Source: Rhizobium leguminosarum bv. trifolii WSM1325
GTDB taxonomy: Bacteria; Pseudomonadota; Alphaproteobacteria; Rhizobiales; Rhizobiaceae
Assembly: GCA_000023185.1 (NCBI GenBank)
Contig: CP001626.1
Coordinates: 186,001-250,000 of the forward strand
Direction: 5' to 3'
Length of the DNA: 64,000 nt
Below the pieces are notes generated by a model, which had not been told where the DNA came from, ran no database searches, and saw nothing but the letters and a program-made list of their open reading frames with translations. This document shows positions 1 to 64,000 of the stretch, piece by piece (position 1 is the stretch's first letter; each line of letters begins with the position of its first letter). A program made the translations under genes and the position numbers.

Positions 1-132
1 GGAGCCGCTTTCGCCGATGATCGCCAGCCTTTCGCCGGCGGCGATATCGAGATCGACACTGTCGAGCGCGGCAGCAGCGCCGCGCCCATAGGTGACTGAA
101 AGCTGCCGCAGGCTGCAGAAGATGCCGCTCAT
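1..132 (-). CDS. Peptide-type ABC transporter ATP-binding protein (partial, N-terminal part)
   Basis: The first 44 codons of an ABC ATPase lie here; the rest is beyond the left edge. The translation starts MSGIFCSLRQLSVTYGRG and reaches the start of a Walker A loop (IIGESGS), as in DppD/OppD nucleotide-binding subunits. Its ATG overlaps the stop of the DppC-like permease (ATGA), so it is the last visible gene of an operon running SBP, permease, permease, ATPase. It should power import of the ligand bound by the family-5 binding protein at 1980-3581. Whether it is a single or double ATPase cannot be seen. Confidence 0.85.
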   Translation of the reverse strand, partial: MSGIFCSLRQLSVTYGRGAAAALDSVDLDIAAGERLAIIGESGS

Positions 133-953
133 GCCGCCCTCGCATCGTTATCGCCGAGCGCCTTGCCGAGACCCTCGCTGAAGAGATGGACGCCGAGCAC
201 GGTGATGGCGAGCGCCGCGCCCGGTATGACGGAGAGATAGGATGCCGAGCGCAGCACGCTGCGGCCCTCGGCGATCATCGAACCCCAGGTGGCGATATTG
301 GGGTTGCCGAGGCCAAGGAAGGACAGCGCTGCCTCGGTGAGGATCGCGCCGGCGACGATGGTGGCGGAGAGCGCCAGCACCGGCGGCAGCGCGTTCGGCA
401 GGATTTCCCGGAAGGCGATCTCGGCCGGATGCATGCCGATCACCCTTGCCGAGGCGACGTAATCCTGCTCGCGGATGGCAAGCACCTGCGCTCGCGTCAG
501 CCGCGCCGGATCGGCCCAGGTGCCGAGCGCAATGGCAATGACGACGACAGGCGTCGAGACGCCGATGGTGCTGACGAAGGCAAGGGCAAGCAGAAAAGCC
601 GGCACGATCTGGAAGGCGTCGACCACGCGCATCAGCGCTTCGTCGACGAGCCCGCCGGCAAAACCGGCGGCCATGCCGACGCAGAGCCCAAGCACCATGG
701 CCGAAAACGCTGCCGCAAGGCCAACGGCCAGCGAGGTCCGCGCGCCATAAAGCAGGCCCGCCAGCACGTCGCGGCCGAGCCGGTCGGTGCCGAGCGGAAA
801 AGCCGGATCGGTGAAGGGCGTCAGCAGCGCACGGCCGGCAATCTTCAGTGGATCGCCCGGTGAAAGGATAGGGGCGAGCAGCCCGGCCGAAAGCAGGCCG
901 AGAAGGATCACAAGCCCGATCACGCCTTCCGGCGTGCGCAGCAGGCGGCTCAT
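129..953 (-). CDS. Peptide/nickel-type ABC transporter permease (DppC-like)
   Basis: Inner-membrane permease of 274 aa, a normal DppC length. It opens with MSRLLRTPEGVIGLVILLG, a single N-terminal membrane helix, followed by the typical FPLGTDRLGRDVLAGLLYGAR segment of DppC proteins. The coupling loop EQDYVASARVIGM-x-PAEIAFREILPN, where the ATPase docks, is intact. The ATG at 953 is chosen because it overlaps the stop of the upstream permease (ATGA) and begins at the conserved N terminus; longer reading is arginine-rich junk. It pairs with the DppB-like permease at 950-1939. Confidence 0.9.
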   Translation of the reverse strand: MSRLLRTPEGVIGLVILLGLLSAGLLAPILSPGDPLKIAGRALLTPFTDPAFPLGTDRLGRDVLAGLLYGARTSLAVGLAAAFSAMVLGLCVGMAAGFAGGLVDEALMRVVDAFQIVPAFLLALAFVSTIGVSTPVVVIAIALGTWADPARLTRAQVLAIREQDYVASARVIGMHPAEIAFREILPNALPPVLALSATIVAGAILTEAALSFLGLGNPNIATWGSMIAEGRSVLRSASYLSVIPGAALAITVLGVHLFSEGLGKALGDNDARAA

Positions 954-1939
954 GTGCCGCCCTCCGAAGCGCCGATGCGCGGGTCGAGTGCTGCATAGAC
1001 GAGATCGACGAGGAAATTGACGGAAATGACGAGGACGGCGCTGGTGACGACGATGCCCATCAACAGCGGCGCGTCGCGGCCATTGACCGCCTCTTGCGCC
1101 AGACGCCCGAAACCCGGGATCGCAAAGACGCTCTCGATCACCACGCTGCCGCCGAGCATCGCCGCCGATTGCAGTCCGAGCATGGTGACGAGCGGCAGCA
1201 GCGCGTTGCGCGCGACATGGCGCAGCACGATCCGGCTCCGCGACAGACCCTTGGCCCGGGCAAAGAGCACGAAATCGAGCTTCCACGCCTCGACCATGCC
1301 GCTGCGCATCACCCGCAGGAACAGAGCGAGATAGATCAGCGCGAGCGCACCGACCGGCAAAACGAGGTGATCGGCGATATCGAGCGCGCGCGAAAATCCT
1401 GTCTTGCCGGAAGCGATCGTCTCGACGCCGGCGATCGGAAACCAGCGCAGCTTCACCGAAAAGGCGATGCTCAGCACCAGTCCGAGCCAGAAGCTCGGAA
1501 TGGCATAGACGATCAGCGAGCCGATCGACAGCAGCCGGTCACGCAGACCGCCCGGCCGCGCTCCGGCAAGGATGCCGAGCGCTGAGCCGAGGCCAAAGGA
1601 TAGCGCCATCGCGCTGCCCATCAGCAGCAGCGTATTGGGCAGGCGTTCGGCAATGAGCGCACCAACCGGCCGGCCGAAGGCGACCGACCAGCCGAGATCG
1701 AAGCGTGCGAGTGAGGAAAGATAGAGCCAGAGGCGCGCGAACATCGATTGGTCGAGGCCGTAGCTCTCGCGTAGCGCCTGCCTAAGTGCCGCATCGCCGC
1801 CGCCGATCGAGCCGAGATAGGCGTCGACCGCATCGCCCGAGGCTGACTCAAGCAAGAAAAAGGTGAAGATCACCACGATCAGCAGCACCGGAATACTACT
1901 GATCGCCCTGCGCCTCAGGAGGATGATGGCTCGTTTCAC
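950..1939 (-). CDS. Peptide/nickel-type ABC transporter permease (DppB-like)
   Basis: Membrane permease of about 329 aa. The first helix (AISSIPVLLIVVIFTFFLL) is followed by the DppB periplasmic stretch and the EAA-type loop FVLFARAKGLSRSRIVLRHVARNALLP. A GTG start (VKRAIILLRRR) is preferred because no ATG fits near the conserved N terminus and an AGAGG-like ribosome site lies upstream. It follows the binding-protein gene by 40 bases and overlaps the next permease by ATGA, so the genes are cotranscribed. The substrate is set by the SBP and is unknown. Confidence 0.85.
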   Translation of the reverse strand: MKRAIILLRRRAISSIPVLLIVVIFTFFLLESASGDAVDAYLGSIGGGDAALRQALRESYGLDQSMFARLWLYLSSLARFDLGWSVAFGRPVGALIAERLPNTLLLMGSAMALSFGLGSALGILAGARPGGLRDRLLSIGSLIVYAIPSFWLGLVLSIAFSVKLRWFPIAGVETIASGKTGFSRALDIADHLVLPVGALALIYLALFLRVMRSGMVEAWKLDFVLFARAKGLSRSRIVLRHVARNALLPLVTMLGLQSAAMLGGSVVIESVFAIPGFGRLAQEAVNGRDAPLLMGIVVTSAVLVISVNFLVDLVYAALDPRIGASEGGT

Positions 1940-1979
1940 GCCTGACAGGGCCTCTGGAAGGGAATTGCCGCCGATCCTA

Positions 1980-3581
1980 TCACGATTGCAGCGCGGTATC
2001 GCCCCAGTTCGAGACGGCCCAGCGCGGATTGTTCGAGACGTTAAGCACGGTGTCGCGCGCAACGGTTATGAAGCCCCATTCCGCGACGTTGATCAGCGGC
2101 AGGTCAGCGACGACGAGCTGCTGGAACTTGCGGTAGAGATCGGTGCGCGCCGCCGTGTCGACGGTTTCGGAGGCCTGCTTGATGATCTTGTCGAGCTCCG
2201 GATTGACGTAGCCGCCCTGGTTGGAAAAGGGCACGCCAGCTGGGGTGCCGGACTGGACGAGAATGGTGGTGGAGATCGCCGGATCGCCGCGGAAAACCGG
2301 TGGGCCGACGGCGAGGTCGAAGTCGTGGTCGGTATAAACAGCCTTCTGGTGTGCGGCCGCATCGGCATTGACGATCTCGGCATTGATGCCGATCACGGCC
2401 AGCGCCTGGCGAAGATAATCGCCGAACTGGCGGGTCTCGTTGAAATAGGGCGCGGGGCGGAGCTTCAGCGTAAAGCGGTTGCCATCAGGGCCCTGCTTAT
2501 ATCCGGCCTTGTCGAGAATGTCGTTGGCCGCAGCCGGATTGAAATCATAGGCCGCGACGTCAGGCGTATAAAACTGCAGCGCATTCTTCGGCACCGGGCC
2601 GGTCGCGGCGGCGGCGTAACCCAGGAAGATCGTGTCGACCACGAATTTCTTGTCGATCGCCTGCGCGATCGCCTGACGGACCCTGAGGTCGGCCAGCTCC
2701 TTGCGGCGGTGATTGATCTCGACGACGAGCTGATAGGTCAAAGCCTCATAGCCCTTCGAAATCACCTTGATGCCGGCGACCTTCGAGATGCGGTCGAGAT
2801 CGGCCAGCGGCACCGCCGAGAAGGCGGCAAGCTGGATTTCCTCGGCTTCGAGCGCCGAACCCGCCGCTTCGCGATCGGGCAGCACGCGGAAGACGATCTC
2901 ATCGAGTTTCGGCTGGTCCTTGTCCCAATAATTCTCGTTGCGCGCCAGCCGGTAATATTCGCCAGGCTTGTGTTCGGCGAACTTGAACGGGCCGGTGCCG
3001 ATCAGCGTGTTGTTGGTGGCGATGTCGGTGCCGTCGAAGATGTGCTTGGCGACGACGCTGGTGACGACAGGCAGCGCGTTGCGGATCAATTGGAACGGCG
3101 TTGGCTTGGAGAAGCGGAAGATGGCGGTGTAATCGTCGGGCGTGTCGACGGCTTCGAGATTGGCGAAGACCAGGCGGCCGAGATTCTGCAGCGGCTTCCA
3201 GATATTGAGCGCGGAGAAGGCGACATCGACTGAGGTGAACGGCTTGCCGTCGTGCCAGGTGACGCCGTCGCGCAGCTTGAAGGTGACGGAGAGGCCGTCA
3301 TCCGAGCCCTCCCAGGAGGTGGCAAGGCGCGGCGCAAGCCCGTCCTTGCCGTCGAACGACGCTTCGGCCAGCGGCTCGATCACCTTGCTTGCGACGAAGA
3401 AGACGCCGTTCGAGGCGACGATCGCAGGATTGAGGTTCTTCGGCTCGGAATCGGCCGCAACGATCAGCCGGCCGCCGGCGGGAGCAGCTTGCGCAAGCGC
3501 CTGTCGCGCGAGCGCCGTCGAAGCAAGCAGCAGGGCAGTGCCCTTCATCAGCGTGCGCCGCGAGATAGATGATACGGTCAT
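1980..3581 (-). CDS. ABC transporter substrate-binding protein, family 5 (peptide/organic solute)
   Basis: Periplasmic solute receptor of 533 aa, full length for SBP_bac_5. The N terminus SISRRTLMKGTALLLASTALARQALA carries a twin-arginine-like motif and an Ala-x-Ala cleavage site, suggesting Tat export. Typical family-5 blocks are seen: EPLAEASFDGKDGLAPRLATSWE near the N terminus and KFTSVDVAFS-like lid residues. It heads the operon SBP-DppB-DppC-ATPase. A flavin monooxygenase gene lies just upstream on the same strand, which suggests the ligand is a compound oxidised by these enzymes rather than a nutritional peptide; that is inference. Confidence 0.9.
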   Translation of the reverse strand: MTVSSISRRTLMKGTALLLASTALARQALAQAAPAGGRLIVAADSEPKNLNPAIVASNGVFFVASKVIEPLAEASFDGKDGLAPRLATSWEGSDDGLSVTFKLRDGVTWHDGKPFTSVDVAFSALNIWKPLQNLGRLVFANLEAVDTPDDYTAIFRFSKPTPFQLIRNALPVVTSVVAKHIFDGTDIATNNTLIGTGPFKFAEHKPGEYYRLARNENYWDKDQPKLDEIVFRVLPDREAAGSALEAEEIQLAAFSAVPLADLDRISKVAGIKVISKGYEALTYQLVVEINHRRKELADLRVRQAIAQAIDKKFVVDTIFLGYAAAATGPVPKNALQFYTPDVAAYDFNPAAANDILDKAGYKQGPDGNRFTLKLRPAPYFNETRQFGDYLRQALAVIGINAEIVNADAAAHQKAVYTDHDFDLAVGPPVFRGDPAISTTILVQSGTPAGVPFSNQGGYVNPELDKIIKQASETVDTAARTDLYRKFQQLVVADLPLINVAEWGFITVARDTVLNVSNNPRWAVSNWGDTALQS

Positions 3582-3721
3582 GACCCCTCCTGGTCGGTGA
3601 ACAATTCGCCAGACTATATTCGAAGCGAAAAGATCATTGCGACGGATATTAAATTCAAATGCGCAAGCCGGGCGAGATATTTTTCTGCCCTGTGCGCATT
3701 CGCCCGAGCAATCACTGCCGG
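3582..3721 (-). promoter_or_regulatory. Likely promoter region of the family-5 importer operon
   Basis: A 140-base gap between two same-strand genes, locally AT-rich around 3615-3680 in contrast to the GC-rich neighbours, ending in a good AGGAGGGG ribosome site just before the ATG at 3581. No clear -35/-10 pair or palindrome was identified; the call rests on position and composition. Confidence 0.4.
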
Positions 3722-5119
3722 TCAGCCGCCGGCGGCAAGCCTGACCGGTTCTCCCGCCAGATTACGATAGGCAGCACCCGGATGCGGCGCGACAAGGCGC
3801 GGCCCCGCTCCCCCAAGCTTTTCCCGCAACGTCCCCTTGGCGTAGTCGGTCTTGTAAACGCCGCGCTTCTGCAGTTCCGGCACCAGCAGATCGACGGCAT
3901 CTTCGAAACTCTCTGGCGTCACGGCATAGGCGAGGTTGAAGCCGTCTACATCGGTGTCCTCGATCCATTCCTGCATCAGGTCGGCGACCGTCTGCGGCGA
4001 GCCGACGAAGACAGGGCCGAAACCGCCGATGCCAACCCAGTCGGCCATTTCGCGCACGGTCCACTCCTTGGTGGGATCGATTGTCGTGAAGGTCTCGACG
4101 GCCGATTGCACCGCATTGGTATGACGGTGGCGCAGCACCTCGTCCGGTCCGAACTGGCCGAAATCGATGCCGGTCCAGCCGGAGATCAGCGTCAGCGCGC
4201 CCTCGAAGGAGGCGTATTTGCGGTATTCGTTGAACTTCCGCTGCGCCTCCGCATCCGTTTCGCCGAGGATCACGGTCTGCAGGTTGAAGGCAAGGATTTC
4301 GCGCGGGTTGCGGCCGATCCGTTCGGCCGCCTCGCGGACATTGGCGACATAACGCTTCAGCACAGGCTTCGACGGCGACGCGACGAAGATGCACTCGGCA
4401 TGGGCGCCGGCGAAATCCTTGCCGCGGCTGGAGGCGCCGGCCTGATAGAGCACTGGCGTGCGCTGCGGCGAGGGCTCGCTCAAGTGAATGCCGGGCACGT
4501 TGAAATGCTTGCCGGCATGGCGGATCGGGTGGACCTTGTCAGGATGGGTGAAGATACCGCTTTCCCGGTCGCGGACGACGGCGCCATCCTCCCAGCTTCC
4601 CTCCCAGAGCTTGTAGCAGACCTCGAGATATTCCTCGGCGAGGTCGTATCGGTCATCATGCTTCGTCTGCGCCGGCTGGCCGATATTGAGCGCGCCGCTG
4701 TTGAGATAGGAGGTGACGATATTCCAGCCGACGCGCCCCTTGGTCAGATGGTCGAGCGTCGATATGCGGCGGGCGAAGGTGTAGGGGTGCTCGAAGGAGA
4801 GCGACGCCGTGAGGCCGAAGCCAAGATGCTCGGTCTCGTAGGCCATGGTTGGGATCAGTTGCAGCGGATCATTGACCGGCACCTGTGCCGAATGGCGAAG
4901 TGCGGCATCGACATTGCCGTTCAGCACATCGTAGACACCGAGCACGTCGGCGATGAACAGCCCATTGAACTTGCCGCGCTCCAGCGTCTTTGCCAGATGC
5001 ACCCAGTAGTCGAGATCCTTGTAGGTTGAGGACTTGTCGCGCGGATGGCGCCAGAGCCCCGGCGACTGGTGTCCGACGCAATTCATGTCGAAGGCGTTCA
5101 GCCTGATTTCGCGGGTCAT
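3722..5119 (-). CDS. NtaA/SnaA/DszA-family FMN-dependent monooxygenase
   Basis: Luciferase-like monooxygenase of 465 aa. Hallmarks of the NtaA/DszA branch are present: RLNAFDMNCVGHQSPGLWRHP at the N terminus, KFNGLFIADVLGVYDV, the SFEHPYTFARRISTLDHLTKGRVGWNIVTSYL block, and a YQAGASSRGKDFAGAHAECIF phosphate-binding region. Such enzymes use FMNH2 supplied by a separate reductase and O2 to cleave C-S or C-N bonds. The gene follows the ribose-type permease by 16 bases and so belongs to the ATPase-permease-monooxygenase operon divergent from the binding protein at 7897. Substrate unknown. Confidence 0.9.
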   Translation of the reverse strand: MTREIRLNAFDMNCVGHQSPGLWRHPRDKSSTYKDLDYWVHLAKTLERGKFNGLFIADVLGVYDVLNGNVDAALRHSAQVPVNDPLQLIPTMAYETEHLGFGLTASLSFEHPYTFARRISTLDHLTKGRVGWNIVTSYLNSGALNIGQPAQTKHDDRYDLAEEYLEVCYKLWEGSWEDGAVVRDRESGIFTHPDKVHPIRHAGKHFNVPGIHLSEPSPQRTPVLYQAGASSRGKDFAGAHAECIFVASPSKPVLKRYVANVREAAERIGRNPREILAFNLQTVILGETDAEAQRKFNEYRKYASFEGALTLISGWTGIDFGQFGPDEVLRHRHTNAVQSAVETFTTIDPTKEWTVREMADWVGIGGFGPVFVGSPQTVADLMQEWIEDTDVDGFNLAYAVTPESFEDAVDLLVPELQKRGVYKTDYAKGTLREKLGGAGPRLVAPHPGAAYRNLAGEPVRLAAGG

Positions 5120-5135
5120 GTTTTCTTCCTTGGAA

Positions 5136-6185
5136 TTAGGGATTGCTGCGGCCGAGGCCGTAGGTCAGCGCTAAGGCTCCGACGAGCACGGCGCCCTTGA
5201 CGAAATCCTGGGTGTAGTAAGGGGCGTTCAGCATGGTGAGGCCGTTCAGCAGCACGCCGACGAAGACCGCGCCGGCAATGGTGCCAAGCACGTTTGGACG
5301 CCGCAGGTTGAAGACGGCAAAGCCGATCAACGCGGCGGCGACCGAATCCATCAGCAGCGAGCCGCCGGACGAGATATCACCACGCCCGACGCGGGCGGCG
5401 ATGACAATGCCGCCGAGCGATGCCAGCGTGCCCGATAGGACATAGGCAAGCGTCTTCAGCCGCACCGTCGAGGCGCCGGCAAGCCGGGTCGCGACCTCAT
5501 TGCCGCCGGTCGCAAACAGCAGCCGGCCGATGCGAGTGCGTTCGGTGAGAATGAAGAGTGCGATGGCGACCACCGCCATCAGCACCACGGCAACGGGCAG
5601 GGTGCCGAGGATGCTGTAGCGGCCGATCAGCAAAAAGGCGGGGTCGTAGGCGCCGGTCGCCTTCGAGCCGTCAGGCAGGGTGAGGCCGGCCGAAATCGAT
5701 CGGCCGGCGGTCGGGATCAGCTGCAGGCCGGAAAGCAGGAACATCATCGCCAGCGTCGCCAACAGATCCGGCACCTTCAGGCGCACGATGAGGAAGGCGT
5801 TGACGAAGCCGATCAGGGCGCCAAAGGCGAGCACCAGCGGCACCGTCGCATAGGCATCAAGGTGCCAGACGATCATCGCATAACTCGCCGCCATCACACT
5901 CGATGCGGCCACCGCGCCGATCGACAGGTCGAAACCGCCGACCGCCAGCGTCACGGTGACGCCGGCGCCGAGAATGGCGACGACGGAAACCGCCTGCAGG
6001 ATGCTCATCAGATTGGCGATATTAATGAAGGCGGGCTGAGCGAAGGTGAAACCGACGATCAGCAGCGCAAGCAGGATGAACACCGCGCCGGCGCGAAGGA
6101 ACGCACCGAGAGCGGCAAGGCGGCTGCCGCCGGCCTGCGGCACCGCACCAGTTCGCGGCAGGGTCTCGTCATCGATCGTCGTCAT
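5136..6185 (-). CDS. Ribose/monosaccharide-type ABC transporter permease (RbsC-like)
   Basis: BPD_transp_2 permease of 349 aa, strongly hydrophobic, with roughly 8-10 helices. The family signature GGFDLSIGAVAASSVMAAS and the coupling segment ATGGNEVATRLAGASTVRLKTLAYVLSG are both clear. The ATG overlaps the stop of the RbsA-like ATPase (ATGA). Together with that ATPase and the SBP at 7897-8943 it forms a complete ribose-type importer. The neighbouring flavin oxygenases suggest that the ligand is not an ordinary sugar. Confidence 0.9.
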   Translation of the reverse strand: MTTIDDETLPRTGAVPQAGGSRLAALGAFLRAGAVFILLALLIVGFTFAQPAFINIANLMSILQAVSVVAILGAGVTVTLAVGGFDLSIGAVAASSVMAASYAMIVWHLDAYATVPLVLAFGALIGFVNAFLIVRLKVPDLLATLAMMFLLSGLQLIPTAGRSISAGLTLPDGSKATGAYDPAFLLIGRYSILGTLPVAVVLMAVVAIALFILTERTRIGRLLFATGGNEVATRLAGASTVRLKTLAYVLSGTLASLGGIVIAARVGRGDISSGGSLLMDSVAAALIGFAVFNLRRPNVLGTIAGAVFVGVLLNGLTMLNAPYYTQDFVKGAVLVGALALTYGLGRSNP

Positions 6186-7663
6186 GCGGATATTCCCTGG
6201 ATGGCGGAATGAAAAGCCTCGCCGGCCGCCGGTCTCAACACGTGGCGGTCGATGACGAGGATGCGGTCGGCCACTTCATAGGCCTCCTCCGGATCGGAGG
6301 TCGCAATCAGCGTCGCCCGATCGGTGCGGGTGCGGATCGCCTGGATAATGTCGCGGCGGGCGCCGACGTCGACACCCTGGAAAGGTTCGTCGAGCAGCAG
6401 CAAACGGCTCGGTTCCGCCTCCCAGCGGGCGATCACCGCCTTCTGCTGGTTGCCGCCGGACAGTGACCAGACCGAGGCGAGCGGACCCGCGGCCTTGATA
6501 CCGAGACGAGTGATCGCCAGTTCGGCTTCGCGTCGTTCACGGCCGCCGACAAGGAAACCGCGCGGATACCATTTGCCAAGATGCGGCAGGCTGATCGTCG
6601 CCGACAGCGAATGGCCGGGCCATGCCGGCGGCATCAGCGAGGAACGATGACGGTCTTCGGCCGCCATCGCCACACCTGCGGCGATCGCCTCGGCCGGGCC
6701 TTTCGGCCGGTAGGGCCGACCGCCGAGGAACATCGCACCGCCGGCAAGCGCCGTCACCCCGAAGATCGCCGACAGCAGCCGGCTCTTGCCGGCGCCGAGC
6801 ACACCGGTCACCGCCACCACCTCGCCCTCATGCAATGACAGATCAAAGGAGGCGGCCCCAGAGAGCAGGCTGATATCACGCATCTCCAAAATCACTGGTC
6901 CGGTCGCGGGCCGCGCATCCGGCCGGGCCGCATCCAGTCTGCGGCCGATCATCGTCTCGATGGCGCTCGAAAAATCGATCGGCCGTGAGAAGGTGCCGAC
7001 GACGCGGCCGCCGCGCATGACGAGCGCGCGGTCGGCGATGGCTTCGAGATCGGCGGTGCGGTGCGAGATATAGAGGATCGCTAGTCCCCGCTTGCGAAAC
7101 CTCAGCAGAATATCGAAGAGGCGGCGGCTTTCCTCTCCGGAAAGGCTCGCCGTCGGCTCGTCGAGGATGAGGAGGTCGGCGCGGTTGGCAAGCGCCCGGG
7201 CAATCGCCACCAGTTGCCGATCGGCGCTGGCGAGGTCACCGAAATCACGGTCCAGCGGCAGGGTGAAGCCGGCGGCATCGAGCATGGACTGCGCGGCACG
7301 GCGGATGCCGGCGCGCGAGACGAAGAAGGGTGTGCTGCGATCGCCAAACCGGTTGAGCAGCAGGGCATCGGCAACGGTCAGACCGGGCGCGCCGACGAGA
7401 TCCGTCGACTGATGCACCGTGACGACACCGGCCCTTGCTGCTTCGGCCGGGCTACGCGGCGCAAAGGCGCGGCCATCGAGGCTGACCATGCCGCCATCGG
7501 CCGGAAGCACGCCGGAAAGGATCTTGACCAGAGTCGATTTTCCCGCGCCGTTTGCGCCCATCAGCGCCACGATCTCGCCGCGTTCCATAGAAAAATCAGC
7601 GCCGGCAAGCGCCCGCGTCGACCCGAAACTGCGGGTGATATTTTCAATGTGAAGAAGCGGCAT
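6182..7663 (-). CDS. Ribose-type ABC transporter ATP-binding protein (RbsA-like, two NBDs)
   Basis: A 493-aa protein with two fused ATPase domains. Domain 1 has Walker A GANGAGKST, an unusual signature LASADRQLVAIARAL (normally LSxGQxQ) and Walker B LLILDEPTASLS. Domain 2 has a modified Walker A GVLGAGKSRLL and a canonical LSGGNQQKAVIARW. The start MPLLHIENITRSFG at 7663 matches the family N terminus; the longer reading frame upstream has no homologous features. It is the first gene of the minus-strand operon and shares the intergenic region 7664-7896 with the SBP gene. Confidence 0.88.
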   Translation of the reverse strand: MPLLHIENITRSFGSTRALAGADFSMERGEIVALMGANGAGKSTLVKILSGVLPADGGMVSLDGRAFAPRSPAEAARAGVVTVHQSTDLVGAPGLTVADALLLNRFGDRSTPFFVSRAGIRRAAQSMLDAAGFTLPLDRDFGDLASADRQLVAIARALANRADLLILDEPTASLSGEESRRLFDILLRFRKRGLAILYISHRTADLEAIADRALVMRGGRVVGTFSRPIDFSSAIETMIGRRLDAARPDARPATGPVILEMRDISLLSGAASFDLSLHEGEVVAVTGVLGAGKSRLLSAIFGVTALAGGAMFLGGRPYRPKGPAEAIAAGVAMAAEDRHRSSLMPPAWPGHSLSATISLPHLGKWYPRGFLVGGRERREAELAITRLGIKAAGPLASVWSLSGGNQQKAVIARWEAEPSRLLLLDEPFQGVDVGARRDIIQAIRTRTDRATLIATSDPEEAYEVADRILVIDRHVLRPAAGEAFHSAIQGISA

Positions 7664-7896
7664 CGATAAAGGTCCGAGACTGCAATCGAAGCCGGAGTGT
7701 GCCCTGTCCGGGCGGTCGAACTCCAGGCACGCCTTTCCCCGGCGAACTGCCCTCGGGAAACAAAGAATCTCCCACAGCCCATAAAATCGGATCATTTACT
7801 CTACTAAACATAGAGATTATATCTAATAACCCGACGCGTCGCGAGGGCTGCCAGACCTGTCAGACGACGCTCCCGATTGCTAAAAGGAACGCGACG
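7664..7896. promoter_or_regulatory. Divergent promoter region between the ribose-type importer genes
   Basis: These 233 bases separate the minus-strand ATPase operon from the plus-strand binding-protein gene. The part at about 7780-7850 is AT-rich and probably holds both promoters. An AAAAGGAA ribosome site sits just before the SBP start. No obvious operator palindrome was found, and no regulator gene lies next to it. Confidence 0.4.
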
Positions 7897-8943
7897 ATGA
7901 AATCCCTCGCACGGCTCGCACTGTCCGCCGCCGTCATTCCGTTCATTTTCATTCAAGGCGCAAAAGCCGACGGTCTGTCCGGCGCTCCTGCCCCTTTCGA
8001 CAAGGGCGGCGTCAAAGTAGCGCTGATCAGCTACATCTCGGCCGGCGATTTCTTCCAGGCGTACCAGGCAGGGGCTGAAGCCCAGGCCAAGGCGCTGGAT
8101 ATCGACCTGCGCATCTTCCCCGGCCGGCAGGATGCCGCCGAGCAGCGCGAACAGATCCTTCAGGCGATCAATCTCGGCGTCTCCGGCATCGTCATCGACC
8201 ACGGCCTGCCGGAATCGCTCGGCGACGTCGTGCAGCAGGCGCTCGACAAGGGCATCACAGTCGTGGCCTTCGACGTCAACCTCAACAACCCCAAGATTCC
8301 GCAGGTGGAGCAGAGCGATCACGAACTCGCGTCACTGGCGCTCGAACAGGTGGTGAAGGACAACGGCAACAGCTTCAACGCCGGCTACGTCTATGTCGCG
8401 GGCTTTGCGCCGCTCGACCGCCGCAACGAAGTCTGGGACAAGTTCAAGTCGGACAATAAAGGCGTGGTCGAAAAGGCCCGTTTCGGCAATGTCAGCGACA
8501 CGACGGCAACTTCGACCGCCGATCAGGCGAAGGCCGTGCTCACCGCCAATCCCGATATATCGGTCATCTTCGCCCCCTATGACGAATTCGCCCGCGGTGT
8601 GAAGCTCGCCGCCAACGACCTCGGCATATCAAACAAGCTCAAGATCTATTCGGCCGACGTCTCGACGGCCGATATCCAGGAAATCACCGAGGAAGGCAGC
8701 CCTTGGGTCGCGACCGTGGCGACCAATCCTGCCGTCGTCGGCGCCGTCTCCATTCGCGCCGCAGCACTCGAAATCGCCGGACAGACGGTTCCCCACCAAA
8801 TCACCGTGAAGCCAACGCTTCTGACGCAGGAAAGCCTGCGCGCAGCCGGTGTCAAGACGATCGAGGAGCTGGCCGAAAAGATCCCGGCCTTCAGCACGAG
8901 CGATGCGGCGACCGCCAACTGGATTCCGGACAAGCTTTTCTGA
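7897..8943 (+). CDS. Ribose-type ABC transporter substrate-binding protein (Peripla_BP_4)
   Basis: A 348-aa periplasmic protein with signal peptide MKSLARLALSAAVIPFIFIQGAKA and cleavage after AKA. The mature protein has the type-I periplasmic fold pattern of ribose/galactose receptors: VALISYISAGDFFQAYQAGAEAQAKAL, then FPGRQDAAEQREQILQAINLGVSGIVIDHG. The ATG at 7897 has an AAAAGGAA ribosome site; longer in-frame reading has no signal peptide. It partners the divergent RbsA- and RbsC-like genes at 5136-7663 and is followed by a terminator-like hairpin before the flavoprotein gene at 9021. Confidence 0.9.
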   Translation: MKSLARLALSAAVIPFIFIQGAKADGLSGAPAPFDKGGVKVALISYISAGDFFQAYQAGAEAQAKALDIDLRIFPGRQDAAEQREQILQAINLGVSGIVIDHGLPESLGDVVQQALDKGITVVAFDVNLNNPKIPQVEQSDHELASLALEQVVKDNGNSFNAGYVYVAGFAPLDRRNEVWDKFKSDNKGVVEKARFGNVSDTTATSTADQAKAVLTANPDISVIFAPYDEFARGVKLAANDLGISNKLKIYSADVSTADIQEITEEGSPWVATVATNPAVVGAVSIRAAALEIAGQTVPHQITVKPTLLTQESLRAAGVKTIEELAEKIPAFSTSDAATANWIPDKLF

Positions 8944-8962
8944 GGAGGTCACCCTCGATCCT

Positions 8963-9000
8963 TCCGGCGGGAGCCTCGTCTCCCGCCGGATCATCTTTTT
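8963..9000 (+). terminator. Hairpin with T-run between the SBP and flavoprotein genes
   Basis: A perfect 11-bp inverted repeat (TCCGGCGGGAG / CTCCCGCCGGA) with a 6-base loop is followed by TCATCTTTTT. It has the form of an intrinsic terminator or attenuator just after the SBP stop. It would let the SBP be made in excess of the downstream flavoprotein, whose ribosome site follows at once. Confidence 0.75.
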
Positions 9001-9020
9001 GGAGAATTGGAGTTCCGCCT

Positions 9021-10229
9021 ATGAGCCAGTCCAATGTCGTCTTCGCGACCAGCCGCAACCCGACGCGCGAAGACCTCTTTGCCCGTGCGCAGGATATCTC
9101 TGCCGACCTTTCCGGGCGCGCCGCAGACCTCGATCGCGAAGGCCGCCCGCCGCTTGGCGAAATCGTCAAATTGAAGAATGCCGGCCTGCTCAATGCGCTG
9201 CATCCCCGTGAGATCGGCGGCGGTGGCCTCGATTGGGTCGACGGGCTGAGGCTGGTGCGCATTCTCGCGCGTGGCGAGAGCTCGATCGGCCAGCTGCTCG
9301 GCTACCACTATGTCAACAGCCAGTACATCTATTGGGCCCTTGATACCGCACGCGCCCATGCGCTGGGCAGCGATACGGTCGCCAGGAACCTCTATTGGGG
9401 TGCGGCCGTCAATCCGCGCGATCCCGGGCTGGTGCTCACCCGTCGCGGCAACGGCTATGTGCTGAACGGACGCAAGTCCTTCTCCACGGCAGCGCGGGTC
9501 TCCGATTACATCAATGCCAATGCGACGCTCGACGACAAGATCGCCGGTTTCGCCGTGCCGACCAATCGTCAAGGTTACGTCGCCAATGACGACTGGGACA
9601 ATATCGGTCAGCGCCTGTCAGACAGCGGTAGCGTCGAATTTCATGATTTCCCCGTTTACGAGGAGGATTTCGTCGGCGTACCCGCCGCACCCGACGCAGC
9701 ACCGCCGGTGCTGTCGACCTTCAATACGCCGTTCATCCAGCTGGTCTTCGTTAATTTCTATCTCGGCACCGCGGAAGGCGCGCTGCACGCGGCCGTCGAT
9801 TACGTCCGCAACACGACCCGGCCGTGGATAACCTCCGGTGTCGAGCGGGCGGCGGATGATCCTTATATCCTCGAACGCGTCGGCGAATTCACTGCCGCGC
9901 TGAAGGCCTCGGCGGCCCTTGCCGACAGTGCCGCAGCCGCCGTGCAGGCGGGTCTTGCCCGCGGCCGCGACGTCACCGAGCGCGAGCGCGGCGCCGCGGC
10001 GGCGGAAGCCTATGGCGCCAAAGTCCACGCCACTCATGTCTCGCTTGACATCACGTCGCGCGTCTTCGAGCTGACGGGCGCACGCTCAACAGCCGACAAA
10101 TACCGCTTCGACCGTTTCTGGCGCAATGTCCGCACCCATACTCTGCACGACCCGGTCTTCTACAAGGCGAGGGAAGTCGGCGAATTCGTGCTGAACGACA
10201 AGATACCGCAGGTCAGCCTCTACAGCTGA
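9021..10229 (+). CDS. DszC/SfnB-like flavin-dependent monooxygenase (acyl-CoA dehydrogenase fold)
   Basis: A 402-aa acyl-CoA-dehydrogenase-fold protein. It has an N-terminal helical domain (LGEIVKLKNAGLLNALHPREIGGGGLDW), a middle beta domain with NGRKSFSTAARVSDYINA, and the C-terminal FDRFWRNVRTHTLHDPVFYKAREVGEFVL typical of DszC/SfnB proteins and not of true acyl-CoA dehydrogenases. The latter motif (RNxRTHTLHDP) marks flavin-dependent monooxygenases of sulfide or sulfone metabolism. It uses reduced flavin from an outside reductase. It follows the SBP after a hairpin, so it is likely cotranscribed in part. Confidence 0.87.
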   Translation: MSQSNVVFATSRNPTREDLFARAQDISADLSGRAADLDREGRPPLGEIVKLKNAGLLNALHPREIGGGGLDWVDGLRLVRILARGESSIGQLLGYHYVNSQYIYWALDTARAHALGSDTVARNLYWGAAVNPRDPGLVLTRRGNGYVLNGRKSFSTAARVSDYINANATLDDKIAGFAVPTNRQGYVANDDWDNIGQRLSDSGSVEFHDFPVYEEDFVGVPAAPDAAPPVLSTFNTPFIQLVFVNFYLGTAEGALHAAVDYVRNTTRPWITSGVERAADDPYILERVGEFTAALKASAALADSAAAAVQAGLARGRDVTERERGAAAAEAYGAKVHATHVSLDITSRVFELTGARSTADKYRFDRFWRNVRTHTLHDPVFYKAREVGEFVLNDKIPQVSLYS

Positions 10230-10255
10230 GGCGACCACTCTTCCATCGAAGAACG

Positions 10256-10289
10256 AAGCCCCATTGCCGGCATCGGCAATGGGGCTTTT
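10256..10289 (+). terminator. Intrinsic terminator between convergent flavoprotein genes
   Basis: A 12-bp perfect stem (GCCCCATTGCCG / CGGCAATGGGGC) with a GCAT loop followed by TTTT, lying 27 bases after the stop of the DszC-like gene. The A residues on the other side may let it work weakly for the convergent gene as well. Confidence 0.85.
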
Positions 10290-10309
10290 CCTTGGTAGGA
10301 ATGGAGGTT

Positions 10310-11527
10310 TCAGAGCGCACCGTTCTTCGGTGGCGTTACGCCGTTCAAATGGTAGTTGCCAACGACGTGATATTTCCAACGCACGGGATCGTGTAGCGTA
10401 TGGGTGCGGGCATTGCGCCAGTGGCGGTCGAGGTTGAGGCCTGTTTGTACTGACGAGGTTCCGGCAAGCTCGAAAAGCGTGTTCGAGGCCTCGAGCGCCA
10501 CTTCGGTCGTCAGTACCTTCGCCGCAGCGACTGCAAGCGTGGCCGCGATCACCTTTTCCTCCGTCGTCTCGACCTGCGCGGCATCGACCTTGTGCCCGGC
10601 GCGCTCCACCAGAGCCGTTGCGGCTTCCAGCCGGATGGCGATCTGGCCAACCTTGGCGATCGTCAGCGGATCGTCTGCGGCACGCTCAAGGCCGCTATCC
10701 ATCCAGGGGCGTGATTTCGTCCTGACGAACTCCAGCGTTTCGGCAAAGGCCGCCCGTGCAATACCGAGATCGACGCCGGCATGGATGATCTGACCAACGG
10801 AGCCGATCGTCGTCGGCCGCTCGAAGCCCTTGTGATGGAAAACCACGGAATCGGCGCTGACATAGACATTGTCGAGGATCGTCGTACCGCTGCCGGTGGT
10901 GCGCTGGCCAAAACCGTCCCAGTCGTCGACGATCTCGACGCCTTCAGTACCCTTCGGCACGAAGGCCATGGTCAACCGGTCCTCCGGATCGAGCGCGAAG
11001 ATGGTGATCCAGTCGGCGAAGAGGACGCCGGTCGAATAGAATTTGCGGCCGTTGATCCGGTAACCCGGACCGTCGCGGGTGATGCGCGTGTTGTAGTGGC
11101 CGACCGTCTTGGTGCCGCGCTCGGACAGCGCATTACCGAAACGGTCGCCGGCCAGCACGCGGCCGAAGAAATAGCGCTGCTGCTCCTCGCCGCCGTCGGT
11201 TCTGAGCGCCTCGAGAATATAGAAATGGTTCTGCGGGATCTGGCCGATCGAACCGTCCGCCTCAGACAGGATCGCGGTGACCTCGGCAAGCACGGCGTTG
11301 GAGACGTCAAGCCCGCCATATTGCGCCGGTACGGTGATCGCCAGAAGGCCGGACTGGGCGAGAAGATCGAGTTCACCAAACGGCAGGATCCGTTCGGCGT
11401 CGCGCTCGGCGGCGCGTGCGGCAAATTGTGCCGCCAGTCTGCGGGCGGTGGCGATCGCCTCATCATCGCTGCCGATACGGTCGGCCACGGGCCGGATCTG
11501 ATCTGCTTGCCTTAGCACGGTGTTCAT
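10310..11527 (-). CDS. SfnB/DszC-like flavin-dependent oxidoreductase
   Basis: A 405-aa acyl-CoA-dehydrogenase-fold flavoprotein, similar in plan to the one at 9021. It shows FGELDLLAQSGLLAITVPAQYGGLDV, NGRKFYSTGVLFADWI, the WDGFGQRTTGSGT segment, and the C-terminal LDRHWRNARTHTLHDPVRWKYHVVGNY. SfnB-type proteins act with FMNH2 monooxygenases in dimethyl-sulfone and sulfonate use. The ATG at 11527 is chosen because GGAG lies 6 bases upstream; a GTG four codons earlier is possible. It points away from the NtaA-like gene at 11850, so the two share a control region. Confidence 0.87.
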   Translation of the reverse strand: MNTVLRQADQIRPVADRIGSDDEAIATARRLAAQFAARAAERDAERILPFGELDLLAQSGLLAITVPAQYGGLDVSNAVLAEVTAILSEADGSIGQIPQNHFYILEALRTDGGEEQQRYFFGRVLAGDRFGNALSERGTKTVGHYNTRITRDGPGYRINGRKFYSTGVLFADWITIFALDPEDRLTMAFVPKGTEGVEIVDDWDGFGQRTTGSGTTILDNVYVSADSVVFHHKGFERPTTIGSVGQIIHAGVDLGIARAAFAETLEFVRTKSRPWMDSGLERAADDPLTIAKVGQIAIRLEAATALVERAGHKVDAAQVETTEEKVIAATLAVAAAKVLTTEVALEASNTLFELAGTSSVQTGLNLDRHWRNARTHTLHDPVRWKYHVVGNYHLNGVTPPKNGAL

Positions 11528-11849
11528 CGATGTCTCCACTTCTGACGATGCTATCGGTGAAAGAAATCGAGCGTCGAGATAAGAGCATAAATTCTATAGA
11601 CGTCATCGAAAATGAAAAGTGTTTGCTTATCAGCCTCCGGCGGTCGCGATTAGGCTTCCGGTCTGGCGTTCGCGCGAAAACGCGGGTCGGAGAAGCAATG
11701 AAATTGCTGCCGGAAATTACCACCGCCGGCCTCGATTTGATTTCACCGACCTCCTACGTAACCGATATCCGATGCGTCGCCGCAGCGGCTCCAGACAGAA
11801 CGCCCAATGCGGGGCAGGCGGCCGCCTTGCCCGATCCATGAGGAAAGTC
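11528..11849. promoter_or_regulatory. Divergent intergenic region with a small leader-like ORF
   Basis: The 322 bases between the minus-strand SfnB-like gene and the plus-strand NtaA-like gene. The part at 11560-11640 is AT-rich and probably carries both promoters. The half near the NtaA-like gene holds the small ORF at 11698-11841. No convincing operator palindrome was found. Confidence 0.4.
11698..11841 (+). CDS. Small ORF (47 aa) just upstream of the NtaA-like gene, hypothetical
   Basis: Starts ATG with GGAG five bases upstream (good ribosome site). It encodes a 47-residue peptide beginning MKLLPEITTAGLDLISPTS. Its stop TGA overlaps an in-frame ATG (11838, ATGA) of the following monooxygenase and lies 8 bases before the preferred start at 11850. 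That arrangement suggests translational coupling or a leader peptide. No known family was recognised, and chance cannot be excluded in GC-rich DNA. Confidence 0.35.
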   Translation: MKLLPEITTAGLDLISPTSYVTDIRCVAAAAPDRTPNAGQAAALPDP

Positions 11850-13184
11850 ATGACCCCACGGCAGTTGCGCCTCGGCGCCTTCATGCGTCCCGTCAGCCTG
11901 CATACCGGCGCCTGGCGCTATCCCAGTTCTTATCCCGACGCCAATTTCAATTTCGCGCATCTGAAGTCCTTCGCACAGGCGCTGGAACGGGCGAAATTCG
12001 ACGCCTTCTTCATGGCCGATCATCTTGCCGTGCTCAACATGCCGGTCGAGGCGCTCAGGCGCAGCCACACCGTGACCTCCTTCGAGCCCTTTACGCTGCT
12101 CTCGGCGCTGGCAGCGGTGACGGAGCGCATCGGCCTCGTCGCCACGGCCTCCACCACCTTCGACGAGCCCTATCACATTGCCCGGCGTTTCGCCTCGCTC
12201 GACCATATCAGCGGCGGCCGCGCCGGCTGGAACATCGTCACGACGTCGAACCCTGATGCCGCGCTCAATTTCGGCCTCGACGAACATGTGGAGCATGGCG
12301 AGCGGTATCATCGCGCCCGGGAATTCTACGGCGTGGTCACCGGGCTCTGGGACAGCTTCGCCGACGATGCCTTCATCCGCGATCGGGAAAGCGGCCTGTT
12401 CTTCGATCCGGCAAAGATGCATGTGCTGGGCCACAAGGGCGAGGAACTGAGCGTGCGCGGGCCACTCAATATCGCCCGGCCGCCGCAGGGTTGGCCCGTC
12501 ATCGTCCAGGCCGGCCAGTCGGACCCCGGCCGCCAGCTTGCCGCGGAAACCGCCGAGATGGTCTTCTGTTCGCCGCGCGACCTTGCCGCGGGCAGGGCGC
12601 TTTATGCCGATATCAAGGGCCGCATGGAAGCCATCGGCCGTAACCGCGAGCACCTGAAGATCCTGCCCGCCGCCTTCGTCATCGTCGGCGACAGCATCGA
12701 GGAGGCGCGCGCCAAACGCGCCACGCTCGACAGTCTGGTGCATTACGACAGCGCCATCGCCTCGCTTTCAATCGCGCTCGGCCATGACGCTTCGGGCTTT
12801 GATCCCGACGCGCCGCTACCGGCCGATATTCCCGACACCAATGCCAGCAAGACCGGCCGCGGGCAGGTGCTGAAGCTTGCCGCGGAGGAAAATCTGACGG
12901 TGCGTCAGTTGGCGCAACGTTTTGGCGGCTATGCCGGCCTTGCCTTCGTCGGCACGCCGGCCAGCATCGCCGACGAGATGGAACGCTGGCTTGATGAGCA
13001 AGGCTCGGATGGTTTCAACGTGGTCTTCCCCTATCTGCCGCAGGGTCTCCTCGACGTCACCGACCGGCTGGTTCCCGAGCTGCAGCGCCGCGGCCTGTTC
13101 CGTAGCGAATATGAAGGCACGACGCTGCGCGAACATCTCGGATTGCCGCGGCCGGAGAACCGATTCTTTGCATCAGGTACGTGA
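11850..13184 (+). CDS. NtaA/SnaA/DszA-family FMN-dependent monooxygenase
   Basis: A 444-aa luciferase-like monooxygenase, the second of its family here. It shows LRLGAFMRPVSLHTGAWRYP, KFDAFFMADHLAVL, the conserved EPYHIARRFASLDHISGGRAGWNIVTT block and VIVQAGQSDPGRQLAAETAEMVF. The start at 11850 has AGGAAAG in place; an ATG at 11838 overlaps the stop of the small upstream ORF and is the alternative. Divergent from the SfnB-like flavoprotein, with which it plausibly works in sequential oxidation of one compound, as DszC and DszA do for aromatic sulfur compounds. No flavin reductase is visible in the window. Confidence 0.9.
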   Translation: MTPRQLRLGAFMRPVSLHTGAWRYPSSYPDANFNFAHLKSFAQALERAKFDAFFMADHLAVLNMPVEALRRSHTVTSFEPFTLLSALAAVTERIGLVATASTTFDEPYHIARRFASLDHISGGRAGWNIVTTSNPDAALNFGLDEHVEHGERYHRAREFYGVVTGLWDSFADDAFIRDRESGLFFDPAKMHVLGHKGEELSVRGPLNIARPPQGWPVIVQAGQSDPGRQLAAETAEMVFCSPRDLAAGRALYADIKGRMEAIGRNREHLKILPAAFVIVGDSIEEARAKRATLDSLVHYDSAIASLSIALGHDASGFDPDAPLPADIPDTNASKTGRGQVLKLAAEENLTVRQLAQRFGGYAGLAFVGTPASIADEMERWLDEQGSDGFNVVFPYLPQGLLDVTDRLVPELQRRGLFRSEYEGTTLREHLGLPRPENRFFASGT

Positions 13185-13225
13185 AGGGGCCTCGCTTCTG
13201 CTTTCCGGAAGCAAGCCGATAGCGC

Positions 13226-14269
13226 TCAAGCCATGACCCCAACCCGAAATGCATCGCTTTCGCCCGGCATCAGTTCGAGGGGCCAGATGATGTTGCGGTC
13301 GCCTCCCGGATAGAAATCTCGATAGACCGGCATGTTGGCGAGAAGCATCCGGGCGAGCGCGACGCCGAGATCGTAGAGCGAGATACGAAAGCAGCTGAGC
13401 GAGGGCTGCAGGAACCGTGCGCGCGGAGCGTCGCGGAAGCCGACCACCGCAAGGTCGCGGCCGGGCATGACGCCCGATTCCATCAGACGGCGATAAAGGC
13501 CGATTGCCATCAGCTCGTAGATCAAGATCACCGCCGTCGGCCGCTCTTCGAGCAACAGCAGCTCATGAGCCGCCTGATAGCCGCCCTGTTCGCTCGACTT
13601 GACGCGGATGACGAGCGAGGGGTCGAAGGGAATATCGTGCCGCTCAAGCGCCCGGCAATAGCTGTCGATAAAGAGATAGCCGAGGTTGGCCTCGCTCGAC
13701 GGCGCGGTGATCGCGATCCGGCGGTGGCCCAGCGCGATCAGCCGCTCGACGGCATGGTCGGCCACGCCCTCGAAATCGAGATCGATCCAGGGGAAATTGT
13801 TGGCCGAAAGGCTGCGGCCGAGCGCGACGAAGGGGATCTTCGCCCGCGATAGAAAGTCGATGCGCCGGTCGACGCGCTGCGTGTCCGAGATGATCATCGC
13901 ATCGACGATGCGCCGCGCCACCATCCGCTTCAGATATTCGTGCGGGTCCTCGTCGCTCGGGCAGGGCAGCATGATGAGGTCGAGCTTGTGGCGGGCAAAG
14001 ACGCTTTGCAGGCCGCTGGTGACGCCGAGGAAGAAGTTGTCGGCGTTCTCGACCGTTTCCTTGCTGGATTCGATCATCAACCCGATGACCTTCGTCTCCC
14101 CCTGCCTCAGGCTCCGCCCGGACTGATTGGCGACATAGCCGAGTTCCTTGGCCGCCGCCAGCACCCGCCGGCGGGTTTCCTCATTGACATCGGGCTTGCT
14201 GTTCAGCGCACGGGAGACCGTGCCGATCGAGATATCCAGGTATTCGGCAAGCTGGCGAATCCCCTTCAT
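13226..14269 (-). CDS. LacI-family transcriptional regulator of the sugar module
   Basis: A 347-aa LacI/GalR repressor. Its helix-turn-helix is at the N terminus (GIRQLAEYLDISIGTVSRALN, then KPDVNEETRRRVLAAAKELGYVANQSGRSLR), followed by a periplasmic-binding-like sensor domain with typical GLMIESSKETVENADNFF and VVGFRDAPRARFLQPSLS segments. The ATG at 14269 fits the family N terminus. It is divergent from the oxidoreductase-isomerase-importer operon starting at 14404, and a perfect palindrome of LacI type lies between them, so it most likely represses that operon and itself until a sugar ligand binds. Confidence 0.92.
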   Translation of the reverse strand: MKGIRQLAEYLDISIGTVSRALNSKPDVNEETRRRVLAAAKELGYVANQSGRSLRQGETKVIGLMIESSKETVENADNFFLGVTSGLQSVFARHKLDLIMLPCPSDEDPHEYLKRMVARRIVDAMIISDTQRVDRRIDFLSRAKIPFVALGRSLSANNFPWIDLDFEGVADHAVERLIALGHRRIAITAPSSEANLGYLFIDSYCRALERHDIPFDPSLVIRVKSSEQGGYQAAHELLLLEERPTAVILIYELMAIGLYRRLMESGVMPGRDLAVVGFRDAPRARFLQPSLSCFRISLYDLGVALARMLLANMPVYRDFYPGGDRNIIWPLELMPGESDAFRVGVMA

Positions 14270-14314
14270 CGGCCGCGATTTTCTTTCGGTCTGCAATTTC
14301 GCATTTTGCCTCTA

Positions 14315-14358
14315 TTGACACGGTAAAATGTTTCCGCATACAGTCGTAAACGTTTACG
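14315..14358 (+). promoter_or_regulatory. Promoter and LacI-type operator for the MocA-isomerase-importer operon
   Basis: A TTGACA -35 box at 14315-14320 and, 18 bases on, TACAGT as a plausible -10. Directly after it lies the perfect 14-bp palindrome CGTAAACGTTTACG (14345-14358), the shape of a LacI/GalR operator with a central CpG. The site would overlap the transcription start. The divergent LacI gene begins 76 bases away. Confidence 0.75.
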
Positions 14359-14403
14359 GAGTGCGTGTCATCAGGAGTTGGCGCCATTCTTTCGGAGGAA
14401 ATC

Positions 14404-15438
14404 GTGAAATTCAGTGCCATTTTGTGCGGGTGCGGAGCTATGTCCAAAGGTTGGTTGCGCGCCATCGCTTCCAACCCTCTGCTGGCCGAATCCATCACCA
14501 TCGTCGGCCTTGTCGACCTGAACCGGGAGACGGCCGAAAAGCTTGCCGCGGAGTTCGGCCTTGAAGGCGCCGTCATCGGTTCGGACCTGTCTGCCGTCAT
14601 CACTGCCACGAAGGCTGATCTGGTCTTCGACATCGTCATTCCGGCTGCGCGCTACGACGTCGTTTCGACGGCACTCAAGGCCGGCTGCCATGTGCTCAGC
14701 GAAAAGCCGATGGCGGCCTCGCTTGCCGAGGGCGCTGCGCTGGTCGATCTTGCCGCCGAGACCGGCCGTATCCACGCTGTCATCCAGAACCGTCGCTTCA
14801 TATCAGGCGTCAGGCGCCTGCGTCGCTTCGTCGACAGCGGCGCGATCGGCGAACTCACCGGCATCCATTGCGACTTCTTCCTGGCGCCGCATTTCGGCGG
14901 CTTCCGCGAAGAGATGGACAATGTCCTGCTTCTCGACATGGCAATCCACACCTTCGATGCGGCGCGCTACGTCGCCGACCGGAAGCCGCTCGCCGTCTAT
15001 TGCGTCGAGTGCAATCCGAAGGGTTCGTGGTACCGGCACGGCGCCTCGGCCAATGCCATTTTCGAATTTACCGACGACATCGTCTTCACCTATCGCGGCT
15101 CCTGGTGCGCCGAGGGCGAGCGCACCAGCTGGGAAAGCCAGTGGCGTCTCGTCGGCTCGAAGGGGATGCTCACCTGGGATGGCGAGGAGAGTTTCAAGGC
15201 GACTGTTGCCGGCGAAGAGCCCGGCCTTTTGCATGGTTCCGCTGCCGTAAACGTTCCCGGTCCGGAACATGACGAGGAAACCCATGGCCACGCCAGCGTC
15301 ATCGCCGACTTCATCGCGGCGATCGGCACCGGCAAACGGCCCGAGACGGTCAATTCCGACAATATCCGAAGCCTTGCCATGGTCTTCGGCGCAATCGAAA
15401 GCGCCAAGACGGGCAGGCGCGTCGAAATTTCAGCATAG
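14404..15438 (+). CDS. Gfo/Idh/MocA-family oxidoreductase
   Basis: A cytoplasmic NAD(P)-dependent sugar/polyol dehydrogenase of 344 aa. The Rossmann motif CGCGAMSKGWLRAIA is at the N terminus and the family EKP motif (LSEKPMAASLAEG) follows near residue 95; the C-terminal domain carries LLLDMAIHTFDAARY with its conserved DxxxHxxD. The GTG at 14404 is chosen for its GGAGGAA ribosome site. It leads an operon with a TIM-barrel isomerase and a MalEFGK-type importer, so it probably oxidises the imported sugar or its first derivative. Confidence 0.9.
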   Translation: MKFSAILCGCGAMSKGWLRAIASNPLLAESITIVGLVDLNRETAEKLAAEFGLEGAVIGSDLSAVITATKADLVFDIVIPAARYDVVSTALKAGCHVLSEKPMAASLAEGAALVDLAAETGRIHAVIQNRRFISGVRRLRRFVDSGAIGELTGIHCDFFLAPHFGGFREEMDNVLLLDMAIHTFDAARYVADRKPLAVYCVECNPKGSWYRHGASANAIFEFTDDIVFTYRGSWCAEGERTSWESQWRLVGSKGMLTWDGEESFKATVAGEEPGLLHGSAAVNVPGPEHDEETHGHASVIADFIAAIGTGKRPETVNSDNIRSLAMVFGAIESAKTGRRVEISA

Positions 15439-15449
15439 GATGACGTGAC

Positions 15450-16352
15450 GTGAGCAACCCTGCAAAATCCATTCGTATCGGCACCATGGTCAGCGGCAAC
15501 AAGGGCGATGCCGCCGCGCGCATCGGCGAGATCGCCGGCATGGGCTTCGAAAGCTTCGAGCCCTTCTTCTGGCAGACGACGAAGGGCCAGGACCTGGCCG
15601 AGCTCGGCAAGCGTTGCCTCGATGCGATCGGCGACCGCGACATCACCATCTCGACGCTCGGCATGTTCGGCAATCCGCTGGAAGAGACCGCAATCGACCT
15701 CGAGACGCTGGAGGGCTGGAAACATTGTATCGACAATGCCCATCACTTCGGCGCCACCTGCGTTGCCGGCTTCACCGGCCGCATCCGCGGCAAGCCGCTG
15801 ACAGACAGCCTGCCTCGCTACAAGCAGATCTGGAGCGAGCTTGCCAAGCGGGCGGCCGACAAGGGCGTCAAGATTGCTTTCGAGAATTGCGCCATGGACG
15901 GCAACTGGGCGACCGGCGACTGGAATATCGCGCATAATCCCGACGCCTGGGAACTGATGTTCAACGAGACGCCTGACGATAATATCGGGCTGGAGTGGGA
16001 GCCGTGCCATCAGATGGTCTATCTGATCGACCCTTTGCCGCAGATCCGCAAATGGGCGCACAAGTTCTTCCACGTCCACGGCAAGGACGCGACCATCCGC
16101 TGGGAGGTCATCAAGGAACACGGTATCTTCGGCAAGGAGAAATTCGTCTTCATGCGCACGCCGGGCTTCGGCGACAGCAACTGGACCGACATCATTTCTG
16201 AACTGCGCCTCGCCGGCTGGTCGGGCTCGATCGACATCGAAGGCTGGCACGACCCGGTCTATCGCGACGCGCTTGAAATGACCGGCCAGGTCTATGCGCT
16301 GAACCACCTCAAGCATGCCCGGGGCGGCGAATTCGTCGTCGACCCCATCTGA
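15450..16352 (+). CDS. Sugar phosphate isomerase/epimerase-family protein (xylose-isomerase-like TIM barrel)
   Basis: A 300-aa AP_endonuc_2-fold protein. The expected metal-binding residues are seen in order: AFENC (Glu), LEWEPCH (Glu, His), FHVHGKD (His) and DIEGWHDP (Glu, His). Such proteins epimerise or isomerise sugars or keto-inositols. It starts with GTG 11 bases after the oxidoreductase stop and is cotranscribed with it. With the MocA-type dehydrogenase it likely makes a two-step conversion through a keto intermediate. Confidence 0.88.
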   Translation: MSNPAKSIRIGTMVSGNKGDAAARIGEIAGMGFESFEPFFWQTTKGQDLAELGKRCLDAIGDRDITISTLGMFGNPLEETAIDLETLEGWKHCIDNAHHFGATCVAGFTGRIRGKPLTDSLPRYKQIWSELAKRAADKGVKIAFENCAMDGNWATGDWNIAHNPDAWELMFNETPDDNIGLEWEPCHQMVYLIDPLPQIRKWAHKFFHVHGKDATIRWEVIKEHGIFGKEKFVFMRTPGFGDSNWTDIISELRLAGWSGSIDIEGWHDPVYRDALEMTGQVYALNHLKHARGGEFVVDPI

Positions 16353-16358
16353 TGATAT

Positions 16359-16389
16359 CGTTTCCGGCAAGGAGGAATTGCCGGAAACG
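16359..16389 (+). other. Perfect 12-bp hairpin between isomerase and SBP genes
   Basis: CGTTTCCGGCAA and TTGCCGGAAACG form a perfect stem with a 7-base loop (GGAGGAA). No T-run follows. It lies just after the isomerase stop and before the SBP ribosome site. It may stabilise the SBP message end, or act as a protein-binding palindrome. Confidence 0.6.
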
Positions 16390-16414
16390 GGGATAACCAC
16401 AAAGGAGGAGAACC

Positions 16415-17647
16415 ATGGCTATCCGCAAATATGCAATTCTGGGCGCTCTCGCACTTGCAGGCGTCTCGCTGTTCGGTCTTTCGGCCAAGGCCGAAGACGT
16501 CACACTGACGCTCTGGTCGCTGGATAAGGACACCCAGCCGGCGCCGAACCTCGTCAAGGAGTTCAACGCCCAGAACAACGGCATCAAGATCGAATATCGG
16601 CTGATCCAGTTCGACGACGTCGTCACCGAGGCGATGCGTGCCTATGCGACCGGCCAGGCGCCCGACATCATCGCCGTCGACAATCCGGAGCATGCGCTGT
16701 TTTCGTCGCGCGGCGCCTTCCTGGATCTTACCGACATGATCGCCAAGTCGACCGTCATCAAGCCGGAGAATTATTTCCCCGGCCCGCTGAAATCGGTCGA
16801 GTGGGACGGCAAGTATTTTGGCGTGCCGAAGGCGACCAATACGATCGCGCTTTACTATAACAAGGACATGTTCAAGGCCAAGGGCCTCGACCCGAACAAG
16901 CCACCGCAGACTTGGGACGAGCTCGTCGAGGACGCGCGTAAGCTGACCGACCCCGCCAAGAACGTCTATGGTCTCGCCTTCTCGGCCAAGGCCAACGAGG
17001 AGGGCACCTTCCAGTTCCTTCCCTGGGCTCAGATGGGCGGCGGCAGCTATGAGAACATCAATGCCGAAGGCGCGGTGAAGGCGCTCGGGATCTGGAAGAC
17101 GATCATGGACGAGAAGCTCGCTTCTCCCGACACCTTGACGCGCGGCCAGTGGGATTCGACCGGCACCTTCAATTCCGGCAATGCGGCAATGGCGATCTCG
17201 GGCCCGTGGGAGCTCGACCGCATGACGCAGGAAGCGAAGTTCGACTGGGGCGTCACGCTGCTCCCGGTTCCCAAGGAAGGGGCTGAACGCTCCTCGGCCA
17301 TGGGCGACTTCAACTGGGCGATCTTCGCCACCAGCAAACATCCGGCCGAAGCCTTCAAGGCGCTCGAATATTTCGCCTCGCAGGACGACAAGATGTTCAA
17401 GAACTTCGGCCAGCTTCCGGCCCGTTCCGACATCTCGATCCCCGAGACCGGCCAGCCGCTGAAGGATGCAGCCCTCAAGGTCTTCCTCGAACAGCTGAAA
17501 TACGCCAAGCCGCGCGGCCCGCATCCGCAATGGCCGAAGATCTCCAAGGCGATCCAGGACGCTATCCAGGCAGCACTCACCGGCCAGATGAGCCCGAAAG
17601 ACGCGCTCGACCAGGCAGCCGACAAGATCAAGGCAGTACTAGGCTGA
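16415..17647 (+). CDS. Sugar ABC transporter substrate-binding protein, family 1
   Basis: A 410-aa periplasmic receptor with signal peptide [26 protein letters not shown]. Family-1 features include [25 protein letters not shown], the [18 protein letters not shown] domain-closing region and [22 protein letters not shown], the typical hinge stretch. A near-ideal AAAGGAGGAGAA ribosome site is present. It belongs to the importer with the permeases at 17822 and 18721 and the ATPase at 19545. The neighbouring enzymes point to a monosaccharide, cyclitol or glycoside ligand. Confidence 0.92.
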
Positions 17648-17675
17648 TCAGTGGCTGCAAGCGAGCCGCGTGCTC

Positions 17676-17747
17676 CCTCTTCTCCCAGCGGGGAGAAGAG
17701 GAACCGGAAGTAAAGCGTCTTTTAACCGGATGAACCTCGGTTCATCC
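17676..17747 (+). other. Two stacked hairpins between SBP and permease genes
   Basis: The first stem (17676-17701) is an 11-bp perfect repeat, CCTCTTCTCCC / GGGAGAAGAGG. The second (17728-17747) is GGATGAACC / GGTTCATCC with almost no loop. They lie in the 174-base gap after the SBP gene. Such structures usually protect the SBP message from decay and reduce read-through into the permeases, giving excess binding protein; neither has a T-run. Confidence 0.6.
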
Positions 17748-17821
17748 CATCATTTCCTCCCGGCAGGGGCCGTCTTCCGCATCATGCGCCAGGCGGCCCC
17801 GTTCGGAGTATCGGAGGACCC

Positions 17822-18724
17822 ATGAAGAGGATCCTGATGAGCGTCAGGGACGGCCGCGGTTTCGATATCGTGCTGGTCGCTTTCCCGCTCGGCTTTCTGT
17901 TCCTGATGGCGGGGCTGCCGCTGATCTATAATGTTGTGATGAGCTTCCAGGAGGTCGACATGTTCAGCCTCGGGACCTTCTCGCGTCCCTTCGTCGGCTT
18001 CAAGAATTATACCGACCTCTTCGCGCAGCCGGAAACGCTGCCGATCTTCTACAACACCATCATCTTCGTCGTCGGCTCCATCGCCGGCCAGTTCCTGATC
18101 GGTTTCGGCCTGGCGCTGTTCTTCTGGGTCAATTTTCCCGGCGCCTCATGGATGCGCGGCCTGTTCCTCGTCTCCTGGGTGATGCCCGGCCTCGTTGTCG
18201 GCGCCATCTGGAACTGGATTCTCTCCGGCGATTTCGGCGTGCTGAATTTCATTCTCAAGGAAAGCGGCATCATCTCGGGCAACATCTTCTGGCGCTCGGA
18301 CCCGCACTATTCGCTTTATGCCGTCATCATCGCCAATGTCTGGCTCGGCACCTCGTTCAACATGATCCTGCTGTCCGTCGGCCTTGCCGGCATTCCTGCC
18401 GATCTCTACGAAGCCGCCGAACTCGACGGCGCCAATGTCTGGCAGCGCTTCTGGACGATCACGCTGCCGATGATGCGCTCGACCATCGGCGCCATCATCG
18501 CACTCGGCCTGATCTTCACCCTGCAGCAATTCGATCTTTTCGCCGCGATCACGTCGGGCGGGCCGAACAATTCATCGAATGTCACGCAATATTGGGCCTG
18601 GGATCTCTCCTTCCGCCAATACGACTTCGCCAAGGGCGCAACGATCTCCGTCATCATGATCGTCTTCGTCATGTTCGCGTCCGTCGTCTATGTCCGGTCC
18701 ACACGCCACGAGGTGCGCGGATGA
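17822..18724 (+). CDS. Sugar ABC transporter permease (MalF/UgpA-like)
   Basis: A 300-aa MetI-fold permease with six predicted helices. The coupling loop LYEAAELDGANVWQRFWTITLPMM carries the EAA motif. Opening helix AFPLGFLFLMAGLPLIYNVVMSF is typical of MalF/UgpA-type subunits. Its stop overlaps the start of the next permease (ATGA), and an ATCGGAGGA ribosome site precedes the start. It forms the channel with the 18721 permease. Confidence 0.92.
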   Translation: MKRILMSVRDGRGFDIVLVAFPLGFLFLMAGLPLIYNVVMSFQEVDMFSLGTFSRPFVGFKNYTDLFAQPETLPIFYNTIIFVVGSIAGQFLIGFGLALFFWVNFPGASWMRGLFLVSWVMPGLVVGAIWNWILSGDFGVLNFILKESGIISGNIFWRSDPHYSLYAVIIANVWLGTSFNMILLSVGLAGIPADLYEAAELDGANVWQRFWTITLPMMRSTIGAIIALGLIFTLQQFDLFAAITSGGPNNSSNVTQYWAWDLSFRQYDFAKGATISVIMIVFVMFASVVYVRSTRHEVRG

Positions 18725-19548
18725 TTACGACGAACCGCGACCGACTGATGCTCGCTATATCGATCGTCATGGCGGCGATCTATCTGTTCCCGCTCTACTG
18801 GATGTACATCACCGCGCTGAAAAGCGGCTCGGAAATGTTCGCGACGCCGCCGAGCTTCTGGCCGGCCTCGCCGCAATGGGGCACCTATGCCGCGGTCTGG
18901 GAAAGCCGCGACATGGGCCGTTATCTCTGGAACTCGCTGGTCATCGCGCTCGGCTCCGTGGCGCTGATCACCCTGCTCGGCGTCGGCTGCGCCTATGTGC
19001 TTGCCAGATACCGCAATGTCTGGGTGGATATCGGTCTCTTTCTCATCCTCATGCTGCAGGTTCTGCCGGCCTCGCTGATGATCACGCCGATCTTCGTCGG
19101 CTTTTCGCAGATCGGTATGCTGAATTATCCACGCCTTGCCGTCATCATCGCGGTCGCGGCAAAGAGCATGCCCTTCTTCGTCATTCTGGTGCGCGCCACC
19201 TTCATGAGCGTTCCCCAGGAGCTGGAGGAGGCGGCTCTCGTCGACGGCAATTCGCGCGTCGGCGCCTTCTTCAACATCGTGCTGCCGCTTGCCCGCAACG
19301 GCATCCTGGTCAGCGCCATCCTGATCTTCATGCAGGCCTTCGGCGAATTCGTCTATTCGAAGTCGATGATCCAGGCGGTCGACCTTCAGCCGGCAAGCGT
19401 CGGCCTCAATTCCTTCATGGGGCCGAACACCAACGAGTGGAACAACATCATGGCCTACGCCACGATGTATGTGACGCCGATCCTTGCCATCTTCGTTCTC
19501 TTGCAGCGCCGCATCGTATCCGGCCTCACCTCTGGAGCCCTCAAATGA
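18721..19548 (+). CDS. Sugar ABC transporter permease (MalG/UgpE-like)
   Basis: A 275-aa MetI-fold permease. It starts MITTNRDRLMLAISIVMAAIYLFPLYWMYITALK, the standard MalG-type first helix, and holds the coupling loop QELEEAALVDGNSRVGAFFNIVLPLA. Start and stop both overlap neighbours (ATGA), so it is translationally coupled on both sides within the importer operon. Confidence 0.92.
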   Translation: MITTNRDRLMLAISIVMAAIYLFPLYWMYITALKSGSEMFATPPSFWPASPQWGTYAAVWESRDMGRYLWNSLVIALGSVALITLLGVGCAYVLARYRNVWVDIGLFLILMLQVLPASLMITPIFVGFSQIGMLNYPRLAVIIAVAAKSMPFFVILVRATFMSVPQELEEAALVDGNSRVGAFFNIVLPLARNGILVSAILIFMQAFGEFVYSKSMIQAVDLQPASVGLNSFMGPNTNEWNNIMAYATMYVTPILAIFVLLQRRIVSGLTSGALK

Positions 19549-20615
19549 CCACACAGATCGAGCTCAGAGGCGTCAACAAATATTACGGCGCCTTCCACGC
19601 CCTGAAGAACATCGACCTTTCGATCGCCAAGGGCACTTTCGTCGCGCTCGTCGGCCCCTCGGGCTGCGGCAAGTCCACGCTGCTGCGCTCGCTTGCCGGC
19701 CTCGAAAGCATTTCGTCGGGCGATCTCAGGATTGCCGGCGAGCTGATGAACGGCGTGCCACCACGCAAGCGCGACGTCGCCATGGTGTTCCAGTCCTATG
19801 CCCTCTATCCGCATATGACGGTCGAGGAGAACCTGACCTACAGCCTGCGCATTCGCGGCATCGCCAAGGCCGAGGCCAAGAAGGCGGCCGAGGACGTAGC
19901 GGCGACGACGGGTCTTTCGCATCTCCTGAAGCGCTATCCGCGCGAGCTCTCTGGCGGTCAGCGCCAGCGCGTCGCCATGAGCCGCGCCATCATCCGCCAT
20001 CCCAAGGCCTTCTTGTTCGACGAGCCGCTGTCCAATCTCGATGCTGCGCTGCGCGTCCACATGCGCAAGGAAATCCGGTCGCTGCACGACCGGCTGCACG
20101 CAACCTTCGTCTACGTCACGCACGACCAGGTCGAAGCGATGACGATGGCCGACCATGTGGTGGTGATGCGCGACGGCATCATCGAACAGCAAGGCGCGCC
20201 GCTCGACCTCTACGACCGGCCGGCGAACCGGTTCGTTGCCGGCTTCATTGGCTCGCCGGCCATGAATTTCATTCCCGCGATCGCCGCGGAAGACGGCAAG
20301 AGCCTGATCCTGGACTTCGGCGCGGTGAAGCAGACGCTTGCGATATCACGTGCCATCGAACCCGGCCGCAAGCTCATCGCCGGCATCCGGCCGGAGCACA
20401 TCGGCGTCGTCGAGCCCGGCCATGGCAGCTTCGACGTGCCGATCGCCTTCGTCGAATCGACGGGCTCGTCGACCTTCATCGTCGCGGAGACCCAGCCGGA
20501 ACTGACAATCGTCGAGACGCGCCGCGACAGGGTCAAGGCAGGAGACATGATCGGACTTTCGGTCGATCCGGGCCAGGTCCATCTCTTCGACGCGTCGACG
20601 GATCACCTCATATAA
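19545..20615 (+). CDS. Sugar ABC transporter ATP-binding protein (UgpC/MsmK/MalK-like)
   Basis: A 356-aa CUT1-type ATPase. Walker A GPSGCGKST, Q-loop MVFQSYALYPHM, signature LSGGQRQRVAMSRA, Walker B AFLFDEPLSNLDA and H-loop YVTHDQVEAM are all intact. A C-terminal TOBE domain (IAGIRPEHIGV, LSVDPGQVHLFD) is present. It closes the LacI-controlled sugar importer operon that starts at 14404. Confidence 0.93.
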   Translation: MTTQIELRGVNKYYGAFHALKNIDLSIAKGTFVALVGPSGCGKSTLLRSLAGLESISSGDLRIAGELMNGVPPRKRDVAMVFQSYALYPHMTVEENLTYSLRIRGIAKAEAKKAAEDVAATTGLSHLLKRYPRELSGGQRQRVAMSRAIIRHPKAFLFDEPLSNLDAALRVHMRKEIRSLHDRLHATFVYVTHDQVEAMTMADHVVVMRDGIIEQQGAPLDLYDRPANRFVAGFIGSPAMNFIPAIAAEDGKSLILDFGAVKQTLAISRAIEPGRKLIAGIRPEHIGVVEPGHGSFDVPIAFVESTGSSTFIVAETQPELTIVETRRDRVKAGDMIGLSVDPGQVHLFDASTDHLI

Positions 20616-20826
20616 AGGCAGCAGCCCTCGGCTTGGAATTGTCATAAAATCGAACCCGGCGACGCCGTCGAGCCAGATCTCGAAAGCATCACCGGCGACT
20701 GGCTGCGCGACAAGCTCGACCGGACGATCGCCTGAGGGCCTGTCCGGTCGAGCTTCGATCGGATCGCAAGAAAAACGAATGCCGCACGATCATCGCTGTT
20801 GACAACGGGGCACAATCGATATTGTC
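20616..20826. other. Intergenic region ahead of the second LacI-led operon
   Basis: About 210 bases between the sugar operon and the LacI operator. It includes an open stretch ending TGA at about 20733 (see findings) and a TTGACA -35-like box at 20799-20804. No terminator hairpin with a T-run was found directly after the ATPase gene. Confidence 0.4.
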
Positions 20827-20857
20827 TTGTAAAGCGGTTTACTAAACCGCTTTACAA
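20827..20857 (+). promoter_or_regulatory. Double LacI-type operator ahead of the regulator gene
   Basis: A perfect 15-bp inverted repeat (TTGTAAAGCGGTTTA / TAAACCGCTTTACAA) with a single C between the arms. Each arm also contains a near-palindromic LacI-type site (TAAAGCGGTTTA and TAAACCGCTTTA, each with a central CpG), so the element can be read as two operators 13 bp apart. It lies 22 bases downstream of a TTGACA box and 13 bases before the LacI gene, implying autoregulation of the whole operon. Confidence 0.85.
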
Positions 20858-20869
20858 TAGGTTCAGTCA

Positions 20870-21892
20870 ATGGCCAAGGGAACGACACCAAGTCTGAAGG
20901 ATGTTGCGGCAGCGGCCGGCGTGTCGGTCACCACCGTGTCGCGTTTCGTCAATGGCAGTCTCGATCTTCCCTTTCAGACCAAGAAGCGCATCGAGGATGC
21001 GATCAAGACGCTGAACTACCGGCCGAACCCGCATGCGCGTCGCTTAAGCAGGGGGCGCTCGGATACGATCGGCCTCGTCGTGCCCGATATCGCCAATCCC
21101 TTCTTCGCGACGCTCGTCGCCGCCGTGGAGCAGGCGGCCGATGAAAAGAAGCTCGCGGTCTCCTTGCACGCCACCCTCAACCGGCCGGGACGCGAGATTG
21201 AATATCTGCAGCTGATCGAGCGCAATCACGTCGACGGTCTGATCTTCGTCACCAACCACCCCGACGATGGCGCGCTTGCCGCGCTGATCAACGGCAGCGG
21301 CAAGGTTATTATCGTCGATGAGGACATTCCCGATTCGAAGGCGCCGAAGCTATTCTGCGACAATGAGCAGGGCGGCTATCTCGCCGGTCAGCACCTAGCC
21401 GAACAAGGCCATCGCCATGTCCTCTTCATCGGCGGCGACGAGCGTATGATCAGTGCCCGCAGGCGCTATGACGGCCTGCTGAAGGCGCTCAGGGAGCGGC
21501 ATGGCGGCGAGGCCCGAGCCGATCGCTATGCCGGCGAATATACGATCGAATATGGCCGTGCGGCGGCACTCGACTATCTCTCCGGAGACCGAAAAGCGAC
21601 GGCGATCTTTGCCAGCTCCGACGAGATCGCCATCGGGCTGGTCGAGGTCTTCAGAAGCCGAGGCGTCTCGATCCCAGGCGACATCTCAGTCATCGGCTTC
21701 GACGACGTCGGTCCGCTTCATCTCTTTGCGCCGCCGCTGACGGCCATCCGCCAGCCGGTGCGTGAGATCGGCCGGCGGTCGCTGGAGCTGCTTCTGGAAA
21801 CCAATTGGCACGAGTGGAAACCATCCGCCTCGGAAGAACTCCTGCCTGTCGAAATCGTGGTGCGGAACTCCGTTGCGCCGCCTGCGAAATAA
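20870..21892 (+). CDS. LacI-family regulator, first gene of the TenA/BtpA catabolic operon
   Basis: A 340-aa LacI/GalR regulator. The N-terminal DNA-binding domain reads SLKDVAAAAGVSVTTVSRFVNGS, then RIEDAIKTLNYRPNPHARRLSRG. The sensor domain has IGLVVPDIANPFFATLVAAVEQAA and VIGFDDVGPLHLFAPPLTAIRQP. It follows a strong palindromic operator and is separated from the SBP gene by only 38 bases, so it is most likely cotranscribed with the importer and enzymes and represses them all, itself included. Confidence 0.93.
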   Translation: MAKGTTPSLKDVAAAAGVSVTTVSRFVNGSLDLPFQTKKRIEDAIKTLNYRPNPHARRLSRGRSDTIGLVVPDIANPFFATLVAAVEQAADEKKLAVSLHATLNRPGREIEYLQLIERNHVDGLIFVTNHPDDGALAALINGSGKVIIVDEDIPDSKAPKLFCDNEQGGYLAGQHLAEQGHRHVLFIGGDERMISARRRYDGLLKALRERHGGEARADRYAGEYTIEYGRAAALDYLSGDRKATAIFASSDEIAIGLVEVFRSRGVSIPGDISVIGFDDVGPLHLFAPPLTAIRQPVREIGRRSLELLLETNWHEWKPSASEELLPVEIVVRNSVAPPAK

Positions 21893-21930
21893 TAATCAGC
21901 AACGTCAAAAAACCAAAAGAGGATGAGAAC

Positions 21931-22884
21931 ATGACACTGAATTTGACAAGACGAACGATGATCGCAGCCGCCGGCTTCACGGCATTGACCTTCATCGGCC
22001 TGTCCAGCGCCGCGGCGCAGGAAAAGAAGACTGTCGCGCTGGTGCAGATCAACCAGCAGGCGCTTTTCTTCAATCAGATGAATGAGGGCGCCCAGAAGGC
22101 GGCCGATGCCGCTGGCGTCAAGCTGGTGATCTTCAACGCCAACAACGAGACGACGGCGCAGAACAGTGCCATCGAAACCTACGTCCAGGAAAAGGTCTCC
22201 GGCCTTGCCGTCGTGGCGATCGACGTCAATGGCATCATGCCGGCGGTCAAGCAGGCGGCCGATGCCGGCATTCCGGTCGTCGCCATCGACGCCATCCTGC
22301 CTGATGGTCCGCAGAAGGCGCAGATCGGCGTGGACAATGCCGCAGCCGGCGCCGACATGGGCAAATACTTCCTCGACTACGTCAAGGCGAACATGGGCGG
22401 CAAGGCCAAGCTCGGCGTTGTCGGAGCGCTGAACTCGTTCATCCAGAATATCCGCCAGGACGGCTTCGAGAAGACCCTGAAAGGCGTCGACGGCATTGAA
22501 ATGGCCGGCGTCGTCGACGGGCAGAACATCCAGGACAACGCCCTTGCGGCGGCAGAAAACCTGATCACCGCCAATCCTGACCTGACCGCGATCTACGCCA
22601 CCGGCGAGCCGGCCCTGATGGGGGCGATCGCCGCCGTCCAGAGCCAGGGCAAGCAGGATAAGATCAAGGTGTTCGGCTGGGATCTGACTGCCGAAGCCAT
22701 TGCCGGCATCGATGCCGGCTTCGTCGTCGCCGTCGTCCAGCAGGATCCGGCCGCAATGGGCGGTGCCGCCGTCGACGCGCTCGTCAAGGCCTCGGCCGGC
22801 GAAGCCGTCACCAAGACGATCTCGGTGCCGATCACCATAGTGACCAAGGAGAATGTCGAGCCGTACCGGGCCGTCTTCAAATGA
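21931..22884 (+). CDS. Ribose-type ABC transporter substrate-binding protein (Peripla_BP_4)
   Basis: A 317-aa periplasmic receptor with signal peptide MTLNLTRRTMIAAAGFTALTFIGLSSAAAQ (twin arginines present, Tat possible). The mature part begins KKTVALVQINQQALFFNQMNEGAQKAADAAG, typical of ribose/fructose-type receptors, and contains VVAIDVNGIMPAVKQAADAGIPVVAID and NPDLTAIYATGEPALMGA. The ATG at 21931 is preceded by AGAGGATGAG. Together with genes 22881 and 23699 it forms a full importer. Confidence 0.92.
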   Translation: MTLNLTRRTMIAAAGFTALTFIGLSSAAAQEKKTVALVQINQQALFFNQMNEGAQKAADAAGVKLVIFNANNETTAQNSAIETYVQEKVSGLAVVAIDVNGIMPAVKQAADAGIPVVAIDAILPDGPQKAQIGVDNAAAGADMGKYFLDYVKANMGGKAKLGVVGALNSFIQNIRQDGFEKTLKGVDGIEMAGVVDGQNIQDNALAAAENLITANPDLTAIYATGEPALMGAIAAVQSQGKQDKIKVFGWDLTAEAIAGIDAGFVVAVVQQDPAAMGGAAVDALVKASAGEAVTKTISVPITIVTKENVEPYRAVFK

Positions 22885-23702
22885 TCGAAAGCGGACAGCG
22901 TGACATCGCTGCCGCCGGTTCCGGAGGCGTCGCATCCTCCGGAACCGGAACATCCGGCGGCACCCGATCCGACCCGCGCATCTCGCTGCGCGGCATCCGC
23001 AAGTCGTTCGGCTCGCACCAGGCCCTGCGCGGCGTCGATCTCGACATCTTCCCCGGCGAATGCCTGGGCCTTGTCGGCGATAACGCCGCCGGCAAATCGA
23101 CGCTGACGAAAATCATCTCGGGAACCTACATTCCCGATGCCGGCACGATCAGTATGGAAGGCGAAGAGGTTCGCTTCTCCGGCCCCGCGGATGCGCGTGG
23201 CAGAAACATCGAAATGGTGTTCCAGGATCTCAGTCTCTGCGACCATATCGATGTCGTAGGCAATCTCTTCCTCGGCCGCGAACTCAGCCGCGGGCCGTTT
23301 CTCGACACCAGGACGATGCTGTCCGAAGCCCGCAAGATGCTGGATTCGCTTGAGATCCGCATCCCGAGGCTGACCGGCAAGGTCGCCCAGCTCTCCGGCG
23401 GGCAGCGTCAGGCGATCGCGATCGCACGCGCTGCCTCCTTCAAGCCGAAGGTGCTGATCATGGACGAGCCGACGTCGGCACTTGCCGTCGCCGAGGTCGA
23501 AGCGGTTCTGGCCCTGATCAACCGCGTCAAGGCGAACGGGGTTTCGGTGATCCTCATTACCCACCGGCTGCAGGATCTCTTTCGGGTCTGTGACCGAATT
23601 GCGGTGATGTACGAGGGCACGAAGGTGGCCGAACGGCAGATCGGCAGCACCAATCTCGAAGATCTCGTCAGGCTGATCGTCGGTGAAGGAGCCAGACAAT
23701 GA
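22881..23702 (+). CDS. Ribose/fructose-type ABC transporter ATP-binding protein (single NBD)
   Basis: A 273-aa ATPase with one nucleotide-binding domain, like FrcA rather than the double RbsA. Walker A is GDNAAGKST, signature LSGGQRQAIAIARA, Walker B VLIMDEPTSALAV, H-loop ITHRLQDLF. A Gly/Ser/Pro-rich N-terminal tail of about 30 residues precedes the domain. Start and stop overlap neighbours by ATGA, so expression is coupled to SBP and permease. Confidence 0.92.
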   Translation: MIESGQRDIAAAGSGGVASSGTGTSGGTRSDPRISLRGIRKSFGSHQALRGVDLDIFPGECLGLVGDNAAGKSTLTKIISGTYIPDAGTISMEGEEVRFSGPADARGRNIEMVFQDLSLCDHIDVVGNLFLGRELSRGPFLDTRTMLSEARKMLDSLEIRIPRLTGKVAQLSGGQRQAIAIARAASFKPKVLIMDEPTSALAVAEVEAVLALINRVKANGVSVILITHRLQDLFRVCDRIAVMYEGTKVAERQIGSTNLEDLVRLIVGEGARQ

Positions 23703-24703
23703 CGGCTTATACGGAACGCGGCCACGGCTCGCGCGTCGCCGATTTCTTCGGCGAACACGCACAGGTCCTGTCGATCGCCATCTTCTTTCTGGCCTGCATG
23801 ATCTTCTTCTCGATCGGCAGCGAAACCTTCTTCACGCTCGGCAACATCCTGAACATCGTGCGGCAGGCTGCTCCCATCCTGATCGTCGCCATCGCCATGA
23901 CATTCGTCATCATCACCGGCGGCATCGATCTTTCGGTCGGCTCGCAGGTCGCCCTCATCAACGCGGTCGCGGCGATCGTTATGGCGATGGGTGTTCCCTG
24001 GCCGTCGGTGGTCATCGGCATGATCGTGCTCGGCGGCTTCATGGGACTGGTCCAGGGCTGGTTTGTCGCCTATCAGGGCATCCCGGCCTTCATCGTGACA
24101 CTTGCCGGCCTATCGATCCTGCGCGGTCTGGCGCTCTATCTGACCCAGGGCTATTCCATTCCGATCAAGGATGCGCCGGGCTTCTTCGCGCTCGGCCGGG
24201 GCGAAATCCTCAGCTTCCCGATCCCGGCGATCATCGCCGTCATCATCGCCATTCTCGGTTATGTCGTCATCACCGCGACCAAATATGGCCGGCAGGTCGT
24301 GGCGGTCGGCTCCAATGCAGAGGCGGCGCGTCGCGTCGGCATGCCCGCCAAATGGATCATCGCCTCGGTCTACATCATCTCCGGCGTCGCCTGCGCCGTC
24401 GCCGGCCTGCTGATCGCCGCTCGCCTCGGCTCCGGTTCGTCCAATGCCGCCGTCGGCTTCGAGCTGCAGGTAATCGCCGCCGTCGTGCTCGGCGGAACGT
24501 CGCTGATAGGCGGACGCGGCACCATTCTCGGCACCGTACTCGGCACGCTGACCATCGCCGTCATCGGCAATGGCCTGATCCTGATGCACATATCGCCGTT
24601 CTTCACCCAGATCGTCACCGGCGCCATCATTCTCGTCGCCATCTGGCTGAACACGCGCATCTTCACGGCCAATTTCCACTTCCGGCTGGGCAGGAAAGGA
24701 TGA
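23699..24703 (+). CDS. Ribose-type ABC transporter permease (RbsC-like)
   Basis: A 334-aa BPD_transp_2 permease. It carries ITGGIDLSVGSQVALINAVAAI, the hallmark of this family, and the coupling stretch AVGSNAEAARRVGMPAKWIIASVYIISG. About nine hydrophobic helices can be seen. It is coupled to the ATPase by ATGA and ends 4 bases before the lactonase-like gene, tying the catabolic enzymes to uptake. Confidence 0.92.
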   Translation: MTAYTERGHGSRVADFFGEHAQVLSIAIFFLACMIFFSIGSETFFTLGNILNIVRQAAPILIVAIAMTFVIITGGIDLSVGSQVALINAVAAIVMAMGVPWPSVVIGMIVLGGFMGLVQGWFVAYQGIPAFIVTLAGLSILRGLALYLTQGYSIPIKDAPGFFALGRGEILSFPIPAIIAVIIAILGYVVITATKYGRQVVAVGSNAEAARRVGMPAKWIIASVYIISGVACAVAGLLIAARLGSGSSNAAVGFELQVIAAVVLGGTSLIGGRGTILGTVLGTLTIAVIGNGLILMHISPFFTQIVTGAIILVAIWLNTRIFTANFHFRLGRKG

Positions 24704-24707
24704 AGCT

Positions 24708-25787
24708 ATGAGCGAACAGGCAGCAGAAAGCCTGTCCGAAGCGCATGTCCGCTCCGGCAAGGTGATGACCGTCACCGGCCCGATTTCGGCGGATGCGCTC
24801 GGCGTGACGCTGATGCACGAGCATATCCTCAACGATTGCCGCTGCTGGTGGCACGCGCCGAAGACACCGGAACGGCAATATCTCGCCGAAAGCTTCGTCT
24901 GCATGGAGATCCTCGGCGAACTCCGGCAGGACCCCTTCGTCAACAAGCACAATATCACGCTCGACGACGAACATCTGGCGGTGACCGAACTCAAGGATTT
25001 CGCCACGGCGGGCGGGCGCACGGTGGTGGAGCCGACCTGCAAGGGCATCGGCCGTGATCCGCTGGCGCTCCAGCGCATCTCGAAAGCATCCGGCCTCAAC
25101 ATCGTGATGGGGGCGGGTTATTACCTCGGCTCCTCGCATCCGGAAGGCGTCGCGGCAATGAGCGTCGATGAGATCGCGGGTGAAATTGTCCGCGAGGCGA
25201 GGCAAGGCGTCGACGGCACCGGCGTCAGGATCGGCCTGATCGGCGAGATCGGCGTCTCCTCGGATTTCACCGCCGAGGAGGAAAAGTCGCTGCGCGGTGC
25301 GGCGCGTGCGCAGGTGCTGACCGGGCTTCCCCTGATGGTGCATCTGCCGGGTTGGTTCCGTCTCGGCCACCGCGTGCTTGACGTGGTCGCCGAAGAGGGG
25401 GCGGATCTCCGCCATACCGTGCTTTGCCACATGAACCCGTCGCATGACGACATCGCCTATCAGAGCGAGCTGGCGGAGCGTGGCGCCTTCATCGAATACG
25501 ACATGATCGGCATGGATTTCTTCTATGCCGACCAGCAGGTGCAATGCCCGAGCGACGAGGAGGCGGCGCGTGCGATCGTGCGTCTCGTCGAGGCCGGATA
25601 TCTCAACCGGATTCTTCTGTCGCATGACGTCTTTCTGAAGATGATGCTGACGCATTACGGCGGCAATGGCTACGCCTATATCCTTCGCCATTTTCTTCCC
25701 CGTCTGGAGCGGCACGGCCTCGATAGGACGGTTCTCGACGAGATGATGCGCGGCAATCCGCGCCGCGTCTTTCATGCCGGAGCGTAG
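24708..25787 (+). CDS. Phosphotriesterase-family hydrolase (lactonase-like)
   Basis: A 359-aa amidohydrolase-superfamily protein. Metal ligands are seen in order: HxH in TLMHEHILND, a Glu in GLIGEIGVSS where phosphotriesterases have the carboxylated Lys (as in E. coli PHP), His in MVHLPGW, His in VLCHMNPSHDD and Asp in ILLSHDVF. Relatives act as lactonases or on small phosphate esters. It begins 4 bases after the permease stop, so hydrolysis of an imported lactone or ester is a reasonable early step; the substrate is not known. Confidence 0.85.
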   Translation: MSEQAAESLSEAHVRSGKVMTVTGPISADALGVTLMHEHILNDCRCWWHAPKTPERQYLAESFVCMEILGELRQDPFVNKHNITLDDEHLAVTELKDFATAGGRTVVEPTCKGIGRDPLALQRISKASGLNIVMGAGYYLGSSHPEGVAAMSVDEIAGEIVREARQGVDGTGVRIGLIGEIGVSSDFTAEEEKSLRGAARAQVLTGLPLMVHLPGWFRLGHRVLDVVAEEGADLRHTVLCHMNPSHDDIAYQSELAERGAFIEYDMIGMDFFYADQQVQCPSDEEAARAIVRLVEAGYLNRILLSHDVFLKMMLTHYGGNGYAYILRHFLPRLERHGLDRTVLDEMMRGNPRRVFHAGA

Positions 25788-25824
25788 CTCCATCCAATCA
25801 ATCGATCACAGGTAACCGCAGACC

Positions 25825-26598
25825 ATGACCAAGAAAATCCTCCTTGTCGGCGAGAGCTGGGTCAGCTCCGCCACGCATTACAAAGGCTTCGACCAGTTCG
25901 GCAGCGTCACCTTCCATCTCGGCGCCGAACCGCTGGTGAAAGCGCTCGCCGGCAGCGCCTTCGAGCTCACCTATATGCCGGCGCACGAGGCAGTGGAGAA
26001 GTTCCCCTTCGATATGGCGGGGCTCGATGCCTATGACGCCATCATCCTCTCGGATATCGGCGCCAATTCGCTGCTGCTGCCGCCGGATGTATGGCTGCAT
26101 TCGCGCACGGTGCCGAACCGGCTGAAACTTCTGAAGGCATGGGTGGAAAAGGGCGGCGGCCTGCTGATGGTCGGCGGCTACTTCTCCTTCCAGGGCATCG
26201 ACGGCAAGGCGCGCTGGCGGCGTACCCCCGTCGAAGACACGCTGCCCGTCACGTGCCTGCCTTACGACGACCGCGTCGAGATCCCCGAGGGCACGGTTGC
26301 CGAGGTGGTGAAGCCGGAGCATCCGACGGTGCAGGGGCTTGAAGGCGCCTGGCCGGTGCTTCTCGGCGTCAATGAGGTCGAAGTGCGAGCCCGCGCCGAT
26401 GTCGAGATCGTCGCGCGCCTGCCCGAGGATCAGGGCGGCCATCCGCTGCTCGTCGTCGGCACGCATGGCACTGGCCGGACGGCGGCCTGGACGTCGGATA
26501 TCGGCCCGCACTGGCTCTCGCCCGCTTTCTGTGAATGGGAGGGCTACGGCCGGCTCTGGAAGAACATCCTCGGCTGGCTCACCGAAAAGCAGGCGTGA
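25825..26598 (+). CDS. Glutamine-amidotransferase-like (DUF1355/GATase1-like) protein
   Basis: A 257-aa class-I GATase-fold protein, beginning KKILLVGESWVSSATHYKGFDQF. At the nucleophile elbow it reads LMVGGYFSFQG; the catalytic Cys of true amidotransferases is replaced (Tyr-Phe-Ser), as is usual in this subfamily. HGTGRTAAWTSDIGPHWLSP near the end is also characteristic. Enzymatic role is unproven. It lies in the middle of the LacI-led operon, 37 bases after the phosphotriesterase-like gene. Confidence 0.8.
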   Translation: MTKKILLVGESWVSSATHYKGFDQFGSVTFHLGAEPLVKALAGSAFELTYMPAHEAVEKFPFDMAGLDAYDAIILSDIGANSLLLPPDVWLHSRTVPNRLKLLKAWVEKGGGLLMVGGYFSFQGIDGKARWRRTPVEDTLPVTCLPYDDRVEIPEGTVAEVVKPEHPTVQGLEGAWPVLLGVNEVEVRARADVEIVARLPEDQGGHPLLVVGTHGTGRTAAWTSDIGPHWLSPAFCEWEGYGRLWKNILGWLTEKQA

Positions 26599-26636
26599 TG
26601 TCGGCACGCGCCAGGAATTGGAAAGGGAGGAATGAC

Positions 26637-27479
26637 ATGCAGGAAATTTCGGACAGGCCGTCCCACGCCATCAGGGATATCTTCGGCAGGGACAAGGTTC
26701 TGATCGGCATGATCCATTGCCCGGCCTTTCCGGGCGCGCCGCGCTACCGGGGGGCTGCGATGAATGCGATTTACGACGCCTGCATGCGCGACGCCGAAGC
26801 CTGCATGGAAGGCGGCCTGCATGGGCTGATCATCGAAAATCACGGCGATGTGCCGTTTTCGAAGCCCGAGGATATCGGCCCCGAGACGACCGGCTTCATG
26901 TCTGTCGTCACCGACCGGATCGCGCGCGCGGCCGGCATTCCGCTCGGCGTCAACGTGCTGGCCAATGCGCCGATCCCGGCCTTCGCCATCGCCATGGCCG
27001 GTGGCGCCAAATTCATCCGCGTCAATCAGTGGGCCAATGCCTATGTCGCCAATGAAGGCTTCATGGAGGGCAGGGCCGCCGAAGCCATGCGCTACCGCTC
27101 GCTGCTGAGGGCCGAACACATCAAGGTCTTTGCTGACAGCCACGTCAAGCATGGCAGCCACGCCATCGTCGCCGACCGTTCGATCCAGGAGCTGACGCGC
27201 GATCTCGCCTTCTTCGATGCCGACGGCGTCATCGCCACCGGCCAACGGACCGGCAATTCGGCAACGATGGAGGAGATCGAGGAAATCGGCGCGGCGACAC
27301 ACCTGCCGCTGCTCGTCGGCTCCGGCGTCAACAAGGACAATATCGTCGATATTCTCGCCCGCACCAATGGCGTCATCGTTGCGTCTTCGTTGAAACACGG
27401 CGGCGTCTGGTGGAACCCCGTCGATATTGAGCGCGTGCGCGCCTTCCGCGCGGCGGCCGAACCGGGCCTGGAGGGCTGA
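26637..27479 (+). CDS. BtpA/SgcQ-family TIM-barrel protein
   Basis: A 280-aa protein of the BtpA family, recognised by VLIGMIHCPAFPGAPRY, GGLHGLIIENHGDVPF, GVNVLANAPIPAFAIAMAGGAKFIRVNQW and the phosphate-binding-like LLVGSGVNKDNI segment near residue 230. Named for a role in photosystem I assembly in cyanobacteria; in other bacteria (SgcQ) it sits in sugar-use clusters with unknown activity. The ATG at 26637 has GGGAGGA upstream. It ends 2 bases before the TenA-like gene. Confidence 0.88.
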   Translation: MQEISDRPSHAIRDIFGRDKVLIGMIHCPAFPGAPRYRGAAMNAIYDACMRDAEACMEGGLHGLIIENHGDVPFSKPEDIGPETTGFMSVVTDRIARAAGIPLGVNVLANAPIPAFAIAMAGGAKFIRVNQWANAYVANEGFMEGRAAEAMRYRSLLRAEHIKVFADSHVKHGSHAIVADRSIQELTRDLAFFDADGVIATGQRTGNSATMEEIEEIGAATHLPLLVGSGVNKDNIVDILARTNGVIVASSLKHGGVWWNPVDIERVRAFRAAAEPGLEG

Positions 27480-27481
27480 GC

Positions 27482-28129
27482 ATGGCGGCAGAGAGCCTTT
27501 CGGCCCGCATCCTGCGCGAGAACGACGCTGTCCTTGGCGCGATGCTGAACCACCGCTTTGTCGAGGACGTGAAGAACGACAGGCTGAGCAAGGAGGCTTT
27601 CGAGCGTTATCTCGTCTATGAGGGCGCCTTCGTCGACAGCGCCATCTCGATCTTCGCCTATGCGGCGGCGACCGCCAACACCATGACGCAGAAGCGCTGG
27701 CTGATCGCGGTTCTCGACGCGCTTGCCAACGAGCAGATCGCCTATTTCGAACGCACCTTCGCCGGCCGCGGCATCGATACCTCGTCCTTCGACACCGGCA
27801 TCGCCGAGGTCGAGGCCTTTCGCGCCGGCATGTTGGAAATCGCTCGCCAAGGCGGCTTCCTCGACACGGTCGCGGCGATGTTTGCGGCCGAGTGGATGTA
27901 TTGGACCTGGTCGAAGGAAGCAGCTAACCGCCCGATCAGCGATCCCCTCTTGAAGGAATGGGTCGACCTGCATGTCGATCCGAATTTCGCCGCCCAGGCG
28001 CAATGGCTGAAGAATGAACTCGACATGGCAGGAGAAACGCTGGAAGAGGATGAAAAAGCGCGGCTCAGCGCAATCTTCGGCCGGGCGATGCAACTCGAGA
28101 TCGATTTTCACGATGCGCCTTATCTTTAG
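27482..28129 (+). CDS. TenA-family protein (thiaminase-II-like, catalytic Cys absent)
   Basis: A 215-aa all-helical TenA/PqqC-fold protein of normal length. Seen are LVYEGAFVDSAISIFAYAAA, the Glu-rich YFERTFAGRG region and EWMYWTWSKEA. In classical TenA the segment before the W-x-Y motif holds the catalytic Cys; here it reads AAEWMYW, so Cys is missing and a Glu is adjacent, like the TenA_E group. It may act on a pyrimidine amine or another amine linked to the imported compound. A role in thiamin salvage is not supported by other thiamin genes nearby. Confidence 0.8.
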   Translation: MAAESLSARILRENDAVLGAMLNHRFVEDVKNDRLSKEAFERYLVYEGAFVDSAISIFAYAAATANTMTQKRWLIAVLDALANEQIAYFERTFAGRGIDTSSFDTGIAEVEAFRAGMLEIARQGGFLDTVAAMFAAEWMYWTWSKEAANRPISDPLLKEWVDLHVDPNFAAQAQWLKNELDMAGETLEEDEKARLSAIFGRAMQLEIDFHDAPYL

Positions 28130-28152
28130 CTTCACCTTGCGAAAGCGGATGC

Positions 28153-29046
28153 ATGCGCGCCTACATAGTCGGTAACGTCGCCATCGACGAAACCATCGCC
28201 GTCTCCGAACTTCCCGTTATCGGTGCCTCCATCCTCGGCAATGCCGGTGGCAGCGATCTCGGCGGCAAGGGCACGAACCAGGCGGTCGTCATGGCCCGCT
28301 GCGGCGTTCCGACAACGCTGGTGGCGCCCATCGGCAGGGATGCGAGGGCCGATACAATACGCCATTACCTCGCGGACGAACCGCTTCGGAGCGAACTGAT
28401 CGAAATGGAAAATGCATCGAGCGATGTCTCGATCATCTTCCGGCTGCCGGGCGGCGAAAATGCCATCGTCACGACAACGGAAGCGGCGCAGAGCCTGTCC
28501 CTGTCCGATGTCAGGCGGATCCTGTCGACGGCCGGCCCTGGCGATCTTATGATGCTGCAGGGCAATCTGTCCGACCAGACGACCCGCGATATCCTGGAGC
28601 ATGCAAGAGCGATGGGCATGGTCACCGCCTTCAATCCCTCGCCGGTGCGCTCTTATTTCTCTGATCTTTGGGGGTTGATCGACATCGCCTTCCTCAACAA
28701 GGGCGAGGCGCAGACCCTGACGGGAACGACGGGCGGGCAGGCTGCCGAATATCTGCTAAGCCGGGGCCTGCGAGACGTCGTTCTGACGCTCGGCAGCGAC
28801 GGCGCGATGCTCGTGAACCGGCACGATAGTGTCGAAGTACCGGCCCAGGTCTGCGATGTTGTGGATACAACGGGCGCAGGCGATACCTTCATGGCCGCAG
28901 CACTGGCATCCTGCGTGATGCGCAGGCAGAGGCTGGACCGTCTAGCCATCGAACACGCAGCCGCGGCCGCGGCCATCACCGTCTCAAGACATGGAACGAG
29001 AAAGGCGTTTCCGACCATTTCCGAGCTTGAAGCGATCCTGAGATAG
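28153..29046 (+). CDS. PfkB-family carbohydrate kinase (ribokinase-like)
   Basis: A 297-aa cytoplasmic kinase. The substrate-binding GGKGTNQAVVMARCG is at residues 37-51 and the catalytic DTTGAGDTFMAAALA near residue 240, including the Asp base and anion hole. It most likely phosphorylates the sugar or nucleoside-like product released by the upstream enzymes. It is 23 bases downstream of the TenA-like gene and in the same operon. Confidence 0.92.
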   Translation: MRAYIVGNVAIDETIAVSELPVIGASILGNAGGSDLGGKGTNQAVVMARCGVPTTLVAPIGRDARADTIRHYLADEPLRSELIEMENASSDVSIIFRLPGGENAIVTTTEAAQSLSLSDVRRILSTAGPGDLMMLQGNLSDQTTRDILEHARAMGMVTAFNPSPVRSYFSDLWGLIDIAFLNKGEAQTLTGTTGGQAAEYLLSRGLRDVVLTLGSDGAMLVNRHDSVEVPAQVCDVVDTTGAGDTFMAAALASCVMRRQRLDRLAIEHAAAAAAITVSRHGTRKAFPTISELEAILR

Positions 29047-29152
29047 CCGGCTCCGTGTGGCGTGCAGCTTCATAAAACCATCATCAGCCTCTGCGAAGGG
29101 ATGGGCTCTTCGCGATTCACTCCGTCATATCAGCAGCATCCGGACTTTCCTC

Positions 29153-29986
29153 ATGACATCACCCTCGATTTCCGCGCGTCTTTCCCCGACCGCCTCGTCC
29201 CGCCTCGTTGTGCTTGCAGAAACGGTATTGAAGGCGGGCGAAACCGCCCGCGGCTCGCTGCGGCGACGAACGTCGGCAGAAATGCTCGCCAAGGCGCCGC
29301 GCGATTATCAGACCGAAATCGATGTCGCCGTCGAGCGGACCATCGTCAACGAGATGACGAAGGCCTTCCCGGACTATGCCATCCAGGGGGAGGAAGCCGT
29401 CGGCAACCGCACGGCGGGTCCTGAAACGCCGATCATTTACATCGACCCGATCGATGGCACGACCAATTACGCCTGGGGTATTCCGCATTTCGGCATGACG
29501 ATCTCGATCGTCGAAAGCGGCAGGCTCGTCATGGGCGTCGTCTACGACGCCATGCAGGACGAGCTGTTCAGCGCCGAAATCGGCGGCGGCGCTTATCTCA
29601 ACGGCGAGCGTATCCGCTGCGCCGATGTCGGCGACATCGAGAATGTGCTCGTCGGCGCCGGCCTGCCGATCCCCGGCCAGATCAAGGCGGTTGCGAAAGA
29701 GACCTATTTCGACGCGATCAAACGCCTGATGGCGAATACGGCGGGTGTGCGCCGCCTCGGCTCGGCGGCCCTGTCGATTGCCTATGTCGCCTGCGGCCGG
29801 CTGGACGGATTCTTCGAAGACGGGCTCGCCATCCATGATTTCGGCGCCTCGGCGCTGCTGGTCGAAGAGGCGGGCGGTATCGTCACCCGGTTTTCCGGGG
29901 CCGAAGTCAACGGGCGGGGCGATATCCTTGCCGCCAGCAAGGCACTGCATCCCTGGCTGCTGGAAGGCTTCCAGAGCAAGGCGTGA
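29153..29986 (+). CDS. Inositol-monophosphatase-family phosphatase
   Basis: A 277-aa IMPase/FBPase-superfamily protein. Metal-binding motifs: GEEAVGN (Glu), [13 protein letters not shown] and [17 protein letters not shown] (Asp in place of the usual WD). The ATG at 29153 sits before [11 protein letters not shown] and fits the family start. It follows the kinase by 106 bases, so it may be the last gene of the LacI-led operon. A phosphatase beside a kinase suggests a phosphorylated intermediate that is later released. Confidence 0.87.
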
Positions 29987-30005
29987 ACCGGCGCAATCCG
30001 AGCGT

Positions 30006-30392
30006 CTAAACCCGCAGGAGTTCTTCGATCTCCACATCGCCCTTTGTCGGCATCGACTGATGGACGAGCTCGTTGTCGCGAAAGACGAAAAAGCCGGCGA
30101 AGCTCGGCTCGACCCTCATCCCGGTCCGGATGCGATCGTCCGGCGCCACCATCGCCTTCAGACGGCTGCCGTCGGCAAGATCGACATCGACCATCTTGTG
30201 GGTGCCGAAATCGACGGCGCGATGGACTGTTGCGGCATCAGGCCGGTCCACGGGACGGATCGTCAGTGCTTCCGGGCGGGCGGCCAGCATCACCGGCCCA
30301 TCCTCGACGGGAACAGTAAGCTGGAACAGCGGTTCGGGCGTCTCGGCAGGAAAATTGCACAGCTGTGCTCTTTGCACCGTGTGGAAATCGGC
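30006..30392 (-). pseudogene. Remnant of a sugar ABC ATPase (C-terminal TOBE domain only)
   Basis: The minus-strand frame here reads [58 protein letters not shown] and ends EIEELLRV. That is the C-terminal TOBE_2 domain of a UgpC/PotA-like ABC ATPase. No Walker A, signature or Walker B precedes it; the frame runs back into msrA antisense. It appears to be the tail of a lost transporter gene stranded between the phosphatase and msrA. The left limit is the stop at 30006; the upper limit is approximate. Confidence 0.6.
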
Positions 30393-30431
30393 GGCAGGAG
30401 ACACTATCTCTTGCGGAAAAGGAGATATCCA

Positions 30432-30941
30432 ATGACCGAAGAACGTGCAGTCCTCGCCGGTGGTTGCTTCTGGGGCATGCAGGACCTCATCCGCCGATAC
30501 AAGGGCGTGATTTCGACCCGCGTCGGCTATACCGGCGGCGATGTGCCGAATGCCACCTACCGCAACCACGGAACCCATGCCGAGGCGATCGAGATTATCT
30601 TCGACCCCGCAAGGATCAGCTATCGGGAAATCCTCGAATTCTTCTTCCAGATCCACGACCCGAGCACGCGCAACCGCCAGGGCAACGACGTCGGCTTGAG
30701 CTACCGCTCGGCAATCTTCTACGTCACCCCTGAGCAGGAGCGCGTCGCCAGAGATACGATCGCCGATGTCGATGCATCGGGCCTCTGGCCCGGCAAGGTC
30801 GTCACCGAAGTCGTGCCGGTCAGCGATTTCTGGGAAGCCGAACCCGAGCATCAGGATTATCTGGAGCGGATTCCGAACGGCTATACCTGCCATTTCGTCC
30901 GGCCCGGCTGGAAACTGCCGGTCCGCCAGAAGATCGCCTGA
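30432..30941 (+). CDS. msrA: Peptide-methionine (S)-S-oxide reductase
   Basis: A 169-aa cytoplasmic repair enzyme that reduces methionine-S-sulfoxide. The active-site [10 protein letters not shown] motif is at residues 10-19, followed by [24 protein letters not shown] and the [15 protein letters not shown] segment, all diagnostic. AAAAGGAGAT provides the ribosome site. It stands alone between the ABC ATPase remnant and the LysR gene. One additional Cys (GYTCHF) near the C terminus could serve as the recycling cysteine. Confidence 0.95.
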
Positions 30942-30947
30942 AATTGA

Positions 30948-31820
30948 TCAGGCTCCCATCGCCGCGCGGCTGGTTTCCAGAAGCGCGGCGACGAGATTTG
31001 TCCTCGGCGAGGATCGCGTCACCACGATGCCGACGGTGCGCACGGCGGACGAGCGGGGCAGGGGCAGCTTGAGGATATCAAGGCCAGCCGGCCAGGGCGG
31101 CGCCCAATCCGGCACGATCGAGATTCCGAGACCGCGGTCCACCATCACCGCGATTGCCTCCAGCGCGTCGAGCTCATAACGCTCGACCGGGCGGATGCCG
31201 ATCTCGCGCAGATACTCGTCGGCGATGTGACCACCCCACTGGTTGCGGTCGTAGCGGATGAAGGGCAGGGTCTGCAGCAGTTCGAGCGGATCCGCCCCTT
31301 CGCAATCCCGCGGAGCGATCAGCACCAGGGGTTCTTGGCGCAGCTTGTTGAAGGTCAGCGTCTTCTGCATCGGAAATCGCGGCTCGATGATGAAGGCTGC
31401 GTCCAGCGTGCCGTTCAGGACCTCGGCATAGAGGTCCATTGACGCGCCTGGCTTGAGGAAGATCTCGATCAGCGGGTAATCCTGGGCGAGACGGTGGAGA
31501 ATGTCGGGAACGAGGCCGGTCAGCGCCGTATTGATCGCCCCGATCCGCATCTCGCCCGAAATCGTCGCGGTGCCGGCCATCGCCTTCAGGTCGCGTGTAT
31601 CGCGCACCAGATCCCTGCAGCGGTCGAGAATGGCAAAACCCGCCTCCGTCGGCCGCATGACGCGGCCGGAGCGCACCAGCAGCCTCACCCCGAGCTCGGC
31701 CTCCAATGCGCGGATACGCTGGGCAACAGCCGCAGGCGTGAGGTTCAGCCGCTGGGCGGCCTCCGCCAGCGAGTGCCGCTCGGCAACGACAATGAAAGTT
31801 TCGAGAAAACGTGTGTCCAT
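30948..31820 (-). CDS. LysR-family transcriptional regulator
   Basis: A 290-aa LTTR. The N-terminal winged helix reads FIVVAERHSLAEAAQRLNLTPAAVAQRIRALEAELGVRLL, followed by an effector domain starting GEMRIGAINTALTGLVPD. It is divergent from the SDR gene at 31914 and, by LTTR habit, probably controls the SDR and the RraA-like gene. An inverted repeat GATAG-N5-CTATC sits immediately before its start. Its ligand is unknown. Confidence 0.92.
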   Translation of the reverse strand: MDTRFLETFIVVAERHSLAEAAQRLNLTPAAVAQRIRALEAELGVRLLVRSGRVMRPTEAGFAILDRCRDLVRDTRDLKAMAGTATISGEMRIGAINTALTGLVPDILHRLAQDYPLIEIFLKPGASMDLYAEVLNGTLDAAFIIEPRFPMQKTLTFNKLRQEPLVLIAPRDCEGADPLELLQTLPFIRYDRNQWGGHIADEYLREIGIRPVERYELDALEAIAVMVDRGLGISIVPDWAPPWPAGLDILKLPLPRSSAVRTVGIVVTRSSPRTNLVAALLETSRAAMGA

Positions 31821-31913
31821 CGATAGTTTTTCTATCTCTTGAACGAAGCAGAAGCGATATTTTATTTACGATCCATTGCTCCGAAAGATGGCCCGACCAT
31901 ATGAGGAGATGAA
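31821..31913. promoter_or_regulatory. Divergent LysR/SDR promoter with a LysR-type inverted repeat
   Basis: A 93-base AT-rich spacer. GATAG TTTTT CTATC (31822-31836) is a short inverted repeat compatible with the T-N11-A pattern bound by LysR proteins. AGGAGATG serves as the SDR ribosome site. The repeat is close to the LysR start and could serve autorepression. Confidence 0.5.
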
Positions 31914-32699
31914 ATGGATTTCGGCCTGAAGGACAAGACGGCCCTGGTGCTTGGCGCCGGCGGCGGACTGGGCAGCGCGATTGCCGTCAAACTTGCGCGC
32001 GAAGGCGCCAGAATTGCCGCAGCGGATATAGATCTCGCCGCCGCTGAGAAGACCGCGGCTTCGGTTGAATCCGAAGGCGGTAAGGCGCTGGCGCTGCAAT
32101 GGGATCTCTCCGATCTCGGATCGATCGATGCGCGTGTCGCTGCAATCGAGCGCCAGTTCGGACCGGTCGATATCCTCATCAACAATACCGGCGGCCCGCC
32201 GCCGACCACCGTCTCCGGCCAAGATCCGACGCTCTGGAACCAGTATTTCCAAAGCATGGTCCTCTCCGTCATCGCCATTACCGATCGCGTGCTGCCTGAG
32301 ATGCGGGCGCGCAAATGGGGGCGCATCGTCACCTCGACCTCGTCGGGCGTGGTCGCGCCGATCCCCAATCTCGGCCTCTCCAACGCGTTGCGCCTGTCAT
32401 TGGTCGGCTGGTCGAAAACGCTGGCGCGCGAGGTCGGACGCGACGGCATCACCGTCAACATCGTCCTGCCGGGCCGGATCGCCACCGGCCGCATCACCTT
32501 CCTCGACGAGCAGAAGGCCAAACGCGAAAGCCGCTCCATCGATGACGTCGTCGCAGAAAGCACCGGCAGCATTCCGCTCGGCCGCTATGGCCGGCCGGAA
32601 GAATATGGCAATGTCGTCACCTTCCTGGCGAGCGAACCTGCCTCCTATCTCACCGGATCGGTGATCCGCGTCGATGGCGGCATGATCCAGAGCATCTGA
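31914..32699 (+). CDS. SDR-family oxidoreductase with non-canonical active site
   Basis: A 261-aa Rossmann protein. The cofactor motif is present in a variant form (VLGAGGGLGSA), as is NNTGGPPP in place of NNAG. The usual YxxxK catalytic pair is missing: where SDRs have Y-x3-K this protein reads SNALR (in NLGLSNALRLSL), though the preceding Ser (TSTSSG) is kept. The C-terminal ending SVIRVDGGMIQSI is standard. Divergent from the LysR regulator and 27 bases from the RraA-like gene. It may bind NAD(P) but catalysis by the classical route is doubtful. Confidence 0.87.
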   Translation: MDFGLKDKTALVLGAGGGLGSAIAVKLAREGARIAAADIDLAAAEKTAASVESEGGKALALQWDLSDLGSIDARVAAIERQFGPVDILINNTGGPPPTTVSGQDPTLWNQYFQSMVLSVIAITDRVLPEMRARKWGRIVTSTSSGVVAPIPNLGLSNALRLSLVGWSKTLAREVGRDGITVNIVLPGRIATGRITFLDEQKAKRESRSIDDVVAESTGSIPLGRYGRPEEYGNVVTFLASEPASYLTGSVIRVDGGMIQSI

Positions 32700-32726
32700 C
32701 AGAAACCGAATTGGAACCGAATACCG

Positions 32727-33425
32727 ATGGCCCTCAACGCTGAAGCGATAGCAACTCTCAAGACCGTCTCGACGGCGACCCTGACGACCGTTCTTCTGAA
32801 GAAGGGCCTGCGGAACGTCTGGATCCGCGGCGCCGTTCCCCTGAAGCCCGGCCAGCCGCGCATCGTCGGCCCGGCCTTCACCCTGCGCTTCGTTCCGGCT
32901 CGCGAAGATCTGGCGACGCCGGCATCCTGGGCCTCGCCGATCTCGACCCGCGCCGCGATCGAAGCGATGCCGGAAGGCTGTGTCGCCGTCGTCGACGCGA
33001 TGGGCGTCACCGATGCCGGCATCTTCGGCGATATCCTCTGCGCCCGCATGCAGAAGAGAGGCGTTGCCGCACTCGTCACCGACGGCGTCGTGCGCGACCT
33101 TGCCGGCGTGCTCGACACCAATCTGCCGGTCTGGTGCCGCGGCGTCGCAGCACCCCCATCGGTCGCCGGCCTTACCTTCGTCGCCTGGCAGCAGCCGATC
33201 GGCTGCGGCGGCGTGGCTGTTTTCCCTGACGACATCATCGTCGTCGACCAGGACGGCGCGGTACTGATCCCGGCCGATCTGCTGGAGGCGGTGCTGGCCG
33301 AAGCGCCGGAACAGGAGCGCATGGAAGCCTGGATCATGACTAGGATCGATGAAGGCGTATCGCTGCCCGGCCTGTACCCGATGAACGCGGAAACAAAAGC
33401 GCTTTACGAGGCCTCGAAGAAGTAA
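32727..33425 (+). CDS. RraA-like / HMG-CHA-aldolase-fold protein
   Basis: A 232-aa RraA-fold protein. Seen are AIEAMPEGCVAVVDAMG, GDILCARMQKRGVAALVTDGVVRD and FPDDIIVVDQDGAVLIPADL, which carry the G-x20-R-D pattern of the HMG/CHA aldolase active site. That, with the SDR next door, suggests a metal-dependent aldolase or decarboxylase for a keto acid rather than regulation of RNase E. It is coexpressed with the SDR and probably under the LysR regulator. Confidence 0.85.
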   Translation: MALNAEAIATLKTVSTATLTTVLLKKGLRNVWIRGAVPLKPGQPRIVGPAFTLRFVPAREDLATPASWASPISTRAAIEAMPEGCVAVVDAMGVTDAGIFGDILCARMQKRGVAALVTDGVVRDLAGVLDTNLPVWCRGVAAPPSVAGLTFVAWQQPIGCGGVAVFPDDIIVVDQDGAVLIPADLLEAVLAEAPEQERMEAWIMTRIDEGVSLPGLYPMNAETKALYEASKK

Positions 33426-33694
33426 AGCACCGGGCCAGGGCGGATTGTAGTGGGCACGGTTTCGCCCAGCCCGTAACCCAACGTGAATTGCTTTGCGACA
33501 GAACTTTCCCCGATTTTTCTGCGGTGGCGATTTTTGTCGCGAACTTAGGATTTTTGCAACATTTGAACGGCCGGCTCCGACCCCATCTCGGCCGTTCATG
33601 GCAGGAGGCGAGGACGCCTAGAGCGGACTTTGCAGGTCGACATTGACTTGGATCATATCTGTCACATGTTTCGGGACTTTCGCGACAGGAATCC
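33426..33694. other. AT-richer intergenic region upstream of the methyltransferase
   Basis: A 269-base gap. It contains at about 33535-33560 a motif TGTCGCGAACTTAGGA related, in inverted orientation, to one downstream of the methyltransferase gene (34599-34628). GAACGGCCG and CGGCCGTTC (33567-33597) form a further inverted repeat. No gene is seen. Confidence 0.5.
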
Positions 33695-34579
33695 ATGGAG
33701 TCGGTTCTGCCGATGACACCTGATGAAATGAAGATCGTGCGGCGAGCTTATGCGAAGCAGATCACGGCGGCTGCGAGAGTTGCCGATGAGCGTGTTGAAA
33801 CAGCTTTTGCCGAAGTGCCGCGGGAAGATTTCCTTGGTCCCGGTCCGTGGCCGATCTTCCGAATGCGAAAAGCCTATGTTCCGACCCCGGCCGCCGACCC
33901 GGTTTACCTCTACACGGATGACGTTGTTGGTATCGTCCCTGAGCGCCACATCAACAACGGACAACCGTCACTTCATGCCTTCCTGCTTTCGCAGGCTGCG
34001 CCGCGAGCGGGCGAGCATATCGTGCATGTTGGCGCTGGTGCCGGCTACTATTCTGCGATCATGGCGAAACTCGTTGGCGCATCCGGCAAGGTGACGGCGA
34101 TCGAGTTCGAGCCGGAGCTTGCCGCACGCGCGAAAGCAAATCTCGCTCCCTATCCGAATGTTTCCGTAGTTCCGGGCGATGGCAGTTCCGTGGCTTTCGA
34201 TACAGCCGATGTGATCTATGTGAACGCGGGCGCGACCCGGCCCGCGAATATCTGGCTGGACCGGCTCAATAATGGCGGAAGGCTGATCCTACCGCTTACG
34301 ACCGATCTTGGATTTACCAGCAGCAATTGGAGCAACATGCACCTTCGCGGTGCGGTGTTCCTCGTGATGCGCAGGGGTGAGGAATTTCACGCGCAATGGA
34401 TTTCGCCGGTCGCCATCTTCCCCTGTGAAGGAATGCGCGATGAGGAATCGGAAAAAGCGCTCGCGGCGGCGTTCGAAAGCGGGGAGCACAAGCGGGTGAC
34501 CCGGCTGTATCGTACTGATGAGGTGCCGGTCGAGCGATGTTGGGTTCGCGCTCCCGGCTGGTGCCTAGCCTATGCTTAG
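33695..34579 (+). CDS. Protein-L-isoaspartate-O-methyltransferase-like methyltransferase
   Basis: A 294-aa SAM-dependent methyltransferase of the PCMT branch. Motif I reads IVHVGAGAGYYSAIMAKLVG and motif post-I ends in VTAIEFEPELA; a later block NGGRLILPLTTDLGF matches PCMT motif III. AGGAA precedes the ATG. It is longer than classical Pcm (about 210 aa), with an extra C-terminal part of unknown role. Base composition is less GC-rich than the neighbours, and related inverted motifs lie on both sides, so recent acquisition is possible. Repair of isoaspartate is not certain. Confidence 0.8.
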   Translation: MESVLPMTPDEMKIVRRAYAKQITAAARVADERVETAFAEVPREDFLGPGPWPIFRMRKAYVPTPAADPVYLYTDDVVGIVPERHINNGQPSLHAFLLSQAAPRAGEHIVHVGAGAGYYSAIMAKLVGASGKVTAIEFEPELAARAKANLAPYPNVSVVPGDGSSVAFDTADVIYVNAGATRPANIWLDRLNNGGRLILPLTTDLGFTSSNWSNMHLRGAVFLVMRRGEEFHAQWISPVAIFPCEGMRDEESEKALAAAFESGEHKRVTRLYRTDEVPVERCWVRAPGWCLAYA

Positions 34580-34733
34580 GAGACGGTTCGGCATCATACC
34601 GTCGCGTAATTCCTAAATTCCGCGACAGTACCGGAAGCTCTGATTTTCCAGGGATTTTCTGTCGCCTTCGCGGCCCTTTTATTTTGGCGCAGATGGAAGC
34701 TCCTCCGGTCAGCCGGAAAGCCTCCGCAGCATC
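34580..34733. other. Intergenic region downstream of the methyltransferase, with inverted motif
   Basis: Contains GTCGCGTAATTCCTAAATTC (34601-34620), which continues into CGCGACAG and so forms an imperfect palindrome GTCGCG...CGCGAC. It resembles, inverted, the motif upstream of the gene at 33535-33560. It separates two convergent genes and may also act as a terminator, though no clean T-run follows. Confidence 0.45.
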
Positions 34734-36023
34734 TCAATAACGAGGCACGTAATCCAACCCGCCGTCGATCCGTGCCGGGCGTCCGTCGAGGAAAAGCTCG
34801 CCGATGCGCGGCGCCGAGCGGGCGATGACCTTGCCGCGGCGGATGACCGCCAGGCGGTTCGGCTTCAGCCGCAGTGCTTCCAGCGTGTCGCTCGCCTGGA
34901 GGATGACGAGGTCGGCGTTGCATCCCTTTTCCAGGCCGTAATCTGCAAGCCCCATCGTCTTTGCCGAATTGACGGTCAGCGCGTCGAAGATCCTCTTCTT
35001 GTCGTCGATGCCGGCCATCTGCGCGACATGGATTGCCATATGGCCAACCTCCAGCATGTCGCCCGACCCCATCGAATACCAGGGGTCCATGACGCAGTCG
35101 TGCCCGAAGGAGACATTGAGCCCGGCATCCATCAATTCCCGCACGCGGGTCATGCCGCGGCGTTTCGGATAGGTGTCGTGCCGGCCCTGCAGCATGATGT
35201 TGATCAGCGGATTGGGGATGACGTTGATCTCGGCCTCCGCCATCAGCGGAATGAGCTTGGAGACGTAATAATTGTCCATCGAGTGCATCGAGGTCAGATG
35301 CGAGCCGGCGACGCGCCCTTGCAAGCCGAAGCGGATGGTTTCCGCAGACAGCGTCTCGATATGGCGCGAGAGCGGATCGTCGGTTTCGTCGCAGTGGATA
35401 TCGACCGGCAGGCCGCGATCGGCGGCGATGCGGCAGAGCGCCTCGACAGACGCCGTCCCTTCGCCCATCGTCCGTTCGAAGTGGGGAATGCCGCCGACGA
35501 TATCGACGCCCATGTCGAGGGCGCGGTTGAGCGCGTCGATCGCGCCCGGCGAGCGGTAGTAACCGTCCTGGGGAAAGGCGACCAGCTGCAGATCGATATA
35601 GGGCGCGACCTTCTCGCGAACCTCGATCATCGCCTCGACGGTCACAAGCCTGGGATCACTGGTATCGACATGGCTGCGGATGAAGAGCAGGCCCTGCGTG
35701 ACCGCCAGATCGCAATAGCGCAGCGCGCGATCGACCAGTTCCTCCTTCGTCACGATCGGGCGCAGCTCCCCCCAGAGCGCAATGCCTTCGAGCAGGGTGC
35801 CGGACACGTTCATGCGCGGCAGGCCGAGCGACAGGGTGGCGTCCATATGGAAATGCGGATCGACAAAAGGCGGACTGACCAGCCGGCCGGTCGCGTCGAT
35901 TTCTTCTCCCGCCTGCGCCTGGAGATTACTCTCAATGGCAACGATCTTGCCGCCCTGGATGCCAATATCAATACCCTTTCGGCCATCGGGGACATTTGCA
36001 TTTCTCACGATCAGATCGAACAT
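34734..36023 (-). CDS. Cytosine-deaminase-like amidohydrolase
   Basis: A 429-aa amidohydrolase-superfamily enzyme of cytosine-deaminase (CodA) type. Metal ligands appear in VDPHFHMDATLS (HxH), DIHCDETDD (His) and SFGHDCVMDPW (Asp), with SHLTSMHSMDN between. These enzymes deaminate or hydrolyse N-heterocycles such as cytosine, isocytosine or creatinine. The ATG at 36023 matches the family start MFDLIVRNANVPDG and has GAGG upstream; an ATG at 36053 overlaps the permease stop by ATGA and is the alternative. Last gene of the BMP-type importer operon. Confidence 0.9.
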   Translation of the reverse strand: MFDLIVRNANVPDGRKGIDIGIQGGKIVAIESNLQAQAGEEIDATGRLVSPPFVDPHFHMDATLSLGLPRMNVSGTLLEGIALWGELRPIVTKEELVDRALRYCDLAVTQGLLFIRSHVDTSDPRLVTVEAMIEVREKVAPYIDLQLVAFPQDGYYRSPGAIDALNRALDMGVDIVGGIPHFERTMGEGTASVEALCRIAADRGLPVDIHCDETDDPLSRHIETLSAETIRFGLQGRVAGSHLTSMHSMDNYYVSKLIPLMAEAEINVIPNPLINIMLQGRHDTYPKRRGMTRVRELMDAGLNVSFGHDCVMDPWYSMGSGDMLEVGHMAIHVAQMAGIDDKKRIFDALTVNSAKTMGLADYGLEKGCNADLVILQASDTLEALRLKPNRLAVIRRGKVIARSAPRIGELFLDGRPARIDGGLDYVPRY

Positions 36024-36049
36024 CGGAGCCTCATTGAGTGTGGGCGGTT

Positions 36050-36994
36050 TCATCGTTCGCCGCGGCGATAGGGCTGCATCAGTGCCTGCGGAACGCGGGC
36101 GCGGCGGGCCATGACGGCAAGGGCGGCAATGGAAAGGATATAGGGCGTCATCAGAAACAGCTGATAGGGCACGAGCCCGCTGAGTGCGGTTTGCAGCCGA
36201 AGCTGGAAGGCGTCGAAGAAGGCAAAGAGCAGCGCGCCGAACAGCGCGCGCCCCGGCCGCCAGGAGGCGAAGACGACGAGCGCGATGCAGATCCAGCCGC
36301 GTCCCTGCACCATTGTGGGGAAAAAGCTGTTGAACGCCGACAATGTCAGGAAAGCGCCGCCCATTCCCATCAGCGCGCTTCCGGCAATCACCGCGCCGTA
36401 GCGCACCTTCATCGGATTGACGCCCTGGGCTTCGGCCGCATGCGGGTTCTCGCCGGTCATGCGGATTGCAAGGCCGACGGGCGTGCGGAAGATGAAGTAG
36501 GCCATCAGCAGGGCGATAGTGATTGCCAGATAGGTCGGCGCCGTCTGGGTGAAGAAGGCCGGCCCGATGAACGGCAATGTCGAGAGACCGGGAATGGCGA
36601 TCGGCTGGAACGGCACGATGGTGGGTGGGGTATTGGCAAGCGGCACGATCAGCCGGAAAACATAATAGCTGAAGCTGGAGGCAAACAGCGTGACGCCGAG
36701 ACCGGAGACATGCTGGGAGAGGCCAAGCGTCACCGTCAGGCCTGCATGCAACAGGCCGAAGACGCCGCCGGCCACCGCTGCAATCAGCAGGCCGGTCCAG
36801 AGATCGGCGCCGTGATAGACCGAAAGCCAGCCAATCATTGCGCCGAAGGTCATGATGCCTTCGATGCCGAGATTGAGCACGCCCGCCCGTTCGCAGAGCA
36901 GGGCGCCGAGCGTGCCGAAAATCAGCGGCGTGGCGATCCGCAGGATTGCCGCCCAGAGCCCGGCGGAAGCGATGATGTCGAAGAGCTGCATCAT
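36050..36994 (-). CDS. Nucleobase/nucleoside-type ABC transporter permease (YufQ/NupQ-like)
   Basis: A 314-aa BPD_transp_2 permease of the BMP-associated branch. The stretch LLCERAGVLNLGIEGIMTFGAMIGW is highly diagnostic, as is MTGENPHAAEAQGVNPMKVRYGAVIAGSALMG. Its start overlaps the preceding permease by ATGA. It forms the channel together with the permease at 36991. Confidence 0.92.
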   Translation of the reverse strand: MMQLFDIIASAGLWAAILRIATPLIFGTLGALLCERAGVLNLGIEGIMTFGAMIGWLSVYHGADLWTGLLIAAVAGGVFGLLHAGLTVTLGLSQHVSGLGVTLFASSFSYYVFRLIVPLANTPPTIVPFQPIAIPGLSTLPFIGPAFFTQTAPTYLAITIALLMAYFIFRTPVGLAIRMTGENPHAAEAQGVNPMKVRYGAVIAGSALMGMGGAFLTLSAFNSFFPTMVQGRGWICIALVVFASWRPGRALFGALLFAFFDAFQLRLQTALSGLVPYQLFLMTPYILSIAALAVMARRARVPQALMQPYRRGER

Positions 36995-38040
36995 CGCCGG
37001 ATCCTGTATTGCGTGAAGAACAAGGCGATCAGCATCGTCAGCAGCGACAGGGCAACCGTGACATCGGCGATATAGGTCGGGATGCCGAGACCGCGGCTCA
37101 TGCCGTCCGCCCCCACGAACATGGTGGCGGTGAAAATGGCGGCGAAGACGACACCGAGTGGATTGAGGTTGGCGAGCATGGCGACAACAATACCGGCATA
37201 ACCGAAGCCCGGCGACAGATCGGTCGTCACATAACCCTTGACGCCCATGACCTCGATCGCTCCCGCCAACCCCGCAAGCCCACCGGAGAGACAGGCGACC
37301 TTCACCAACGTTTTGCCGAGCGGGACGCCGGCAAAGACGGCCCCGCCGGGATTGAGACCTGCTGCGCGCGACTGCATGCCGAACACGGTGCGGGACTGGA
37401 CGAAATGGACGACGACGGCCAGAGCGATCGCGATCGCAAAGCCGATATGCAGGCGCGAGCGGGCGACCAGCTTCGGCAGCATGGCGTGATCGCTGACGGA
37501 TTGCGACTGCGGCCAGCCGAAGGCCAGCGGATCCTTGAGGATGCCGTCGATCAGCATCGAGACGAACAGCACAGCGATGAAATTCAGGAGCAGGCTGGTG
37601 ACGACCTCATCGACGGAGAAGCGCAGCCTGAGCCAGAGCGGGATCAGGATCAGCACCATGCCGGCAATGGCGCCGACCAGCAACAGCAGCGGAATGAGGA
37701 TGGGGGCGGGAAGATTGCCGAGCAGCTTCGAGCTTGCCGCGGCAACGGCGATGGCGCCGAGATAGAACTGGCCCTCGGCGCCGATATTCCAGAGCCGCGC
37801 CCGGAAAGCGACGGCGGCGGCAAGCCCCGTCAGCATCAGCGGCGTTGCCCGCGTCAGCGTTTCGGTCGCCGAGAGCCGCGAGCCGAAAGCGCCTGTCAGG
37901 ATGCGCCAATAGGCATCGAGAACAGGCGCGCCGGCAATGGCGATCAAGATGCCTGCCAGCGCCAACGCTGCGATGACCGCGATGACGGGCGTGACGATCA
38001 GCAGGTAAAGCGGGCGGTGCTCGCGGCGTTCAAATCGCAT
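36991..38040 (-). CDS. Nucleobase/nucleoside-type ABC transporter permease (YufP/NupP-like)
   Basis: A 349-aa permease. Typical features are TRATPLMLTGLAAAVAFRARLWNIGAEGQFYLGAIA and the RAAGLNPGGAVFAGVPLGKTLVKVACLSGGLAGLAGAIE block. It overlaps the ATPase by 11 bases and the next permease by 4. Coupled in one operon with SBP, amidase and ATPase. Confidence 0.92.
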   Translation of the reverse strand: MRFERREHRPLYLLIVTPVIAVIAALALAGILIAIAGAPVLDAYWRILTGAFGSRLSATETLTRATPLMLTGLAAAVAFRARLWNIGAEGQFYLGAIAVAAASSKLLGNLPAPILIPLLLLVGAIAGMVLILIPLWLRLRFSVDEVVTSLLLNFIAVLFVSMLIDGILKDPLAFGWPQSQSVSDHAMLPKLVARSRLHIGFAIAIALAVVVHFVQSRTVFGMQSRAAGLNPGGAVFAGVPLGKTLVKVACLSGGLAGLAGAIEVMGVKGYVTTDLSPGFGYAGIVVAMLANLNPLGVVFAAIFTATMFVGADGMSRGLGIPTYIADVTVALSLLTMLIALFFTQYRIRR

Positions 38041-39562
38041 GGCCGACCTCTGGGGTTTCCTGCCATTCGCCGGCCATCATCAGCCCCAGCCTGCGGGCGT
38101 CGGCGCCGTCAGCCTCGACGGGCGGGGACAGACGGCCGACAACGATCGCCTGTATGCGATCGGCAAGCGCGATCACCTCATCGAGGTCTTCCGAGATCAG
38201 CAGCACGGCGGTGCCCTGCCGGCGGGCTTCGAGCAGGCGTGCGTGCACGGCCGCCACGGCCCCTTCGTCGAGGCCGCGCGCCGGCTGCGCAGCGATCAGG
38301 ATACGCGGCCGCCGATGCAGGTTGCGGCCGAGAATGAGCTTCTGCATATTGCCGCCGGAGAGCAGCCGGGTGCGGATGGCAGGGCCGCCGCCGCGGACAT
38401 CGAACCCGTCGATAATTTCGCTCGCGAAGGCCATGCCCGCCTTGCGGTTGACGAGGCCATGGCGCGAAAAGGCAGGCGAGGCGAGGCGCTCCAGCACGGC
38501 GTTTTCCCAGATCGCCATTTCGCCGATCACGCCCTCCTCGTTGCGGTCCTCGGGAATGCGTCCGATGCCGGCATCGACCACATCGGCGACGCCGAGATTG
38601 CCGATGGCTTCCCCGAAAAGCATAAGGTCGCCGGCACTCCGCGCCAGCGTGCCGGAGAGAAGATGCGCCAGTGCCGCCTGGCCATTGCCGGAAACACCGA
38701 TGATGCCGAGGATCTCGCCCTGGTGCAGCCGGAAGCTGATCGATTTCAATCGATCGACGCCGTCGATACGCACCGTCACACCTGAAGCTTCGAGGGCAAC
38801 GGCACCCGGTGTCGACGGCTCTCGTACAGGCCGCGTCACGCGGCGGCCAACCATCAGTTCGGCGAGTTCCGCCTTGCTGGTTTCCGACGCCTTTCGTTCG
38901 GCGACCATCTTGCCGCCGCGCAGCACGACGATGCGGTCGGCGGCGGCCATGACCTCGTCGAGCTTGTGGGAGATGAAGATCAGCGACAGGCCTTGGTGGG
39001 CCATTTCCCTCAGCGTCGTGAACAGCCGTTCGGCTTCGATATTGGTCAGCACTGCCGTCGGCTCGTCGAGGATCAGGATGCGGGCATCGTTATAGAGCGC
39101 CTTGAGGATCTCGACGCGCTGCTGCTCGCCGACCGACAGGTCGCCAAGGCGGGCATCCGGATCGACCTTGAGGCCGAAGCGTCCGGAAATTGTGAGCAGC
39201 TTCTTCCGCGCCGCCGACGTCGCCGAGCGCCAGGACCACAGTCTTTCCGTGCCGGTCATGACATTTTCGAGAACGGTCAGATTGGGCGCGAGCGAAAAAT
39301 GCTGATGCACCATGCCGACGCCGGCGCGGATCGCCGCACGCGGCTTGCCCTGCGGCACCTCCGTGCCCTCGATCAGGATTCGGCCTGCATCCGGCATGTA
39401 ATGGCCGAAAAGGATACTCATCAGCGTGGTCTTGCCCGCACCGTTCTCGCCGAGCAGGGCGACGACCTCACCCTTGGCGAGCGTCATGGAAATATCGTGA
39501 TTGGCGAGATTGTCGCCGAAGCGCTTGCTGACGCCGATAATTTCCAGCACGGGCCCGGTCAT
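38030..39562 (-). CDS. BMP-type ABC transporter ATP-binding protein (YufO/NupO-like, two NBDs)
   Basis: A 510-aa double ATPase. Domain 1 has GENGAGKTT, LSVGEQQRVEILKAL and ILILDEPTAVLT. Domain 2 has a degenerate Walker A GVSGNGQAAL (no Lys), LSGGNMQKLILGRNL, and an altered Walker B region (AAQPARGLDEG). One catalytically impaired site is normal for this family. The ATG at 39562 overlaps the amidase stop (ATGA). Confidence 0.92.
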   Translation of the reverse strand: MTGPVLEIIGVSKRFGDNLANHDISMTLAKGEVVALLGENGAGKTTLMSILFGHYMPDAGRILIEGTEVPQGKPRAAIRAGVGMVHQHFSLAPNLTVLENVMTGTERLWSWRSATSAARKKLLTISGRFGLKVDPDARLGDLSVGEQQRVEILKALYNDARILILDEPTAVLTNIEAERLFTTLREMAHQGLSLIFISHKLDEVMAAADRIVVLRGGKMVAERKASETSKAELAELMVGRRVTRPVREPSTPGAVALEASGVTVRIDGVDRLKSISFRLHQGEILGIIGVSGNGQAALAHLLSGTLARSAGDLMLFGEAIGNLGVADVVDAGIGRIPEDRNEEGVIGEMAIWENAVLERLASPAFSRHGLVNRKAGMAFASEIIDGFDVRGGGPAIRTRLLSGGNMQKLILGRNLHRRPRILIAAQPARGLDEGAVAAVHARLLEARRQGTAVLLISEDLDEVIALADRIQAIVVGRLSPPVEADGADARRLGLMMAGEWQETPEVGHAI

Positions 39563-40971
39563 GACGGCAATCCTGCGACCGGAAAACGGTGCTGCCACCG
39601 CCCCTCGGCCTCCAGGCGGGCGGCAAGCGACAGCAGACGCGGCTCGTGACCCATCGGCGCCATGAGCTGAACCGGCAGCGGCATGGCGTGCTCATCCTCT
39701 CCGAAAGGCAGTGTCAAAGCAGGAAAACCCGAAATATTGGCGAGGCAGGCAAGCGGCGCAAATGCCGTCATCCGCTCGAGATGCAGATCCGTGTCGGCAT
39801 GATCGGACGGAAAGGAACCGATCGCAAGAGGCGCGGAGGACAGCATCGGCATGAGGATGCAATCGACCCTGTCGAACAGTGCCCAGAGGTTACGGCTCAC
39901 CAGGACGGCATCATCAAGCGTGCTCCAGAGCGATGTCGCTGAGAATGCCCGTCCGCGCGCCGCGAAGGCCTGCGTGAGAGACTCGGCCCTGCTTTCATCA
40001 AGAGCCGCCGCCTTGATGAGTGCTGCGAGATTGACCGAGACGATATCGGCGAAGGCGCGGCCGCTTGAAGCGACGCTCCAATCGAACTCGGCCCAGTTCA
40101 GCGGAACAATGACGTGTCCGTCGCTTTCGAGCGCACGGGCCGCATCTTCGACGGCTGCGAGCCGATCACCCTCCGTCGGATAGGTCGACCCGGTATCAAC
40201 AAGCAGGCCGATCCGCAAACGGCCGTTATCGCTGTCGACAGGGGAGGGGTCGGGAAAAGGTCCTCGCGATTTGCCGCTCAGCCTGTCGAAAATCAGCGCC
40301 GTATCCCGCACCGAGCGGCAGACCGCGAGTTCGCTCGCGATACCGGCCAAGTGGTTGCCGAAGGATGGCCCGCCGGGGATAGCGCCGCGCGTCGGCTTCA
40401 GTCCGACGAGGCCACAGCAGGCGGCTGGCACACGGATCGAGCCGCCGGCATCGGTGGCATGCGCAATCGCGACGATCCCGGCGGCAACCGCTGCCGCCGC
40501 ACCGCCGGAGGAGCCGCCCGCGGTGCGTGCCGGATCGAGTGGGTTGCGACAGATCGGCCCGATCACCGGTTCGCTGGCGAGCGACAGGCCGAATTCCGGG
40601 CTCGTCGTCAGGCCGAACAGACAGAAGCCGGCGTCGCGGAACCGGGCAGCCAGATCGGAATCCGCTTCGCCGCCCTTTCTTTCGAAAAGACCGGAACCGG
40701 CCGTTACCGGCAGCCCGGCAAAGGGGCCGCCAAGATCCTTCGCCAAGGTCGGCACGCCGGCAAAGCGCCTCGCGGCAAAGCGATCGGGCGCGCTCCGCCG
40801 CTCACTGTCGCGGTCGTCGGCCGAGGCAAGGCCCATGGCGGCATCGAGATAGGCGATGGCGCCGAGCGGCTCCTGCAGCACGGCTGAGGCAAGGGACGCC
40901 TGCATCGCCTCCGCAGCGCTCAGGCTGCCAGGCCTGATCGCTGCCGCCAGATCCGTCGCATCGCCACGCAT
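39559..40971 (-). CDS. Amidase-signature-family amidohydrolase
   Basis: A 470-aa amidase. The Ser-Ser-Lys machinery is visible: Lys in TLAKDLGGPFAG, the glycine-serine motif AGGSSGGAAAAVAAG, and ATDAGGSIRVPAACCGLVGLKPTRG carrying the acyl Ser. It hydrolyses an amide of a small carboxylate or carbamoyl compound. It sits between the SBP and the ATPase genes, overlapping the latter, an unusual spot for an enzyme and a sign that it works on the imported substrate. With the deaminase-like enzyme it may open or deaminate an N-heterocycle. Confidence 0.92.
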   Translation of the reverse strand: MRGDATDLAAAIRPGSLSAAEAMQASLASAVLQEPLGAIAYLDAAMGLASADDRDSERRSAPDRFAARRFAGVPTLAKDLGGPFAGLPVTAGSGLFERKGGEADSDLAARFRDAGFCLFGLTTSPEFGLSLASEPVIGPICRNPLDPARTAGGSSGGAAAAVAAGIVAIAHATDAGGSIRVPAACCGLVGLKPTRGAIPGGPSFGNHLAGIASELAVCRSVRDTALIFDRLSGKSRGPFPDPSPVDSDNGRLRIGLLVDTGSTYPTEGDRLAAVEDAARALESDGHVIVPLNWAEFDWSVASSGRAFADIVSVNLAALIKAAALDESRAESLTQAFAARGRAFSATSLWSTLDDAVLVSRNLWALFDRVDCILMPMLSSAPLAIGSFPSDHADTDLHLERMTAFAPLACLANISGFPALTLPFGEDEHAMPLPVQLMAPMGHEPRLLSLAARLEAEGRWQHRFPVAGLPS

Positions 40972-40979
40972 CAGCCGAA

Positions 40980-41966
40980 TTACTTCGGCTCGTCCATCAT
41001 CTTCGGAACTTCGAAGCTGCCGGCCTTGATCTCCGCCCGCTTGGCTTCCATCGCAGCCTCAGCCTCGGCGGGCGCCACGCCCTTCACGAAGACGATATCG
41101 CTGCCGCCTTCCTTCATCAGGCCGTAGGAGGTGTAGTTCCGGCCGACCGGCTTTCCGGCAGCGACATCGGCGATCGCAGCGTCCAGGATTGGGCGGAAGT
41201 ACCACATGGCGTTGGCAAACACCGTATCCGGATAACGTGGCGTATAGTCGATCAGCGAGCCGACCGATTTGATGCCGCGTTCCTTGGCGGCATCGGCGGT
41301 GCCGATACGCTCGCCGAACAGAATGTCGGCGCCGGCATCGATCTGGGCAAGGCCGGCTTCGCGGGCCTTCGGCGGATCGAAGAAGGTACCGATGAAGGAG
41401 ACGAGATGCTTGGCATCGGGATTGACGGACTTGACGCCTGCCGCGAACGCATTGATCAGCATGTTGACCTCGGGGATCGGAATGGCGCCGACTGAACCGA
41501 CGACATTCGACTTGGTCATCTTGCCGGCCAGCATGCCGGCGAGATAGGCGCCGTCATGGTTCCAGGTGCCGAAGAAGCCGAAATTGTCGCCGGCCTGCTC
41601 GCCGCTCGAACCCAGCACGAAAGCGGTATCGGGATAGTCGACCGCGACCTGCCGGGCTTCTTTCTCCACCGCATAGGCCTCGCCGATGATCAGCTTGTTG
41701 CCCTGTTCGGCATATTCGCGCATGGCGCGCGGATAATCGGTGCCGGAGACGCCTTCGGAGAAGACATATTCGATCACGCCTTCCTTGGCGGCGTCCTGCA
41801 ACGCCTTGTGCAGACAGGAGTTCCAGGCGTTTTCGACCGGCGACGCATGGATGCCGGCAACCTTCAGCGGCGCAGCAGCCCTTGCCAGCGGGGCAAAGCC
41901 GCTGACCCCAAGCGCAATGCCGGACGCGATCACTGCCCGGCGTGAAATCAGGATATCTTTGGTCAT
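40980..41966 (-). CDS. BMP-family ABC transporter substrate-binding protein
   Basis: A 328-aa receptor of the basic-membrane-protein family, which binds nucleosides and related compounds. The signal sequence MTKDILISRRAVIASGIALGVSGFAPLARA has a twin-arginine-like pair. LKVAGIHASPVENAWNSCLHKALQDA, YAVEKEARQVAVDYPDTAFVLGSSG and GAYLAGMLAGKMTKSNVVGSVG are typical of this family. AGGGGAAC ahead of the ATG at 41966 sets the start. It heads the operon and is followed 8 bases later by the amidase gene. Confidence 0.92.
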   Translation of the reverse strand: MTKDILISRRAVIASGIALGVSGFAPLARAAAPLKVAGIHASPVENAWNSCLHKALQDAAKEGVIEYVFSEGVSGTDYPRAMREYAEQGNKLIIGEAYAVEKEARQVAVDYPDTAFVLGSSGEQAGDNFGFFGTWNHDGAYLAGMLAGKMTKSNVVGSVGAIPIPEVNMLINAFAAGVKSVNPDAKHLVSFIGTFFDPPKAREAGLAQIDAGADILFGERIGTADAAKERGIKSVGSLIDYTPRYPDTVFANAMWYFRPILDAAIADVAAGKPVGRNYTSYGLMKEGGSDIVFVKGVAPAEAEAAMEAKRAEIKAGSFEVPKMMDEPK

Positions 41967-42000
41967 TGATTGTTCCCCTTTTTTACCATTTGGTTCAAAA

Positions 42001-42028
42001 ATCATAGTAGCGCCCAAAAATGTGTCAA
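42001..42028 (-). promoter_or_regulatory. Strong sigma-70-like promoter of the BMP importer operon
   Basis: Read on the minus strand: TTGACA (42028-42023), a 16-base spacer, and TATGAT (42006-42001), close to the consensus. It lies 35-62 bases upstream of the SBP start at 41966. No nearby regulator or palindromic operator was found. Confidence 0.75.
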
Positions 42029-42139
42029 GCGGCAAACAGGCTTAAAAATCAGGCTGTTCAGTCCCCAGTGCAGCCTGTCTTCATCAGCCAATTTTTTCCG
42101 AGTTCGGATAGCGTCACGGCTTAGTTGAAAGGATGTGGC

Positions 42140-42295
42140 ATGGCACGCTACGCCGGCAAGTTCTCAAGAAGTCAGGGCTCTCTTCCAAAAAAAGCGCTTT
42201 TCCGGACAGACCCTGGGCCGAATATACAGGGCGTTACGACTTGGCGCGACGACATTGGCAGGATATGCAGGGAGGATAGGGGTTGGGGAAAATGA
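42140..42295 (+). CDS. Small ORF (51 aa) coupled to the lipid operon, hypothetical
   Basis: The ATG at 42140 is preceded by AAAGGA at an ideal 6-base distance. The frame encodes a basic 51-residue peptide (starts MARYAGKFSRSQGSLPKKAL) and its stop TGA overlaps the ATG at 42292 of the phosphatidyltransferase (ATGA), the same coupling seen at the next two junctions of this operon. No known family was recognised. It may be a small protein or a leader that sets translation of the operon. Confidence 0.4.
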   Translation: MARYAGKFSRSQGSLPKKALFRTDPGPNIQGVTTWRDDIGRICREDRGWGK

Positions 42296-42927
42296 TAATG
42301 GGGGAAGAAGAAGGCGCCTCGCGGCGACCGATCGCGAGCCGGTCGTCGTCCTGGGCCATCGGCCTCAGCGCGTGGCTGGCGCGCAGCGGCGCGACACCGA
42401 ACGGCATTTCGCTTTTATCGGTCGTATTCGCGGGCATAGGCGCGGCGCTCATTGTTTTCACAACACATCCGATTGCCATGGTTTGCGCCGCGATCTCGGT
42501 GCAACTGCGGCTCGTCTGCAATCTGCTGGACGGAATGGTCGCGATCGAAGGCGGCAAGAAAACCAAGAGCGGGCCGCTCTATAATGAATTCCCCGACCGG
42601 GTCGCCGACAGCCTGTTTCTCGTCGCGGCTGGCTATGCCTGCGGCTTTGGCTGGCTCGGCTGGCTGGCTGCGCTGCTCGCCGCACTCACCGCCTATATCA
42701 GGGTCTTCGGAGGATCGGTCGGACTTCCCCAGGACTTCAGCGGCGTCATGGCCAAGCAGCGCCGCATGGCGGTGCTGACGGCGGGCCTGCTGGCCCAGAG
42801 CGTCGAGACGCTGATATCCGGCAGCCACTGGTCGCTGATCCTGGCATGCGCGGTCATCGCGGCCGGCAGCCTTGTCACCTGCATCACCCGCACGTTGAGG
42901 CTGAAACATTCCCTGGAGAGACTATGA
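42292..42927 (+). CDS. CDP-alcohol phosphatidyltransferase-family protein with altered motif
   Basis: A 211-aa membrane protein with about six helices. The family motif D-x2-DG-x2-AR-x8-G-x3-D-x3-D has exactly the right spacing but reads N-LL-DG-MV-AI-(8)-G-PLY-N-EFP-D: the first and third Asp are Asn and the Arg is Ile. It resembles E. coli YnbA-type proteins more than PgsA or PssA. ATG 42292 is chosen for its ATGA overlap with the small ORF; a TTG at 42283 with GGAGG upstream is the alternative. It would join a CDP-lipid to an alcohol. Confidence 0.85.
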   Translation: MIMGEEEGASRRPIASRSSSWAIGLSAWLARSGATPNGISLLSVVFAGIGAALIVFTTHPIAMVCAAISVQLRLVCNLLDGMVAIEGGKKTKSGPLYNEFPDRVADSLFLVAAGYACGFGWLGWLAALLAALTAYIRVFGGSVGLPQDFSGVMAKQRRMAVLTAGLLAQSVETLISGSHWSLILACAVIAAGSLVTCITRTLRLKHSLERL

Positions 42928-43544
42928 TCGCGATTATCCGTCGGTTTCTCGTGCTGCTCGTCCGTATCCTGGTCGGCGCCCGAAGCGAGTGGCGGGGCTG
43001 CGCGCCCGATCCCAGTCGCCGCATCTATTTCGCCAATCACAACAGCCATATCGATACCGTCGCCGTCATGGCCGCCTTGCCCTGGCCGGTGCGCCGGATG
43101 ACCCATCCGGTTGCGGCGCGGGACTATTGGGGAACGAGCGCCTTTCGCCGTTTCATCGCAGAGAAAGGCCTGCGCGCCGTCTTGATAGACCGCAAGCCTC
43201 CGCCGGACACCGACCCGCTGGCTCCGATAGAGCGCCTGCTTGAGGAGGGGCGCTCAGTCCTGATTTTCCCGGAAGGAACGAGAAGCACCAACGATGAGAT
43301 CGCCCCGTTCCGCAGTGGCATCTTTCGCCTTGCCTGCCGTTTTCCGGATGTCGATCTCGTGCCGATCCATCTCGACAACCTTCAGCGCATCCTGCCGAAG
43401 GGAAGCATGCTGATCGTGCCGATCACCTGCACGGCGCGCTTCGGCAAGCCGCTCCGCGTCGAACCAGGCGAGGAAAAGACCGAATTCCTGGCCCGCGCCC
43501 GCGCTGCGGTCATTGAGCTCGCAGATGGGGGGCACAGCGCATGA
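42924..43544 (+). CDS. PlsC-type 1-acylglycerol-phosphate acyltransferase
   Basis: A 206-aa membrane-associated acyltransferase. Block I is FANHNSHIDTV (H-x4-D), block III is LIFPEGTRST, and block IV is LVPIHLDN. An N-terminal hydrophobic helix (IIRRFLVLLVRILVGA) anchors it. It acylates lysophosphatidic acid or a related lysolipid. Start overlaps the previous stop and its stop overlaps the next start (ATGA both times), so it works in one pathway with the phosphatidyltransferase and CdsA-like enzyme. Confidence 0.92.
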   Translation: MIAIIRRFLVLLVRILVGARSEWRGCAPDPSRRIYFANHNSHIDTVAVMAALPWPVRRMTHPVAARDYWGTSAFRRFIAEKGLRAVLIDRKPPPDTDPLAPIERLLEEGRSVLIFPEGTRSTNDEIAPFRSGIFRLACRFPDVDLVPIHLDNLQRILPKGSMLIVPITCTARFGKPLRVEPGEEKTEFLARARAAVIELADGGHSA

Positions 43545-44470
43545 CCAGCCTGTTCTCCATCGTGCTGGCCGCCATCCTCGGCCTGCTTGCCGCTGCCTCC
43601 GCGATCGGTTTTATCCTTCAACGGCGCGCGACCGAACCCGGCTCCGTCGCCACGGTCCAAAACCTCAACGCCCGTATCCGCTCCTGGTGGATCATGGTCG
43701 CAGTGTTCGGCGGCGCGATCCTGCTCGGCGACACGGCGACGGTCATCCTGTTCGCATTCCTGTCCTTTATGGCGCTTCGCGAATTCTGGACGCTGACACC
43801 ATCGCGGCGCGGCGATCACCTGGCGCTTTTCCTGTCCTTCTTCGTTGTGCTGCCGCTGCATTACATGCTGCTCGGAACGGAGTGGTACGGCCTGTTTGCG
43901 ATCTTCATCCCGGTCTATGCCTTCCTGATCCTGCCGGCGGTGGCGACCTTGACGGGTGACGTCAACGAATTCCTCGCCCGCAGCGCCAGGGTGCAATGGG
44001 GATTGATGCTGACGGTCTATTCGATCAGCCACGCTCCCGCTCTGCTCATGCTGGAGACCGGCACGCCGTCGGCGCTCCTTCTCGTCTATCTGGTCGTGGT
44101 CGTACAGCTCAGCGACGTCTTCCAGTATGTCTGGGGCAAGCTCCTCGGAAAGCACCGTTTCTCGCCGAATATCAGCCCGTCGAAGACGATCGAAGGGCTG
44201 GTCGGAGGCGGCGCCTCGGCCATCCTCGTCGGAACGCTGCTTTATCGCCTGACGCCTTTCTCGCCGCTGCAGGCCGCTGCCATCAGCACGGTCATCGTCG
44301 TCGCGGGCTTCTTCGGCGGCTTCGTGCTCTCGGCCATCAAGCGCGATCTCAATGCCAAAGACTGGGGCTATGTGATCGAAGGCCATGGCGGCGTGCTTGA
44401 CCGCCTGGACTCCATCACCTTCGCCGCACCGCTATTCTTCCACATCGTCCGCTATTGGTTCACCACCTGA
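43541..44470 (+). CDS. Phosphatidate cytidylyltransferase (CdsA family)
   Basis: A 309-aa inner-membrane protein with eight or so helices that makes CDP-diacylglycerol from phosphatidate and CTP. The C-terminal signature is complete: SAIKRDLNAKD, then GHGGVLDRLD. SPNISPSKTIEGLVGG is also present. It is coupled to plsC by ATGA. The order phosphatidyltransferase-PlsC-CdsA gives every step from lysophosphatidate to a finished phospholipid, probably a second set besides the housekeeping genes. Confidence 0.93.
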   Translation: MTSLFSIVLAAILGLLAAASAIGFILQRRATEPGSVATVQNLNARIRSWWIMVAVFGGAILLGDTATVILFAFLSFMALREFWTLTPSRRGDHLALFLSFFVVLPLHYMLLGTEWYGLFAIFIPVYAFLILPAVATLTGDVNEFLARSARVQWGLMLTVYSISHAPALLMLETGTPSALLLVYLVVVVQLSDVFQYVWGKLLGKHRFSPNISPSKTIEGLVGGGASAILVGTLLYRLTPFSPLQAAAISTVIVVAGFFGGFVLSAIKRDLNAKDWGYVIEGHGGVLDRLDSITFAAPLFFHIVRYWFTT

Positions 44471-44486
44471 GAATTCGGCCGATCGT

Positions 44487-44810
44487 TTAAAGCCGGTCGG
44501 CCTCCTCGAGGCTCTCGAACAGCCGGCGCTGAACATCCCGCTCCTGCTTGCCGATAGCGGTCATCAGCTTGCCCATCGTTCCCCGCAGGCCGTGCAACTC
44601 GTCGATCAGCTCCATGACGATATCGACGCCGGCTTCGTTGACACCCATGTTTCCCATGAGGTCCAGGATCAGCCGGGCGCGTGCGACGTCGGCGTCGCGA
44701 AATTGCCTCTGGCCGCCTGATGTCTCCGGGATCAGCCAACCCTGTTCGATCCAGAGGTCGAGCTGGACGATGTCAATTTTCAAGTAAAGACGGAATTCGA
44801 GATCATCCAT
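44487..44810 (-). CDS. cbpM: CbpM-like modulator of the CbpA co-chaperone
   Basis: A 107-aa MerR_2/CbpM-type protein with a winged-helix start (DDLEFRLYLKIDIVQLDLWIEQGWLIPE) and a helical tail (GVDIVMELIDELHGLRG). CbpM binds the J-domain of CbpA and inhibits its work with DnaK. The ATG at 44810 has GGAGG seven bases upstream and follows the cbpA stop by 2 bases, matching the standard cbpA-cbpM pair. Confidence 0.9.
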   Translation of the reverse strand: MDDLEFRLYLKIDIVQLDLWIEQGWLIPETSGGQRQFRDADVARARLILDLMGNMGVNEAGVDIVMELIDELHGLRGTMGKLMTAIGKQERDVQRRLFESLEEADRL

Positions 44811-44812
44811 GA

Positions 44813-45727
44813 TCAAGCCTCCATGTTCTTTCTCGGATCGTAGGAGTTTGCGGTCGCCCATTCCTTCATCAAGGCCGTCAGCCGCTCATCCGGGGCGTCG
44901 GGCAGCACGATCTTCAGCGAGATGTAGACGTCGCCGTGTCCGCCGCCGCGTTTTGAAACACCTTTGCTCTTGAGACGCAGGACCTTGCCCGTGTTCGAAT
45001 GAGGCGGCAGCGTCAGATTGACCGGTCCCGACGGCGTCGGCACGCGAACCTTGCCACCAAGCACGGCCTCACTGAGAGAGATCGGCAGTTCCAGGCGGAT
45101 ATCGTCGCCGTCTCGCGTAAAGAAGCGGTGCGGGCGCACACGGATTTCGATCAGGGCATCGCCCACCGGCCCACCGCCGGTGCCCGGCTCGCCCTTGCCG
45201 CGCAGCCGCAAGGTCTGGCCGTCGCGCGTCCCTGGCGGGATCTTTACGTCGAGCGCCGGACCATTCGGCATCTTGACCTCCGTCCTGGTGCCGTTGACGG
45301 CCTCGAGAAAGTCGACCTCCATGGAAAATTGCCGGTCACGGCCACGACCACGGGTCTGGCCGCCGCCGGAACGACGGGAAAAGAAGCTGGCGAAGATATC
45401 GTCGGCATCGCTGAAATCGGCAAAGCCGGCGCTGTTGTGGTAGGGATCGCCAGGCCCGCTCTTCGACGCGTAGTCGCGGTAATAATTGCGCTGCGCCCGC
45501 TCGGCGCCCGTTATATCGATCTCGCCGCGGTCGAAGCGTCCGCGTTTTTGCTCGTCACTCAAGATCTCGTAGGCCGTTGAAATTTGCTTGAACCGTTCCT
45601 CAGCTTTTTTGTCGCCGGGGTTAAGGTCGGGGTGAAGTTTCTTGGCGAGCTTGCGGAACGCGCTTTGAATATCCTTTTGCGTCGCATCGCGTTTCACGCC
45701 CAGAAGCTCGTAGGGATCCTGGCTCAT
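44813..45727 (-). CDS. cbpA: DnaJ-family co-chaperone CbpA
   Basis: A 304-aa J-domain protein. The J-domain spans about residues 4-70 with the catalytic HPD (KLHPDLNPGD), followed by a Gly-rich linker (SRRSGGGQTRGRGRDR) and two C-terminal substrate-binding domains (PNGPALDVKIPPGTRDGQTLRLRGKG). There is no zinc-finger, which separates CbpA from DnaJ. The ATG at 45727 fits the conserved start. It stimulates DnaK and may bind curved DNA. Confidence 0.94.
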   Translation of the reverse strand: MSQDPYELLGVKRDATQKDIQSAFRKLAKKLHPDLNPGDKKAEERFKQISTAYEILSDEQKRGRFDRGEIDITGAERAQRNYYRDYASKSGPGDPYHNSAGFADFSDADDIFASFFSRRSGGGQTRGRGRDRQFSMEVDFLEAVNGTRTEVKMPNGPALDVKIPPGTRDGQTLRLRGKGEPGTGGGPVGDALIEIRVRPHRFFTRDGDDIRLELPISLSEAVLGGKVRVPTPSGPVNLTLPPHSNTGKVLRLKSKGVSKRGGGHGDVYISLKIVLPDAPDERLTALMKEWATANSYDPRKNMEA

Positions 45728-45871
45728 ACATGTCTCCGGTCGGGCAGCGAATACTGCTGGTTGGCTTGGCAATGATATAGGTTGCCGGGCGGCCGCCGGG
45801 GAGGGGAGGCCGGCCGCTCCGGTCGACGTCAATCCGACAAAGCGCCTGCTGTCGCGCAAGCTCGCCAGAGC

Positions 45872-46339
45872 TTAGAACAACGCCGCGTCTTCCGCCGGGG
45901 ACGCCGAGCCTTCCTGCGCGCGATCGGGACGCCGATCGATAAGAACCGAGCACGCGGCATGGCGCACGACCTTGTCGACGATCGAGGAGAAGACGTAGTC
46001 GGTGATATCGGTCACATGGGATGAAACCAGGATAAGATCGGCCGATTTCTCCCTTGCGACGGAGACGAGCAGGGAGGCGGCAACGCCGATACGAACCTCG
46101 GTCATCGCCGGAATTCCCAGCTCCTTGCAGAGCGATGCAAGTTTCTTTTCGGCGTCGACGATGGCGGTCGTTTCGAATTCCTCGGGAAGCTCCGTCAGGT
46201 GACGGCGGGGGATATGCTCGATGACGTGCATGACGACGATGCTTCCGCCTTCGTCCATCAGCGCAGCAGCCCGGCGCAGAAGGCGGCTGGCCGTTTGGCG
46301 GGGACCCATGCCGATGCCGCAGATGATCGTCCGATACAT
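45872..46339 (-). CDS. Universal stress protein (UspA family)
   Basis: A 155-aa UspA-fold protein. MYRTIICGIGMGPRQTASRLLRRA opens the nucleotide-binding fold; KSADLILVSSHVTD stands where the ATP-binding G-2x-G-9x-G(S/T) motif would be, and the ending is HAACSVLIDRRP. The glycine-rich ATP motif is incomplete, so ATP binding is uncertain. An FNR/FixK-like box lies upstream, so induction under low oxygen is likely. The ATG at 46339 is the conserved family start. Confidence 0.9.
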   Translation of the reverse strand: MYRTIICGIGMGPRQTASRLLRRAAALMDEGGSIVVMHVIEHIPRRHLTELPEEFETTAIVDAEKKLASLCKELGIPAMTEVRIGVAASLLVSVAREKSADLILVSSHVTDITDYVFSSIVDKVVRHAACSVLIDRRPDRAQEGSASPAEDAALF

Positions 46340-46376
46340 TTGAAATCCATATCCTCGAATGCGAATGATAGCACCG

Positions 46377-46417
46377 ATCATACCGGTGTCGACCGTCCCG
46401 GCATTGACGAATATCAA
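46377..46417 (-). promoter_or_regulatory. FNR/FixK-like box and -10 element ahead of the universal stress gene
   Basis: TTGAC GAAT ATCAA at 46404-46417 differs from the anaerobox TTGAT-N4-ATCAA by one base. On the minus strand a TATGAT -10 lies at 46382-46377. That puts the box centre about 41 bases from the expected transcription start, the spacing of class II FNR/FixK-activated promoters. Confidence 0.65.
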
Positions 46418-46549
46418 GAAAAAGTGCCGCAACGGCAGCGCGCACGAAGCGGCCGGCTCTTCGGAAGGGGTTTCGGCTGAATCGTCGCAGTTGACGATAT
46501 GGCCATCGGCAACAGTTCTAATCTGATGACGTCATTGATTGAGGTTCAC

Positions 46550-47398
46550 ATGCCGAATTTTGCGATTATCGGATCGGGCGCGATGGGAAGTGCCGTCGCC
46601 AAACGGCTGATCGACCACGGCGCCACGGTGCTCACCTATCTCGAAGGCAGGAGCGAGCAGACGATTGCGCGGGCAAAGGCAGCCGGCATGGTGCCGGTCG
46701 GCCCCCAGGAGCTGACGAAGGCCGAGCTGATCCTGTCGATCGTTCCGCCGGCGGAGGCGATCAAGGTCGCCGAACTCGTCGCGGACATATCGTCGGCGAT
46801 GCAGGCGCCGCCGCCCTTCATCGACCTCAACGCGATTGCGCCGAAAACCATGCAGGCTTTGGCGGCACGCTTCGAAAGCAGCGGCGTCGAGGTGCTTGAC
46901 GGTGCGATCATCGGCGGGCCGCCGAGCCCCGGCAAACCAGGTCCGACCATTTATATCAGCGGCGATATTGCAGAGCGAAGCAAGCTGCTCGTGGATTGCG
47001 GCCTGCGGATCCGCAGACTCGACGGACCGCTCGGCGCCGCCTCGGCACTGAAGATGTGTTATGCCGGCATCAACAAGGGATTTGTCGGCCTTGGCACCGC
47101 CATGCTGCTTGCCGCATCGCGTTCCGGTGCGGCCGAAAGCCTGAAAGCCGAGCTCTCCGAAAGCCTTCCCGACATCGATCGCAAGCTGTCGGGATCCATA
47201 CCCGACATGTATCCGAAAGCCTATCGGTGGGTTGCCGAAATGCAGGAGATTGCCGATTTCCTTGGAGAAGATGATCCGGCCGCGACCATCTTCCGCGGCA
47301 TGGCGGATGTCTTCTCCAGGATGGCGAGCGACGTCGAGGGCGATCGCGTGCTCGTGGGGCAGCTGGACGAGATCATCGCGCGGCGGGAGAAAATATGA
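46550..47398 (+). CDS. NAD(P)-dependent oxidoreductase (3-hydroxyisobutyrate-dehydrogenase-like, DUF1932)
   Basis: A 282-aa protein. The Rossmann start is PNFAIIGSGAMGSAVAKRLIDHG, the middle holds DLNAIAPKTMQAL and VLDGAIIGGPPSPGKPGPTIY, and the C-terminal helical domain has LKMCYAGINKGFVGLGTAM with the catalytic Lys position. This pattern belongs to the beta-hydroxyacid dehydrogenase superfamily with a DUF1932 C-terminal part. Start chosen at 46550, where GAGG precedes. It stands convergent to the parD-like gene. Confidence 0.87.
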   Translation: MPNFAIIGSGAMGSAVAKRLIDHGATVLTYLEGRSEQTIARAKAAGMVPVGPQELTKAELILSIVPPAEAIKVAELVADISSAMQAPPPFIDLNAIAPKTMQALAARFESSGVEVLDGAIIGGPPSPGKPGPTIYISGDIAERSKLLVDCGLRIRRLDGPLGAASALKMCYAGINKGFVGLGTAMLLAASRSGAAESLKAELSESLPDIDRKLSGSIPDMYPKAYRWVAEMQEIADFLGEDDPAATIFRGMADVFSRMASDVEGDRVLVGQLDEIIARREKI

Positions 47399-47404
47399 CG
47401 CCTG

Positions 47405-47653
47405 TCATTTCGCCTCGAACGCCGCCCGTTTGCGAGCGTTGAACGCATCGAAATCGAAGGGCGTGGCAGGGCCGGATTCTTCGCCTTCAATCAAGGCGTC
47501 CTGCAATGCCTTCACTTTGGCTTCGTGTTCTTCAAGTAGGCGAAGGCCCGCCCGGACAACGTCGCTGGCTGAACCATAGCGGCCAGCCTGAACCTGCGTA
47601 TCAATGAAGCTGGTGAAATGGTCACTGAGCGATATGGACGTATTTCTAGCCAT
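47405..47653 (-). CDS. parD: ParD-family antitoxin (orphan)
   Basis: An 82-aa ribbon-helix-helix protein: RNTSISLSDHFTSFIDTQVQAGRYGSASDVVRAGLRLLEEHEAKVKAL matches ParD DNA-binding domains. In ParDE systems the toxin parE follows parD directly. Here the next gene, 6 bases away, is a convergent oxidoreductase on the other strand, so no toxin gene is present on the expected side. AAAGGAG serves as ribosome site. An operator palindrome lies upstream. Confidence 0.9.
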   Translation of the reverse strand: MARNTSISLSDHFTSFIDTQVQAGRYGSASDVVRAGLRLLEEHEAKVKALQDALIEGEESGPATPFDFDAFNARKRAAFEAK

Positions 47654-47673
47654 GCTGAATCTCCTTTAAGCCA

Positions 47674-47694
47674 ATGTACCAATTTTTGGTACAT
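47674..47694. promoter_or_regulatory. ParD autoregulatory operator (perfect palindrome)
   Basis: ATGTACCAA / TTGGTACAT form a perfect 9-bp inverted repeat around TTT. It lies 21-41 bases upstream of the parD start, as expected for a ribbon-helix-helix repressor site. Confidence 0.75.
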
Positions 47695-47844
47695 AACAAA
47701 ATCCAGTTCCTTGGCCAACTCTGACGATTGTGTGAAACCGCGCCAACACCTGTGACAAAACCTCGTCGCCTCTGCTATGTCAGGAAAAATGCGGCAGCCC
47801 AACTGGCGTCGCGCTCTGTCCTATCAATGCCAGGAGTTTGAAAG

Positions 47845-48720
47845 ATGAGCGGTTCTCCCGATTATACACCCCCGAAGGTCTGGACCTGGAACAAAGCGAA
47901 TGGCGGCCAGTTCGCCAGCATCAATCGCCCGATCGCGGGACCGACGCATGACAAGGAGCTTCCGGTCGGCCGTCATCCGCTGCAGCTCTATTCGCTCGGC
48001 ACCCCGAACGGCCAGAAGGTCACGATCATGCTCGAGGAGCTGCTGGCTCTCGGTCACAGCGGTGCCGAATATGACGCCTGGCTGATCAAGATCGGTGATG
48101 GCGACCAGTTCGGCAGCGGCTTCGTCGCGGTCAATCCCAATTCCAAGATACCGGCGCTGATGGACCACAGCGGACCAAAGCCGATCCGCGTCTTCGAATC
48201 CGGTGCGATTCTCACCTATCTCGCCGAGAAGTTCGGCGCCTTCCTGCCGACGGAACCGAGCGAGCGAGCCGAATGCCTGTCATGGCTGTTCTGGCAGATG
48301 GGAAGCGCGCCCTATCTCGGCGGCGGTTTCGGCCATTTCTACGCCTATGCGCCGACGAAGATCGAATATGCGATCGACCGCTTCGCCATGGAAGTGAAGC
48401 GTCAGCTCGACGTGCTCGATCGTCGCCTCGCCGAAAGCGAATATCTGGCAGGCAGCCAATATACGATCGCCGATATTGCCGTCTGGCCCTGGTATGGCGG
48501 CCTGGTGAAGGGCTGGACCTATGGTGCAGCCGAGTTTCTGCAGGTCGAGGACTATAAGAACGTGCTGCGCTGGGCCGACACCATCCACAGCCGGCCAGCC
48601 GTGCAACGCGGCCGGATGGTCAACCGCCTTTCCGGCGAGCCCTCGAGCCAATTGCATGAGCGCCACGACGCCAGCGACTTCGACACCAGGACGCAGGACA
48701 AGCTCGCGGCCGCCGAGTAA
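47845..48720 (+). CDS. yghU: YghU-like glutathione-dependent disulfide-bond oxidoreductase (GST family)
   Basis: A 291-aa GST-fold protein of the Nu/YghU class. The N-terminal domain has PVGRHPLQLYSLGTPNGQKVTIMLEELL, with the Thr/Asn residues used by Nu-class enzymes, and IPALMDHSGPKPIRVFESGAILTYLAEKFG. The C-terminal half carries YTIADIAVWPWYGG. It reduces disulfides and peroxides with two glutathione molecules. A 191-base gap separates it from parD, with AGGAG as ribosome site. Confidence 0.92.
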   Translation: MSGSPDYTPPKVWTWNKANGGQFASINRPIAGPTHDKELPVGRHPLQLYSLGTPNGQKVTIMLEELLALGHSGAEYDAWLIKIGDGDQFGSGFVAVNPNSKIPALMDHSGPKPIRVFESGAILTYLAEKFGAFLPTEPSERAECLSWLFWQMGSAPYLGGGFGHFYAYAPTKIEYAIDRFAMEVKRQLDVLDRRLAESEYLAGSQYTIADIAVWPWYGGLVKGWTYGAAEFLQVEDYKNVLRWADTIHSRPAVQRGRMVNRLSGEPSSQLHERHDASDFDTRTQDKLAAAE

Positions 48721-48756
48721 GCAAGCGGCCCCAGCCTACGTGTCGCAGCAACAAAT

Positions 48757-48789
48757 GATGCTCCGCCGCCCTGGAGGTGGCGGAGCATC
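48757..48789. terminator. Hairpin between convergent yghU-like and SBP genes
   Basis: GATGCTCCGCC and GGCGGAGCATC pair perfectly, with an inner GCC/GGT extension giving a 14-bp stem and a 5-base loop. It lies between two converging genes, though no long T-run follows on either strand. Probably a bidirectional terminator. Confidence 0.6.
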
Positions 48790-48805
48790 TACATGCTGCC
48801 CGAAC

Positions 48806-50320
48806 TCAGTTCTTGACCGTGTCTTCCAGGAAGAAGCGGCCGAGCGGGTTCTGATAGAAGTTCTCGATATTCTTGCGCGAGACGTTGATATAGGGGCTGT
48901 AATAGAGGTCGATCCAGTTGACGTCGTCCTTGGCCATCTTCTGCAGATCGACATACATCTGCTCGCGCTTCTTCGGGTCGAGTTCGAGACGCGCCTTGGC
49001 GACCAGTTCCTTCACTGCCTCGCTCTTGTAATTGGTCGAATAATTGTTGTTGGAATCGTGGCCGAGGACGAAGGTGGTCTTCTGGTCCGGATCGAGAATG
49101 TCGTTTGTCCAGTAGTTGACCGAAACGTCGTAGTCGCCGGCAACGATCATGTCCCATTCCTGGCTCGGGTCGACCTTCTGCAGATTGGCGGTGATGCCGG
49201 CCTTCTGCAACTGCTGCTGGACCAGAACGGCCGTCTGTTCGTCGACTTCGTCGCCGGCACGGACCAGATAATTCAGCGTCAGGTCCGAGGCGCCGGCGGC
49301 CGCCAACAGCTCCTTTGCCTTTCCGGGATCATAAGGCCGCTGCAGATTGTCGGCATAATAATAGAGAGCGCCCTTTGGAATATAGGAGTTGGCGACCGTT
49401 CCCTGGCCGAAGGTGACGGTATCGACGATCGCCTTCTTGTCGATCGCGAGATCAAGCGCCTGGCGGACTTCCTTCTTGCCGAGCGCGCCATGCGCATGGT
49501 TGATCAGAAGATGGTCCTCACGGGTCGAAGCGTCGATATCGACGTTGAGGTTCGGGTCCTTCTTCAGCTCCTCGACGCGGGAGAAGGGCACGAAGATCGC
49601 CGTATCCAGCTCGCCGGCCTGAACGTTCAGCATGCGGGTATTGTCGTCAGGCACCGAGATCCACTCGACACCGTCGAGCTTCACCCGGTCCGCCTGCCAG
49701 AAATTCGGGTTCTTCTTCAGTATGACGCGGTCGCCGCGCCGCCATTCCTCGACGGTGAATGCGCCGGACGCGATCGGCTTTTCGCCATAGGCGTCGGCGC
49801 CCAGCGATTCCATGCCCTTCTTGGAGATGACGGAGGCATTCGGCAGCGCCAGCGTCGAAAGGAACGGCGCGGACGGGTTCTTGAGCTTGATCGTCAGCGT
49901 GTGCGCGTCGGTCGCCACCGCCGTGTCGATCACCTTATAGGAATCGCTCCAGAGCGAGGCAGCGTCGTCGCGGATGCGCAGCAGGCTGTAGGCCGCGTCT
50001 TCCGCCGTCAGCGGCGAACCGTCGGAAAATTTCGCGTCGCGGATCTTGAACGTGTAGGTCAGCCCGTCATCCGAGGCAGTCCAGCTTTCGGCAAGGCCCG
50101 GCTCCAGTTTCGTGCCTGTCTTGTCGACCCGGATCAGCACGTCGTAGACGTTGGAGAACACCCAGTTGTCGATGTTCTGCGCGGTCTTGATCGGATCGAA
50201 TGTCGTCGAATCCTCGCGGCGGCCGATGGTGAGTACACCGGCGGCCTCGGCATAGCTTGCGCTGAGCGTCAGGCCGGCGAGCAAGGCTGCAAGCCCAATT
50301 GATTTCCACCTGTTTGTCAT
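48806..50320 (-). CDS. Peptide-type ABC transporter substrate-binding protein, family 5
   Basis: A 504-aa periplasmic receptor with signal peptide MTNRWKSIGLAALLAGLTLSASYAEA. Family-5 features include VLTIGRREDSTTFDPIKTAQNIDNWVF, LEPGLAESWTASDDGLTYTFKIRD and the KFSDGSPLTAEDAAYSLLRI lid block. Last gene of the operon starting with the proline-iminopeptidase-like gene at 54777, coming 19 bases after the ATPase. It likely delivers a peptide or peptide-like plant compound that matters to the LuxR-type regulator. Confidence 0.92.
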   Translation of the reverse strand: MTNRWKSIGLAALLAGLTLSASYAEAAGVLTIGRREDSTTFDPIKTAQNIDNWVFSNVYDVLIRVDKTGTKLEPGLAESWTASDDGLTYTFKIRDAKFSDGSPLTAEDAAYSLLRIRDDAASLWSDSYKVIDTAVATDAHTLTIKLKNPSAPFLSTLALPNASVISKKGMESLGADAYGEKPIASGAFTVEEWRRGDRVILKKNPNFWQADRVKLDGVEWISVPDDNTRMLNVQAGELDTAIFVPFSRVEELKKDPNLNVDIDASTREDHLLINHAHGALGKKEVRQALDLAIDKKAIVDTVTFGQGTVANSYIPKGALYYYADNLQRPYDPGKAKELLAAAGASDLTLNYLVRAGDEVDEQTAVLVQQQLQKAGITANLQKVDPSQEWDMIVAGDYDVSVNYWTNDILDPDQKTTFVLGHDSNNNYSTNYKSEAVKELVAKARLELDPKKREQMYVDLQKMAKDDVNWIDLYYSPYINVSRKNIENFYQNPLGRFFLEDTVKN

Positions 50321-50339
50321 GAGTTCGTTCCCTTCGTTG

Positions 50340-52052
50340 TTATGGCATGCGTTTGATTGATTGAATCGGCATCGAATGCGGATCGTCCTTGCCGTCGGCG
50401 TCTTGAAGCAGCCGCTTGTCAGGATCGATGTCGGGAATGGCGGCGATCAGCGCCGCCGTATAGGGATGTTTCGGCCGCGCGAAGACCTCTTCGGAGCGAC
50501 CTTCCTCGACGATCTCGCCGCGATACATTACGACGACGCGTTCGCAGAGATTGCGGACGATCGCGAGATCATGGGCGATGAAGATCAACGTCAGGTTCAT
50601 CTTCGCCGTGAGCTCGCGGAAGAGCTCGATGATCTGCGCCTGGATGGTGACGTCGAGGGCCGCCACGCATTCGTCGGCGATGATCAGCTTCGGATTGACG
50701 GCGAGCGCACGGGCGATGCCGGCGCGCTGGCACTGGCCGCCGCTCATGCTGCGCGGTTTGCGGCCGGCGAATTCGCGTTCGAGGCCGACGAGATCGAGCA
50801 GTTCGCCGATTCGAACAGGGATATCGGCCCTGGCGACCTTGCCCTGCACCTTCAGCACCTCGGCCAGCATCTGCCCGATCGTCAGCCGCGGATTGAGCGC
50901 GTTATAGGGATCTTGGAAGACCATCGCCGTCTCGCGCCTGAGCTTTGCCAGGCCGGCACTCTTCTGCAGCGCCAGATCGACGCCGTCGAAGGTGACGTGG
51001 CCCGAGGAAAGCGGCGTGAGGCCGAGCACGGCGCGGGCAAGCGTGCTCTTGCCGCTGCCGGATTCGCCGACGATGCCGACCGTCTCGCCCGGCATGATCT
51101 GCAGGCTGACGCCGGCAACGGCGCTGACCGTCTTGGCACCGCCCCTGAGCAGGGCGCCGCCGGCTCTGAAACGCACATGGAGATCATCGATTTCGAGCAA
51201 TGGCCGCCTCGCCGGTTGGCTGGCCGCGGCAAGCTCGAGCAGCGGCGCGACCGTCTCGCCCGGGATGGAAGGGTGGCTGTTGATCAGGTTGATCGTATAG
51301 GGATGTTGCGGCCGCGCCAGGATCGTCCGCTTCGGCCCCTCTTCGAGCAGCTTGCCGCCGCGCAGCACGGCAATACGGTCGCAAGTCTGGGCGACGATAC
51401 CGAGATCGTGGGTGATCAGAATGATCGACAGGCCGCGCCGGTCGCGAATGTCAATCAACAGCCGCAGGATCTGCGCCTGGATAGTCACGTCGAGCGCCGT
51501 GGTCGGCTCATCAGCGATCAGGATCTTCGGATTGCAGGACAGCGCCACGCCGATCATCGCCCGCTGCCGCATGCCACCGGAAAATTCGTGCGGATAGCTA
51601 TCGTACTGGCGCTTCGGATCGGGGAAGCCGACTTGCGCCAGGATTTCCGTCGCCGCGGCGCGAGCCTCGCGGGCGCCGAGGCCCTGGTGATAACGGATGC
51701 CCTCAGCGATCTGATCGCCGATCCGCATCACCGGGTCGAGATGGCTGGTCGGGTTCTGGAAGATCATGCCGATCTCGCCACCGCGCACTTTCAGCATCTC
51801 GCCATCGTCGATCCGCATGAGGTCGCGCCCTTCGAGCAGCACGCTACCGCTTTCGATCTTCAGCAACGAGGAGGGCAGCAGGCGCACCAGGGAACGGCAG
51901 AACAGGCTCTTGCCCGAGCCGCTCTCGCCGACGAGACCGAGGATCTGACCCTTGCCGAGATCGAGCGACACCGCATCGAGCAGCGTGCGCGGGCCGGAAT
52001 CGACATGTGCCCTGACGGTGAGATCACGGACGGACAGCACGGAGCCGCTCAT
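50340..52052 (-). CDS. Peptide-type ABC transporter ATP-binding protein (two fused NBDs)
   Basis: A 570-aa fused DppD/DppF-like ATPase. Domain 1: GESGSGKSLF, FSGGMRQRAMIG, LIADEPTTALDVTIQ. Domain 2: GESGSGKSTLARAV, MSGGQCQRAGIARAL and LIIADECVAALDVTIQ; the Walker B DEP is changed to DEC. A C-terminal tail with the FARPKHPYTAALIAAIPDIDPD stretch is standard. One protein energises both permeases. Its start overlaps the permease stop by ATGA. Confidence 0.92.
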   Translation of the reverse strand: MSGSVLSVRDLTVRAHVDSGPRTLLDAVSLDLGKGQILGLVGESGSGKSLFCRSLVRLLPSSLLKIESGSVLLEGRDLMRIDDGEMLKVRGGEIGMIFQNPTSHLDPVMRIGDQIAEGIRYHQGLGAREARAAATEILAQVGFPDPKRQYDSYPHEFSGGMRQRAMIGVALSCNPKILIADEPTTALDVTIQAQILRLLIDIRDRRGLSIILITHDLGIVAQTCDRIAVLRGGKLLEEGPKRTILARPQHPYTINLINSHPSIPGETVAPLLELAAASQPARRPLLEIDDLHVRFRAGGALLRGGAKTVSAVAGVSLQIMPGETVGIVGESGSGKSTLARAVLGLTPLSSGHVTFDGVDLALQKSAGLAKLRRETAMVFQDPYNALNPRLTIGQMLAEVLKVQGKVARADIPVRIGELLDLVGLEREFAGRKPRSMSGGQCQRAGIARALAVNPKLIIADECVAALDVTIQAQIIELFRELTAKMNLTLIFIAHDLAIVRNLCERVVVMYRGEIVEEGRSEEVFARPKHPYTAALIAAIPDIDPDKRLLQDADGKDDPHSMPIQSIKRMP

Positions 52053-52900
52053 TCATGCACCCCCAGCAGTTCGCCGAGCGCGTCGCCCAGCATGCTGAAA
52101 CCGAAGGCGAGGCAGACGATGGAGAGGCCGGGAAACAAAGTGATCCACCATGCCGTGGTGATGAAGCTCTGTCCTTCCGCGACCATGACGCCCCATTCGG
52201 CGATCGGTGGCTGGACGCCGAGGCCGAGATAGCTGACGGCGGCGCCGCTGAGCAGCACCAGCGTCGCATCGGACATCGAAAAGACGATCGAGCCGGCGAT
52301 CGCGTTCGGCAAAAGATGGCGGAACATGATGCGCGGGCGACTGAAGCCGAGGCTGACGGCGGCAACGGCATAGTCGCTGCCTTTCAGCACCAGCATCTGC
52401 GCCCGGATCAGCCGTGCATAGGAAACCCAGCCGACCAGCGCCATGGCGATGTAGAAGCTGCCGAGGCCCGGTCCGAGGATCGCGATGATCGACAGCATCA
52501 GCACCAGGAAGGGAAAGGCGAGGATGATATCGACGAGGCGCATGAACAGCGCATCGACGATCCCGCCGAAGAAGCCGGCGATCGTGCCGACCGTCGTGCC
52601 GATTACGAAGGGGAAGATGACGCCGATCAGCGCCATCTGCAGGTCGAGGCGCGCGCCCCAGATGACGCGGGAAAGGATATCGCGGCCGAAATTGTCGGTA
52701 CCGAAGGGATGCAACAGCGAAGGCGCCTGCAGGCGCACCTCGGCATTCTGCATGATCGGGTCGTAGGGCGCGACGATAGGCGCGCCGATCGCCAGCAGCA
52801 CGAAGAACAGCAGCAGGCCGGCACTGAGCACAAGCATCGGCCGCCGGCCGAAGAACCGGCGCCAGCGGGGGGAGGCGGGGGCGATCGCCTCGATGCTCAT
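52049..52900 (-). CDS. Peptide-type ABC transporter permease (DppC-like)
   Basis: A 283-aa permease. It has the DppC opening helix (PMLVLSAGLLLFFVLLAIG), HPFGTDNFGRDILSRVIWGARLDLQ and coupling loop GSDYAVAAVSLGFSRPRIMFRHLLPNAIA. Start and stop overlap neighbours by ATGA. Works with the DppB-like permease at 52897. Confidence 0.92.
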   Translation of the reverse strand: MSIEAIAPASPRWRRFFGRRPMLVLSAGLLLFFVLLAIGAPIVAPYDPIMQNAEVRLQAPSLLHPFGTDNFGRDILSRVIWGARLDLQMALIGVIFPFVIGTTVGTIAGFFGGIVDALFMRLVDIILAFPFLVLMLSIIAILGPGLGSFYIAMALVGWVSYARLIRAQMLVLKGSDYAVAAVSLGFSRPRIMFRHLLPNAIAGSIVFSMSDATLVLLSGAAVSYLGLGVQPPIAEWGVMVAEGQSFITTAWWITLFPGLSIVCLAFGFSMLGDALGELLGVHE

Positions 52901-53835
52901 AGCTTCACCCTCGGATCGACGGCGACAGTGACGATGTCGGCAATGAAGTTGATGAGTACGGTGGCGCAGGCAAAGACCATGGCGACGCCTTGAACCACCA
53001 TGTAGTCGCGTGAGAAGATCGCCCTGACCAGCAGCTGTCCCATGCCGGGCAGCGCAAAGACGCTCTCGACCACCACCGTGCCGCCGATCAGCCAGCCGAT
53101 GTTGACAGCAAGCAGATTGATCGTCGGCACCAGTGAATTCGGCAGCACATGCCGCCAGAAGACGATCCCCTCCGGCATGCCGCGGGCGCGCGCCGCCGTC
53201 GCGACATCCGATTTCAGTTGCTCGATCATCGCCGCCCGCAGGCTGCGCGTCAGCACGGTCGAGAGCGACAGCGCGACCGTCAGGCTCGGCAGCACGAGAT
53301 GCGACAGCTTTTCGCCGATCGTCGCACCATAGCCCGAAACCGGCAGCACGCCGAGTTCGACGCTGAACAGGATGATCAGCATCAGCCCCAGCCAGAAGGG
53401 CGGAAAACCGATGCCGAAGGTCGAGACGATGCGCACCGCATGATCCGGCGCCCGGCCGGCATTGCGTGCGGCGATCGCCGACATCGGTACCGCGATCAGG
53501 ACCGAAAGCACGACGCTGGAGACGACGAGCGCAAGCGTCGGCTCGATGCGGGTGACGATCAGCTTCAGCACGTCGATCTTGTAGAGGATCGACTTGCCCA
53601 TCTCGCCATTGGCGAGGTTCTTGAGGAAATAGACATATTGCAGCCACATCGGCTGGTCGAGCCCATACTGGGCGCGGATACTGGCAAGGGCTGCCGGCGT
53701 CGCGCGCGTGCCGAGGATGTTGCGCGCCGGATCACCGGGGATCAACCGGACCAGAATGAAAGTGATGACGCTGATGCCGAAGATGACGGGCAGGAACTGC
53801 AGCGGTCGCGTCAGAACGAATTTATAGCGATGCAT
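52897..53835 (-). CDS. Peptide-type ABC transporter permease (DppB-like)
   Basis: A 312-aa permease opening with RPLQFLPVIFGISVITFILVRLIPGDPARNILG, the DppB standard. The coupling loop reads QLKSDVATAARARGMPEGIVFWRHVLPNSLVP. It follows the iminopeptidase-like gene by 51 bases on the same strand, so peptidase and importer are expressed together. Confidence 0.92.
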   Translation of the reverse strand: MHRYKFVLTRPLQFLPVIFGISVITFILVRLIPGDPARNILGTRATPAALASIRAQYGLDQPMWLQYVYFLKNLANGEMGKSILYKIDVLKLIVTRIEPTLALVVSSVVLSVLIAVPMSAIAARNAGRAPDHAVRIVSTFGIGFPPFWLGLMLIILFSVELGVLPVSGYGATIGEKLSHLVLPSLTVALSLSTVLTRSLRAAMIEQLKSDVATAARARGMPEGIVFWRHVLPNSLVPTINLLAVNIGWLIGGTVVVESVFALPGMGQLLVRAIFSRDYMVVQGVAMVFACATVLINFIADIVTVAVDPRVKL

Positions 53836-53886
53836 GACGGCGATCGCCCCTTTGTCTTCGTCTGGTTCGGTCCGCTTCCTGTTGCA

Positions 53887-54777
53887 TCAGCCTGCCTCGT
53901 GCCGGGCGAGAAAATCGAGAAGCGCCGGATAATAATCCTGCGGGTTCTCATAGAACGGCATGTGGCTGGCATTGGCAAATACCTTCAGCTCGGCATTCGG
54001 CAGCGCAAGCTTCATCCTCAGCGCACAGGCCGGCGTCAGCTCGTCATGTTCTCCCGTCGTGATGAGCACCGGCAGCGTCAGCCGCGGCAGGTCGGGTATA
54101 CGGTTCCAGTCCTTGAGGTTGCCGATATAGAGAAACTCGTTCGGCCCCTGCATCGTCTCATAGGGCGCCATGTTCCAATCGTCGAGCGAGCGGCGCACCG
54201 GCGCCGGCCATTCCGGCAGACGGCAGACATGGCGGTAGTTGAGGATGGTGACGGCGGCGAGATATTCCGGATGATTGTAGGTGCCTTGCGCCTCGTGCTT
54301 CTGCATCATCGAGACAGTTTCGGGACCGAGTGCCGCGCGCAGCCGTTCCAGTTCCGAGATCAGATGCGGCATATCGGCGACGGTATCTTCGAGGATCAGC
54401 GTCTTGAGGTTTTCGGGATAGGTCACCGCGTATTCGATCGCCAGCCAGCCGCCCCAGGAATGGCCGAGCATGTGGACCTTGCCGAGCCCCAGCGCCTTGC
54501 GCACCGTCTCCGTCTCTTCGACATAACGGCCGATCGTCCAGAGCGAGAGATCGTCCGGCCGGTCGGAAGCGCCGGTGCCGAGTTGGTCGAAGGCGACGAC
54601 GCGATAGCCCTTGTCGATGAGACAGGAATGCGCCTCGCGCAGGTAATCGCAGGGCAGACCCGGCCCGCCGTTCAGGCAGAAAACCGTCTCGCTGCCGGTC
54701 CCGAAACTATAGGCAACGACGCGATAGCCATCGACATCGATCTCGAATCGCTCGTCCGGCCGTATTTCACGCCACAT
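53887..54777 (-). CDS. Proline-iminopeptidase-like alpha/beta hydrolase (Pip1)
   Basis: A 296-aa S33-type hydrolase. Catalytic residues: Ser in LGHSWGGW, Asp in TTGEHDELTP, His in ANASHMPF. The oxyanion HGGPG has His replaced by Asn (LNGGPGLPCDYL). The ATG at 54777 is preferred for GGAG six bases upstream; a TTG further up lacks support. It is the first gene of the operon with the peptide importer and is divergent from the LuxR solo gene. A shared palindrome lies about 88 bases upstream. Likely cleaves N-terminal proline from an imported peptide or a similar bond in a signal compound. Confidence 0.9.
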   Translation of the reverse strand: MWREIRPDERFEIDVDGYRVVAYSFGTGSETVFCLNGGPGLPCDYLREAHSCLIDKGYRVVAFDQLGTGASDRPDDLSLWTIGRYVEETETVRKALGLGKVHMLGHSWGGWLAIEYAVTYPENLKTLILEDTVADMPHLISELERLRAALGPETVSMMQKHEAQGTYNHPEYLAAVTILNYRHVCRLPEWPAPVRRSLDDWNMAPYETMQGPNEFLYIGNLKDWNRIPDLPRLTLPVLITTGEHDELTPACALRMKLALPNAELKVFANASHMPFYENPQDYYPALLDFLARHEAG

Positions 54778-54854
54778 TGATCGCTCCGGCAGAAGATTTC
54801 GCTTGCTCAATATTTGGGCACGGCTAAATTTTTACCTTAAACCGCATTCAGTGC

Positions 54855-54877
54855 CAGCTATAAGAAGTGATAGGGTG
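54855..54877. promoter_or_regulatory. Lux-box-like palindromic element 1 (pip1/luxR divergent promoter)
   Basis: On the minus strand the core is CTATCACTTCTTATAG (54873-54858), an imperfect palindrome, flanked by CAC before and CTG after. It matches the element at 55719-55741 at 20 of 23 positions, both reading toward a pip gene. A TAAAAA -10-like hexamer at 54834-54829 would put the box centre near -43 for pip1. The luxR start is about 42 bases away on the other side. Confidence 0.75.
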
Positions 54878-54907
54878 GGCCGCAATGCCGAACCCCGGGA
54901 GCAGCCC

Positions 54908-55735
54908 ATGCTTGACGACCCCATTCGTGACGACCCCATTCTTGACGATATCGGAACGATCAGACGGCAGTTTACAGCGCACGAAACGCTTGATGGACGC
55001 ATCGACCAGGCCTTCGAGGCGATGAAGCAGATAGGCTTCGAGGCGCTGATCTACGACTATACACCGGTGCCTTACGATCTCGACGGCGCGATCATGATAC
55101 CATCGCTGCTGAAGCTGCGGAATATCTCCGACGATATGCACGATTACTGGTTCAATCGCGGCTATTTCCGTATCGATCCGGTGCAGCAGGTGGCGCTGCG
55201 CACCTCCGCGCCCTTCTTCTGGAACTACGACCCGGACGCCGACACGCTGATCAACCGTTTCATGACCGAAGACACCGCGCCGGTGACGCGCTATTTGAGC
55301 GAACGCGATATGTCGACCGGCGTCACCGTTCCGGTTCATATGCCACGCGGCGACTATGCGACCGTCACCGGCATCCGCTTCGGCCGGAACAAAGATTTCG
55401 AGCGGCACGCACTGCGCTATATCGCCGACTTCAACCTGCTTGCCCATGTTTTCCATGAGACCGCCTATTCGCTTTTCGACACGCGGGCGAAGAGCGTCGG
55501 CACGATCCGCCTGACCGAGCGGGAACGTGAATGCCTGCGCCATTCGGCGGAAGGTTACTCCGCCAAGGAAATTTCCCGCATCATCGACCGTTCGGTACCG
55601 ACCGTCGTGATGCATCTGAACGCCGCGACAAAGAAACTCGGCGCCCGCAACCGAACCCAGGCCGTGGTGCGCGCCACCCATTACCGCCTGCTCGAAGACC
55701 GGCCTACCCATAATTGGCCACCCTATAACTTGTGA
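54908..55735 (+). CDS. LuxR-family solo regulator of the plant-responsive (OryR/PipR/NesR) type
   Basis: A 275-aa LuxR-type regulator with an N-terminal autoinducer-binding domain and a C-terminal GerE helix-turn-helix (LTERERECL, GYSAKEISRIIDRSVPTVVMHLNAATKKLGARNRTQAV, residues about 202-254). Aligned on TraR numbering, residue 57 is Met (M77) and 61 is Trp (W81), while D70 (D90), P71 (P91), W85 (W105) and the glycine near 113 (G138) are kept. That W57M/Y61W pair marks the plant-responsive solos that do not bind acyl-homoserine lactones. No luxI is present. Divergent from pip1, followed by pip2. Confidence 0.93.
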   Translation: MLDDPIRDDPILDDIGTIRRQFTAHETLDGRIDQAFEAMKQIGFEALIYDYTPVPYDLDGAIMIPSLLKLRNISDDMHDYWFNRGYFRIDPVQQVALRTSAPFFWNYDPDADTLINRFMTEDTAPVTRYLSERDMSTGVTVPVHMPRGDYATVTGIRFGRNKDFERHALRYIADFNLLAHVFHETAYSLFDTRAKSVGTIRLTERERECLRHSAEGYSAKEISRIIDRSVPTVVMHLNAATKKLGARNRTQAVVRATHYRLLEDRPTHNWPPYNL

Positions 55736-55741
55736 TAGCTG
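55719..55741. promoter_or_regulatory. Lux-box-like palindromic element 2 (upstream of pip2)
   Basis: Core CTATAACTTGTGATAG (55723-55738), flanked by CAC and CTG, is a better palindrome (CTAT-N-AC-NN-GT-N-ATAG). It overlaps the luxR stop codon, so it lies in a normally coding position. TATGCT at 55763-55768 is a plausible -10, placing the box centre near -44 of pip2. Same orientation relative to pip2 as element 1 has to pip1. Confidence 0.78.
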
Positions 55742-55787
55742 CCTTCACCGTTGCCGCCGCGTTATGCTTTTTTCATGACGCCAAGAG

Positions 55788-56702
55788 ATGGAGACACCGG
55801 TGGGCGAAGTCACGACCAAAGAAGCTTACCTGCCCTTTCGCGACTATCGCACCTGGTATCGCGTCACCGGTTCGCTGGAGAGCGGCAAGCTGCCCCTCGT
55901 CGTCGCCCATGGCGGGCCTGGCTGCACCCATGATTATGTCGATTCCTTCAAGGATATCGCCGCCCTCGACGGCCGTCCGGTCATCCATTACGACCAGCTC
56001 GGCAATGGCAATTCCACCCGACTTCCGGAAAAAGGCCCGGATTTCTGGACGGTCGGCCTGTTCCTCGAGGAGCTGGACACGCTACTTTCCCATCTCGGCA
56101 TTCGGGATCGTTATGCCTTCCTCGGCCAGTCCTGGGGCGGCATGCTCGGCGCCGAACATGCGGTGCGCCAGCCGCAAGGTCTGAAGGCGCTTGTCATCGC
56201 CAACTCGCCGGCCAACATGCACACCTGGGTTTCGGAGGCGAACCGGCTGAGGCAGGAACTGCCGAAAGAGGTGCAGGACACGCTGCTGAAGCATGAGCTG
56301 GTGGGAAGCCTCACCGATCCGGACTATATCGCCGCCTCACGCGTCTTCTATGACCGCCATGTCTGCCGCGTGGTGCCGTGGCCGCCTGAAGTGGCGCGGA
56401 CCTTTGCAATCATGGACGAGGACAACACCGTCTACCGCAACATGAACGGCCCGACCGAATTTCACGTCATCGGTACGATGAAAGACTGGACGATCGAGAA
56501 CAGGCTGGACCGCATCGAAGCCCCGACGCTGCTGATCTCGGGAAAATACGACGAGGCGACGCCCCTGGTGGTAAGGCCCTATCTCGAACGCGTTCCGGGC
56601 TGCGAATGGGTGCTCTTCGAAAATTCCAGCCATATGCCGCATGTCGAGGAAAAGCAGCTTTGCCTGGCGACCGTTTCCGGTTTCCTGTCCCGGCACGACT
56701 GA
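55788..56702 (+). CDS. Proline-iminopeptidase-like alpha/beta hydrolase (Pip2)
   Basis: A 304-aa S33-type hydrolase, paralogous to Pip1. Catalytic residues: Ser in [10 protein letters not shown], Asp in SGKYDEATP, His in NSSHMPHVE. The oxyanion motif is the canonical [11 protein letters not shown], unlike the NGGPG of Pip1. The ATG at 55788 is used; a GTG four codons on with GGAG upstream is possible. The gene lies downstream of the LuxR solo gene with element 2 ahead of it, as in the XccR-pip and PipR-pipA pairs of other plant-associated bacteria. Confidence 0.92.
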
Positions 56703-56793
56703 GAAAAATCGTTCCCGCCGACAGCACCATTTCTTGCCGCGGAGATGACGCTTGAGATAGTCTTGGTCCCATTCGAGCGAACGGAACGGACCG

Positions 56794-57651
56794 ATGAACG
56801 ATCATTCGCCGACAGGAAGCGCGACAATCCTCGCAACGAGCAGGGGGCGCGGCTGGCACGGTCTGGAGGCTGAGCTGCTACGCATTCCGCCCGGCAGCAC
56901 GCATATTTCAGGCACGCCCTACCATCGTCTCGGGGTCCACGTCGGCCGGCCGGTGCGGGCGCAATGCCGCTGTGACGGGCGAGAGCATCGCCGACTGCAG
57001 AAGCATGGCGATATCGACGTGGTGCCAGCCGGCCTTGATGGCGTCTGGGAGGACGACCGCGAATGCATGATCCTGCGACTGAAGATCAGCAAGGATCTTT
57101 TCCATCGGGCTGCCATCGACCTCGGCCGCGACCCCGCGACGGCAATCGTGCCGCAATTTCAACTCCGCGATCCGCGGCTCGAGGCCATCGTCTGGGCCTT
57201 GAAAGCGGAACTCGAAGCGGATGTGCCGTCCGACAACCTCTATGCCGATACGCTGGCGACAGCTTTGGCGCTCCGTCTGGTCGAGGCGGGCAGCGGCAGC
57301 TCTCGCCCAGTGTATAGCGGCAGAGCGCTCTCGCCCCGTCAGAAGCGGATGCTTGCCGACTACATCGAGGATAATCTCGACACCTCGCTTTCGCTTGCGG
57401 AACTGGCAGCTCTTGCCGGACTGAGCCTCTCGCATCTGAAGACGCAGTTTCGAAATAGTTTCGGTATGCCGCCGCATCAATATGTGCTGCACCGCCGGGT
57501 GGCTCGCGTCGAGGTGCTGATCCGAAGCTCCGGCCTGCCCTTGAGCCAGATCGCCCTGGAAGCAGGCTTTGCGCATCAAAGCCATATGGCAAACAGCATG
57601 AAGCGGCTGCTTGGCATCAGCCCCGGCACCATCACCCGCGCGCGCAATTAA
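56794..57651 (+). CDS. AraC-family transcriptional regulator
   Basis: A 285-aa AraC/XylS regulator with the DNA-binding domain at the C terminus: MLADYIEDNLDTSLSLAELAALAGLSLSHLKTQFRNSFGMPPHQYVLHRRVARVEVLI, then SQIALEAGFAHQSHMANSMKRLLGISP. The N-terminal part (GSTHISGTPYHRLGVHVGRPV) is a sensor domain without a known ligand. It precedes the NmrA-like gene on the same strand by 94 bases, which is its most likely target. Confidence 0.93.
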   Translation: MNDHSPTGSATILATSRGRGWHGLEAELLRIPPGSTHISGTPYHRLGVHVGRPVRAQCRCDGREHRRLQKHGDIDVVPAGLDGVWEDDRECMILRLKISKDLFHRAAIDLGRDPATAIVPQFQLRDPRLEAIVWALKAELEADVPSDNLYADTLATALALRLVEAGSGSSRPVYSGRALSPRQKRMLADYIEDNLDTSLSLAELAALAGLSLSHLKTQFRNSFGMPPHQYVLHRRVARVEVLIRSSGLPLSQIALEAGFAHQSHMANSMKRLLGISPGTITRARN

Positions 57652-57658
57652 AAAAATT

Positions 57659-57682
57659 GGCCGATCCTGCAACGGATCGGCC
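57659..57682 (-). terminator. Terminator-like hairpin reading on the minus strand
   Basis: GGCCGATCC / GGATCGGCC, a perfect 9-bp stem with a 6-base loop. On the plus strand it is preceded by a run of seven A, so as a terminator (T-run after the stem) it works on the minus strand, although no minus-strand gene ends here. It could stop antisense transcription from the NmrA-like gene. Confidence 0.6.
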
Positions 57683-57745
57683 GAATGCGCAGGCAATGCC
57701 CCTTAGCGGCAGTGCATCTTCCTTCGACTGCGAGCAGAGGAAGGA

Positions 57746-58648
57746 ATGATCATGTTTGTCATCTTCGGCGCCACCGGCAAAATCGGCAAGGCAACGATAA
57801 CAAGGCTTCGGGCCGAGGGCTCTCCCGTCAGGGCGGTGCTCCGTAATCCCGCCAAGGCCGCACCCCTTGCGGCGCTCGGATGCGAGATTGCCATGGCTGA
57901 GGTCGGCGATGCCGATGCCATGGCGCTCGCGATGAGAGATGCGACGGCTGTACAGCTCATCTGCCCGATCGACCCTCGCGCCGCCGATGCCAGCCGCCAG
58001 ATGCTGCAGTCTATCGAGCGGATGGCGGAGGCGGTCGATGCCGCCCAGTCGCCGCGCGTCCTGGCGATCTCGGATTACGGTGCGCATCTGACGATCGATA
58101 CCGGCATTACCAGGCTGTTCCGTTTGATGGAGGAGCGGTTCCGGCAGTGCAGCGCCAGGATGGTCTTTCTGCGTTCGGCCGAACATATGGAAAACTGGGC
58201 ACGCTACCTGAAGATCGCCAATGAGACCGGCGTGATGCCGAGCATGCACCAGCCGCTGGCACGACCCTTTCCGACCGTCTCCGCCGCCGATATCGGCGAT
58301 ATGGCTGCCGACCTTCTGCTGGCTGACGAGGATCATGGCCCTTCGCCGCGGATCGTCCATGGCGAGGGGCCGCGCGAATACACGGCGCTTGAGATCGCTG
58401 CGGCCTTGGGGCGATTGTTGACCCGGCGCGTTGTCGCACACGAACTGCCGCGTGCCGAGTGGCCGGCAACGTTGATCCGCGCAGGACTCTCGGAAAGTTA
58501 CGCCGAGCTGATCGTCAGGCTCAGTGACGCGCACAACAAGGGCCTGATCGGAGCCGAAGCCGGCATCGGCGAAATCCGCCGTGGCCGCACGGAGCTTTCC
58601 GCTGCCCTCGAAACATTTCGTCCTGACGTCGGGCAGGCTGTGTCGTGA
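57746..58648 (+). CDS. NmrA-like/NAD(P)H-binding (atypical SDR) protein
   Basis: A 300-aa protein with an N-terminal dinucleotide-binding motif (FVIFGATGKIGKATITRLRAEG) and the NmrA/azoreductase-type second half (PVRAVLRNPAKAAPLAALGCEIAMAEVGDADAM). Such proteins bind NAD(P) and act as redox sensors or quinone/azo-compound reductases. Either the ATG at 57746 or the one at 57752 can be used; both have AGGAAGGA nearby. Probably controlled by the AraC regulator just upstream. Confidence 0.87.
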   Translation: MIMFVIFGATGKIGKATITRLRAEGSPVRAVLRNPAKAAPLAALGCEIAMAEVGDADAMALAMRDATAVQLICPIDPRAADASRQMLQSIERMAEAVDAAQSPRVLAISDYGAHLTIDTGITRLFRLMEERFRQCSARMVFLRSAEHMENWARYLKIANETGVMPSMHQPLARPFPTVSAADIGDMAADLLLADEDHGPSPRIVHGEGPREYTALEIAAALGRLLTRRVVAHELPRAEWPATLIRAGLSESYAELIVRLSDAHNKGLIGAEAGIGEIRRGRTELSAALETFRPDVGQAVS

Positions 58649-58711
58649 TAGTCTCAATCACGTGACGCATGAAGAGGAGTCCGGCCGGGGACGGCCGCTC
58701 CCGAGAACCTT

Positions 58712-59623
58712 CTATCCGCGAACCAGCCATTTCTTGGCAACGCGGCAAGCCATCGTATAGGCCGGGTCGAAGACGTTGCCGACGTCATAACGCACCACCT
58801 GGCCGAGCAGATGGCTGGCCGCCGTCCTGTCCAGCCCATAATCCGATGCCAGCCAGGTCAACATTTCGCTGGTCGCGTGCTGGAGCGCTTGATCGAGTGG
58901 CCGGGCGTTGCCGATGGTGAAGATGTCTTCGGCGGTTTCCCCGCGCGGCCAGACCAGTCCGGCCTTCTTTTCCACCGTCAGCCGCACCGTGACCTCGAAC
59001 GTCGTCTCGATGCCGGTCCCGACGATCTCGCCATCCCCTTGCACGGCATGGCAGTCGCCCAGAAAGAACAGGGCGCCGGGGGCCGCTACGGGCAAGCGGA
59101 GGGTGGTGCCGGGGCCGAACAGCCGATAATCCATGTTGCCGCCATATTCACCGCTGGTCGCCGTCGATATCGCCTGGCTGAGGCTGGGCGCCACGCCGAA
59201 ACAGCCGATCATCGGGGCGAGGGGCAGAACGAAATTTTCAAGACCTGCAACCGGCTCGGAAAGCCGGACGGTCAATGCCTCACGGTCGATCGCCCAGATG
59301 GCGATATCGCGCGGTGGCAGGTCACGAACCGACTCGGGATCGACGACATTGGCCGCGACGACGCTGCGGGTAAACCCCGTGTCCCTGGTCGGGATCATGC
59401 TGATGATCTCGACCTTCAGCGCATCCCCCGGCTCAGCACCTTCCACGAAGATCGGGCCGTTCATCGGATTGCCGCCGGGCGCCTGCTTGATGCCGTCCTT
59501 GTCATGCCCGGCGGCGTCGAGCGTCTCAGTGACCACGGTGTCGCCGTCGGCGATGTGCAGGGCCGGCGGAAGAGAGCCGATGACATTGTGAAAGCTCGTC
59601 GGAATGAAGCGGTGAGTGGTCAT
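58712..59623 (-). CDS. Acetamidase/formamidase-family amidohydrolase
   Basis: A 303-aa FmdA/AmdA-family protein, recognised by VIGSLPPALHIADGDTVVTETLDAAG, GNPMNGPIFVEGAEPGDALKVEII and LFFLGDCHAVQGDGEIVGTGIE, with the conserved His of GDCHAVQGDGE. It hydrolyses short amides such as formamide or acetamide to ammonia and acid. It stands alone, convergent to the NmrA-like gene; its upstream region (59624 on) carries no identified regulator. Confidence 0.92.
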   Translation of the reverse strand: MTTHRFIPTSFHNVIGSLPPALHIADGDTVVTETLDAAGHDKDGIKQAPGGNPMNGPIFVEGAEPGDALKVEIISMIPTRDTGFTRSVVAANVVDPESVRDLPPRDIAIWAIDREALTVRLSEPVAGLENFVLPLAPMIGCFGVAPSLSQAISTATSGEYGGNMDYRLFGPGTTLRLPVAAPGALFFLGDCHAVQGDGEIVGTGIETTFEVTVRLTVEKKAGLVWPRGETAEDIFTIGNARPLDQALQHATSEMLTWLASDYGLDRTAASHLLGQVVRYDVGNVFDPAYTMACRVAKKWLVRG

Positions 59624-59909
59624 GAAATACAGCTCTCGCTCGTTCGAATGTCATGAGCCTGCGGCTGAATTGCCCGGCGGAGAGAATTCGAGACTACTGC
59701 ATAATTGCTTAAACTGGAATCGACTTCAGGATTAAAATTATGCAGCAATTCAAAGGACTACAGCGTCTTTTGCGCGTCTTTTCCGACACGCAGCGCTGTA
59801 GATCAGAGATTGCCGGCACTGACGAAGTCGGGAGCAAACGCGGTATCGACCGCAACATTCAACAGGGTTGAGCCTTAACGGTCCCAGATGCGATGCCTCA
59901 GCGCGACCG
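59624..59909. repeat. Intergenic region with a repeat-like hairpin
   Basis: This 286-base gap holds the promoter side of the amidohydrolase gene and the 3' side of bdhA. At 59758-59801 CTACAGCG and CGCTGTAG close a long hairpin with a further GCGCGTC/GACACGC inner pairing. The sequence resembles small palindromic intergenic repeats of rhizobia from memory only; it is the sole copy in this window. It may end the bdhA transcript. Confidence 0.5.
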
Positions 59910-60692
59910 TTACTGCATGTACCAGCCATGGCTGACGACGAGTGACTGGCCGGTGAGAGCATTGGTTTCGAAACCGGCAAAGAGCAGCGCCACTTCTGCG
60001 ACATCGTCGACCGTCGTAAACTGTGCATCCACCGTGCCGCCGAGCATTACCTTCTTGATGACCTCGTCTTCGGAAATTCCGAGTTCCTTTGCCTGTTCCG
60101 GAATTTGCTTGTCGACCAGCGGCGTCCGGACGAAGCCGGGGCAGATGACGTTGGCACGCACGCCATCCGGTCCGCCTTCCTTGGCGACCACACGAGCAAG
60201 GCCGAGCAAGCCGTGCTTGGCGGTGACGTAGGCCGATTTCAGCGGCGAAGCCTCATGCGAATGCACCGAGCCCATATAGATGATCGCGCCGCCCTTCTGC
60301 GCTTTCATGTGGGGAACGCAAGCCTTGGTGGTGAGGAACGCGCCATCGAGATGGATGGCAAGCATCTTCTTCCAGTCGGAAAAGGCGTAGTCCTCGATCT
60401 TGTTGACGATCTGGATGCCGGCATTGGAGACGAGCACGTCCACCCGGCCCCACTTGGCTACGACGGCGGCGACGCCGGCGTTCACGGCTTCCTCGCTGGT
60501 CACGTCCATCGCAAGACCGATCGCCTCGCCCGGGCCGGCAGCCGTCAGATCCTTGGCCGCCGCTTGCGCCGCCTCGAGCTTCAGGTCGGCAATGACGACC
60601 TTGGCACCCTCTGAAACGTATTTCCTTGCGATCGCCAGCCCGATACCGCTGGCCGAGCCCGTGACGATGCAGACCTTGTCCCTGAGCTTCAT
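59910..60692 (-). CDS. bdhA: 3-hydroxybutyrate dehydrogenase (SDR family)
   Basis: A 260-aa classical SDR. Cofactor motif [16 protein letters not shown] in VSNAGIQ, catalytic Ser (MGSVHSHEA), Tyr and Lys in SAYVTAKHG. The pattern [22 protein letters not shown], and [19 protein letters not shown] are typical of D-3-hydroxybutyrate dehydrogenases. It interconverts 3-hydroxybutyrate and acetoacetate in polyhydroxybutyrate breakdown. Third gene of a patatin-adc-bdhA operon, 12 bases after the decarboxylase. Confidence 0.92.
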
Positions 60693-60704
60693 GGTTTGGA
60701 CTCC

Positions 60705-61445
60705 CTATTTTGCAAGATAATCATGGACCACTTCGCCGAGGCCCAGCGTCAGGTCCGAGAGAATATGGATGGCGGATTTGACCTCAAGCACCGGCAGGTC
60801 GGCGACCGGCGCCAGCGCATGCGGAAACAGCGCCAGGGCGCCCGGACCTTCCCACGCGCCTTTCACCGTCAGATCCTCCAGATAGTAGCGCACCAGTTCG
60901 CAGATGCGCGGTGTGCAATCGACATGTGGAATGATCTTCAGCATGAAATTCGGCTGCTTCAGGCTTTCGAGGATTTTCGCCTTGTCGAGTGTCCGATGTT
61001 TGAAGCCCATCGTTGCGGTGGCGACGCGCTGACCGCCATAGTCAAGCGTGCCGACAAGCGCATCTTTGACGGATGTCAGCGATGGCTCGGCCAGTTTCTT
61101 CGGAAAGCCCCAAATCTCGCGGCCACCGGCGATCGGCGCGTCGTCGTTGAGGTACATAGAATGCACGTAACCGCCGTGTACGCCTTCATAGGTCACCGGG
61201 ATGACTTGGCCGGATTCGGTATAGTCGCCAAACCCGGTCGAGTCCGGCATGCGGATGAATTCGTATTTCACCAGCGGCTCATCGAACTGCAGCGGCTCCG
61301 GCACGACCCGGCGCAGGGCCTCCGGATCGGTGCGATAGGTGATGATCATATATTCGCGATTGACGAACCGGTACGGCCCTGGCGGGTAGGATGGGCTCGT
61401 CAGCGGCATGGCAAAGGCATTGCGAACGACATCTTCAATTTTCAT
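60705..61445 (-). CDS. adc: Acetoacetate decarboxylase
   Basis: A 246-aa Adc-family enzyme of normal length. The active-site region [16 protein letters not shown] contains the Schiff-base Lys pair, and [14 protein letters not shown] precedes it. It converts acetoacetate to acetone and CO2. The ATG at 61445 overlaps the patatin gene by 11 bases. With bdhA it forms a ketone-body route from 3-hydroxybutyrate to acetone. Confidence 0.93.
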
Positions 61446-62571
61446 GGTTTTTCCCACGCAGGCGTTGCTCGGCAAGGTCGAAAATCCGTATCCCATTGGT
61501 CGGACGCGTCCGGCTGAGCCAATCTGGATGGTTTAGCGTCTCGACCACATCGTCATGGCCGGCCTTCCAGTGTTCCTCCACGGAGAGCCGCGAAAACTCA
61601 TAGTCCTTGGATCCGGTTTCGTAGGCGGCATGCCGATAGATCAGATGCACCATGGTGACGGCGCAATCATTGCCGATCTTTTCAAGCAGCTTCGCATCGG
61701 GATCGTCCTTCAGCTCAGGCGGCAGCTTTTCAGTCAGCCTCTTGGCCGCCATGCGCACCGACTGAAGCTTGCGGAACTGGTCGGTGTTGAGCCGCGTGCG
61801 GCTGGAAAAACGGATTTCCTTCTCGCGGGCATCGACGTCAAAGACATCCTTGGGCAGCACGCCCTTGGCGCTGAACAAATCGACCTGGAAGATGCAAAGA
61901 TCAGCCTCCAACTCGCTACCACCGAGAATGCGCTGCAGCGGCGTGTTGGAAACGATACCTCCATCCCAATAATAGCGGCCGTCGATCTCGACGGGCGCAA
62001 AACCCGGCGGCAACGCCCCGGAGGCGGCCACGTGTTTGGGCGAAAAAGCGCAATCGCGGTTGTCGAAATAATTGAAGTTGCCGCTAACAACATCGACTGC
62101 GCCGAGGCTGAGACGGATGGCACCGGAATTGATCAGGCCGAAATCGACCAGACCGGCGAGGGTCTCCTGCAACGGCGCGGTGTCGTAAAGGCTGATCGCG
62201 GCCATCGGGTCGCCCGGGATGTTCCATGGCGCAAAGACGCGCGGCGTGAAAAAGCCGGGAACGCCGGTCAAAGACCCCAGAAAAGCGGAGGATTCGTTGA
62301 ACCATTTGCGCATCGCATTGCCATTGCCGAGAAAATGGCCGGGCAGGCCGGACGATACCCGATGCCAGAAGGTCCTCAGGTTATCGACACGCTGATCGAC
62401 GGGGCTTCCGGCAATGATGGCTGAGTTGATCGAGCCGATGGATATCCCGGCCAGCCAGTCGGGGCGGATGCCAGCCTCATGCAAGGCTTCGTAAGCGCCG
62501 GCCTGGTAGGCACCCAAAGCACCGCCGCCCTGAAACACCAGCACGGTTTTCTCTGTCGGAATAGTACTCAC
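61435..62571 (-). CDS. Patatin-like phospholipase
   Basis: A 378-aa patatin-fold hydrolase. Oxyanion [11 protein letters not shown], nucleophile Ser in [10 protein letters not shown] (GxSxG) and the catalytic Asp in [11 protein letters not shown] are all present. A DUF3734-like C-terminal part with [20 protein letters not shown] follows. The GTG at 62571, with AAGGAAA upstream, is preferred over a TTG 12 codons earlier. First gene of the operon with adc and bdhA, so it may release acyl chains or act on polyhydroxybutyrate granule material. Confidence 0.9.
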
Positions 62572-62973
62572 GGGACGCTTTTCCTTAAATGCTGCGGCCG
62601 CTAACAAATAGCACAGGGAAGACCATCAAGCTGCACAGGGCAAATTAAGTTTTAGTAATGCAGGAAGGCTTCTTTGCTAATCTTATTCGCGTTATTTCAA
62701 TGACTTGCTGGTCAAAGCGGCGAATTCTTCGCAATCATTAAGGCCTTTTGGTAGTCCTGCCGAGCGCATCTTGCAATGCAACAAAATGTGACAACACCGG
62801 CTGTGTGGAGATGTAGACCGCGAATTCACCCACGCCAGGCCAATCCTTCATTTCAGACTTGCTACGCCGTTCGACCAGCATCGTCAGCTGGTTCAATCAA
62901 CGAAGTCTCGCTTCGAGACAGGAGCATCCTTATGTTCCATAATCTATCTTATGCGATATATATGTGTAAGGGC
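62572..62973. other. Intergenic region between the patatin operon and the IS element
   Basis: About 400 bases of AT-richer DNA. It holds the upstream region of the minus-strand patatin operon and, near its right end, an inverted repeat GTCTCG-CTT-CGAGAC (62905-62919) followed by the ribosome site and short reading frame at 62932. No other gene is supported. Confidence 0.5.
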
Positions 62974-62976
62974 TAA
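62932..62976 (+). pseudogene. Possible 5' remnant of a gene cut by the IS element
   Basis: An excellent AGGAG ribosome site 7 bases before an ATG opens a frame of only 14 codons (MFHNLSYAIYMCKG) that stops where the IS-like sequence begins. A well-made start followed at once by an IS boundary suggests a truncated gene. A genuine short leader peptide is the alternative. Confidence 0.25.
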
Positions 62977-64000
62977 TTAGTAATGCGACAGTTGGGCCAG
63001 TTAGAGATGCGACAGTCTCGCCTCTCGACGCACTGGTCAAAGCCAACGTTGGGAGCAAGGATGACGATCTTCAGCCTGGTCAAGACCATGAGCGGTCGGA
63101 GTCGTCATGTCCTTTATGATCACCATGTCGCAGAAAGAGTTGCATCGCCTTGAAGTCATCCAGAAGATCCGTGACCTACGCCTGAGCGTTGTCCAGGCTG
63201 CCGAACTGCTCGGGCTCAGTCGAAGTCAGGTCCATCGGTTGCTGCAGGCCTATGACCGGGATGGTCCAGCCGGCCTCGTTTCCAAGAAACGATCGCAGCC
63301 GAGCAACCGGCGCCACAGCGAGGAGTTTCGCAATGCAGCGCTGGATCTGATCCGCGAGCACTATCTGGATTTCGGCCCGACGCTGGCTCGCGAGAAGCTG
63401 ATCGAGCTGCACCGGATCTCTGTTGCTAAGGAGACGCTGCGGCAATGGATGACCGAGGCCGGCATCTGGATCTCGCGCCGGGAACGCAAGAAACGGGTTT
63501 TCCAGCCACGCGGCCGGCGCGACTGCTTTGGCGAACTGGTGCAGATCGATGGTTCGCATCACTGGTGGTTCGAGAACCGCGGCCCCAAATGCGCCCTGCT
63601 CGTCTATATCGACGATGCGACCGGCAAGCTGCTGCACCTGCGGTTCGCCGGATCAGAGAACACGTTCGACTATCTGCATGCGACTAAGGCGTATTTGCAG
63701 CAATGGGGCAAACCTCTCGCGTTCTACAGCGACAAACATGGGGTTTTCCGTAGCACGCATGCGTCAGAGAAAGACCGGACGAGCGGCCTGACGCAGTTTG
63801 GTCGTGCGCTTTATGAGCTGAACATCGACATTATCTGTGCCAACACTCCGCAAGCCAAGGGCCGTGTGGAACGCGCCAACCAGACATTGCAGGATCGGCT
63901 GGTGAAGGAGATGCGGCTTCGCGGCATCGATACGATCGAAGCTGCCAATGCCTATGCGCCTGAGTTCATTGCGGATTTCAATTCGCGGTTCGGCAAGCAA
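62974..64000 (+). mobile_element. Insertion sequence, left part (ISNCY-like), truncated by window edge
   Basis: The left boundary is estimated at about 62974-62983 from the change in composition and from two copies of ATGCGACAGT (62983-62992 and 63007-63016), 24 bases apart, which look like terminal transposase-binding repeats. The transposase follows at 63107. The right end and target duplication are outside the window. Confidence 0.7.
63107..64000 (+). CDS. DDE transposase of an ISNCY-type IS (partial, C-terminus missing)
   Basis: A continuous frame of 298 codons from ATG 63107 to the window edge. An N-terminal helix-turn-helix (SVVQAAELLGLSRSQVHRLLQAYDRDG) is followed by an integrase-like core with Asp in VQIDGSHHWWF, Asp in FYSDKHGVF and Glu in KGRVERANQTLQ, the DDE triad. 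ATGs at 63116 and 63125 are alternative starts. The protein appears intact as far as it is visible. Confidence 0.9.
   Translation, partial: MSFMITMSQKELHRLEVIQKIRDLRLSVVQAAELLGLSRSQVHRLLQAYDRDGPAGLVSKKRSQPSNRRHSEEFRNAALDLIREHYLDFGPTLAREKLIELHRISVAKETLRQWMTEAGIWISRRERKKRVFQPRGRRDCFGELVQIDGSHHWWFENRGPKCALLVYIDDATGKLLHLRFAGSENTFDYLHATKAYLQQWGKPLAFYSDKHGVFRSTHASEKDRTSGLTQFGRALYELNIDIICANTPQAKGRVERANQTLQDRLVKEMRLRGIDTIEAANAYAPEFIADFNSRFGKQ

Follow-up and report, generated by a model that had tools for sequence, protein, structure and literature searches.

LuxR solos of plant-associated bacteria (PAB) that are encoded next to pip genes present two open questions in the field, namely, the natural ligand of most of these regulators and the role of the pip genes themselves. 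The order pip/peptide transporter, luxR, pip is listed, with Rhizobium included, for NesR, OryR, XccR and PsoR (Table 1 of PMC10134790; table of PMC4338825); OryR, XccR and PsoR, which belong to Xanthomonas or Pseudomonas, are pip-linked solos with W57M/Y61W substitutions (PMC4338825). The pip boxes share the motif CT(N12)AG (PMC4471428), which is also the box reported for OryR, and XocR and OryR are reported to act on additional targets elsewhere via imperfect boxes (PMC4399327). In Pseudomonas GM79, as described in PMC4981722, two different peptidases, AapA and PipA, surround PipR; an importer mutant gave no response and peptidase mutants over-responded, mutation of the pipA site abolished activation, the effect of PipR on aapA was small, a high concentration of a tripeptide gave activity, and enzyme assays for AapA, the alanine-preferring peptidase, are given in Table 1. 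The known ligand of this system is HEHEAA, an ethanolamine derivative (PMC10134790, PMC7301841). Published work connects NesR with the cycling of methionine and with stress (PMC8877191, PMC5977203), and its regulon has been predicted to comprise 8.24 genes on average (PMC4560400).

The window analyzed here, that is, the whole stretch of 64,000 nucleotides, contains at positions 48806-56702 a seven-gene cassette, identified by domain searches and annotation, on plasmid pR132504 of Rhizobium leguminosarum WSM1325 (Table 1). The genes from the substrate-binding protein (SBP) to pip1 lie on the minus strand, with gaps of -4 to 51 bp calculated from the coordinates, and are predicted to form an operon; luxR and pip2 diverge from them on the plus strand. 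All seven genes sit where the earlier note, made from the sequence alone, had placed them, and the domain and family matches agree with its description of a pip-like gene on each side of luxR and a pip1-permease-permease-ATPase-SBP set. For luxR, we used the start codon ATG 54908, as opposed to 54938 in the NCBI annotation, and for pip2, the annotated GTG 55800 has an alternative in ATG 55788.

Table 1. Features of the pip-luxR-pip cassette, in window positions
Feature	Position	Strand	Basis
aapF-like periplasmic substrate-binding protein (SBP_bac_5)	48806..50320	-	best PDB match AapF 7kz8/7kz9, 800 bits
fused two-domain OppD/OppF-type ATPase	50340..52052	-	domain matches
OppC-type permease	52049..52900	-	domain matches, annotation
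OppB-type permease	52897..53835	-	domain matches, annotation
pip1, aapA-like S33 peptidase, NGGPG, GHSWG nucleophile elbow	53887..54777	-	TIGR01250, 269.8 bits
candidate LuxR-binding site 5' of pip1, also 5' of luxR; CT(N12)AG core	54855..54878	-	21/24 identity with pip2 site
luxR solo, NesR/PipR orthologue, ATG 54908	54908..55735	+	Autoind_bind and GerE
candidate LuxR-binding site 5' of pip2, overlaps luxR stop codon	55718..55741	+	21/24 identity with pip1 site
pip2, pipA-like proline iminopeptidase, HGGPG, GQSWG	55800..56702	+	TIGR01250, 256.1 bits

This layout is not new: the cassette is a Rhizobium copy of an already described type of circuit. Our reading, to which we assign a probability of roughly 80%, is that it represents the Rhizobium NesR/PipR ('Pip') system, a PAB LuxR solo circuit in which a plant-derived compound would be imported, sensed and degraded, switching the circuit off. 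By analogy with GM79, the AapF-like SBP and the Opp-type importer would take up a small compound of plant origin, either an amide or peptide-like; LuxR, with its M57/W61 pocket, would bind the imported compound and activate two promoters, those of pip2/pipA and of the pip1/aapA-importer operon, via paired 24-bp CT(N12)AG elements; and the two S33 peptidases, one of the alanine-preferring AapA type and the other of the proline-preferring PipA type, would then degrade the inducer. The importer-sensor-peptidase model of the earlier note, which matches the published GM79 PipR model, is partly supported here, by the orthology of the components and the conservation of the candidate binding sites. 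The parts of it that did not stand are the classification of PipR as a W57M solo, given that GM79 PipR is W57/W61 (PMC4981722, PMC7301841), probably, the description of both peptidases as iminopeptidases, and the proposal that the two-Pip layout was undescribed, which is rejected because the tabulated NesR locus of Sinorhizobium meliloti and AapA/PipA of GM79 already show it (PMC10134790, PMC4338825, PMC4981722).

The regulator contains an Autoind_bind domain (PF03472, 2e-29) and a GerE domain (PF00196, 3.2e-13), both above the cut-off. In alignments with RhlR and QscR, M77 and W81, counted from ATG 54908, fall in the columns of W57 and Y61, which we take to be the TraR numbering of the pocket, so that the Met and Trp noticed earlier are indeed where they were thought to be. 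In the same alignments, the positions D70, P71, W85 and G113 are retained; the Y53 column holds Ile. This is the only protein with M/W at positions 57/61 among the six Autoind_bind proteins of the genome (of the other five, three have W/Y, one L/Y and one Y/F). The absence of luxI holds for the replicon of the window, contig C5, where a genome-wide family search found no luxI-family gene; the two matches in the genome are on two other contigs, C1 and C4. Both domains, W57M with Y61W, the lack of a cognate luxI, a pip neighbor and a CT(N12)AG box, the features of a PAB LuxR solo, occur together at this locus. The retained autoinducer-binding domain with its four conserved pocket positions, along with the luxI-family genes on other replicons, could be taken to indicate a solo that hears AHLs of its own or other bacteria, the pip genes being mere neighbors. 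We consider this very improbable: M57/W61, which is not a standard AHL pocket, persists in all 80 rhizobial loci compared (the best 80 of 234), as opposed to W/Y in three of the other five Autoind_bind proteins of this genome; across the same loci, luxR is constantly linked to the importer and the peptidases; and OryR and PipR are described as unresponsive to AHLs (PMC4981722).

Six of the seven genes are present in 80/80 of these best 80 of 234 rhizobial loci, in constant order and orientation, and pip2 is present in 79/80, the exception being a locus (L077) that ends near pip2 at a contig edge. A wider conserved neighborhood was considered and rejected: among the same 80 loci, some of which end early, the flanking GST, acetamidase and AraC genes were found in at least 28, 24 and 6, respectively. 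The gene order is also kept in seven more distant loci (L130-L134, L193, L194), where LuxR is 43-57% identical. The NesR cassettes of S. meliloti and Ensifer aridi have the same pip/peptide transporter-nesR-pip order (PMC10134790, PMC8877191), and our comparison with NesR was made through locus L092 of Ensifer aridi LMR001, as opposed to NesR of S. meliloti 1021. This locus, which is counted among the 80, carries the same cassette with a LuxR that is 86% identical and is the only strong match in that strain; from the strain, this uniqueness and the adjoining pip gene, we infer that it is the published nesR. For nesR, nodulation and stress phenotypes have been published, whereas we found no published phenotype for the WSM1325 copy, which is plasmid-borne.

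The two 24-bp elements, which were spotted by eye and tested afterwards, are 21/24 identical and contain the published CT(N12)AG core. Their centers lie at about -88.5 from ATG 54777 for pip1 and, for pip2, at about -69.5 from GTG 55800 or -57.5 from ATG 55788. GM79 likewise has two predicted sites at nearly equal distances, -71.5 and -91.5, and the positions differ by at most 3 bp. No further place with at most 8 mismatches was found elsewhere in the window, and at most 3 mismatches, the pair accounts for the only matches in the genome, compared with 5 for a reversed control pattern. Across the best 80 of 234 rhizobial loci, 16 of the 24 columns are invariant (80/80) at each promoter, and mean column conservation is 0.95 within the elements vs 0.44-0.79 in the flanks. 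By manual count at no more than 2 mismatches, with pair positions judged among the matches listed, the pair is present in 79/79 luxR-positive Rhizobium genomes, and stray matches occur in 3/41 luxR-negative ones (21 of the 41 taken as the remainder of 120 genus genomes). The element is not kept in its rhizobial form outside rhizobia: the rhizobial weight matrix recovered the pair in L130, a single site in L194 and only weak scores in L134 and L136, with nothing above threshold in L193, L131-L133, L135 and L137. When the two promoters of Pseudomonas-type loci were compared with each other, a CT(N12)AG pair ranked first or tied for first in L131, L132 and L134. Because the members of these pairs agree at only 13-14/20 positions and, in L131 and L132, unrelated pairs did at least as well, and because in L133 another pair scored best (a similar dyad is present in its dyad list), the sequence of the Pseudomonas box is uncertain, and a divergence toward ACCTA-like half-sites in L131-L134 is weakly supported.

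The paired candidate sites are the new element here and appear to link the regulator with the genes of its own cassette; since they are the only matches in their own genome and the pair tracks luxR across Rhizobium genomes, they suggest a closed local circuit. A strictly local regulon may nevertheless be too narrow a view, given the methionine and stress ties of NesR, its predicted regulon and the imperfect boxes of XocR/OryR. The opposite extreme, in which the regulator is a global NesR-type stress and methionine regulator and the cassette is one of many targets, would accommodate the reduced nodulation and salt tolerance of the LMR001 nesR deletion as well as the connection of S. meliloti NesR to the methionine cycle (both from PMC8877191). 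We regard it as unlikely: matches in the WSM1325 genome are fewer than those of the reversed control, the 120 genus genomes contain 5 matches outside pairs vs 10 control matches (manual count among the matches listed), and the available portions of the NesR literature cited here report no direct binding beyond the cassette.

Both peptidases score well above the TIGR01250 cut-off of 167.65 bits, with Ser nucleophile elbows GHSWG in pip1 and GQSWG in pip2. HGGPG is the usual form of this proline iminopeptidase family; among the best 80 of 234 rhizobial loci, it is present in 80/80 pip2 proteins, and NGGPG in 80/80 pip1 proteins. The NGGPG that the earlier note had seen in one Pip is real and belongs to pip1. 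It is not a strain peculiarity, an explanation that we rejected because, with one exception, this motif is common to the AapA clade, including Pseudomonas-type and other alphaproteobacterial copies; pip1 shares 71-73% identity with its syntenic counterpart in L131-L134. Because the NGGPG protein groups with the AapA clade, "iminopeptidase" is probably the wrong label for it.

The transporter consists of OppB, OppC, a fused two-domain ATPase and SBP_bac_5, where GM79 has two NBD genes and L131-L135 yield two separate ATPase matches. The SBP, judged by sequence, is a clear relative of AapF (800 bits over residues 23-504; next PDB match, 181 bits) and is 71% identical to its L131 orthologue, which itself matches AapF with 1029 bits, so that, as in GM79, an AapF-type SBP and an Opp-type importer accompany an AapA-type gene. 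Transfer of the ligand by homology is, however, unsafe: neither root extract nor HEHEAA elicited a response from Kosakonia PsrR, a member of the same subfamily (PMC7301841), and HEHEAA is reported not to be bound by a close homologue of AapF (PMC10134790).

The aapA-OppB-OppC-ATPase-SBP module also occurs without luxR or pipA in two genomes of another alphaproteobacterial family (L192, L195; the stretch covered starts about 8 kb upstream of aapA and runs 2-3 kb past the SBP) and, in a weaker form, in L198 and L200. Among the neighbors of these modules, kinase-like and amidase genes are weak hints, and formate dehydrogenase genes look unrelated. The existence of luxR-less modules, a carbon-nitrogen hydrolase gene two genes upstream of aapA in L195, and the finding of sites only within the cassette at the mismatch limits applied are all consistent with a substrate-inducible catabolic operon, where the compound would be mainly a nutrient, AapA and PipA catabolic, and LuxR an inducer sensor as opposed to a receptor of inter-kingdom signals. 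This is a substantial possibility that, in our estimate, falls somewhat short of even odds: L192 and L195 belong to one genus, hence to one or few lineages; the upstream hydrolase of L200 scores as an N-carbamoylputrescine amidase, which points to a different pathway; and the nodulation and stress phenotypes of the Ensifer aridi nesR deletion exceed the loss of one nutrient (PMC8877191). Moreover, the roles of nutrient and signal are not mutually exclusive.

HEHEAA, N-(2-hydroxyethyl)-2-(2-hydroxyethylamino)acetamide, is an N-substituted glycine amide whose secondary (imino) amine adjoins the amide bond and, by our chemical reasoning, could for this reason be cleaved by an imino- or aminopeptidase to N-(2-hydroxyethyl)glycine and ethanolamine. 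A further, rather doubtful proposal is that the 'Pip' system is a closed self-contained switch governing the uptake and removal of one compound, the only strong sites being its own two promoters and the peptidases acting on the inducer itself, such that "plant signalling" by these solos would amount to the substrate-induced breakdown of an ethanolamide-like compound that rhizobia and pseudomonads have in common.

Taken together, these observations provide a complete, conserved version of the cassette in a clover symbiont, with a defined pair of candidate sites that, under the mismatch limits applied, is restricted to the cassette and makes both a local regulon and inducer-consuming peptidases directly testable.

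The window spans 186001-250000 on pR132504, a plasmid of Rhizobium leguminosarum bv. trifolii WSM1325, and carries between 48806 and 56702, as the earlier note had stated, seven genes that make up a cassette. The minus-strand genes are separated by at most 51 bp and overlap twice by 4 bp, so that pip1-OppB-OppC-ATPase-SBP reads as one operon. The ATPase domains form one fused gene here and, judging from a single full-length match, apparently also in the related locus L130; in loci L131-L135 and L192-L195, they give two separate matches.

Features of the cassette (window coordinates)
Feature	Position	Strand	Length
SBP	48806-50320	-	
Fused ATPase	50340-52052	-	
OppC	52049-52900	-	
OppB	52897-53835	-	
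pip1	53887-54777	-	
Candidate LuxR-binding element, pip1 side	54855-54878	-	24 bp
luxR	54908-55735	+	
Candidate LuxR-binding element, pip2 side	55718-55741	+	24 bp
pip2	55800-56702	+	

Comparison of the best 80 of 234 related stretches, all rhizobial, recovered six cassette genes in every locus and pip2 in 79, the sole exception being L077, which stops near there at a contig edge. The flanking genes are not conserved, and the cassette is an evolutionary unit. Nearby, an acetamidase/formamidase family gene (58712-59623; 24 of the 80 loci) is possibly unrelated, and a ParD-family antitoxin is annotated at 47405-47653, with an adjoining toxin partner absent from the annotation. Of 120 genomes from the genus, 79, counting WSM1325, carry a strong luxR orthologue; among 398 genomes sampled across the phylum, 12 have one at E <= 1e-30, including four of this genus.

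The luxR product contains both LuxR-type domains, and alignments to PDB structures place Met and Trp in the W57 and Y61 columns (TraR numbering), just as had been proposed; the further claim that the other pocket residues (PMC3821632) are kept holds for D70, P71, W85 and G113 but not for the Y53 column, which has Ile. The Met/Trp pair is kept in 80 of 80 loci and, among the six Autoind_bind proteins of this genome, occurs in the cassette LuxR only; the two luxI-family genes of the genome lie on contigs other than that of the cassette. The 5' end of luxR (54908-54950) contains a short tandem duplication, with GACGACCCCATTC present twice, which adds N-terminal residues to the WSM1325 copy read from ATG 54908; the 17 aligned relatives begin about 10 residues later, at the NCBI-annotated start.

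Over residues 23-504, the SBP matches AapF (PDB 7kz8/7kz9) at 800 bits, whereas the next match scores 181. Gene order is identical in L130-L134, of which L131-L134 can be called Pseudomonas-type because the L131 SBP scores 1029 bits with Pseudomonas AapF; their syntenic gene is 71-73% identical to pip1, and pip1 and pip2 share 37%. Among pip1-like proteins of the more distant loci examined, those at least 54% identical to pip1 have Asn (NGGPG), with one exception (L187/L199, 56%, His), whereas those at 46% or below have His, one as HGGLG. Because Asn tracks identity to pip1 in this way, NGGPG marks the AapA clade. In Pseudomonas sp. GM79, the preferred residue is alanine for AapA and proline for PipA, although PipA is almost as active on alanine (PMC4981722, Table 1). 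Both proposed iminopeptidase genes are present; pip1, which may share the alanine preference, is better named aapA.

The two candidate elements, first spotted by eye and tested afterwards, agree at 21 of 24 positions and have the same orientation with respect to pip2 and pip1. Under a base-composition model, 0.00018 matches of at least 20/24 would be expected in the window, which holds no further copy at up to 8 mismatches. Both fit CT(N12)AG, the core that pip boxes are reported to share with las boxes (PMC4471428). From the coordinates, their centres lie about 69.5 bp upstream of GTG 55800 (57.5 from ATG 55788) for pip2 and about 88.5 bp upstream of the start codon for pip1, compared with -71.5 and -91.5 in GM79 (PMC4981722). 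Across the 80 loci, where the centres used differ by one base from these, the pip1 element falls at -83.5 to -91.5 in all and the pip2 element at -62.5 to -73.5 in 76, the remaining four being at -84.5 to -140.5. Since the best match per promoter was taken, a match is always found, and it is column identity that counts: 16 of 24 columns are invariant in 80/80 loci at each promoter, and mean conservation is 0.95, versus 0.44 and 0.79 for the sequence on either side of the pip1 site, the corresponding values for the pip2 site being 0.66 and 0.71. These loci are related and hence not independent, and part of the pip2-side conservation may be coding, given that this element overlaps the luxR stop codon, whereas the other lies between pip1 and luxR. 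The mutual likeness of the elements within one genome is a separate observation.

In the 7.4-Mb genome, at up to 3 mismatches, the pattern matches the two cassette sites only, each with none, whereas a reversed control matches five times. At up to 2 mismatches in 120 genus genomes, counted by hand from per-genome tables with site positions known among the matches listed, the pair occurs in 79 of 79 luxR-positive genomes, 78 with exactly one forward and one reverse site (G504 has one extra); stray matches appear in 3 of 41 luxR-negative genomes, and matches outside pairs total 5 versus 10 for the control. The regulon predicted at this stringency is confined to the cassette, and degenerate sites beyond it may exist, as reported for XocR and OryR (PMC4399327). 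Beyond rhizobia, L130 has the element at both promoters and L194 at one of them, and it is not recognisable in L193 or most other non-rhizobial loci.

The system looks modular. L193 (7201-16400) and L194 (4122-13091) place a tandem AapA-type pair and PipA, three peptidases, around one LuxR; L135 and L136 are without AapA; and L137 has luxR without a nearby pip, a pip-like gene being on a different contig. L192 (8224-14382) and L195 (8618-14799) combine aapA with a complete importer, and the stretch taken holds neither luxR nor pipA; L198 and L200 are weaker such cases. An APH-family kinase-like gene precedes the module in L192 and L195, and L195 adds a carbon-nitrogen hydrolase gene. The luxR-less modules, like the narrow set of sites, agree with a cassette devoted to nutrient catabolism, a tentative alternative to which we give somewhat less than even credence; it sits uneasily with the nodulation and stress phenotypes in Ensifer, where nesR deletion in E. 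aridi lowers nodulation and salt tolerance (PMC8877191). NesR has also been linked to the methionine cycle and to stress (PMC8877191, PMC5977203), and its predicted regulon averages 8.24 genes (PMC4560400).

With gene content, orthology and sites in hand, the best reading is the transfer to Rhizobium of the GM79 model, in which both peptidases were assayed, an importer mutant is silent and peptidase mutants over-respond (PMC4981722). By analogy, we infer for every functional step that the importer would take up an inducer, LuxR would sense it and activate at two sites, and the inducer would then be destroyed; we put this at roughly 0.8, slightly lowered since most of the distant loci have not kept the element. 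HEHEAA, the PipR ligand (PMC10134790), cannot be assumed as the ligand here; PsrR is reported to respond neither to root extract nor to HEHEAA (PMC7301841).

The suggestion that the two-Pip arrangement is undescribed has to be abandoned, as the literature already tabulates it: Table 1 of PMC10134790 gives the layout for NesR, OryR, XccR and PsoR, with Rhizobium within subgroup 0, PMC4338825 reports the same layout with W57M/Y61W, Rhizobium sp. included, and PMC4981722 likens the GM79 arrangement to that of nesR in E. meliloti. The name WSM1325 is absent from PMC4338825 and PMC13133039, and the open literature searched yielded no description of this locus or of these rhizobial boxes. The system is real, complete, conserved and ordinary in kind, and its regulatory picture is sharper here than in the published descriptions, so far as these were accessible.
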